44,628 bases of DNA from Chromera velia (Eukaryota > Sar > Chromeraceae), in assembly GCA_018398765.1 (NCBI GenBank), contig JAHBMJ010000634.1, positions 1 to 44,628 on the forward strand. Reading direction: 5' to 3'. Every line of letters starts with the position of its first letter. Within the stretch, counting starts at the first letter, position 1. The translations under genes and the position numbers were made by a program. This document shows positions 1 through 44,628 of the stretch, in pieces. The notes under the pieces were generated by a model. The model saw nothing but the letters and a program-made list of their open reading frames with translations, was not told the DNA's origin and searched no databases.

Positions 1-301
1 GGGGGGATTCCGAACCCGATGTTTCATCGGAAGAGGGAGATGACCCCAATGATTCGGACTGGGGAGAGCACAGTCCCCGCCGCCAGGTCCAGACATGGGC
101 TCATCGTGGGTCTGGGAGGCGCCGCCACGGGGCCAAAGGGGGTGGCGGTACCCTGCCCCTTCGATGCACGTAGCCGACTTTGCCTCTGTCGGCCAATAAT
201 CAGGTCTGAAGTCTCTTGTCCATCTTAAAGGTCCACAGGTTCAAAACTGCGGAGTTCTGAACCTCTGAGCAAACAGACTTTTCCTACATAAATGTTGCTA
301 C

Positions 302-360
302 AAAAAGCGCTCTGTCAGATGTCTTTTGACGGTTTTAGAAGATGTCTGACAGAGCGTTTT
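302..360. repeat. Short inverted repeat (hairpin)
   Basis: A left arm containing GCGCTCTGTCAGATGTCTT pairs with a right arm containing AGATGTCTGACAGAGCG around a loop of roughly 14 nt, with one bulge. The stem is about 20 bp. No gene is attached, so it may be a MITE remnant or a structured transcript. Its function is unknown. Confidence 0.6.
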
Positions 361-707
361 CTCGGTTTTGACTTTTTTTTCGGGAGTGCACTTTCGGGGC
401 TCTGGAGGAGACGGGTGTTGCTGGGTCCCTTCGGGTCGGCACGAAGTGGAGCTTGGAGGTGGGTCCAGTGGACACCAGCCGTCTTAGTCTTGTTTTCAAC
501 GTCTTCCTGCTTGCTGCTTCTCCTCCTGTTCAAGCGGGGAAGGGCTGCCAGCCTTATTTAGGTATTAAAGTACTGCTGCCCTCATTGCTCTCCTTATTCT
601 TTCCTTGTAGGTCACAGTCTTCGGAGCCCCGGAGTCAACCCCCAGGTCAGCCTGCCCGGACCCGCTACTTCTTAGGCTCTTGGTTTTTTTCTTAGGACCT
701 TGTGCAT

Positions 708-886
708 GCAGAATAAGCTGGACAGAAGTGCTTCCTTGACTGCACAAAGCGTGAACGCCTGTCCCTCCGTGTTTGCAGGTGTTGGTAGACGGAGGCTTGA
801 GAACACCTGCAGGTCAGTTAAGGAAGCGCGGCTTGCTTTCTCGCTTTGTATGATGATTTGCTTAGCATCCAGCTTCTTTGTTCTGC
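708..886. repeat. Nested imperfect foldback, about 180 bp
   Basis: Three nested pairs of arms share one centre. The outer pair is GCAGAATAAGCTGGA against TCCAGCTTCTTTGTTCTGC. The middle pair is GCTTCCTTGACTG against CAGTTAAGGAAGC. The inner pair is TGCAGGTGTT against AACACCTGCA, which is perfect. Together they form one long imperfect hairpin. It could be an old MITE or a small-RNA precursor; no target duplication was identified. Confidence 0.5.
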
Positions 887-1717
887 TAGGAGCTTGACAG
901 AAACGCACAAGGGAGGTCACTGAGAGAGGGTTGATGGAGAGTCTGCTAGAGCCTCCATTTTTTGACCGCCTCTTCTGAAGCTTTGCAGAGCTCTCAGTCA
1001 TGCCAGACATTTTTCCACCCAGACCAATCGCTCAGTTTTCATGCATTTGAATGTCTTCCACTTGCTTTGTATGTGTAAGTCTTTCAAAGCGGTGCATACT
1101 ATCTCGACGCAAGTGCTACTTACTCGTTCAGCCTTTCTCATTTGTGGCACTCCATACTGGTCTCCCTCTGAACATCTAGATCTACCTACAGACCTGTCCT
1201 TCTTTTTTACAGTTTTTCATTGACACACGCAGAACGATTTGCAAGCTTTTACGCCATGTAGTATGAGTTCTTTGTGGAATTATGTTGTCTCTGTGCTCTG
1301 TTTTTCGGAATCCTCTCCGACCCCTGCTAACTAGCCTGCTGACCGCCTCCTGTCCGGTCTGACCAGCCTAGCTGTGAAGCCCTCCTTCCTGCACGGTTTC
1401 CCTTGCAGAAGAAGCAATTCTTTGTAGTTGATTGGCGGCGCTAAACGTTGCTGTTGAGCATATCCATGAGTGTTGTGCCTGTGTATTTCTTTGCAGGTAA
1501 TATTCACTAACTTCCACGTGCCGCGATGATCGTAATTTTTCCTACCATGCACCTTAGCTAATCAACCAGTCTTTTGAGCACATTCGAGCAGATTTGCACA
1601 GAAGTAACGATTTTAAATGCTCTAAAAAACTTTAGATTGCTTTAAGTAACCTAGTTTTACTTTATAATGAAGCTAGAATATAGTAAATTTAAAAGTCACT
1701 TTGAATTTCACTAAGTC

Positions 1718-3300
1718 CTACTTTGGAGTCCACTCCGTTACCAGGTGCGGACGCCCCAGCCAGCAAGCAAAGTAATGCGCGCAGTCGATGAAGGAAGCCT
1801 CATCTTTCTTCTTTGCTGGGTATGCCAGAGAGAACCCAGCTCCTGGCTCGTAGAGAACCACCATCATTCCGAAGCCCCCTGTCTTGGCCTTCGCCAGAAG
1901 GTCCTTGAAGAACCAGATGTCGACGATCCAGACCGTTCCCTTGATCAGCCTCCAATCGGTAAACAACTTCTCACTCCTTTTGTGAATCCTCGAAGTGATC
2001 GCGTTCTTTAGTTGACAGAGGGGACACGCAGAAATCCACTTTTTGCAGTCCTCATTGATCTCAATGCCCTCTGCCACGAGAGTCTCCTTGAGATCATCAA
2101 AGTTCTGATGTCCGTAGCGCGTGTGAAGCGCCATCACCTCATGCTTCTGGTCGACCAAGACGGCCGAAAAGGCAGCCAGGTGCATCCGTTCGTACCCGTA
2201 GTCCCATGGTTTGAAGTGGGCAGCGCCCCCATTGTCAAACTTTCTCACTGAGAAAAAGGGACCTTGCTGACAGTGGTCGGTGTCCGCCAGCTCAGAAGCA
2301 GTCCATCTACCTACAACCCAATACGTGATCGGGTAGGCAGCCACTGGGACCTCAATGCCGTTGGGTGTGGCTCTGAAGTCCTTCTTAGCCAACTTCTTCT
2401 TCTCCACCTCGGGGAGAGGGTCTCGGGGAATCCTTTCATAAGGATCCCTCTGCTGCTTCAGCTACCGCGCCTTATTACACCGGTCCCATACCTCTTGCAG
2501 TGACTGGAACCGGTACCTGCAGGAACTGCCTTGGGGACCGCCTCCAAGGAAGTGCTCAAAGGACTCGTTCGGAATGGCCTTGTAGTGCGGGCTGCGGTCA
2601 TACACTGCTCGAGGGAGGTGGAGGAGGCCGTACCCGTCCGGCCTGTCCCCCCAGGGCTTGTGGATGATGCAGGCCTCCGGTGCCTCCACCTTGAAGGGGG
2701 TGTCTATAACCTCAACATCTACCTGCGGAATTCCCTGTCGCACCTTCTCCTGATACATCAGGTCCATAGACAGCCTTACCCCGTATGAGATCTGCGTCTC
2801 TTCCTTTGTTCTCTCTACCCATGCGCGGTAGGCAGGAAGAACATCCTTCATCGCTGAACGAGGGATAAAGAGACCTGCATTAGGAGCATTGCGAATCAAC
2901 ACGTCAAGGACGTTTAGCTGATCGACCGTGTGGAGGAGGCAGGGGACGACAATGTTCTTAGGAGCGCCGGAGGGGTCGTGTGTCCCAAACCGGATGCCAA
3001 GAACCGCAGAACAGGAGAACACCGCTTCATCCCCCAGTCCCTGTGACTGGAGGGGCATCTCCAACCGCACCTTCCACTCAATGAAATCTTGTCCCGTGAT
3101 AAGATGCTCATAGTGCTGGTGCCTCGTCCTCCTGGGAAGCCCCCCGTCTGGGGGCCCATCTCTCTCCTCCCTAACACCCCCCATGAACAAACCCGTCCAG
3201 TCTAGGATATCCGGCCCCCCAAAGGCACGGATAAGACTCCTTACCTTCCTCTAAGAGATGAGGTTCCCGAATGTACAGGAGTCAATATGGATCTTGAGGA
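1718..3300 (-). pseudogene. Decayed copia-type pol: integrase zinc finger and truncated catalytic core
   Basis: Read leftwards from about 3300, a largely open frame runs to a stop at 1718. It is interrupted by a TAG at 2462-2464 and another TAG near 3251-3253. The second half (below 2407) holds the GAG-pre-integrase/HHCC zinc finger: LHTRYGHQNFDDLK followed by ACPLCQLKNA, the H-x4-H...C-x2-C arrangement of Ty1/copia integrases. The start of the core domain follows, with VDIW as the likely first catalytic Asp. The frame then breaks at VTEWTPK, where the second Asp region is expected. Reverse transcriptase and RNase H are absent; the sequence left of 1718 is AT-rich and unrelated. This is an inactive, 3'-truncated retrotransposon remnant. 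The family call rests on the zinc finger and order of parts. Confidence 0.8.
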
Positions 3301-4443
3301 CCCTATACTCGATAAGCTCGGGGTTCAGGGATCTTGCATTTCCCGAAACCTTGTAGACCTCGAACTTTTCTGGAAACCCGGCCAGCCCGACGCCGGGTCC
3401 TGCTCGGGTCGTTCATCAGTTCACTCTCGTACTGGGAGACCATGTAGACAGCAGACTTCGAACCAGAGGGCACCGCACCCATGGTGGTCTCGTCCTTCGG
3501 TCCCCGTGTGTGAGAGATGATCTCAGGGAGATAGGGGTCATACTCCTCCATCATGTTCCTAATGCGCTGGACTCCTCCCGCAGTGAACTCAGACTGGAAG
3601 GCTTGCATAACCGTCATGCAGGTCTCCAAACCTGTCGGGAAGATAGCCCACCCCATTCATTCTAAGCCTGTCCGTTCAGGCTCATCAGACAAAAGCGTTT
3701 ACCAGGCTCCACGGACTTCTTTTCTCCATACATCGACCCCTGTGTGGGTCCCAACAGGATCCTAAGCAGACAGGCGCTCCATAGCCCCATCATGCCACAC
3801 AGGGAAGGTCATTGTGTCGTAGTTGGGTGAGTACTTGGCTCCAGGCTCATAGCACAAAGGGAGGCCAAGCTAGTCTACAAAGCGGACCTTTCTAAGAGAC
3901 CCCTGCCCATGAGAGATCTTCTCTTCACCCTTAAACGCATGGGTGGTCAGGTTGAACGAGTCCTCCTTCCTACATGAGACGCCACCCGTTACTACGACAA
4001 CATCATCATCATCCTGACCCCCAGGATCGACATGCTGCGAGGACACAGGAGGGACACTACCCCCCCGCTGTGCCTGTCTGGAGTCTGAGTTCTTCTTCTC
4101 GAAGTCCTCGTTGTTGAACCTGCCAGGAGAAAGGGTGCGCCCACCATGGCCATGACCCCCACCGCCTCCTCTCTCCCCTGAGCCGCCCCCACGACCAGGA
4201 TAGGAAGACCCTCAACGGTCTCCGGAGCCGCCTCCACGGCCTCCTCCTCCCGGAGGATCTTGAAGACGGCCCCCAGAGCCGCCCCTGTCTTGCCTGGTCT
4301 TGTCCATCTGCTTCATCATCCATCGCTTCTTCGCGTTCTCGTCAGGGCAGTTGTTGGGTGCATGGCTTATCGTTTTACACACTGGGCAGCCGTCTTTCTT
4401 CCAAATCCAAGGACAAGCCCCATGGCCCCCCCACTCTATATGT
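3301..4443 (-). pseudogene. Decayed copia-type gag C-terminus (CCHC knuckle) and protease region
   Basis: On the minus strand, codons from 4388 to 4347 read CPVCKTISHAPNNC, an exact C-x2-C-x4-H-x4-C zinc knuckle typical of retroelement nucleocapsids. A basic stretch and a Gly/Arg-rich stretch follow, then a TGA. In another frame, a long stretch (about 4130 to 3700) reads on with at least two TAG stops. A further frame runs 3656-3303, and another reading near 3290-3270 contains HIDSCTFGN, which might be a degraded aspartic-protease active site. That last point is weak. Frameshifts are therefore needed near 4210 and 3410. The part continues leftward into the integrase remnant. Confidence 0.7.
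4347..4388 (-). other. CCHC zinc-knuckle coding segment
   Basis: Fourteen codons give C-x2-C-x4-H-x4-C with perfect spacing. In retroelements this motif binds RNA in the Gag nucleocapsid. It is the best single marker that the surrounding decayed frame is gag. Confidence 0.85.
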
Positions 4444-5288
4444 CCATCCGGACCATGCTGTCTAAACCTTCAGAATGACTGCCTACACTGACCCCAGGCG
4501 GCCCTCACGTCAGGCCGCCTCGGGTCTTATATATGACCTTCCCCAGGTAGTCCTTACGGACCGCCTGCGGCACCCCAAGTAGTCAGGGAGTCTTTCTGCG
4601 TTCTCTTTATAATATGAAAAAAGTTGAAAAAAATTTAAAAATGCCTTTATTTTAGGATTTAGTATCTGAACACAACTTTAAAGATTCATTTACAATGCTT
4701 CAAATTGAATCAATAAATCAAAATTTTTATATAATTCTAGATATTATTTTGAAGAAAAGAATTAAATCAAATTTTCTAAATAATTTTCCAGAGTAAATTT
4801 CCACTCTGCGATAAGTTTATAAACAATGCAAAGTTGCATGTGTCAATGATGTGCAATGATGTGCATCTCTAGTGACAAGAATGAGAAGAGACAAAAGTTG
4901 AAAGCAACCGTCAACTTAATGTGTATCCACTGGTATCTATCGCTGATCACGACCGCCGAACAAAAAGTTGCTGCCGGTCTGCATGACCTGGTTGAACCTT
5001 TGATATGTGGCATATACGTATAGATTGCGAGGTCACGTCGGTGTGTCCCTCGCGCAAACCCGGTTGGGCACGTGCACCGTGGTTCGTGACGACAAGGTCG
5101 GTGCCTTTGGCACCAACCTTCACCCCAGGCAACTCTCAACAACTGCCTGGGGCTTCGCCCCAGGCAGCTCTATATAAACTTAGGTAAAACTACCTGGGGT
5201 CGCCCCAGGCGGCCGTGGCGGGCTGCCTGCGGCGTGCCTGGGGTACCCCAGGCGCCCCAGGCAGGTTTAGATAGCATGGTCCAGACGG
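4444..5288. mobile_element. Inverted-repeat block splitting the copia gag (candidate non-autonomous insertion)
   Basis: The first 25 bases (4444-4468) match the reverse complement of 5264-5288 at 22 of 25 positions; both arms contain GGACCATGCT and TCTAAACC. The block separates two minus-strand gag-like stretches. Its interior is AT-rich (4600-4830), and sub-terminal GC-rich sequence carrying CCCCAGG or CCTGGGG palindromes lies at both ends. I see no ORF of interest and no clear target-site duplication. It may be a foldback/MITE inserted into gag. Alternatively, two separate degenerate elements may meet here in a complex rearrangement. Confidence 0.5.
5128..5264. repeat. Cluster of CCTGGGG/CCCCAGG palindromes
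   Basis: Within about 140 bp there are several alternating half-sites: CCCCAGGCA, then CTGCCTGGGGC-TTC-GCCCCAGGCAG (an 11-bp perfect stem), then CCTGGGGTCGCCCCAGG, then the 18-bp perfect palindrome GCCTGGGGTACCCCAGGC, then another GCCCCAGGCAGG. Weaker relatives lie at 4490-4580. The cluster can fold into several alternative hairpins. Confidence 0.8.
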
Positions 5289-7760
5289 TTGCATCTCAGG
5301 CACTGCCCATCGCAGTACCCGTGTGGAAGGCTCTTCCTGCTGGAAAGATCCCAACACGCCTTGTCCCACAAAGACCCAAACTCTTCATCCCACTGACCGG
5401 GTTTGATGGGAGTTTCTCCAGGACCCGCCATCATCCCGATGAACGCATCTGATCCGGTCCTGTCCCGGTGTCGGACACCATAGCGATCGAGAACGGGGTT
5501 CCTGTTGGGGCCCTTGGGGTTGACAACGGCCTGAGTAGGAGGACGGTCCTTTCCTTTGACCCCCTTGTCATTGTATCGACTGGAGGGAGCAGAGGAATTG
5601 GACCCAGGAGAGCGCCCCCGATTGGAGCTCCCCCCATCATCCCCCTTTCCGAAACCCCCGCCAGCACCGCCCTGCCTACCGCGATCGGAGTTGCTCCTGC
5701 CCTTCCTGCCAGAATCAGGGGTCTTTCCTCCAGAGGGTTTCCCTCCCTTTGCCTTGGAAGGGGACTTCCTCTACAGGACTCCTCCAGGCCTTGCGAACGC
5801 CATGAAAGGAACCTTCGGAATGATGCCCCCCCGTGAGGCACCCCCCGAGTCGTTCACACCGAAGGTTGCCGCCTTCTGTTCCCACTCTCTCTTCAAGTCC
5901 TCGACGAGAGCTCCCTTAACCAGGCCCCGGTCTCAGGCATCCCCGAGAGACTTGTTGAAGGTCTCCACCTGGGCAGCGATGACGTGGATCTCCTTAGTGA
6001 TCTCCACTTCGCTGGTGAGGTCCACCGGGTTCTGCCTCTCCTGCCACCTCATTATGAGGTCGTTTGGCAGGTGCGCCGTCAGGAGCCTGAGCCTGTACTT
6101 CATCCCAAGCTCGTGGACGATGTTCTCCTCAACCAGGTAGTTCAGGAGACGCTTGTGATATGCCAGCAGCTCCGTGTAGGTCCTGAACCTACAGGGCTGA
6201 CAGGCAATCCTGTCGTACTCTAGGGCGAGAGCAGAGGTCGAGTACTAGATCGTCTTGAAAAAGTGCGTGAAGATCATCGCCACGACCTTATCGCGCATCA
6301 GATTCTCCACAAAGGTCCTCGGGACCGATGTCAAGATCTCTCCCAGCGTGTAAGTGATGAAAGGATCCTCAGGGTCACACTTCAGCCTCCCCTGAGTCCC
6401 ACTCGACTCCCTAACTCCCAAGAAAGAGAAGATGTCAGGAGCCTCCGGAGCCCTGATATCACCAGTATGCATCCCCCCACCTACAGACACCGTCGCAGGT
6501 TCAGGAGGAGACACTGCAGAATACACCTCCCCACCCATAAGGGGGGTCATCAGGAATACCGAAGGCAGGCGGCCTTCAGCAGCACCCCCAGGGACACCCT
6601 TGGCCTAGTCCTTGGCCTGGAGAGGAGGAGAGATCGCATTTATTTCCTTGCAGAGTTTATCGGCCTGCTCGTTGAGAGCAAACACGTCTGACACCAACTG
6701 GTCGGTGTGACCTTGCAGGGTCACTACCAGCGTATCCTTGTCAGCTTTCCCAGCATCGAAGACCTCTTTTTTCTCGGCCCAGGATGCCAGCTCAGAGTCT
6801 GTTGTGTACTCTTCCTTCCCTTCGGACCCCTTAGGGTAGTTGTCCCTCTTGGGTATGCTGCTTATCACATCATTCTCCTCCTTCTGAATCTCCAGAATTC
6901 GGAGGTTGTCAGCACCTCGTTCGGCATCCAGATCCGATATCTGCGCTACGAGGTCCTCGTACTGCTTCCTTTTCTTCTCTGCCAGGGTGGGGTCAGGTCG
7001 TACACCGACCACTTGCACCCCCCTACTGGAACTACTGCTGCTACTGCTACTGCTAACCTGTTTAACAGAGGCCGGACGCCGCTCACTGGACGCGGGGATG
7101 GCCATCTGACAGGAGGTGTCTGGTATTGCTCCCGGACGTCTCCTCCTCCGTCTTCACCTTCGTCTCTGTTGGAGTTCCCCCATAGAGCTCCCCACCTGAA
7201 GAAAACACAACAGGGCGAGACAGGGAGAGGGAGGAGGGTTCCTTCAGAGTCTACAGGCAGAGGATCTACTCGTTCAGGGACTTCAACTGGGGACCAGTGA
7301 TTCTCTCCTTCTCTCAGCGTGAGAGAAGCTCCCTGATTTCCATGATCCTCGCCTTGCCCATTCTCAGGACATCGGTCCGCTGCAGATACCTCTTCCTCCA
7401 CTCTGCGTCAGGAGGAGAGACACAGTCCACAACGTGCCTGTGGAAAATCTGGAGCTGCTCAGAAACTTCCGAACTGAGGTGGGGCACCCGTTCCACCACC
7501 TTCTCCAGCACTTCCACCTCGGTCCTTGCGACGTAGTGCTTGACGCTAGGCTTGACATTGACCCCCACTTTGTTCCTGTTGGTGAGGGTGAGCCCGCTAC
7601 ACCACTCATCCGAGTCACTGAGAATGGCAACAGTATCTGCGTATTGCCGTACCCACTCGATGATGTCCGCATTGTCCGTGAGGCCGAAGACGCCCACGGT
7701 CTTCGCCTCCATACCCTTGATCGCGACGCACCCATGGGGAGTGTCCTTCTTGGGACCCAT
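5289..7760 (-). pseudogene. Decayed copia-type gag, N-terminal and central part
   Basis: An ATG at 7760 opens a 148-codon frame (MGPKKDTPHG...) ending at 7314. After a frameshift, a frame covering 7105-6605 carries a Ser run and a Lys/Glu-rich coiled-coil-like stretch. It continues past a TAG into 6550-6245, then past another TAG into a Gag-like helical region (KRLLNYLVEENI, RLRLLTAHLPNDL, MRWQERQN), a TGA near 5940, a TAG near 5773, and a basic Gly/Ser-rich tail. The last codons before the inverted-repeat block read YCDGQCLRC, a possible zinc-knuckle start. Region order and the knuckle downstream make Gag the best reading. At least four in-frame stops and one or more frameshifts show it is dead. 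Confidence 0.6.
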
Positions 7761-7830
7761 AGTATGTCACCTGCAGTAAGGAATCGGGGAAACAACAAGG
7801 GGAATGTTGTCGGAATGACAACGGGAGACT

Positions 7831-7848
7831 CCCTCAGTGACGGCGCCA
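7831..7848 (-). other. Candidate primer-binding site of the copia-like element
   Basis: On the minus strand, TGGCGCCGTCACTGAGGG starts with TGG and directly follows sequence ending TTTTCAC. It lies about 70 nt upstream of the gag ATG at 7760, where a primer site just inside a 5' LTR would be. No second LTR is in the window to confirm it, and the tRNA cannot be named. This is a tentative call. Confidence 0.3.
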
Positions 7849-9521
7849 GTGAAAAGTAGAGTCTCACCTTTCTCGAGATTCCTCCAGTGGAATCCTATGA
7901 GCCCTCCCGTGTCGATCCTCTAGCCTGTCTAGAGGACTCCTCAAATTGCTATACTCCCAAATTCCTGGCCCTCTCCTATTAGAGGACCACAGCAAATATG
8001 TTAACCTAACGCACTCATCTAGACTGATACAGATGGACAGAAATAATTATTTGATCATCTTATCACCAGACAGAAAATCTATGAACCCCCACAGTCCACA
8101 CTGTCAGAAAGCTTCTGCTGGTGGCCTCGTGCAATACTCAGAGCATAAGAGAACCACAGAGACACATAGGGCACAGTATAGTTCCTACACAAGAAGCTCT
8201 GTCAATCCCTAGGTCAAGTCTCTTGCTTAGACAGACGGTAACTGCCGTGCACGTCTGTCTGACTGTCTGGAAATTAATTCAACCGGAATTAATTCTGGTG
8301 CCTCTGATGGCATAACCGCACCATCGGCCTAATTAAATCCTATATGAAGGCCTGGAGTACACATCACCACGGTGAGTGCCTCGGGTGTATTTCTTATGCT
8401 AAAGTGCATGCAGGCCATACCATGGAACTCACAACATGCACACCTCTGTCGCAGGCGCCCCGCCATCCTGTGTGGACGGGCCGCCGCGTGCGTATCGCTC
8501 CTTTCTCTGGCTTGGGGCGAAGGGACAAATGGAAAGGCCGGGACCGGAATTCACCCTCCGCGAATCTGACTAGGAACGGGGCCGTTGTTTTCTTTCATAA
8601 AAAAGAAAGTTTCCAATCTTTTATTTTTTTACTATTTATTTATTAACTGAAAAGTATATAGTTTTCAACGCAAGACCCTGTGCAACACTCTTGTAATACT
8701 TGACTAACAGTTGTTTGCCTACTGAACGTTATGATAAATAAAAAAAAAATCTATACAGAAAAAAACTTTTTCTCTTCTTCTTTTTTTTTAAATGTAGTGG
8801 CACAGTAGTGCGGAGCTAGTTGCGGAGCCTAGAATCAGGTCGATCGGACCTCTATCGGTAGTTAAATAGTAGTGACACACTGTAGTGTCAGTCAAGTGCT
8901 AATTTAACCCTAATTAACCCTAATTAAGGACAATCACCAGATGAACATAACGATCACACTCCTTGGGTGGCAGGCAGTGCACGGGCGGTGCGGTATTTGC
9001 ACCACTGGCGACGAGGCTGCCCCGCGACGAAGGCAAACCGGATGGTATAGGTGTGATCGAACTCAGGTGGTTCACAACAAATTCAACGCTTCGCCGTGGC
9101 TTTGAAGCAACTGAATTAGAAGTGTCACAGACTAGGTCACAGAGAGAAAAAAATACATATCTCGATTTGTCAGAAAGTTTTTTTTTCTTTCTCTAAAACA
9201 ACTGTTGTTTAGCTGTTGCGCATAGTTACGCGGGTTGCCCTGCTGGAAGTTAAGAGTAGGCCGGGGAGGAGTTGCCGCGTTTAGATTAGTTAGATTAGTT
9301 ACTAGTTACATAATTTTTTTTTTTTTGAAGATCTAATATAAATAATTCATCTAGCGACCACCCTTAGGGTGCAAGGCGGACGTCAGAATCAGTCAGATCC
9401 TAGGTCGGATCGATAATTAATAAATTAATTGGCACGCAGGTCTAAGGCTCCAGCCCCGAACACAATGTAATCCTGTAATTCTGTAAGGGTCATATTTAAA
9501 AATTCATTTGACTGTCAGTGA
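7849..9521. other. No gene seen; possible LTR remnant and dispersed repeat
   Basis: Only short open frames are present. The right side becomes AT-rich with homopolymer runs. 7849-8300 could contain the 5' LTR of the decayed copia element, but there is no partner LTR to define it. A dispersed repeat copy lies at 8598-8800. Confidence 0.4.
8598..8800 (+). repeat. Dispersed AT-rich repeat, copy 1
   Basis: This stretch is co-linear with 22631-22843 in the same orientation. Shared blocks include GAAAGTTTCCAAT, AACTGAAAAGTATATA, TAGTTTTCAA, AACAGTTGTTT and a final ATGTAGTG, separated by small changes and indels. Identity is clearly above chance over about 200 bp. No coding potential is seen, and no terminal repeats were identified. 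Confidence 0.7.
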
Positions 9522-9529
9522 CACGCAAA

Positions 9530-9773
9530 CTAGGCGACGCACAGTGGTAAAAAAAAAAAAAAGAATAGACATGTCGAGATTTTTTTTTTCTTTTTTTTTT
9601 TTTTAGTCTAGTGGTCAAAGGTCCAAGCAAACTTAGCAAAGGTAGGTTTTGTAGTTAGATGTGTTTTTGTTATATGTTTGGCACTTCCAATAAAATAACA
9701 GAAAAAAAAATAAAAAAGATTAGGCTTCTCCAGATTTTTTTTTTCTTTTTTTTTATCACTGTGCGTCGCCTAG
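9530..9773. mobile_element. MITE, 244 bp, with 8-bp target duplication
   Basis: The two ends are perfect 17-bp terminal inverted repeats, CTAGGCGACGCACAGTG. They are flanked on both sides by the identical 8-mer CACGCAAA (9522-9529 and 9774-9781). The interior is A/T homopolymer-rich, with two similar poly-T tracts, and encodes nothing. The 8-bp duplication points to mobilisation by a hAT-like (or P-like) transposase acting in trans. Confidence 0.88.
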
Positions 9774-9781
9774 CACGCAAA

Positions 9782-12700
9782 TGGGCTCTAGCAAGAGGGG
9801 GGGGGGGGTCTTTGCGTGCCAAACAAGCAAAAATGACCGATCTTTCCCACTATCAAAACACATTCTGAACAAGCCTAGGAATAAGCTTCAATAAGCTAAA
9901 AACGTTTAAAAAGAAGAGTAAAAACTGGGTTTTCTGAACATATTTTAAAAAAAGTAAAAATATGCAAGCTAAAAGCCTAGGCTTTAAGTACACGTGCACC
10001 TAGACGTGCACAAATTCAAGGCATCCAGACCTAAAATGCATGCGGGCAATCTCTTTTAGGTTTAGAACTGCAGTCAACTGCCTGCAAAACGAATTATTAA
10101 ATGCATTTTTCCCGTCACAAATTAAAATGGGCAGCTGCTGTCACCGTCCCTTCCCGCCACAGACATTGAAATCCGATGGAGTTTAGAAATACAGTTTCCT
10201 GGGTCGCAAGCGAAAATGAGATGTGAGACGTGCAGATGGAGAGAACAAGCCGAAGCAGCGGGATGGACAAAAGCTGACAAGCAGACAGGTAAGCACGCGG
10301 GCAGGCAGACTGCCAGAGTCTCCTCGATCGAGTCATTCCATCTTTCTTTTGATAAAAATTCATGCAGGGAAGGAATCTTTTCATCAACGATGTTCTCTGA
10401 ATTCGTTTGGTTGGAGTGAAAGGAAGAGACGCTCTTGTCTCCCTGCTGTCTTTCCTCGCCAAAGGGACGCCTCTCTCCCCCCTCTCTAGATTCATTTGAA
10501 GAATAGAACAAATTTGTAACAAAAAGGCGGCAGCAGTTGGTCTGGGGCTAGATTGGGGGAGCCGGCAAGCACGGAAGGAATGAAGTTGGAAGGAGGAGTT
10601 GGAATCCATACTTGCCTGGTTTCTCCCTCTCTCTTTACAGTTGCAGAAGCCGCAGCATGGGGTCCTCGGCAAAGCTCGGGCCGGCTCCAGGGGCCCTTGA
10701 CCTTGCAATGATCCGTTACCGTCCTCCCCTTCATCCTTGCACCAAGGACTGTCACGGTATCTTCTGCCACACAGGAAGGAAAAAGGAAAACATCCTCTCT
10801 ATTTGACCCCTCCTGGGCCCCTTTTTTCTCTCCCATTCCCCCTTTCTCTTGGTTGCATCAATCCTCCCTGCCTCTTGAGAAGCGGCCCAAACCGCTGGGG
10901 CCACACTTAAACTGCCGATCGAGGTGTTTACTTTTGGTGGCTATCTATCAAGTGTGCTAGAGGACGAAAGAAGTTCTCTCGAGAGGACAAGGAAAAGACC
11001 AGCTCGATTAAATGGAGGGAAGTCCCTCTGCCTGTACGATCATTCGTCTTGTGGTGAATCGCGTGTTCCTCCCTCCCGGCATCCCCGTCTAGAGGCAGGG
11101 AAGGAAACAAAGATAGAAAAGGAATTCATATGAGAGAGAGAAGGAGAGATGAAGAAAAAAGAGAGGAAGCAAGAATCTAGAATCTCCCTGAGATCTTTCC
11201 GTCAACTTTACAGAAAGAAAGCGAGACAGGGGAAAAAGTGAAACAGACTCACTTCGGCTTCAATCCTTCTTTTTGTTCATCAGAACCTGATCCCTCTCTT
11301 CTTTTGTTTTAGCAGAGCCGGAAAAGAGAGGAGAAAGAATAGATGGTGGCGGCGGCAGAGAAGACTGCCACCCTTCATTTGTCCGTGATGTGCGTTACTT
11401 CTCTTTTTACATCTGCCCTCTTGCTGCCAGGCTGTCGATCTGTTGGCTTAATTCGGTCGAAAAGACGTAAGGAGAGGGGGGGAGGGAGCTTCTGGGAACT
11501 GGGACAGCAGCCAAATCTTTTCTTAAAATTCAATTTCTTCGCGAGACGCTACCCGATGGTCTTCTTCTCTTCTCTTCTCTTCTCTTCACAAAGTGGACAC
11601 GTCTGAAGGTGCAGTTGCGAGAGAGACATTCGGACAGAGACGTCCGATCAGTTGATCCCTTTTCATTCTCCTTGTTTCCTTCCTTGCTTCCTTCCCCTTA
11701 ATTTCTTTCCCTTCGTCGAAGCGTTCAGACAAGGAACGAATTTTCGACCGGCAGGAACACGGTTGCACAGGCACGAGGAGAGACGGCCCTGGTTCCCGTA
11801 TCGGCACTCCTCTTCTTTGCATGTCTCTTCTGCACACCGGAATGAATGAATGAATGAATGAATGAATGAATGAATGGATACGAGACTGCATGAATCAACG
11901 AACAACTGCAGGGAGACAGAGAGAAAGAGGTGTTGAATTAGAATAGTAGTAGGTCAGACAGTCATCGAAAGGTTGGCCAACTTAATTCGTTCGTTCTCTC
12001 GTTCAACTGCAAGAAAGATGAAAGAAATCAACTGTGCTGCTACAAGGCGGACAGCGTTATTATGCCTTTTTGCGTCGGTCAGCTGCACTGCCTGAAAGAC
12101 AGATGAGCAAAAAATCATTCGTGAAAAAACTGAGCGGGGGGGGCGAAAAAGAAAGAAGGGTCTTGCATGTACAGCCGCATCATCGCACATCGTTCTTCAT
12201 GAAAGGGGAGGGGGGGGGGACGGCAGAAGAGTCAATGAAAGACAGGGAGAGGGAGGGGAGGAAACGAAGACTTAAATCGACTGAATGCGTATCGAGCAAT
12301 AGTGTTCGAAAAATTGTTTGTTTCTTTGGATGCAAAACAGACGCTCACATACACACAAAGAGCACCCAGTCGAACTGACTCTGTTCTGTTCTGTTCTGTT
12401 CGTCTAATTGTCTTTTTCTAATTCTTTGTCAGACAGACACACAGACGCACAGACGGAAAGACAGAGAGAGGGACAAAATTGATTGATCAGCTGAAAAGGT
12501 CGATATCCAGATTTCCTTCCACGGTGCAAATCTGAATTCCCTTTTTCATTCTCCTTTTGGCTAAAACGAAACGAAACCCGCGGACGGGAGGGATTTCTCG
12601 ATCGACAAAGAAATCTCATGCAGGGTGGGGGTCAAACAAACAAACAAACAAAGAGAATTGATCAATTTGGCAGATCCATTCATTCATCCATCTGTCTGAC

Positions 12701-13186
12701 ATTTTCCCCTCCCCTTTGTCCTTGTCAAAAATGGGATGTCAGAGGGCAAAAGGCGAAGAAAGGAAACAGAAAGGGGGGGACACTCAACAGGGGGGACCTC
12801 CTCAGCCGTATCCTTCGTCCTTTGAGTGAAAGTAAAAAGGGGGTTCCGATTGTTGTTGCCTCCCTCCCTCTCTAGCGCAGTCCCGCTCCCTCACAACAGC
12901 CCCCATGCCAACCCAGACCTCCAAAAGAGCCGAAGGGAAGGAACAAAGGGAAAAAGCAACAGTGATCGAGGAGAGAAGAAAAAAAAGCCAAGTCAAAGAA
13001 AGACGTTCGTCTCCTCCGCCCCTCCTCCCTCTCTCTTTCTGATACCTACCCCGCTTTTGTCATTGTTTGAATTAATTCTGTCTATACACCCATTCACTCA
13101 CCGAAACACGAACAAACAAACACGCAAATTTTTACCATACAGGCCTATACAGCAGAGCAAATGTGCATTTCCCCGCTCTTCCTCAC
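9782..13186. other. Low-complexity region; no supportable gene
   Basis: The sequence is strand-asymmetric, with alternating purine-rich and pyrimidine-rich tracts, microsatellites and scattered GT/AG signals. One plus-strand stretch (10216-10290) ends at a good donor (CAG|GTAAGC), but I could not chain it to a downstream coding exon. Open frames here are repeated-dipeptide or mixed in character and have no domain. The region could hold untranslated exons or the 3' flank of the minus-strand gene that ends at 13187. Confidence 0.4.
11841..11875. repeat. (AATG)n microsatellite
   Basis: About nine perfect tandem copies of a four-base unit, AATG on the plus strand. Confidence 0.95.
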
Positions 13187-16100
13187 TCACTCAATGCAAC
13201 AAGTGTTGTCACCATCCTTTGCTTGGGAGCCGTCAGGGCTCTCCCCCCCCCCACCCTTTGGGCCCAGCGGCCCCTGCCTCCTCTTGTCACCCTTCATCAT
13301 CCATCCTCCCCCTCCTCTCTTACCCTCCCCACCACCTCCCCGTGCAGCCTCTCGTCTTTTCGACCAAAACCAAAAATCGACAAGAGCCGCAGCAGACTGG
13401 AGGTCCACTGCCCCCGCTCCTGTCACGCTCCGCGTTCTCCCTCTCATCCCCCCTCCCCCCAGTGAGCCAACTCCGAGCAGCTTCAACTGATCTGACAGAA
13501 TATCGGATTGACTCTGGGGGGGCACGACTGTGAGCAGGTCAGCAGAGCCTGCCATCACAATCGACCGCACCCACCTCTCCAGTCCCGCTGTCTTTGCCCT
13601 CTCCTGGGAAGTGACTGGATCACGGGACGGTACGGGGGAATCCTCGCTGTCTGCCGCTGCAGAGGTGCTCTGCTGAGGAGGCTGAGCCTGTTGTTTGGAG
13701 GATCTCTGACGGTTCCTCATAAGGAAACTGAGCGAGGGGGAGGATTCCGGAGGGTCAGTGAACGGGCTCACCTGGGGGTGTTTGTGGAATCGAGAAGTTT
13801 TCTGGGACTCTCTGCGAAGCTCGGTCTGGAGCTCCTTGCAGAGACGCGAATGGCAAAAAGCCACCAGACTCTTGTACTTGGATGTAGGGTGGGAGGCGGG
13901 GGGGCGGGTGGAGACTTTGGTGTGTTTCTGCGTTGTCTCTTCAATCCGTTCGGGGGGATCGATGAAGGTATTCCGTAGATTCATATGTGATTGCGCAGAA
14001 GGGTGGTCTGTGGGTGTGTCGTCGGCAGCTTCAGCAGAAGGAAAAGTGAACCTAGAAACGGGAGGGGGGCAGTCGGGGTTGTTCATCGGGGTGTCTGTGT
14101 CGTCAGGGATTGGTAAAGCGGCTTCTTCCGCCGTCTCTTGACGGCTGCTGATGCTTCTGCTGCTCCATCCCTCCGCCTCCCCCTCCGCTTTCCCCCCCTT
14201 AGTTCCTCCCCGACTCCGACACGAGGAGGAGGCTGCGCAGGAAGAAGAAGAAGAAGAAGCAGGGTCGGCCCCCCGGGGGGGGAAGCGACTGCTGAAGGAG
14301 ACGGGGCGATCGGAATATCGGGAAGCGGAGACGGCAGAGGATGCAGACGAGTCGCGGGTGCTCGTTGTGAAATCCCGAGAGGGGGGAGAAGGGTCGCATG
14401 TGGATTCTTTCTCCCCCCCTCCTTCTGCTTGTCTGTCTCCTTTGGAGACTCTCACGGCTGCACAGGAACAAGAAGAAGACGAAGAGGCAGAAGCAGAAGC
14501 AGACGAAGAAGAGGACGAGGAGGACGAGGCGCCTTCTCGTGCCCCCCCCCGACGACAGGCACCCGGAGGCAGCCTGACGGTCGACCTCTCAGACACCAGA
14601 CGCACGCGGGCCGTCTCCCCGTCTCCCTTCTTTCTGACTTCCAGATGGGTACAGATATCGTTGTTCAAGCTCTTCTTCCCCCCCTGCCCTGCCTGAGGCA
14701 TGAAAGGAGGGTTCTGCATCACCCCCACGCAGGGAACCTGGAGGAACCCCTGCTCCAGGCCCAGCATCGGGCGGCCTACAGAGTACGCGTACGGTGCGTG
14801 GGGGAGGCTCATCGTGCGGGTGCAGTAGGCGACGACCATGACGATGAACATCACTTTAAGGTCGTCGCACTCCTCCGTGTGACTGCGCTCCGTCCTCGCC
14901 ATCTGAATCAGGCAAACACGAGACAGAAGGGAAGAAAAGAAGGAGGCATGAGGGGCACGGAGGACCGAGAGAGAACACATCAAATGGTTCTACCGCCAAT
15001 TAGCGCACATGCGTGTACACACAATTCAGTTCTGTGCTTCACCAGAGCACAGGGGAATCAGGGAAGAATCCCAAAAGAAAAGATCACGATCCGAGTAGAA
15101 AGCAAAGTTAGGAACGACTTCATTGATTGGGAAACAAATAAGACATAAATGAACTTCCTGATTGTTTTTCCTCTGTCCTCATTGCGCTCTATCAGATATC
15201 AAGAGCAAAAGAACTTTTGAGTGATCGCAAAGTCCTCTCTCTGTTAGCATTCGGTGAGACACCTCGTGTGAATTCATACGGTCGTTCTTTCACTGACGTA
15301 CGTGTTTGATCGAGGGCAGCCTCGCACAGGTCCACGCCTGGTAGAACTCCTGAGAGACCTGCCATGGCCCTTCGTTGTCTGCCGCCTCTGTCCACATCTC
15401 CAGGGTGGAGGGCCGAGGGAGGCACGTCCACACGTCCATGTCCAGAGTACCTGCACGCACGCAATCCAAACAGTTATTTCACTTAATTGGCATCCATCTA
15501 CTCATCAATCCCCTCGAGGGGCACAGGAGGGAGAAGTAAGAAAAGCCAATGAGTTCATTTTCATCCGAAGTATATCAGACAAGAAAGAAAGAGGAGAACA
15601 ACAATCCTTGTGAAAGCTGTGCAGAAAACGTTCGGAGACAAACTTCTGATTCACGTTGATGCAGACTCAGAAGCCTCCCCGCTCACATACAAAAAAACAC
15701 CCAAAAGAAAAGTCTAGACGGATGGACAGAGAAGGCAGAAGAAAAAAAGTCACTTTCAACAATCGCGCACGAGTTGACTCTTCCAGGGCCAAGGAGCACG
15801 GAACCATAAACGAATTTCCTCCACATGCCCAGCTCGTTAGGCTCTGGCTCTTCTTTCAAATTTCATGCACCATAGAGTCAGAAAGGTTCACGTTCTCCCA
15901 GTCAGAACACCAAAACGAGGCGTGTTGTCACAAGCAAGCCAGGCAGAGAGAGATATCTCCGGACAGGCCCACCTGTCGACTGTGCTTCACTCATTGCGAT
16001 AGGAATCATGAGAGACTCCACGACGGAACGAGAAGACCACTCAGAGAAGGGGTGTCTCCCTCCCCCCCCCTCAAGGTCGTCTCCCCCATCCAAGTCCATG

Positions 16101-17213
16101 CTACTCTCCCTCTCCCGTCTCCCGCCATTGGATGAAGAAGACGAGGGAGAAGAAGCGGGAGGCTCGGGGGGGGCCACTGCCCACCGCTCCTCCACTTCCA
16201 GGGACCCCGGAGGCCCCAGAGTTCCGATGCGGTGCAGGTGCACAGAGGCGGCGCCACCCTCACCCTGGTTCTCTGGTGCAGCAGCAGCAGCAGCAGCTGC
16301 TGGCTGTGCAGTGTTCTTGCTGGATGCCGAGGCCGAGGAGGGCCTGCTGTCGAGAGCGCTGGTTATGGGTGCGGAAGCAGGGACCTCGAGGGGTGAGGGG
16401 ACGTCATCGTCCTCTCTGCAGAAAAGGAAGGGAAGGCAAAAGAGCAGAAACGCACACATTTCATTCCTGCGGCATGCCAATATGCCAGTAGAAGCGACTT
16501 CAGGCGGCACAAGAGAGAGAAAAAGAGTGGCTGAGAGAAGTGGGAGTAGTGTCAAAATATCTCCGCTCGCCTGTTACACTGGAGAAACGAAGCGATGCAG
16601 TCACGATCTAAGAAACTATCAGAACCAATTTTCAAAAACCATACTGCAGGAAGGCTGTCTACCTGCCTGTCTGACCTGAGGGGTCTCTGGAGCTCTCTGT
16701 AGCGCTCCAGGGCGACGGGGGGGGGCACCGCCATGTTGCCTGCAGGCGGAAGGCAGGAAGGACGGGTGGAGACACAGAGATGTCGTGGACTGAGTGCAAA
16801 CGGCATGTGAGAGGAGGGTGCATGGTAAGATGTATGACGGACAGTAGGGAAAAAAAGGTCAGAGAGGAACGGGGCAGAGACGGCCTTTTCTCGATTGCCT
16901 GCAGGCGCCTTCCTTTCTCGGTCTGCTTTGCTGTATACTCATTATTCAAGTTCAAAGAGGCATCTCACAAAAGCAAGAAAGAAACAACCGACAGCCGACC
17001 GACCAGGGTAGTCCACCACCACAACCTCCACCTCAGCAAAGGACGCATGACCAAACCGGGCCTTGGAGAACGGTCCCCTCTCTCGGCCCTTCCACTCGCC
17101 CTCGGACCAGTCACTCACACCACGAAACCCCCCTCCCCTGCCGATACAGAGGTTAATGTTCCCCATGTAGGCCGCAATGCATGCGAACACATGGGCCGTG
17201 GATCTGCACACAT

Positions 17214-17262
<49 letters not shown>

Positions 17263-18973
17263 CAAAAGGGGAAACAGAAGGACACCCAAATGAAACAGCG
17301 GATGAGGCCTTTCCTATTGCGCCTTTGCAAAAAAGGAAAGGGCACGCTGGGAATTGTTTTGATTGGCTCAAAAAAGTCGTGACCCTCTTTCCCCTCTGTT
17401 GCAGTTTCTACCTCACCCTCTTTCACTTCTTTTTCTCGTGCTCCACAACTGCATGTCTGTGTCCAGGTCTCTCTCGGAAACTCAGAATGCAAACGCACGT
17501 CCCGCTCCCCACTTGTCTCTTCCTTCCTTCCTGCCTGCTTGCAAGTGGAGTGGGGCCCTCGGATCGGCCTGTACTGTGGCAGCGTCACTGCATGTCAATT
17601 TTTCTGTTCCTTTGCTTCCTTTTCGTTTCACTCCTTTTCCCAGTCTCTCTGCCTCCCCTGCCTCACTAAACCCTGACTGACTTAAACAAGTATTCCGCGA
17701 AAGATCGTCCCTCGAGGCTTCGAGGCTTGACCACCTTCCAGGGATAAGTGGGACCGAAGGACACCACAACCTGGCCTGTGGGACCGACAAGTGCTGCCAG
17801 GAGCAGCAGCGTCGTCACAGTGGGGTTGTGCACCAGCACCTTCCTTCCACTCAGGCGCAGAATCGAACGGGGAGACAGGGTGTGGAACGTCTCACCCAGA
17901 AGAGAGTGCACGTCTGCAACTGCAAGCAGACTCGCGCGCACTGCGCGCACCCTCCGTCTCACTTCTGCTTCCTGCGGAGTCTCCTTCGGGGCAGAGGAGG
18001 AAGAGGTCCAGGCGGACCTGTCCACCTTGACCACGTCCGGCTGCCACCCCCCTCTCGCCTGTGGGTGCTTCGGAGCGTATCTTTCGTGCCCGAGAAGGAC
18101 ACGCAAGCCGTCGAAGATCCTGACGCTGGCCCTGGAGTGGGGGCGATCAGGCAGGGGCTTGCTGTAGGGGGACCCTGAGTGAGGGTCCTTGTAGGCAGGG
18201 ACGCACATGACAGAGGAACCCTTCAGGAGCTCCGATGGGATAAGGGGGGCCGAGAGGAGACTGCATAGAAGCATACAGTGACGGTCATGTGTGTGAATAT
18301 CGACGAACTAGGCAGAAGCGAAAGGGAGACGGGGAGCGCTGACGGATAAAAAGGTTGCAGAGCAGAGAGAGGAAAGCGACCAGGCGACTGACCAGGCTGC
18401 CATTCGGATTGCGAGCGTATCCCCTGCAGCTCCATTTCCCTCGTTGAGAAAAATGGGGGGCAGACAAGGGTAGACATCGGGGTCGTTTTCGTCCGTCAGT
18501 TTCTTGGCCCCTATTTTGAAGTTGAGCGTCCATCTGCGGGTTGAGGTGTCCTGGTGCCACTGCGCGGATGGAAGAGGAAGCAAGCACATAACTGAAGGGA
18601 AAGAAACGTGCATTGGAAAGGAGAAGGCCCCCAAAGCGGAGAAGCATGCCGCACTGCCGTTTTCCAGAAGGACGTCTCCTGTTGCAGAACGGTGGAGACA
18701 GAAAAAGGCTGTCTTTCTGGGTCGACCCACCTTTCGTCTCCGAACCTGGCACTGATGGAAGAAGAGGCGAAAGACCTTTCCGGACACAGTCGGATCCTCT
18801 TCGGTCAGGATGGCCTCAAAACTACAGAGTGGCCACGCGAGGGCGACTTCGAAGAATATATCATCGTCGCAGACTTCTCGCAGTCTACGGCAAAGATTTC
18901 GGAACAAAGCAAGAGTGTCGAAATCAAGGAACGTGCATGTATACTTGATCACGCAGTCTCGCAGTTCCAACAT
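13187..18973 (-). CDS. Seven-exon gene, F-box-like N-terminus, 1243 aa, otherwise unrecognised
   Basis: My exon model is 18973-18393, 18260-17682, 17203-17004, 16739-16676, 16415-15973, 15450-15302 and 14902-13187. All six introns are GT...AG and all junction phases agree, which gives an uninterrupted 1243-codon frame. Residues 1-45 (MLELRDCVIKYTCTFLDFDT...LCRRLREVCDD..F) resemble an F-box, the Skp1-binding motif of SCF ubiquitin ligases; this is pattern-based. Exon 3 (AHVFACIAAYMGN...FGHASF) and exon 6 (a Trp-rich stretch with TLDMDVWTCLP) look like folded domains I cannot name. Exons 5 and 7 are low-complexity: an Ala run, Ser runs, acidic and proline-rich segments. The start is the first ATG in frame. 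Exon 1 also contains possible 48-52-nt introns, and exon 7 could be split. The promoter is probably shared with the divergent gene starting at 19712. Confidence 0.72.
17208..17260. repeat. (CA)n(GA)n microsatellite in intron 2 of the F-box-like gene
   Basis: A run of CA units is followed by about 19 GA units. On the gene's strand this gives a CT/GT tract just upstream of the exon 3 acceptor at 17204, so it forms the intron's pyrimidine tract. Confidence 0.9.
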
Positions 18974-19711
18974 CGGGAATCACGAAGGCAGGCACAAAAG
19001 GCCTGTGCCTTCGAATCTGATCGACTCGGAGAAGAGTCAGACCACTCTAAGCCGCCAGACTGAGCTCTCAGACAAATTAGGGAGACACATCATTTTGACT
19101 CTGACAAGTGAAGGCGACTTCCGAGGTCATTTGAGAGGCCAGAGAAGGATTCAGCCATCAGCCTGCTTTTGGACGGGACGGCTATCTGATCGATTCATTG
19201 ATTCTTCATGGCACTGATCGAACAGAAAGTGACCAAGTTTGTCTGTTTCTTTTGACACAATTTTGGAGCGCGGAATTTGTTCTCCTGGCGAGGGATCCCG
19301 CAAAGCGAAAAAGGACAACTTTTCGGGGCCACTGAGCACGCATGTCTCAGATGGCAGTCCGTTGCATGCGTTTCTCGGATCCTCATGGATGCAGTTCGCC
19401 ACGCTGACGCAGATTCCCAAAAAAAGATCAAAAAAAGAGACGGTTTGAAAGACCGAAAACGAAACCTGAAGTCCTTCAACTGAAGCACCTCTCGCTTTCT
19501 CACAAGGGATCTCACGCAGCTCCTCGAGTGCATCTTCTCTGTGAAGGTTGAGCACCTTTCGAATTTTCTTACTCTTCAACTCTGGGCAGTGGACGGACTT
19601 GGTTGCCAGGACTTCTAGTACATATTTGCCTTGTGTCCCAGTTTACTTTCGTCTCCTTCGAGAGATCGTTTCATTCGTTTGTTCTTATTGCTCGAGCAAC
19701 GAGACCTCAGA
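18974..19711. promoter_or_regulatory. Shared 738-bp intergenic region between divergent genes
   Basis: The two start codons at 18973 (minus) and 19712 (plus) face away from each other, so both promoters and 5' leaders must lie here. I see no convincing TATA element or repeated operator. Its promoter role is inferred from gene layout only. Confidence 0.5.
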
Positions 19712-20578
19712 ATGAAGTTCACTGCAGTGCTCATTCCCCTCGCAGGGATTGCCTCGGCACTCGCTCAAGAGGCTCCGGCAGCGCCTGTCGTGAGTCCCTC
19801 TGCTGCTCCTGAAGTTCCCTCTCCTTCCCCTACCGCTGCTTCTGTGGAAGAGACTCCCGCTCCTGCTCAGCCTGAGGTGTCTGAGCCCCAGACTGCCCCT
19901 CCGGTGCGCCCAGCGGTGCCCCTGGAGGAGGAGATGGAGATGGATGCGATGCCTGACAGGGTAGGTCCTTGTCTTTTTCCTCTCTGTTCGCTCTTCCAGT
20001 CCTAGCTGCAATTTTTGCTGAGTTTTCTTTTGTGCCCTCCCCCTATGTTCTCCCCTCACTGACTTAGGCTCTTCCTGTCAGCCTCATTCAGACCCCTCCC
20101 TGCCATCAACTCTCGACCAGAATTGATGAACCTCTAGCTCAAGCGCTCATCCCATTTGCCTGCTTGCTCGCTGTGTGCATGGATGCAGCCTGTGATGGGG
20201 CCTGACGGTCAGGTCTGGGCTCCTCTGATCTCCTGGGAGCCTGTGGACCCCGTGACTGCCCAGAAGATGATCAAGGATGGAGTGGTCGACTACCCCAACT
20301 ACCCCGCCATGCGCCCCGCTGGACCCAACCAGCGCGGCCCGAACGCCCAGCGCCGTCTCCGCGGAGAGGTCTCAAAGGAGGCCGCCGAGGTTGAGGGTGC
20401 AGAGAAGCGTCGCCTGTTTCTCCTTGGCCACCTCTTCCGTCCCCGCTATTATGGCGGCTACGGAGGTGGCTTCTATGGCTACAGGGGAGGCTACGGCGGC
20501 TTCGGGGGCTACGGAGGTGGCTTTGGCGGTGGCTACGGATATGGAGGGTATGGCGGGTATGGGGGTGGGTACTGGTAA
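19712..20578 (+). CDS. Secreted Gly/Tyr-rich protein, two exons, 212 aa
   Basis: Exon 1 is 19712-19960 and exon 2 is 20189-20578, joined in phase 0 across a 228-bp intron (GTAGGT...TGCAG). The protein starts MKFTAVLIPLAGIASALA, a clear signal peptide with a likely cleavage after ALA near residue 18. Residues 20-80 are rich in Ala, Pro, Ser and Glu. Residues 84-130 contain a Trp/Pro-rich block, and a dibasic, charged stretch (QRRLRGE...EKRR) around residues 138-158 could be a processing site. Residues 170-212 are GGY/GGF repeats ending YW. GGY-type tails occur in wall, cuticle and adhesive proteins of many eukaryotes, so a secreted structural or adhesive role is my inference; no enzyme domain is visible. 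An in-frame upstream ATG at 19631 would hide the signal peptide, so I chose 19712. Confidence 0.82.
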
Positions 20579-22630
20579 ATTAATTAAGTGAGAAGGAAGA
20601 AGACAGGTTGAGTGAATTAATAGATGAATGAATGAAGACAGTGTGAGAGACAAACATCGTTGCGTCAGACGAGATCAAGCAAAAAGAGGAGAAAAAGAGG
20701 GAACAAGGAGAAGAGACTGATGGTCGTCTCTTCTTGTGGTTGAAGAGAAGCAGAAAGGTTTGGCCAATCGATCAGTTCATGCAGAATCTGTGGTGTGGCG
20801 TTGTTGTACTGCTTCGCTTGCTGTGATTCATCATATTTAAGTCGGACATCAACAACAGAACGGAAAAGCGCTCGTGCTTTTCTCTTTTTGTGGCCAACAA
20901 GCAGAGAGTGAAGGTGAAAGAGGAGAAGGCGCGCATGTATGGAAGGAATGAGGGGGGGTCCCCATGAAGAAACTTTAAGCAAAGACCAACGGGACCCTGG
21001 CACCCTTCTATTGAAAAAGAAACTTTAACAACTACCGTTGTGAAGAACAACAAGTGACAGAGAGAGGAAGGAGCCGAGGAAAGAGACAACAGATACAGAC
21101 TGCCTGCAGAACAGAGGCATGGAAAGAAAGACAGTCATGTGCCTGTCTGATCTTTCCACCTCGATCGAGTATGCAGTTGACTGTGCTGAAGAGAAATTAA
21201 CGAAGATTAGCTCCTTTGATTTGTTTTTGTTTGCTGTGACGGTCTGCCTGTCTGCCGTTCTCCATGCATGCCCTTCAATTCCAATTCCAAACGGAACTTG
21301 TGAGTGAGCGTGTGAACGTGCATGAATGAAGTGTGACGAAGGGAGTCCCGCATTCTTTCCGATTCTTCCGCTGTCAAGAACGGGTTTGCGGATTGTCCTT
21401 TCTTCGTTCCGGTCCTTGTTCGTTTTTCCAGGGAGGCAGTAGAGATCTGTCTGTCTTGGCTTGCATTGACTTCGAGAGAAAAAAAGGGGAATCGGAGAGA
21501 CTCTGAGAACGGGAACGCTTCTGTTCTCAGGCATGAGTGCAGAGAGAAGGAAAGAGAAGGATCAGATCTGACACAGCGGTCTCCTTCTTCCATGATAAAA
21601 AGTGATCGATCAAATTAGGGGCCCTTTCTGGGCCTTGGAGGGTGGAGGTTTTCCTTCTTGCTTGCTTGCTTGCGCAGAAGGAAAGAAAGATGGGAGGAAG
21701 TCCCTTTGTGTCCGTCCAAGAGCGGGTCTTTCATTGTGTGTCCGTCTGTCGGCGTGCTCTTCTTTCTTTTGGGGGGCGCGTCCCCCTTTCGTATCAACTC
21801 CCGCGAATCCTTTCTGCAGTATCAGTGTGGACCGGAAGAAAGACTGTCCGTCTCTAGGTCCGTCTCAATTTCCTTCCAGCCTTGCTGTCTGTTGTCTACC
21901 TGACTGTCTCTCTTTCTCTCTCTGCTTCCCATTCCTCCCCATCCCGATGAACGATGAAGTCCCGAGGAGGGGGGGGACATGTGTGTGTGCAGAGGGGGGG
22001 GGGGATCCGCTATCTTCCTGTCTGTGTGTCAGTCAACTGTGGTGTGTTCTCTGCAGGAAGGGGTGTAGGTCTCACCGTGTTCTCTGGTATGGCCGTTTGT
22101 CCGTCTGCTTTGAGAGTCATCTGGTGTGTCCGTCAGGCGGTTTTTGTGTCAGGGAGCTGACTAAGTCAGGAGAGAGGAGAATGGCCGACAGTCAAAAAGC
22201 TTTACGAGAGAAGGGTAACGATGAAGGGAAATTACTAGGGAAAGTGTGCAATTTGGAACTGCCGTTGATTTGCTGGTCTCTCGTGTATATGGCCGGTGTG
22301 TGCCGGTATTCAGGTCCTTAATCATTGTCATCAAAATCCTTTTCTTGCATGTGTCGGAAGTTGTTGCCTCTGTTCAAGTTGTTCAGATGTATGAACTGGC
22401 AAACAGTTGCTTCAACAGTTCACTCTAGAGTTCACTGTAGAGCTAGCTGTAGAGGTCAATACACTGTATTATATATATGACATCATAAGTTTACTAATTT
22501 TACTTGAAACCTTTCAATAATGGAATAAGCAATACAACTATGTATATGGCGTACAGAACGTTTATGAAATAGATTGAGAACAATCTAGACTCCTATAGGC
22601 TAGGCTCTGTTGCCCCTCCATTCCATAAAT
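20579..22630. other. Intergenic; no supportable gene
   Basis: The first part is the 3' flank of the Gly/Tyr-rich protein gene. A 239-codon open frame at 21602-22321 is Cys/Ser-rich in the manner of TGTCTGTCC-type repeats and has no domain, so I do not call it. The right end becomes AT-rich before the dispersed repeat. Confidence 0.5.
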
Positions 22631-22843
22631 TAAAAAAAAAAAAGAAAGTTTCCAATTTTTTTTTTTTAATCAACTGAAAAGTATATATTATTAGTTTTCA
22701 ATGTAATACCCCGTACAACACTTTTGCAACACTTGAACAACAGTTGTTTACCTATTGAATGCCGACCATAATTAATAAATAAAAGAAAAAATCATTAAAA
22801 AAAAAAAATTCTGATCTTTTATTTTTATTCTTTTTATGTAGTG
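22631..22843 (+). repeat. Dispersed AT-rich repeat, copy 2
   Basis: Co-linear with 8598-8800. It lies just upstream of the LTR element insertion at 22920 and encodes nothing visible. Confidence 0.7.
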
Positions 22844-22919
22844 CGGTCTGAATATAGTGCAGAGTGTGAAGTTTCAACCATTGTGGGTCGATCTGAGTGA
22901 AAAGCAAGCAGAAGCATTT

Positions 22920-23182
22920 CGTAACGATGTGAGCGTCTGAGTGACAAGAAGTGGTTCCATGTGTCAGAATGGAATGAGCCGCGCGCATGCCGAGCCTAGC
23001 CGCATGCATGGCGTCGCGCCGTCTATGAGTCAATACACATGCAATGCAAGTCTATGCAGGTCAGTCAGTCTGAAAGCAATAGAGCATTGCTTTAGAGAGA
23101 AGTACGAACCTTGCATGACAGAACTTGAACTTACGACCTATGAGCTCCGTTATGCTAGCCAACTAACTGCCACTCTCCAACG
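22920..23182 (+). repeat. 5' LTR, 263 bp
   Basis: Begins CGTAACGATG and ends CTCTCCAACG. The usual TG...CA ends are replaced by CG...CG, with a minimal CGT/ACG inverted end. It differs from the 3' copy by G at 22992 where the 3' copy has A at 26148. Confidence 0.9.
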
Positions 23183-23200
23183 TGGTAGCAGAGTGGTCGA
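23183..23200 (+). other. Primer-binding site, initiator Met tRNA type
   Basis: TGGTAGCAGAGTGGTC abuts the 5' LTR with no spacer. Its first 11 bases complement the 3' end (...CTCTGCTACCA) of metazoan-type initiator Met tRNA. The same sequence with one change follows the LTR of the second copy at 43455. Confidence 0.82.
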
Positions 23201-23373
23201 CCCGCTCAGATAAGGTAGATTCGTTGACCGTCTTTGACTGGTCGAATGAAGGTGTTGTCGCATCGTTCTCAGTTGGCGATTCCCTGAAGAGCGACGCACA
23301 CAGCTACCCGAAAACATTCACAGGGACTTATTTCCCCGTGACAGGCTCCTTGCAGTTTCCTTTTCTTTGAAGA

Positions 23374-24879
23374 ATGTCCAATCGGATGGTCGTGATGTCT
23401 GTGACGGATCGTTTCAGTCATTTTGTTTCGCTTGTTGAAGACTTTTCGGAGAAGTATGCGAACGTGTCCCTCAAGGAGGTGCGGAAGAACGGTGAGGCCT
23501 TCTTGCACGAGAGTCAACAACTGGTGGAGAAGCTTTCAGAGGTGGTAGGGGGCTGCCAACCGGCCGCGCCCACCCTTGAAGAGGAAGGGAAGGGCGATGA
23601 AGCAAAACAACGTCTGACCGGAAAGAAGCCGAAAGCACGCAGGAGTCGAAGATTGACGGCAGCAGCTTGGGCCAACAAGCAAGCGGCAGAGAAGCCAATG
23701 GCATCACAGCAGCCATCACAGCAGTCACCTGGAGATCAAAAAGCCGCTTCTGTGGGGAAAGAGAAAGGGAGAGGGAGGAGAAAGCAGGAAGGGCGCATTT
23801 CATGGCGCCGTTTACCAGTAAGGTCAGAGGGTAAGAGTCGCAGTGCGGTCGCGCGATTGGGAGAAGGAGGAGGGCGACTGCAGTCAGAAGGGCGGGGGTT
23901 TGGGAACAGCATCCAAGGCTCTCGTATGAATGTTCCGAGCGCTGTCGCCATGAGACAGGCAGGATTTGAGCCGCATGATATTTTGAACGGCCGAGGTGAC
24001 AGTATGCGGTTGCGTGGCTCACCGCACGATGGCCTGGCGGGTGAGAACACTGTGAGAGCCAGATGGGGGAGTGTGTCCCCTGGCTTTGAGACGGAGGCAG
24101 GCGTTGTGTCTGGACAGGCAGTTGATGGAGAATTCGATTTTGGCGGGATGGATGGAGATGAGTTGATGGAAGAGGGCGGTGTTGATGTGATGGAAGAGGG
24201 AGGCACGTGGAAGGAGACGCCCCACACGACATTTGATTTTCCGGTTCCGTCTCCATCAGAAGAAGTGGTGCCGATGAGGCTCGGCTTAATCGAGCGGAGG
24301 CTATTCCCCGACGAGATTGGAGCTGGGTCGCAGTTCGGCCAGACAGAGGGTGGAGAGAGACGAGATGACTGTGCAGGGCGGTCAGACGTGGAAACAGCAC
24401 GCGAGACTGCTTTCAGGAAACACGGAGACGGGCGTGATTTAGTGAAGACAGGCAGAGCAGAAAGAAAGAAACAGAAGCGGCAGGAGAAGAAGGAGAGACA
24501 GAGACAAGAAAAACATGAAAGGGAGTTGAATTCATTGAGGGAAGAGAGGCAAGGGACGGTGGAAGTTGCGGTGTCGAGGCAAGCGAGACGAAAGCAGGAG
24601 AGGGAGGAGGTGAAGGAACGTGAAAAGGAGAGGGCAAAGGAGACGGAAAGAAAAAAGAAACGAACAGTTCAGCAGACGTCTGGTGGGCTTTGCAGACCAC
24701 CTCAGTACGACCCTCTCGTGCGAGAGTACTGGCGAGATCTTTCCTTTCGGGTGCGGACGTTGGGCGCGGATTTCGTACCAGAGATGACAGGGGTTGGCAC
24801 GGCTGACTGGCATGCCTTCTTAGCACGTTCTCGCCAAGGTGTTGAGCCGTTTGTCCCTCAGGTGTGGCACGGGGTGTGA
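23374..24879 (+). CDS. Single ORF of the LTR element, 501 aa, gag position, unrecognised
   Basis: A single uninterrupted frame starts 191 bp after the 5' LTR. Residues 1-65 are predicted to be helical (MSNRMVVMSVTDRFSHFVSL...). Residues 65-200 are very basic and Gln/Arg/Lys-rich. Residues 200-300 are acidic and Gly-rich, with the near-repeat ELMEEGGVD then VMEEGGTW. Residues 345-435 form a long Lys/Arg/Glu/Gln coiled-coil-like stretch. The C-terminus (PPQYDPLVREYWRDLSFRVR...WHAFLARSRQG) looks folded. I see no CCHC knuckle, protease or reverse transcriptase. Position alone suggests a Gag or nucleic-acid-binding packaging protein. The second copy (43646 on) has the same frame broken by two stops and a one-base deletion. 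The last 511 bp recur after the N at 25094. Confidence 0.75.
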   Translation: MSNRMVVMSVTDRFSHFVSLVEDFSEKYANVSLKEVRKNGEAFLHESQQLVEKLSEVVGGCQPAAPTLEEEGKGDEAKQRLTGKKPKARRSRRLTAAAWANKQAAEKPMASQQPSQQSPGDQKAASVGKEKGRGRRKQEGRISWRRLPVRSEGKSRSAVARLGEGGGRLQSEGRGFGNSIQGSRMNVPSAVAMRQAGFEPHDILNGRGDSMRLRGSPHDGLAGENTVRARWGSVSPGFETEAGVVSGQAVDGEFDFGGMDGDELMEEGGVDVMEEGGTWKETPHTTFDFPVPSPSEEVVPMRLGLIERRLFPDEIGAGSQFGQTEGGERRDDCAGRSDVETARETAFRKHGDGRDLVKTGRAERKKQKRQEKKERQRQEKHERELNSLREERQGTVEVAVSRQARRKQEREEVKEREKERAKETERKKKRTVQQTSGGLCRPPQYDPLVREYWRDLSFRVRTLGADFVPEMTGVGTADWHAFLARSRQGVEPFVPQVWHGV

Positions 24880-25093
24880 AAGAATTAGCATGGTACTACG
24901 GAGTTTGCGTTGTGTATAACGGTGTGTGAATTCGTTTGGCTTTAGAATTCTTTGGTTGTCTGAGCGGCTGTGCCTGTTCTGACAGCATCCGACGGCATTG
25001 ACGTTGGAAGTTGTTCATTTGTTGTTAGCTCTTGGTTGGTTCTTTTGCCTCGCTTGTCTGTTTGTTGCAAGCTTGTTCGTAAATGTGAGCCAG

Positions 25094-25819
25094 NCTGTGC
25101 AGGGCGGTCAGACGTGGAAACAGCACGCGAGACTGCTTTCAGGAAACACGGAGACGGGCGTGATTTAGTGAAGACAGGCAGAGCAGAAAGAAAGAAACAG
25201 AAGCGGCAGGAGAAGAAGGAGAGACAGAGACAAGAAAAACATGAAAGGGAGTTGAATTCATTGAGGGAAGAGAGGCAAGGGACGGTGGAAGTTGCGGTGT
25301 CGAGGCAAGCGAGACGAAAGCAGGAGAGGGAGGAGGTGAAGGAACGTGAAAAGGAGAGGGCAAAGGAGACGGAAAGAAAAAAGAAACGAACAGTTCAGCA
25401 GACGTCTGGTGGGCTTTGCAGACCACCTCAGTACGACCCTCTCGTGCGAGAGTACTGGCGAGATCTTTCCTTTCGGGTGCGGACGTTGGGCGCGGATTTC
25501 GTACCAGAGATGACAGGGGTTGGCACGGCTGACTGGCATGCCTTCTTAGCACGTTCTCGCCAAGGTGTTGAGCCGTTTGTCCCTCAGGTGTGGCACGGGG
25601 TGTGAAAGAATTAGCATGGTACTACGGAGTTTGCGTTGTGTATAACGGTGTGTGAATTCGTTTGGCTTTAGAATTCTTTGGTTGTCTGAGCGGCTGTGCC
25701 TGTTCTGACAGCATCCGACGGCATTGACGTTGGAAGTTGTTCATTTGTTGTTAGCTCTTGGTTGGTTCTTTTGCCTCGCTTGTCTGTTTGTTGCAAGCTT
25801 GTTCGTAAATGTGAGCCAG
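25094..25819 (+). other. N followed by an exact 725-bp duplicate of 24369-25093 (probable assembly artefact)
   Basis: 25095-25819 repeats 24369-25093 at a constant offset of 726 without a difference I could find; the N sits exactly between the two. The duplicate carries the C-terminal 169 or so codons of the 501-aa ORF and its 3' flank. It should not be annotated as a second gene. Confidence 0.88.
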
Positions 25820-26059
25820 ATTTTTTTTTCTTTGGTCTACCGTGGAGTGTGTCACCGACCGCGTGTGGATGCGGTCTAGGAGGGGGAGGTGGCACGGTGT
25901 AGGGAAGAGTGAGACGACGTGATTGAATCAGATTTAAGACGGCATCACTGTATGACTCGGTCTGAATGGACAAATGAATAAATGGAAAAAATTCGTTTCT
26001 AGATCGATGCTTTCAGCTTGTTTGTTGTTCTTTTTCTTCGGCCAGCGTAGACGTGGCCT

Positions 26060-26075
26060 GGAGGGAGTGGTGGTA
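26060..26075 (+). other. Polypurine tract before the 3' LTR
   Basis: GGAGGGAGTGGTGG ends three bases before the LTR, where plus-strand priming occurs in LTR retroelements. It contains two T interruptions. Confidence 0.6.
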
Positions 26076-26338
26076 CGTAACGATGTGAGCGTCTGAGTGA
26101 CAAGAAGTGGTTCCATGTGTCAGAATGGAATGAGCCGCGCGCATGCCAAGCCTAGCCGCATGCATGGCGTCGCGCCGTCTATGAGTCAATACACATGCAA
26201 TGCAAGTCTATGCAGGTCAGTCAGTCTGAAAGCAATAGAGCATTGCTTTAGAGAGAAGTACGAACCTTGCATGACAGAACTTGAACTTACGACCTATGAG
26301 CTCCGTTATGCTAGCCAACTAACTGCCACTCTCCAACG
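26076..26338 (+). repeat. 3' LTR, 263 bp
   Basis: Same length and ends as the 5' copy, with one base difference, and followed directly by the CATTT target duplication. Confidence 0.9.
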
Positions 26339-26343
26339 CATTT

Positions 26344-28379
26344 ATTCCGCCGTTCCTAGTGTCATTCAGAGTTGATCCAGCCGTAGCCCCCGCGCCCGCA
26401 CATGCGTAACGCAGTGTGACCGAGATGTCTGGCTGGGGTATGCCGGAACCACTGTGTGGGACGATGTGGGATGCACCCTCCTGCGCCCCACAACATTGAT
26501 CACAGCGGCATGCAACACAAAGCCTAACTCCTATAGCTAAACTCTAGAGAACAGTTTCAAACATATATATATAGTGGGACACGCTAGGGGATATTTGACT
26601 ACTTAGCAAATGCCGAAGAAGACATTCGGATGGAGGAGCGTCAAGTATGAGGTCACATGAGAGAGAAAGCTAGCAGTGACTCCCAGTGAGAGCAGTAAGC
26701 AGGACAGAAGGGAGAGACGAAAGACGCATAGGCCAGATGCTAGGAACAAACTTTAAGTCAATGCCCCAAACTAGTATAAGCTATCATATATCTAACCTTT
26801 ATACTTATGCATATCATCGATTATGATCATTGATTTTAATTATAAAAAAATATCTAAAAAAATATATTGCAAAAACTATAGTGCAAAAATCTTTCCCAAT
26901 TTAAAATCAGTCTACAAATCAATGAGAGTCACACCAACTTTTTATTGTTTTGTATCAATCAAATTCAATTAATTATCAATTTATTTAGGATGCCAGTGAA
27001 TGTATGTTGGAGGAACGTACACAAGCTTTAGCTATATAAAGCTTTGGCCTATACTCTAACATATCTCAGCAAACACTGACGTACAGCAGTTTTACAACTT
27101 GCTAGACAACTTGTTATGACTAGTGTTTAACATGCTAGTTATTATGGATGGTGCATACGTATACCACTGTATAGCGCCTTGATGGTGGTAATTTTCGTGG
27201 ATCGAATTCGGTGCCTTCTATCATGGCATTACCCAGGGCATTACGTGTAAGTTATATAGCGAACAGGATGCAGTTCAAGCAAGGCCTATCAAGTCCTCCT
27301 CGATTAGCCTCCTCCAGACAGACGCAGAAAGCCTGAGAGAGGTCATTGAATACTTTGAATTCAGATCGAAAAGTCTGCATGCCAGTGTGTGAATTTTCAG
27401 TGACACAAATCTCAAAGAAAACGATTGATCAAACAAATCGATCGATCGTAAGTGGAGTGAGCGAAGGCCCCCGCTAACTTGTGGAATGACTGAGCGTGTG
27501 AGAAAAAAAACTGCTGCATTGATCACTCTGATCCACAAAAACATATAGGTGTGCCCCCGGTTTTCACTTGAGCGGGGTGTGTTCCAACTTCTTTACATGT
27601 GCTCTACGTGCTTATTTGTAGCGGCATAGAAAGCGATGTAAAGAAAAAGGAGAGACAGAACACGGGGAAGGGGGGAGGAGGAATTGGGGCCTATTTGAGA
27701 AAAAGACTCCCGTGTTTCGCGCTCGTCTACAGCATCCCTCTGATCCCCAAACCTCTCCACTGCACTCCTCTCTCGTCTATTGAATCAGTGAATTGTGTCT
27801 AGTAAAGGTCTGTGTGTCTGTCTGAATGAAGTCGTCTGTGCATGTTGGCTGCATGGCTGTCTGTCGGAGGGAAACAGCAGAACAGATTGTCTGAGAGAGC
27901 TATGCACCCTCCCCTTCCCATCTTGTACTACAGGGAGACAGCTAGAAGCCTGCCTCCCTATGGGTCCTCATTGACACTCATCCGAAGCTGACTTGCCCAG
28001 AACCTAGCCCAGAACTGCCACGAAGCTCTGCGCTGTCGTGTCGTCACCCACATGCAGAGCCAGGAAGGCAGGCACAGACACCAGCATCATCTTTGTCAAC
28101 AGTTCCCAAGGCAGAAAAAGAAAAATGCTTTCCTTCCTCCTCTGACTTCATCCCTCACATCCCCTCCCCCTCTCCCCCCCACCCCCTTCAGGTTCTGTGT
28201 CACGAACTCTATCTTAGTCTCCCCCTCTCTGACCTTTTCCTTTTTCTTCTGCCACCGGTTTCGAGCTAGGGACGAGACTTAGCCGGATCGATCGGATTCC
28301 GCACTCGCAGGGCCTGCATCATGCCGCTGCCTTGATTTGCCGCACCTCTCTCAGCAGCAGGTACGCAGACCACAGTGCC
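26344..28379. other. Intergenic, AT-rich then low-complexity; no supportable gene
   Basis: 26520-27050 is AT-rich with poly-A/T tracts. 27275-27800 contains only short open frames without domains. The right end holds a partial duplicate of the 3' end of the adjacent minus-strand gene (28110-28252). Confidence 0.5.
28110..28252 (-). repeat. Diverged duplicate of the 3' coding end of the 555-aa gene
   Basis: On the minus strand this stretch reads ...KSEEEGKHFSFSAL, closely matching ...TSEERGKPFSFSALA encoded at 28389-28549. The flanking pyrimidine-rich blocks also match. It lies about 280 bp beyond its parent, in the same orientation: a small tandem duplication of the gene's tail. It could also serve as an alternative last exon. 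Confidence 0.6.
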
Positions 28380-30681
28380 CTAGGCCAGGGCAGAAAAGGA
28401 AAATGGCTTTCCCCTCTCCTCTGACGTCATCCCCTCTCCTTCTTCCTCCTTCACTTTCACTGCCCCCTCCCCCTCTTCCTCCTTCACTTTCTGTGCTACC
28501 AATTCCGTCTGAATCACCACGTCTCTGTCCTTTTCTTTTTCCGTTTCCTTCTCGTGCTTGCTACCCCCGAGACCAACCAACTTGGACAGCTGCGGAGACG
28601 CCTGATCGAAAACGAGGAGTCTGTCCACTCTGTTCCTAGCTCTGTTCGCAGTGGAGGAGGAAGAAGAGGCGGCCAACTCGGACCCCAAGGGGCCCCATGC
28701 GGGACAGAGGTTGTGAGACTGCAGGGACATAGAAGAGCTGTGCGCGTATGGGTGGGGGTGATGGAGAGACCTTGAAGGAGACGGCAACCCAGCGGCGGTG
28801 AGAGTCCTGCCCCTCCGCCCCCCGCTGATGTTCTGTGTGTCACGAGGGGAGACTCGATTGGGGGCTTGAACGCGTTGAGGGTCTGACTTGACAATATGTT
28901 GACGGGTGTTGAAAACCTTCCTTTGTTGTCTTTCTCTGAGACTCTCTCCTTCTTCTTCGTCAGAAGAAATGGACAGCATCAGGGGAACCTCTGTCTCTCC
29001 GCTTGGGGGAGCCTCAGGTGGTGGAGGGAAGTACGACTCGGGCGCAGGAAGTGAACGTCTCAGAACCCCTGTGCCCTTGTTTCCGCGCAGCCCGAGTTTT
29101 CTGTACAGTTCCTCCCTCCTTTTGACACCCTCTTCGGTATTGAAGTTTTGTCGCTCCGTCACTGTCATCTCCCTGTTCATATCTGTGGGAAGCATTCGAC
29201 TCAGGGAGGCGGCCTTCAGAATCGGCTGCAGTGGGGCAGGCTGAAACCCGGGGAACGTTACCGTGGAAAAAAGGACGTCTGCCGTGCCACTTCCTATCTC
29301 ATACCAGCGCTCGTGAATTTCTCCGAATTTGATTTTCTTCTTCTGCCCCCGCATGCCGAGACCCCCATCATGTCCTCTGTGGGTGGTGGGAGGGATCCTG
29401 TTTTGCTTCACCGACTCGGCAACAGACAAAACCTGCTGCTGCTGCTGTTGGTGCTGAGGATTCACACCCGTGCTCAAAGGACAGACTGCAAGAGAATCAT
29501 GCGATGAAAACCCTGGAGGGGGAGGCACATGGCTTGCCTGGCTTGCCTGTGCACTGCACGCTGCAGCACAGGGAGTGGGAGAAGCGTGCTCGTTTCCATG
29601 CGTACCCGTCTCTGGGAGTCCAGTGACAGACCACCACACTGAGTCAGACCCTGCTGCTGGTGTGGCCACAGAGGGAAGAGGCAAGTGGGGAGACGGGGAG
29701 ATTGCTGTCTGGTGCGCTGCCTGGGCAGAGGAACCGAAAACATCCCCGGGATAGCCTTTCTCCTTCTCCTTTTTCTTCTTCTTCTTCCTCTCACTGGAAG
29801 GTGACCCATGTGGTAGCTCATCGCTGCACGCAACATAAAGGGTTACGCGCAGTGAGCAAAGAATCTGCGTATCTAGCCTCTCTACCCCCTTCTCTACCTG
29901 GTCTCTCTGACGTATCCCTTTCTAACACTTTGCTTCTTCCTTCTACACTAAAGTCCTAGATTTAGCTTTAGCCTCCAGTCTGTCTCCTATCTTACCCAGC
30001 GTCCTCACTCATAGCCTCACTCAAGTCGACTCAACTATCTTCCTTTCAGCACACTAATCTATCACACACTATCTGTTAGCCTGTACACTACCCTCCGGAC
30101 CCCCCTGCTCCCTTATTCCTATCTAGCCTTGACTGCCGGTTTCTGCTTCCTCGGATTCCAACACTGGTTGGTCCCGTGTTTGACTAATCTCCCTGATCAG
30201 TGAATACACACCGGCAGAGTTTCTTTGATCTAGCATTGGAGAACCCCAATGAAGGCTTACTAACTCCCTGGTTGTACCAGAAGGCTTCCAGACCCCCACT
30301 TTGGCAAACCAACAAATCCGATGCGAGGTACCAAAGACGAAACGCGACGAGATAGTGACGGAGCTGAATGGATAGTTTGGTTACCCTCTAAAAGCAACAG
30401 ATGAAAGCCGTCAGTCATTTCGCAAATCTGTGCACCCAGCCTGACACAAAGTCTGACCTGAAGTCCAGAAAGCTCCCGTCCCTCAAGTATTGCGTGTGTC
30501 GTTCTCCGGCATGAGGTGGGGGTGGATGAACGGGGGGGATGGAGATATGAGGAGGGGGGGGAAACATCCGGGGAGACGTTATGAGGTGACCTGGTGTTCC
30601 CATTGGGGATGTTTCAGTCCCCTCTTCATTGCTCAACGCAACCCGTTGACCAACATTGAAAGTCTTTTTTGCAGAGGACAT
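28380..30681 (-). CDS. Two-exon gene, 555-aa unrecognised nuclear-type protein
   Basis: Exon 1 is 30681-30458 and exon 2 is 29823-28380. The donor CAG|GTCAGA and acceptor GTGCAG join in matching phase (LDF-S-DELPHGS), which makes one open frame of 555 codons. The start is the ATG of MSSAKKTFNVGQRVAL. Exon 1 encodes a Pro-rich stretch. Exon 2 begins with a Lys/Arg cluster suggestive of a nuclear localisation signal, then a polyQ run (QHQQQQQQ). A block resembling a folded segment follows (KKKIKFGEIHERWYEIGSG). Next come a Pro-rich segment, an acidic patch (SSDEEEGES), and two near-identical repeats KVKEEEGEG, each containing the SUMO-type pattern VKEE. I recognise no family. A nuclear or RNA-related role is only inferred from composition. 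Confidence 0.65.
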
Positions 30682-31896
30682 ACTGGCTCTGTGAGCAGGT
30701 TAACGGGTACAGTGAGGGGTGAAGCCCTCAAAAGATCTTCAAGCGAAATGTATCGCACAAGCTAAAACCGAAAGCACGCCGTCACACGTCCTCAGGCAGC
30801 CAACAACACAGAGACCAGTGCGATGGAGACGAAAGCAGGCGGATTGAACGTGCCTGCGAGTACACAGGAAGAAACTTGATGAAAAATTGCTTCCGCCCAC
30901 AAGACGAAACACCCTGAAAGATCGACAGATTTAATGATTGATGCCTTCTCGAGCTCTGATCGAAGACACAGAGGGGCTGGATAAATGAAAGATGGATGCT
31001 AGATGCGCGACCGTGGTGTCTGTCACCCCAGCTGTGCAGCTCTTGGCACTGCACAACACACTGACAGTCACATTCAGTCTCCACATAGTCACCACTGTCT
31101 GGCAAGTCTGGCAGGTCGACCCGAAAAATGTATATACGTATATATATATATACGCGGGATCCCCTGCATATATATGTAAATGCATGCATTCATTCATATA
31201 TATATATATATATATATAGTGTTTTTTTTTTTTTCGAAAACAAAAAATACATGCAATTAATTTCCTGGCTTCGCGCGTTTGGCGCGTGCATGGCTGCTCT
31301 GCGCGCGCGTGTCAGGTTTTTGTGCCATATCAATATGCCGCTGGAGCGTTTTGATGGCACGTTTAGGTTTAGGCCTGTTTTTCCCATTGACGCAAGTCTG
31401 CATGCTTGTGCGGGTTTTTTGTCCAGGACCTCACTAGATAATGCCACAAAACAGACCAACACTAACTATGCATAGTAGTGCAGGGGCTGGCCATGTTTGG
31501 TGTACCCGGCGCATGGGCTCACCCCAACTAAACTATAAACTATATTTATGTCTGGAGACGGTCATGCAAGTGTGGTTGAGGTACGACAACGGTAGCCAGA
31601 CACGAAACCCATTAGATCTGAGCATCCGCAATTTTGTATCACTTTTTTACCCAAGGCATTCGTGTTTGACAAACATTTTTTTTACCTTAAAAAATGGTAC
31701 TTCCAAGGTAGAAAATTGTAGCACTCCAACCCCTGTTTATCCCTCTTTCCCTGAGTAACTCTTCTAGCAGACACGATCAGCTCTCGAAAGCATAATTATG
31801 TCATGTATCAATCTAGATATCAACTATACTCTATACTAGAGTCTATATAATAAATATATACATATTAATTTGAATAATTCATTTTCTGATCAGTAT
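30682..31896. other. Intergenic; AT microsatellites; no supportable gene
   Basis: 30682-31120 is the 5' flank of the 555-aa gene. 31126-31218 holds TATA/ATAC repeats. The remainder has only short open frames with no domain. Confidence 0.5.
31126..31218. repeat. (TA)n-rich microsatellite pair
   Basis: Runs of TA and ATAC units at 31131-31153 and 31195-31218 are separated by TGCATGCATTCATTC-type sequence. Confidence 0.85.
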
Positions 31897-31904
31897 ACAT
31901 ATAG

Positions 31905-34163
31905 TAGGGCTTGGAAAAGGTGCACCTCAGAAAAGGTGCAAACCAAGAAGTTGCACCAGATGCACCTGTTTTGTACCAGATGCACCTGATGCACCTGTTT
32001 TGCACCTGATTGAATGGAATTGGGTGAAAAGTGTCAGCGTTATAGCCATGCAACGCGCCGCGGCCCCGCCCCTGCGGCTCCCCGCGGCCCCAAACGCACG
32101 TGTTGCCAGGCCGCGGTGCGCATCGGTACGTGGAACAAATCCAATCAGCCGATTTTTGAGAAAAAATTAAAATCGGCTACATGCATACAGCTAGAGGTCA
32201 CTGAACACACGTTCAACAATTAACGCATGCGCTACATGAAATTAAGTCCATTGCAGTATGAGTATCTCTTCTCTTTGCACCATGAGAACTGTTTTATGGG
32301 CTGCCTTATATAACAGAAACGACTGCATGTACACACACAGCAACGCGGAGCGGACAAGGGTAAAAGGACCAGAACAATAGGTTTAAGTCAAGAAGCTGAG
32401 TAAGCAGACTGAGTCCGTTTGCATAGCAATAGTACAATGCCAAACGGTTTGCCGGGAGGAAACAGCTTCCTCGACCTTAATTTATTAGCAATCCGAGGAT
32501 GAATGCCAATGCAGTGCTGTACACAGATTCTTTTTTATATGATGAAGAGAAGCAGAAACGGCACATACATGGGAACACGCATACGCGAAGGTACGTTGAC
32601 GCTCTCCCTCTCGATTGTAGGTAAAGACTTTTGAAACCTGGTGCTGGGTGCTCTTTACGATTGGCGGGCTCGATCTATCTTGGTCAGTAAGAATGCAATT
32701 GGTTTGATCATTCGATTTGTTGCTTTGCCTGAGAGAGTGGAACCATTCGTCGCTTCCGTCTGCTGATGGCTCGTCACGTTTGCATGCTCACATACAGATC
32801 TGTATTTGACTTTCTGTCATGCCACGGCTTCTCGTTGCGTTTGGTACTTCCAGAGGGTTTGAAGTCCATCTGTAGAGGGAATTGCAGCTTTCCTAGGGGC
32901 GTTCACCCCTTCGTTCGCGAGTCGTCAGTCATACCGGTTCTGTATACCGGTCACTGCAGTGAATTATTTTTCAATTTCACAAACCGGAGCCCTGTCTAGA
33001 TAGACGGTTTCAAACAAATACCAGCAAATAAAAGAGGAGTATGGATCTGAAGACGGAGAAACTATTTGTACTAGCCGCGTAGATCCTTGCAGGTGGCTCA
33101 GGAGGGTATGGAAAGATAAGCTAGTTTGGATGGACATCATGAATCAAGCCGGGTTGGTCAAAAGAACAAGGTCTGAGGTTAGGAATCGCACCTGTCCGAC
33201 TCTGTTCGTATTTCTCTCATTCTTCAAAGCCAAACCCAAATCAAAAGCCAAAGCTAAAGCCTCCCCTCCACCCCAACCAGCCTGCATTAAACCAGAGGAG
33301 TTTCTAGGGAAGAAAGACGACATACTGAGGTCGACTTTCAAGTTGGACTTCGAGTGAGACAAAGTCTACAAGGAGTCTGCTCTCTCCTCTTCTTTCTCCT
33401 CTTCTTCTTTCTGTTCTTCCTCTTTTTTATCCTCTGTTATCATTTTGTGTGGGCGGGTGAGCTAGGGAGTGAGTGAAGAAGAGAGCTAGGGTATATGACG
33501 GGGCTAGGCTCTGAGCCTTGAGATCAGGCCCTTACTCATCCTCACTTGCCCTTGCTCAGAGGAAAAATGCAAATAAAAAAACGTCTTCTTTTATTTCATT
33601 CTTTCCTTTTTTTCTTTTTCATGAAAACGCACCATTTGTGGTTGCTTTCTTCATGAGTTTGCTCCAAAGGGGCATGCATGCAGTTTGAAGGTTTTATGGA
33701 CCGTAGGGACAGAACTGGACTACAGTGCAGCACGCAAACGGCGCCAAACATATTCAAACACTATAAGCATACAGAAAAAGCATTGGAGAGGTGAAAAACG
33801 TTGCTTAAGTTAAGAAAAGAGACCTAGAAAGAGACCGAAGTCATGAAACAGTCAGAGACATAGAGTTTTTAATTGTAATATTTTTTATTTTTGCTTTTTA
33901 TCGCCTTTTCACTGATATTTCTAGCGACATTTAAAGTTGTTTTGCATTGTAAAAACTAGTGTAGCAAATCTATATCATAAAAAGCTTTTAGGTTTTGAAT
34001 GAGGCGCCTTTTGGCCGTTAGAAACACTAGAAATCAACCCTAGAAACATAGTTTTCATAGGGTAAACGGTACACCTTATTTTGCACCTGTTTTGCACCTG
34101 ATTTAAGGTGCAAACCTGTTTTTGCACCAGCACCAGCACCTTATGCACCTTTTCTCAGCCTTA
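31905..34163. mobile_element. hAT-like DNA transposon, 2259 bp, non-autonomous
   Basis: The left end TAGGGCTTGGAAAAGGTGCA and the reverse complement of the right end, TAAGGCTGAGAAAAGGTGCA, match at 17 of 20. The element is flanked by the identical 8-mer ACATATAG (31897-31904 and 34164-34171). An 8-bp duplication with TAGGG-type ends is characteristic of the hAT superfamily. Sub-terminal TGCACCTG units cluster at both ends: 31920-32011 and 34075-34150. A 22-bp unit is identical and in the same orientation at 31990 and 34082. No transposase is visible; the interior has only short frames. One of these, 33130-33357, ends in a Lys/Ala/Pro-rich stretch and ...KPEEFLGKKDDILRSTF; it follows a splice-acceptor-like pyrimidine tract and might be a captured exon. 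Confidence 0.82.
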
Positions 34164-34628
34164 ACATATAGTGAGTAACAACTAGTAACAACTTTCTAAA
34201 AGCTCCTAAAAACATAGAAATTTGAGCCTAAATTTTAGTAAAATCTTTTGTCAGCATTTGTTAGCTAGTTTATTAAACGTTTACACATATTTGAATACAT
34301 ATAAATTAAGTTTGTGGAAGAGGACTGCCTTAGCAGTGTGTCCAGCTATGCATCGAACCTACCGAACGTCAGACATTCATTTATGGTCCGATCATGCCGC
34401 CAACGGCGATGGTGAATGATGATAATGATATAAATTAAGAAAATCCCATCAATTTTTACAGTGAGGAGCCCTGGATCGAGTCTAGTATTGATTTTCAACT
34501 TCATACGATATATAACAGCAATGATCTAGGTTTTTTCCGCGGTGAGTCCTAAGTCACCGCAATAATTGTTTATTGTATTAAATTGTATCACTATGTATTT
34601 TTATACATAATTTTTTAAAATTTAATCG

Positions 34629-34654
34629 CTCTCTCTCTCTCTCTCTCTCTCTCT
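34629..34654. repeat. (CT)n microsatellite
   Basis: Thirteen CT units. With the GA array at 34828 it forms a potential 26-bp inverted repeat. Confidence 0.9.
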
Positions 34655-34825
34655 GATGTATTCCACTCCATGCTGACAGCTCCTCAACGGAGGGCTAATG
34701 CCAGAACATGGAGGGAGAGACAAGGCAGTGGCTAGCGATGGAGAGAGAGAGGAGACGGAAGGTGCATGAAGTCATAGAAAGGAAATAAGGCCCGGCCAGG
34801 GACTGCACCATAAGCCCCGGTTGCT

Positions 34826-34827
<2 letters not shown>

Positions 34828-34864
<37 letters not shown>
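34828..34864. repeat. (GA)n microsatellite
   Basis: About 18 GA units on the plus strand, complementary to the CT array 175 bp to the left. Confidence 0.9.
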
Positions 34865-34867
<3 letters not shown>

Positions 34868-35221
34868 CAGACAGGCAAACAGACAGACTGATAGACAGCC
34901 TATATGTTTTTCCTTCTTCGCATTTCTCGACAAACAATGTCAAAACGAACAGACCAGGCAGACAGACGAATAATGCGACTTTTTTTTCTTTTCTATTTTC
35001 TGTTTCTGTTCAAAACAACAGTAAGACGAGACAAAATCATTGGGACAATGAAAGGAAGCACCGACAAACAGACAGGCGGAAGTGGCCCGAAGGAGACAGA
35101 CTGAGGCGCCCCTTGTACCTGTTTCCCCGTTGAGTTTTCACAGCCTGTATGTTTCTTCTCCCCTCTTTTCTTCATGTACACAACGAAACAAAAAGAAAGG
35201 AAGGAAGGAAGGAAGGAAGAA

Positions 35222-35252
<31 letters not shown>

Positions 35253-35470
35253 AAGAAAGAAGACAAGAGAACAAAACAAAACAAACAATCAAACAAAGGA
35301 GGCAGGGGACCCAAAAAGTGAGAGTTAAGCGGTCCTTGCCTCTCCACCTCCCGACAGGCTTTCACGTGATCAGAGAGACTATATGTTTCTTCTTTTCCCT
35401 CCTTTTCTTCAGACAGACAGACAGACAGACTATATGTTTCAGACAGACAGACAGAGACAGACAGACAGAC

Positions 35471-35547
<77 letters not shown>
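35222..35547. repeat. (CAGA)n tetranucleotide arrays
   Basis: Perfect CAGA runs at 35222-35252, 35412-35430 and 35440-35547, the last with single-base interruptions. A repeated segment containing TATATGTTTC joins some of the blocks. Confidence 0.92.
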
Positions 35548-36181
35548 TACCAAGAAGAATCGTCTTGAAGATCAGGGAAGTGACAACTGTTTCTACCGCC
35601 TGAGGTTGTTTGTTTATTGCACACCCGCATACATTCGGTTTCAATTGTTTCCATACGACTCCGTTAGTCTCCGCTTTCCTGTTCGGGATTGACCCTCCAA
35701 CCGAAGGAACCGACCGATGTCTTCCCCTACACCACCATTTGCTCTATGTGTGTCAGACTGACAGCTAGACCGGCAATTTGTCTGTTTGTCTGGCTGTTCA
35801 TGAACGACATTCCTGCCTCTCCCCCGTGCCGATCCATCCGCATCCGCTGGGACCACCAACAAGAAACAATTTCGATCGGGCGTCTGTTTATTGCAACTTC
35901 GATGCCTGTGCCTGAGCAAGAACCGACTCGATTCGATTTTCCGGGGACCCCCCTTTTGCAATACGTATTGAAGTGAATTCCACAGTGCTGCACATGAGTG
36001 AATGAATGTACTCTGCTGTACGGATTCATGGAAGAGAAGGCCAAAAGCTTGGACATCCAAAAGTCGACGGGGAAGTGTGCAACACGCACACTGCACAACA
36101 ATTTTCCTTTTCGGTCGACGCGTGACCTTTTGGGTTTGTGCATGTATCGGTCAATCCTTGCATCCATGCATGCATGCAGAA

Positions 36182-36664
36182 TCAGAAGAGCTTGTGAGTG
36201 CCGATGATGCGATTGCAGCTGGGGCACTCGTGCTTGCAGTCCTTGGCCTGGTTGAAGCAGAAGGGAATCAGGCAGCAACCAAGGCAGCAGCCGAAGAAGC
36301 ACAGCCCCCCTGCGATCACCCAAGTGGCCGTCCCAACCTGATAGGACGTGCGCGTAGAGACTGTCTGACCGCAATGCGGGCATGTCAAGGTCACAGGATC
36401 GTGGGAGAGCATCCCGTTGGTGATCACGACAGGCTGTGGGGGGGGCGGCTGTCCGTAGGAGTTGCCGTAGGGTTGAGGCTGCCCGGCCTGGGCGTAAGAG
36501 GGCTGCACTTGGTATCCAGGCTGCTGTCCGTAGGAGGGTTGCACATGGACGACCGTTGTGCCGCCAGTGGGAGAAGGGGGCGGCTGGTGTGCCATCGGAG
36601 GTTCCTGCTTGGCGGGGTACGCTCCGTCGTACGTGGGAGGGGGCTCTTCGTTGGGCTGGGCCAT
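36182..36664 (-). CDS. LITAF-domain membrane protein, 160 aa
   Basis: A single-exon frame. The ATG at 36664 gives MAQPNEEPPPTYDG, which starts the conserved part; an upstream in-frame ATG at 36736 adds an unconserved leader. Residues 1-85 are Pro/Gln/Tyr-rich with a PPTY motif at residues 9-12, the type bound by Nedd4-family WW domains. Residues 93-160 are a full LITAF domain: CPHC at 95-98, a Trp/Gly/Cys-rich hydrophobic segment at about 115-136 that inserts into the membrane leaflet, and HECPSC at 145-150 closing the zinc site. LITAF-type proteins sit on the cytosolic face of late endosomes, lysosomes or plasma membrane and act in sorting. The length is typical. It diverges from the kinase gene at 37861. 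Confidence 0.9.
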   Translation of the reverse strand: MAQPNEEPPPTYDGAYPAKQEPPMAHQPPPSPTGGTTVVHVQPSYGQQPGYQVQPSYAQAGQPQPYGNSYGQPPPPQPVVITNGMLSHDPVTLTCPHCGQTVSTRTSYQVGTATWVIAGGLCFFGCCLGCCLIPFCFNQAKDCKHECPSCNRIIGTHKLF

Positions 36665-36942
36665 CGTGCTTTGTGAAGTTAGTGCAAGTCTGGCGGAGGA
36701 TTCAAACTCAGGAAGAACGCGAAAGCTGGAGTACAAACAGAAAGTCTCGACTCACGACCGGGGATCTTTCAAGACTGTACAGTAGTCCTTCTCTCTCACA
36801 GACAGGAGTCCTTCTGTCGGAGTCACCAAGTGAAAGGTTTGCTATTCAGCGATTTTTCTCTGACATGCATGCAGATCGACCTCTGAGACAGTGAGACCTC
36901 CTTACGGCAAAGAGTGCATGCAGGTTGTCACAAATTAAGAAC

Positions 36943-37528
36943 AGTTATATTGTCGCGCGGGCGCAGTTTGTCCACGTCGAGTTTGAGTGCTATTTCCCTA
37001 AGTCGCGCGTTTGGTGTGATGGTTCCAAACTGAAGGTGAAATAGTGTATTTTGAAACGCGAAATTTACTATTTCACCAAAAAAATTGAAAAACTCGAGTT
37101 TGTTAAAAAATTATGGGTCCGCGAATTTTGGGGTTTTTCGGGTTGTGCAAAGGAGACGGCCCGGACCCAGAACAACATTTTCACTCAGAGGTCGAATTTC
37201 GCGAAACCGTTGAAATTTAATTAAGAAAATGTGTGTATGTTTCTTAATTGAATTTCAATAATGGTTTCGCGAAATTCGACCTCTGAGTGAAAATGTTGTT
37301 CTGGGTCCGGGCCGTCTCCTTTGCACAACCCGAAAAACCCCAAAATTCGGGGACCCATAATTTTTTAACAAACTCGAGTTTTTCAATTTTTTTGGTGAAA
37401 TAGTAAATTTCGCGTTTCAAAATACACTATTTCACCTTCAGTTTGGAACCATCACACCAAACGCGCGACTTAGGGAAATAGCACTCAAACTCGAATTGGA
37501 CAAACTGCATGCGCGCGATAATATAACT
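36943..37528. repeat. Near-perfect 586-bp palindrome (foldback element)
   Basis: Arms of about 286 bp (36943-37228 and 37240-37528) are reverse complements with very few mismatches and small gaps, separated by an 11-nt loop, ATGTGTGTATG. The outer ends read AGTTATATTGTCGCGCG and, on the other strand, AGTTATATTATCGCGCG. I see no ORF of note. No long target duplication is evident; a TA duplication inside TATA at the ends is possible. It lies about 280 bp upstream of the LITAF-type start and 330 bp upstream of the COQ8-type start. Confidence 0.9.
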
Positions 37529-37860
37529 CCGCGTGATCGGTACGATAGTATACGTGGTGTCGCGCGCGCAATTCGCGCGAACCCATGCACGTATATAGAC
37601 GGCCGGACTGCATGCGTACGCGCGTCTCTTCCGCGACGACTCAGACTGGTGCCTGACCTTTTCAACGTTCGATTATATAATCGGACCCCTGTCAGGTCGA
37701 CTCCGGCCGTCAGTTATTGAGCCGGAGAGGCCGTGCCAGACAGACACTCTGATATGTATAGTCACAAGATTTTGACAGCAAGCAGTGCCACCCGTCCAAT
37801 TTGCAAGGAGGGCACAGACAGAGAAATCAGAGCGTTCCTCTGAACTCACGCTGAGGTTCC

Positions 37861-40797
37861 ATGGCATCAGACTGGGCCCGTGTCTACGCGGGGTGTGCCA
37901 AAGTGGGCCAGCGCATCCTGGAAAAAGCTTCTCAAGAGACCCGAACAGACAAATACTTATACGAAGGCTCTGTCGCCTGTCTACGACAGGCCCTTGCGCA
38001 TGTGGAATGGCAGGATTTTGACCCCGAGCGCCGCCGAGAATTTTCACCAGAAGATCTGTCGACAGATGAGTTGGAGAGGAAGTACACGTCTGACCTTTCC
38101 GCCTTCAAAGCACCCTCATTCGTACCTGACGTCAATGAGTTGCCGCACTCTGATGCGATGCAAACAGCTTACAGAAGTGGCCGTTCTCCATTGACTGAGA
38201 AGGACACCTTGGAAGCCCCTGGCCCGACAAGCTCGAGTGCCGCCCCCGAGACGAGGGTCGGAGAACTGTCTGCAAGGAGTGGTGAAGAAGCCGAGCTTCC
38301 TGGAAGCTTTGAGCCTGTGTCTGCAGGTCTCGGGATGTCGGTCGTAGATGAGACTGTTTCAGGTGTGCCATCGGGAGAGATGCGTCTTTCGGAGTCCAAG
38401 CGACAGAGGGAGGAGACGGGGGAGACGGCAGTCTCGTTGAAGGAGACGGGATCGGTAAGATGGGAAGAGGGGGGGCTACCACAACGGCAACGGAGGGAGG
38501 TGGCAGTGCCTGCCTCGCCCCTGTCTCGTATGGCAAATTTTGGGGGGTTATTTGTTGGTTTGATGGGGGGAACAGTCGCAGAGTCGTGGAGGCAGTTGTC
38601 AGGGAGGTCTGATTCGGGGGGGGGGCAGTTCAGTCTTCAGTCAGCAGTCCTTTCAGACGCAAATTCAGAACGTATCGGGCAGGCCCTATGCAAGCTGCGG
38701 GGGGCAGCCCTGAAGCTCGGTCAGTTTTTGAGTATGCAGGACGAAATGCTTCCTCCAGCACTGCGATCGGCTTTGGAGAGAGCGCGTGCGTCAGCCGACG
38801 TGATGCCTCGGTATCAATTGGAGAAGGTCCTGAAGACGGAGCTGGGGGAGGACTGGGGGGGGCGTTTTGCGGAATTTGAGGAGCAGCCGTTTGCAGCGGC
38901 CTCGATAGGACAGGTTCACAGGGCCTCGTTGTTTGATGGAAGGAGGGTGGCAGTGAAGGTTCAGTATCCGGGGGTGGATAAGAGCATCGACTCGGATTTG
39001 AACAATCTGATGACGCTTGTCAAGTCAGCCTGCCTGCCTGCGGATGTCTTGGGGAGTGACAAATGGAGTGTAATGTGTCGAATGGACCAGGGCTCTTCTT
39101 CCCTTCTCTGTGTTTGTCCTGTTTCTCCCTTCTCTATCTGGTGAATGATCTGGTCTTGTGGAGTCAGTCGGAAAGCCTGCAGGAGGATTGAGAAGAGAAA
39201 CTTTTTAGGTGTGTATTGCGGATGTGTTCTGGGCTGAGAACCTGTGTTGCTGATCAGATCTGTACGCGACTTGAGAGAAAAGGCCCCATCGAGAAGTGTA
39301 AGGAGACAGAATGAATGCATGCATGCGACTGCGCTCCCATGTAGGAAACTTTGGATACGTCAATTTGTCGATCTCCTTCTTTTTTTGTTTTCTTCCTTGG
39401 TACGTGCAGATACACAAATTTGTTACCAAAGAATTTATTTCTTGACGTTCTCGCTCGGGAGATTCGGAGCGAGTTGGTTGCCGAGTGCGACTACGAGAAC
39501 GAGGCGAGGTTCTACAAACTGTTCAAACACCTGTTCAAAGACGAGAAGGGTATTCATGTCCCTGATGTCGTCTCTGAATTGTCCACTCGCCGTGTGCTGG
39601 TGACGGAGTATGTAGATGCCATCACGTTGAGAGAAGCAGCTGCTCTCTCGCAAAGCATTCGTGACTCTATTGGCATTCGGCTACTCCGTCTGTGTCTAAA
39701 AGAACTTTTCGTATTCAAACAAATGCAAACAGACCCGAACCCGGGAAATTTCTTCTACCAACCGAAAGGAGACACGCTCTACTTGATCGACTTCGGCGCA
39801 GGTAAGTGGGAGGGACGGACTTTTTTTTCCTCGTCTCTAAGCTTCTCGCGCGCCAGTGCCTCTCTGGGGCCTTCTTTCATGCTTCCGTCAGCCTCTTTTC
39901 GGTCTCTCTTCAGCTTTCCTTCACCCTTCTTTCAGGGCTCCCTCCCCTACCTTGCCCCTGGATCTCAACCGCATCCTCCTCTTTTCCTGTTGTCTCTGCC
40001 CCCTTTTGGTTTCCTGCATCATGTCATCCATTTTCTCGTCTGTCCTCTCCGCTCGCCTCTTCTCCACCCCTCTTCTCTTCTCCTTTCTTCTTTTTCCACT
40101 TAATCGTCGACGAATGCGATTCATCGCCGTAGAGGGAGGTGCTTTAGACAAAACGCCACACGAGACCTTCTTCAGAACTTTGGGTTCTTCTGTTCCCGTA
40201 GATCATTACCGCATGTCTCCGGTATGATCAAATGAAAATAAATAAAATGCAGGGAGGTCCTACAAGGACACCTTCGTCGACGATTATCTCCGTGTCGTTC
40301 ACGCGGCCTCTCTGAGAGACTGGGACCGCGTGTACTTCTACTCGACCCGCTTGGGGTTCATTGACGGCACAGAGCACCCCGACATGCTAGCTGCTCACTG
40401 CGAATCCGTGATGGCTGTAGGGGAGCCCTTCCGGACAGATTCAGAGGGGGGCATTTTCGACTTTGGAAGAAGTGGAGTGAAAGAGAGAATGGTCGAGCTC
40501 GGCCCCGTGATGGTCAAATACAGGAAGAGACCGCCTCCCCCCGAGATCTACTCCCTGCATAGAAAGCTGGCGGGATGCTACCTTCTGTGCATCACACTGA
40601 GGGCCCGTTTTGCGTCCAGCCGCATGTTTTCGGACGTTTTCCGTGAATACACATTCCAAGAGCCGGACCCCTTCGAAGCTGCGGGGCGCCCCTCACCGCC
40701 TCTCGACATCCCCGCAAGGCTGCGTCTGATGGAAATGCGGAAGGAAACGTCGGGGGAGGGAGCAAAGGCAAACGTCGTGGAAGGAAAGATTGTATAG
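37861..40797 (+). CDS. COQ8/ADCK (ABC1, UbiB-family) atypical kinase, 699 aa
   Basis: Exons 37861-39023, 39410-39801 and 40253-40797 join with matching phases. The splices restore family sequence exactly: NNLMTLVK-YTNLLPKNLF and DFGA-GRSYKDTF. Residues 1-75 are a conserved-looking N-terminal region, and 85-220 are a low-complexity linker. From about 280 the ABC1 core follows: the KxGQ motif (ALKLGQFLSMQDEMLPP), the Ala-rich AAAS loop at about 345, the VAVKVQYPG lysine at about 366, QTDPNPGNF at about 495 and DFG at about 514. COQ8 proteins bind ATP at the inner mitochondrial membrane and support the coenzyme Q synthesis complex. The C-terminal half matches the mitochondrial COQ8 type rather than plastid ABC1K. 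No obvious mitochondrial presequence is seen at the chosen ATG, so an upstream exon is possible. Confidence 0.92.
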
Positions 40798-41818
40798 ATG
40801 TTCCGTGAAAGCGGACTACAGCGTGGCAGTGGAGTGGCAGTACAACCCTTATTCTAGCCCCTATTCAGATTTTATGTATAGACTTGAGTTTTTCTCAAAC
40901 TGTGAGTCTCAAAATTAAGGCGGATTCGTATCAAAGAAACGTTATTTTACTTTATTTTATATATATAAAAAACTAGATAAACAAATTTACTGTATGTATC
41001 ATTTAGCATATTTTCTAGCATATTTAATTTATCGTTATTAAACTTTTTAGAGACAGAATAATTAGTTGTAGTCGATTTTTTAAGCATTTCAAAGTTGAAT
41101 TGCCTTAGCATATCTTATAAAAAATATGTACCCATCTCAACGACAAGTCAACGTAGATGTTATTAAATGAAAACTCAACAAAAAACTGAATAACTTAATT
41201 GGTCTATGAATGAATGAATGACTAAAGCCGTCGGAGCCTAGCTCCTGGCAGTCCATGTATGAAACTTGATAACTTGAAGTTAACTAGTATATGTACCAGT
41301 GAATAAATATAAGTTGAAACAGCTTTCCGTTATACAGGCCAGGCCTGAGGCAGTGCGGTAGCTGGACTGACTTTCTCTTTCTTTACGCATTGCCGCAAGT
41401 GAGACATTCGTTCTCATATTCGTCTCAGTCAGCTGTGCATATTTTACTCGAAGAGCAAGATCGGCTTGAAAAAATCTTAAGTTACTGGGTCGCTTCAACT
41501 ATGTTCTCCAACTAAAGCGGAGACGACTCTGTCGGTCGGAACGTTGTAAAGACAGGCATATGGCAGGCATAGCCGTGGCTTTGGCCGCTCGTTCTGCATT
41601 CCGAACCTGCGTCTTCCGTCTCAGGTTCGACATGGTGATTGAGTGAAATCATGTAAAATCATATATGGCTGTTTGATTTGGGAACATCTGATCGAATCGA
41701 ACTGGCAGACAGCTTTCTGTGACATAAACAACACTGCGTAAACGAAAAATGTTGCCATACAAATCATTAGGACCCGCTGCACGCCGCCGCACGAAGTTTT
41801 GTTGCTGTGTTGATCTCT
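40798..41818. other. AT-rich 3' flank; no gene seen
   Basis: 40920-41200 is strongly AT-rich. The rest has short open frames on both strands without domains. Confidence 0.55.
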
Positions 41819-42044
41819 GACAATGAGGATAAAATAATTCCGTCTGCAAAAGTCCGTGCGCAAAAGCCGTATGCAAAAGTTTTGGCCAAAAATCCGTCTG
41901 CACGAATGTGAGATTCTGCGCATAAATGTTGTGCGATTCCGCATGCAAAAGTCGAGATGCGTCGCGGAATAGCAAAAAACTTTTGTACACGGCTTTTGCA
42001 CGCAGACTTTTGTAGACGGAATTATATATCTCATCCTCATTGTC
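41819..42044. mobile_element. MITE-like inverted-repeat element, 226 bp
   Basis: The ends GACAATGAGGAT and ATCCTCATTGTC are perfect inverted repeats. The match continues imperfectly inward for about 70 nt on each side through AATTCCGTCT and two or three GCAAAAG-containing units. The unit CCGTnTGCAAAAG is repeated in each arm. No ORF is likely. A target duplication was not clear; the flanks are ...TTGATCTCT and TGTGATAAT.... Confidence 0.75.
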
Positions 42045-42050
42045 TGTGAT

Positions 42051-42095
42051 AATAATATATGACTATATATAATGATATATATATATATATCGTCA
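42051..42095. repeat. (AT)n-rich microsatellite hairpin
   Basis: ATATAT runs flanked by ATGAC and GTCAT, so the tract can fold on itself. Confidence 0.7.
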
Positions 42096-42577
42096 TATCA
42101 CGTCACGATCATGCCGATCGATCCCGTTGTAGTTTCAAATTTGTCTTGTGCTTATATTTATATACGCCCTTCAATTGCACCAGTGCGCTTTTCAATCCTG
42201 GTATAGTTGTATACATCGCTATATATCCTGCTTGATGGACGGTGAACTGCGTGCGTGCCAATCGGAACTGCGTGCAGGCATGATATGAGTGGACAAGACT
42301 TTGTGGGTGCCTGAATCGATCTCTGTCCACACTCAAGAAAATGGGTGTGCCAAGCTTCGTCGTTTCAGCGCTTTCTCGATGCCAGATGACAGGGTTTTGC
42401 TTCACAAGCACTGTATGTGATGTTGGAAGTTTTTTTTGTGTGTCAAAGCTCTTCTCGCAAATTTATCCTGTTTCCTTTTTCTCTCTGTCTTCAGGTCTGG
42501 AGCTCGCTTAAGATCAGAGGCCTTTGGAAGAAACCTTCATACACTCTACTGACCTCTTTGCAGAAATTTTACTTGCC

Positions 42578-43141
42578 ATGCCTTCTTGCAAGAGCGGACT
42601 CGACTATAGTCTCATGGCTGCAACAGCGTTGGAACCGCACCAGAGGGCGATTGTCGCCTCCAAAAAGAAATGGTGTTTTTGCATCAGGGCAAAGGGGGTG
42701 TTGGAGCATGGGCCGGTTCCAGATGTAGAAAGGTTCGACCTGAACTTCTTGCACACGGCTGCGAGTAAAATGAGCGGAGTGCTCGAAAGAGCGAGAGTCA
42801 GCGACAAAAAGAAATTTCAAAGAGATGAGGGATCAAATGTCTTACCAGCACCAGAAAATGGCCATTGCTGCAGCTTGTCAGTAGCCGGGGGGCTACTTTT
42901 CGCCGTTTTTTTTCTGTTTATGTTCTTGCTCTCTCTAGTCTCGAGCACACTGGAGGCGATCCGTCTCCTCCCCTTCCCCTCAGTTATGAAATTTGCTGAT
43001 GATCAGATGCCCGTAGAAACGACTTTCGAAGATTTCCCCCCCCTCTTGCGTTTTCTGTCCTTACTCTCATTTGTTTCATTGGGAACTCAAAAAACGAGCC
43101 ATCAACCCTTTTCTAACCGAGGTGAGCTAAAAACAAGCTAG
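42578..43141 (+). CDS. Hypothetical protein, 187 aa, one possible membrane segment
   Basis: An open frame from the ATG at 42578 to 43141, preceded in frame by a stop at about 42510. Residues 60-100 are charged. A strongly hydrophobic stretch (GGLLFAVFFLFMFLLSLV) near residue 110 could be a membrane helix. A splice-acceptor-like pyrimidine tract ends at 42494. I recognise no domain and no partner exons. The composition is not repeat-derived, but the frame could be chance; it ends just before the second LTR element copy. Confidence 0.3.
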   Translation: MPSCKSGLDYSLMAATALEPHQRAIVASKKKWCFCIRAKGVLEHGPVPDVERFDLNFLHTAASKMSGVLERARVSDKKKFQRDEGSNVLPAPENGHCCSLSVAGGLLFAVFFLFMFLLSLVSSTLEAIRLLPFPSVMKFADDQMPVETTFEDFPPLLRFLSLLSFVSLGTQKTSHQPFSNRGELKTS

Positions 43142-43191
43142 ATCACCTTAATGAGAACGACATGCCTCCCAGATTGAATCAGACTGAGTTC

Positions 43192-43454
43192 CGTAACGAT
43201 GTGAGAGTCTGAGTGACAATAAGTGGTTCCATGTGTCAGAATGGAATGAGCCGCGCGCATGCCTAGCCTAGCCGCATGCATGGCGTCGCGCCGTCTATGA
43301 GTTAATACACATGCAATGCAAGTCTATGCAGGTCAGTCAGTCTGAAAGCAATAGAGCATTGCTTTAGAGAGAAGTACGAACCTTACATGACAGAACTTGA
43401 ACTTACAACCTATGAGCTCCGTTATGCTAGCCAACTAACTGCCACTCTCCAACG
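43192..43454 (+). repeat. 5' LTR of the second copy
   Basis: Same 263-bp length and the same CGTAACG and CCAACG ends as the intact element, with about six base differences. Confidence 0.88.
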
Positions 43455-43645
43455 TGGTAGCAGAGCGGTCGACCCGCTCAGATAAGGTAGATTCGTTGAC
43501 CGTCTTTGACTGGTCGAATGAAGGTGTTGTCGCATTGTTCTCAGTTGGCGATTCCCTGAAGAGCGACGCACACAGCGACCCAAAAACATTCACAGGGACT
43601 TATTTCCCCGTGACAGGCTCCTTGCAGTTTCCTTTTCTTTGAAGA

Positions 43646-44628
43646 ATGTCCAGTCGGATGGTCGTGATGTCTGTGACGGATCGTTTCAGTCATTTTGTTT
43701 CGCTTGTTGAAGACTTTTCGGAGAAGTATACGAACGTGTCCCTCAAGGAGGTGCGGAAAAACGGTGAGGCCTTCTTGCACGAGAGTCAACAACTGGTGGA
43801 GAAGCTTTCAGAGGTGGTAGGGGGCTGCCAACCGGCCGTGCCCACCCTTGAAGAGGAAGGGAAGGGTGATGAAGTAAAACAACGTCTGACCGGAAAGAAG
43901 CCGAAAGCACGCAGGAGTCGAAGATTGATGGCAGCAGCTTAAGCCAACAAGCAAGCGGCAGAGAAGCCAATGGCATCACAGCAGCCATCACAGCAGTCAC
44001 CTGGAGATCAAAAAGCCGCTTCTGTGGGGAAAGAGAAAGGGAGAGGGAGGAGAAAGCAGGAAGGGCGCATTTCATGGCGCCGTTTACCAGTAAAGTCAGA
44101 GGGTAAGAGTCGCAGTGCGGTCGCGCGATTGGGAGAAGGAGGAAAGCGACTGCAGTCAGAAGGGCGGGGGTTTGGGAACAGCATCTAAGGCTCTCGTATG
44201 AATGTTCCGAGCGCTGTCGCCACGAGACAGGCAGGATTTGAGCCGCATGATATTTTGAACGGCCGAGGTGACAGTATACGGTTGCGTGGCTCACCGCACG
44301 ATGGCCTGGCGGGTGAGAACACTGTGAGAGCCAGATGGGGGAGTGTGTCCCCTGGCTTTGAGACGGAGGCAGGTGTTGTGTCTGAACAGGCAGTTGATGG
44401 AGAATTCGATTTTGGCGGGATGGATGGAGATGAGTTGATGAAAGAGGGCAGTGTTGATGTGATAGAAGAGGGAGGCACGTGGAAGGAGACGCCCCACACG
44501 ACATTTGATTTTCCGGTCCGTCTCCATCAGAAGAAGTGGTGCCGATGAGGCTCGGCTTAATCGAGCGGAGGCTATTCCCCGACGAGATTGGAGCTGGGTC
44601 GCAGTTTGGCCAGACAGAGGGTAGAGAG
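43646..44628 (+). pseudogene. Broken copy of the 501-aa element ORF
   Basis: The frame opens at 43646 like its intact homologue. It is stopped by TAA at 43940-43942 (a Trp codon in the other copy) and by a second TAA at about 44186 (a Gln codon there). It is shifted by a one-base deletion near 44516, where the other copy has two T's in GGTTCCG. The rest remains highly similar. It cannot make the full protein. Confidence 0.88.

Follow-up and report, generated by a model that had tools for sequence, protein, structure and literature searches.

Several kinds of LTR retrotransposon that lack a polymerase have been described. In the scheme given in PMC6022998, pol-less elements carrying only a Gag are termed TR-GAG, and those devoid of coding domains are termed LARD, if 2 kb or more in length, or TRIM. 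The TR-GAG elements of plants (Chaparro et al. 2015) are known here through PMC6022998, PMC4608283 and PMC8704663, the last of which reports one moving Arabidopsis element with a GAG ORF of 562 aa. The Wukong TRIMs of maize occur as three-LTR arrays, for which unequal crossing over has been proposed (PMC4528315). As these sources present them, pol-less LTR elements are mostly non-coding or carriers of a plain Gag.

The element described here lies in a 44,628-nucleotide stretch of Chromera velia DNA (the window, contig C633), and the genome searches reported below were run against its assembly of 177.8 Mb in 4040 contigs. This genome has 58 light-harvesting matches, so its owner is most likely a photosynthetic eukaryote. 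It resembles TR-GAG, as portrayed in the cited sources, in its two LTRs, the absence of reverse transcriptase (RT), RNase H and integrase, a single ORF of similar size and presumed mobilisation in trans, but the only ORF of a TR-GAG encodes a Gag (or Gag plus protease), whereas neither a Gag nor a CCHC domain was found in this one. With LARD and TRIM it has in common LTRs, a primer site, a purine tract and the lack of pol, and with the Wukong TRIMs of PMC4528315 also three-LTR arrays. The rule in PMC6022998 nevertheless reserves those names for elements with no coding domain, and the window element holds a 501-aa ORF with diverged relatives in about 60 places, yet with no known domain; its length of about 2.69 kb lies above the 2-kb bound for LARD in that rule and, together with the ORF, sets it apart from the shorter, non-coding TRIM. 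Assignment to Ty3/gypsy by the order of its own pol (RT before integrase) does not apply, there being no pol, and its putative kinship with Ty3 rests on shared ends and junctions. The element is filed here as a non-autonomous LTR retrotransposon of a new variety, with the layout of TR-GAG, failing the Gag test and not plainly non-coding. No description of it was found among open-licence papers searched with our own terms. The reading favoured, with a probability of roughly 0.7, is that of an LTR retrotransposon of Ty3/gypsy type, non-autonomous and about 2.7 kb long, which is mobilised in trans by Ty3 elements and keeps a non-Gag protein.

Anatomy of the window element

The features are collected in Table 1. 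The two LTRs are near-identical direct repeats, the target-site duplication is present on both sides, and a primer site and a purine tract stand in their expected company, all of which agrees with the recent LTR retroelement recognised in the earlier note. Its polymerase-less, TR-GAG/LARD-like layout is likewise confirmed: between the LTRs, the plus strand holds a single ORF of at least 150 aa, which has no Pfam match, and hence no RT, RNase H or integrase. A pattern search of the genome for the primer tRNA returned two places, one of which, C1326:155552-155624, is a tRNA-like gene that ends in CTCTGCTA and, read by eye, appears to be an initiator Met; with CCA added, its 3' end pairs with the 11 primer-site bases and not beyond. 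Scanning the window itself against Rfam and for tRNA genes gave no useful result. The idea of a primer-site hairpin as a special signal was rejected, fold z-scores of six leaders ranging from -1.9 to 0.1.

Table 1. Features of the element and of the second family copy, in window positions
Feature	Positions	Strand	Basis or remark
5' target-site duplication CATTT	22915..22919	+	read directly
5' LTR, 263 bp, CGTAACG...CCAACG	22920..23182	+	sequence and LTR comparison
Primer-binding site TGGTAGCAGAG, 11 nt, adjoining the 5' LTR directly	23183..23193	+	complementarity to tRNA-like gene plus CCA
Leader, 191 bp	23183..23373	+	97-100% identity in fetched copies holding the leader
ORF, 501 aa, probable non-Gag protein	23374..24879	+	open; from N- to C-terminus: helices, basic linker, acidic middle, long basic helix, terminal part
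3' untranslated part, start (first copy)	24880..25093	+	
Single N followed by an identical 725-bp copy of 24369-25093	25094..25819	.	most likely assembly join
3' untranslated part, remainder	25820..26075	+	94-98% identity in fetched copies holding the remainder
Purine tract GGAGGGAGTGGTGG, ending 2 bases upstream of the 3' LTR	26060..26073	+	
3' LTR, 263 bp	26076..26338	+	1 mismatch against the 5' LTR
3' target-site duplication CATTT	26339..26343	+	read directly
Second family copy, cut by contig end	43192..44628	+	LTR 43192-43454, leader 43455-43645, broken ORF from 43646

The 501-aa protein and its relatives

The ORF exceeds what chance would provide, the longest frame to arise when the internal region was simulated 500 times with an order-1 Markov model being 308 aa. 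The protein matches nothing in Pfam at E values up to 1, in NCBIfam or in PHROGs, and a search for the CCHC motif was negative, in keeping with the earlier description of an intact gene that lacks a CCHC knuckle and belongs to no known family. Among the sequences of solved structures, the best match has an E of 0.26; relations to KDM4C or BICDR1, at that value and above, were rejected, as was a short coiled-coil likeness to RT loci, with an E of 0.012 at best. A single-sequence model with a mean pLDDT of 52 consists of helices at residues 3-59 (pLDDT about 80), disorder to about residue 350, a helix at 355-434 and short C-terminal helices. Profile and structure comparison, suggested in the earlier note, has thus returned neither a family nor, with this poor model as the Foldseek query against BFVD and PDB, a fold at E 0.001. 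Charge alternates along the chain, with a pI of 11.2 for residues 60-150, 4.6 for 150-340 and 10.6 for 340-435. Judged by its sequence, the protein is probably nucleic-acid-binding and not a Gag, and our best guess is that it would serve as an RNA-binding adapter or packaging helper.

Alternatively, the protein could be a Gag too diverged to be recognised, which would make the element a true TR-GAG, with a Gag that forms the particle or becomes part of it. Its Gag-like place, similar size, helical N-terminus and basic stretches speak for this possibility, as does a layout matching that of TR-GAG in the cited accounts. However, a Ty3 Gag from the same genome passes the Retrotrans_gag cut-off, whereas the 501-aa protein matches no Pfam family even at E values up to 1, lacks a detectable CCHC and, with the poor model noted above, finds no fold; moreover, its predicted core amounts to 60 helix residues accompanied by long disorder and one long helix, with no obvious capsid. 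A hidden Gag, the main rival reading, is considered unlikely on these grounds, and the earlier claim that the protein matches no known Gag stands for the families searched.

In the genome-wide protein search, 86 of 1897 candidates were scored and at least 118 matches were found, which rules out the single-copy host gene that would have undone the first interpretation. Among the matches listed, about 24 places belong to the same family, at 95-100% identity, and about 60 further places are diverged, at 28-62% identity over parts of the protein. The 60 result from grouping by hand; automatic merging yields 85 places, of which about 24 belong to the same family. In 14 of the 60 diverged places, the stretches that match are free of stops, and six of these 14 have frames of at least 450 aa; the other 46 contain stops.

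Two relatives outside the list of protein matches, on C3607 (L050) and C3383 (L052), are more distant and broken. Compared with the protein, L050 reaches a z of 6.3 against shuffles in the N-terminal part and 7.9 in the basic helix, the latter being composition-biased, and L052 reaches 4.7 in the C-terminal REYW part, barely over its best shuffle. In the N-terminal part, L052 is similar to L050, and this part lies about 205 nt after the primer site in L052, about 202 in L050 and about 221 in the window element. A shared basic stretch was noted by eye. Over 69 aligned C-terminal codons of L050 and L052, NG86 gives a dN of 0.19 and a dS of 1.59, and YN00 a much weaker contrast (0.31 and 0.45); identity is 40/69 at third positions, against 58 and 54 at the other two.

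The best reading of these data is that the lineage has kept the protein through deep divergence. The main argument that the protein matters is that long open frames recur in some of the roughly 60 diverged places; the young copies and the two copies in the window do not supply it. A different protein kept over such divergence suggests that a retrotransposon parasite can need, and select for, a helper protein of its own.

The elements might instead be deletion derivatives of larger Ty3 elements in which the ORF was an extra gene beside gag-pol and is now a leftover. The LTR ends, primer site and junction common with Ty3 would be accounted for in this way. Against it, none of the 85 merged homologue places has an RVT_1 match on its own strand at a distance of up to 6 kb when 149 of 1759 RVT_1 candidates are compared (150 had been scored). 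The search for full-length pol-bearing relatives therefore came back empty at all 85 places for those 149 candidates; this is suggestive rather than conclusive, since a relative with pol may have escaped the comparison. The LTR of the C3383 relative, among the matches listed and read by eye, forms 15 same-strand pairs, 13 of which enclose a listed homologue; 14 pairs are spaced at 1.6-2.8 kb, and the remaining one, on C1841, at 4.2 kb. Besides, a leftover ORF is not expected to remain open across diverged families. Deletion derivatives are thus regarded as quite improbable.

Shared cis signals and resident Ty3 elements

A pol-bearing Ty3-type element of the same genome (L049, on C1474) has Retrotrans_gag and protease matches over their cut-offs, Ty3-capsid and CCHC matches under theirs, and an RT; its Gag is of the ordinary kind. 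Most of its listed LTR matches start at query base 333-336, the point at which the sequence reads CGTTACG; the LTR ends in ACG, is followed directly by the same 11-base primer site and, at its 3' copy, is preceded by GGCA. The window element has the same CGT...ACG ends, primer site and GGCA before the 3' LTR, but differs in carrying no Gag, protease or RT, and the 320-bp LTR of L049 aligns with its LTR only in part. The CG...CG ends pointed out earlier are indeed present, but their implied oddity falls away, because the pol-bearing Ty3 family has the same ends.

The GGCA|CGT junction is common to both sets of elements. ACGTGGTAGCAGAG occurs 44 times in the genome, against 6 for its reversed control. 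The junction GGTGGCACGTAACG has 96 matches (47 exact and 49 carrying one mismatch), compared with 37 for the control; a protein homologue lies within 4 kb upstream of 34 of the 47 exact and 29 of the 49 one-mismatch matches, leaving 33 of the 96 with none, and none of the 96 has a compared RT within 7 kb (149 RVT_1 matches compared). A wider junction search gave 152 matches against 38 in the control, of which 100 were listed: 49 CGTTAC junctions were typed, 43 of the CGTAAC type had been counted under GGTGGCACGTAACG, and eight others with two mismatches were excluded. Seven of the 49 typed junctions have a compared RT upstream (again 149 RVT_1 matches), at a distance of 2.4-2.9 kb, namely 3/34 of the GGTGGCACGTTACATTG kind, 4/14 of GA[AG]GGCACGTTACGTTG and 0/1 of a third kind; a protein homologue lies upstream of none of the 49. 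Ends and junctions are thus common to two sets of elements, of which one has pol and the other the 501-aa protein.

The resident Ty3 elements are likely mobilisers of the pol-less set, since primer site, GGCA|CGT junction and CGT...ACG ends are shared. Another resident class, such as Copia, could take this role, given that RVT_2 has at least 150 matches in the genome (compared with the homologue places by eye, contig by contig), that the primer site is not Ty3-specific and that some of its one- and two-mismatch matches follow other LTR-like ends. The CGT...ACG ends and the GGCA|CGT junction were, however, found with Ty3-type RT, in a comparison covering Ty3 ends only, and a Copia mobiliser is judged very improbable.

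With Ty3 elements as mobilisers, RNA of the element would be made from the LTR and primed by initiator-Met tRNA at the site adjoining the 5' LTR; the resident Ty3 elements sharing its cis signals would supply reverse transcriptase, RNase H and integrase in trans. The most likely task of the protein would be to bind RNA of the element that encodes it, by way of the basic linker and the basic helix, and to help bring this RNA into Ty3 particles or the nucleus. Mobilisation in trans and, above all, the role of the protein are inferred. A broader proposal, tentative and at less than even odds, is that of a long-lived satellite lineage parasitising Ty3, in which a dedicated RNA-binding adapter, distinct from a Gag, captures the particle or enzymes of the host element and which has given rise to many families in one genome. 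The matched cis signals name candidate Ty3 mobiliser families, by which trans-mobilisation and packaging become directly testable.

Element length, insertions and decay of copies

The length of 3.4 kb claimed at first does not hold. Positions 24369-25093 recur identically (725/725) at 25095-25819 with one N between the halves, and the LTR-to-LTR spacing of ten other units in the fetched loci is 2430 in seven, 2429 in one, 2424 in one and 3390 in one, the last lying on C4032 with a one-N joint of its own. Because of the N at the joint and the prevailing spacing of 2430, the repeat is read as most likely a false assembly join that inflates the element from about 2.69 to 3.42 kb; its removal takes the window spacing from 3156 to 2430 (3156 - 726) and leaves a true length of about 2693 bp. 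That the repeat is real, making the window copy a 3.4-kb variant, is how the assembly stands as given but is hardly to be entertained, with a single N between identical halves, the repeat in no other fetched unit and a similar one-N joint in the C4032 unit.

In the genome search with the window LTR, 40 of 69 candidates were scored and at least 41 places were found; 20 regions were fetched for comparison of copies. Both outer flanks are readable in nine insertions, each of two arrays counted once, and six of them bear a 5-bp target-site duplication (CATTT in the window, AGCCT at C1611, GATAG at C2830, GTACG at C2206, AGCTG at C3769 and GTACT around the C4032 array); no matching duplication was found at C658, C3130 and C90. 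The LTRs thus recur around the internal region, bearing target-site duplications in these six insertions, and the chance that they were mere dispersed repeats without either, raised earlier as a possible refutation, is answered. The LTR pairs of six single-unit copies differ at 1 to 9 of 263 bases, the C3130 pair being left out as out of register.

Four of 11 full-length copies have an open ORF (the window copy, C4032 at 17969, C1611 and C2206), and the other seven contain stops. The second window copy was earlier thought to conserve the same frame, but it is broken: two in-frame TAA codons fall within its first 292 codons, one base is lost on balance (983 against 984 bases) by deletion, and two more stops near codons 301 and 305 are perhaps a result of that deletion. 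The argument from two copies for the importance of the protein therefore fails. Compared with the window copy, 99 distinct variants were counted, 78 of which are C>T or G>A, with rates per site of 0.177 at CpG (the highest), 0.116 at CpA and 0.045 at CC and CT. By effect, the variants divide into 24 synonymous, 64 missense and 11 stop changes, against 29.7, 62.9 and 6.5 expected in a context-aware neutral simulation; stops are slightly over neutral, the observed 11 being attained in 4.8% of simulations. Purifying selection among the young copies was rejected, as the counts fit the neutral simulation; these copies look to be decaying as if neutral, with no sign of selection on the protein.

C4032 and C90 are arrays of the form LTR-internal-LTR-internal-LTR, and the single outer duplication around the former would fit later unequal crossing over. 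Two solo LTRs were inspected: the flanks of the one at C2008 do not match, and the one at C999 is flanked by TACAT on both sides.

Variation in the ORF and retroelement load

When the ORF in the window (23374-24879) is compared with the ten other full-length copies, 78 of the 99 variants are C>T or G>A, and CpG and CpA are the contexts most affected. This pattern is as would come from decay associated with methylation or resembling RIP. The host genome itself is rich in retroelements, given that the reverse transcriptase profiles RVT_1 and RVT_2 each have at least 150 matches in it (1759 and 514 candidates, respectively).

Arrays, joints, and altered copies

Arrays with the order LTR-internal-LTR-internal-LTR are present in contigs C4032 and C90 (loci L029 and L035), the former having a single outer duplication, GTACT. 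Locus L029 also carries a further one-N joint with a partial repeat, resembling the joint in the window; the assembly appears to produce one-N joins at repeats. In contig C1642, the tandem LTRs appear to be either a two-LTR junction or the result of a deletion or assembly join. Contigs C2008 and C2120 (loci L043 and L046) share the same 5' flank, which leads into a solo LTR in one of them and into a full element in the other; they are perhaps two alleles.

Potential leader hairpin and probable host-gene exon

A small potential hairpin, GAG(C/T)GG...C(C/T)GCTC, lies where the primer site ends in the leaders of the window element and of loci L051 and L052, and folding energies are within the ordinary range. 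Outside the element, the ORF containing the beginning of a kinase domain probably represents a host-gene exon.

Features in the window and in related loci
Sequence	Position	Feature	Profile match
Window	23191-23207	potential hairpin
Window	37861-39141	ORF with beginning of ABC1 atypical kinase domain	PF03109, E 2.8e-27
L029 (C4032)	5714	one-N joint
L032 (C195)	1-648	copy lacking bases from within primer site through about base 492 of ORF
L047 (C1642)	1-486	head-to-tail LTR pair, spacer TG alone, second LTR truncated by contig end
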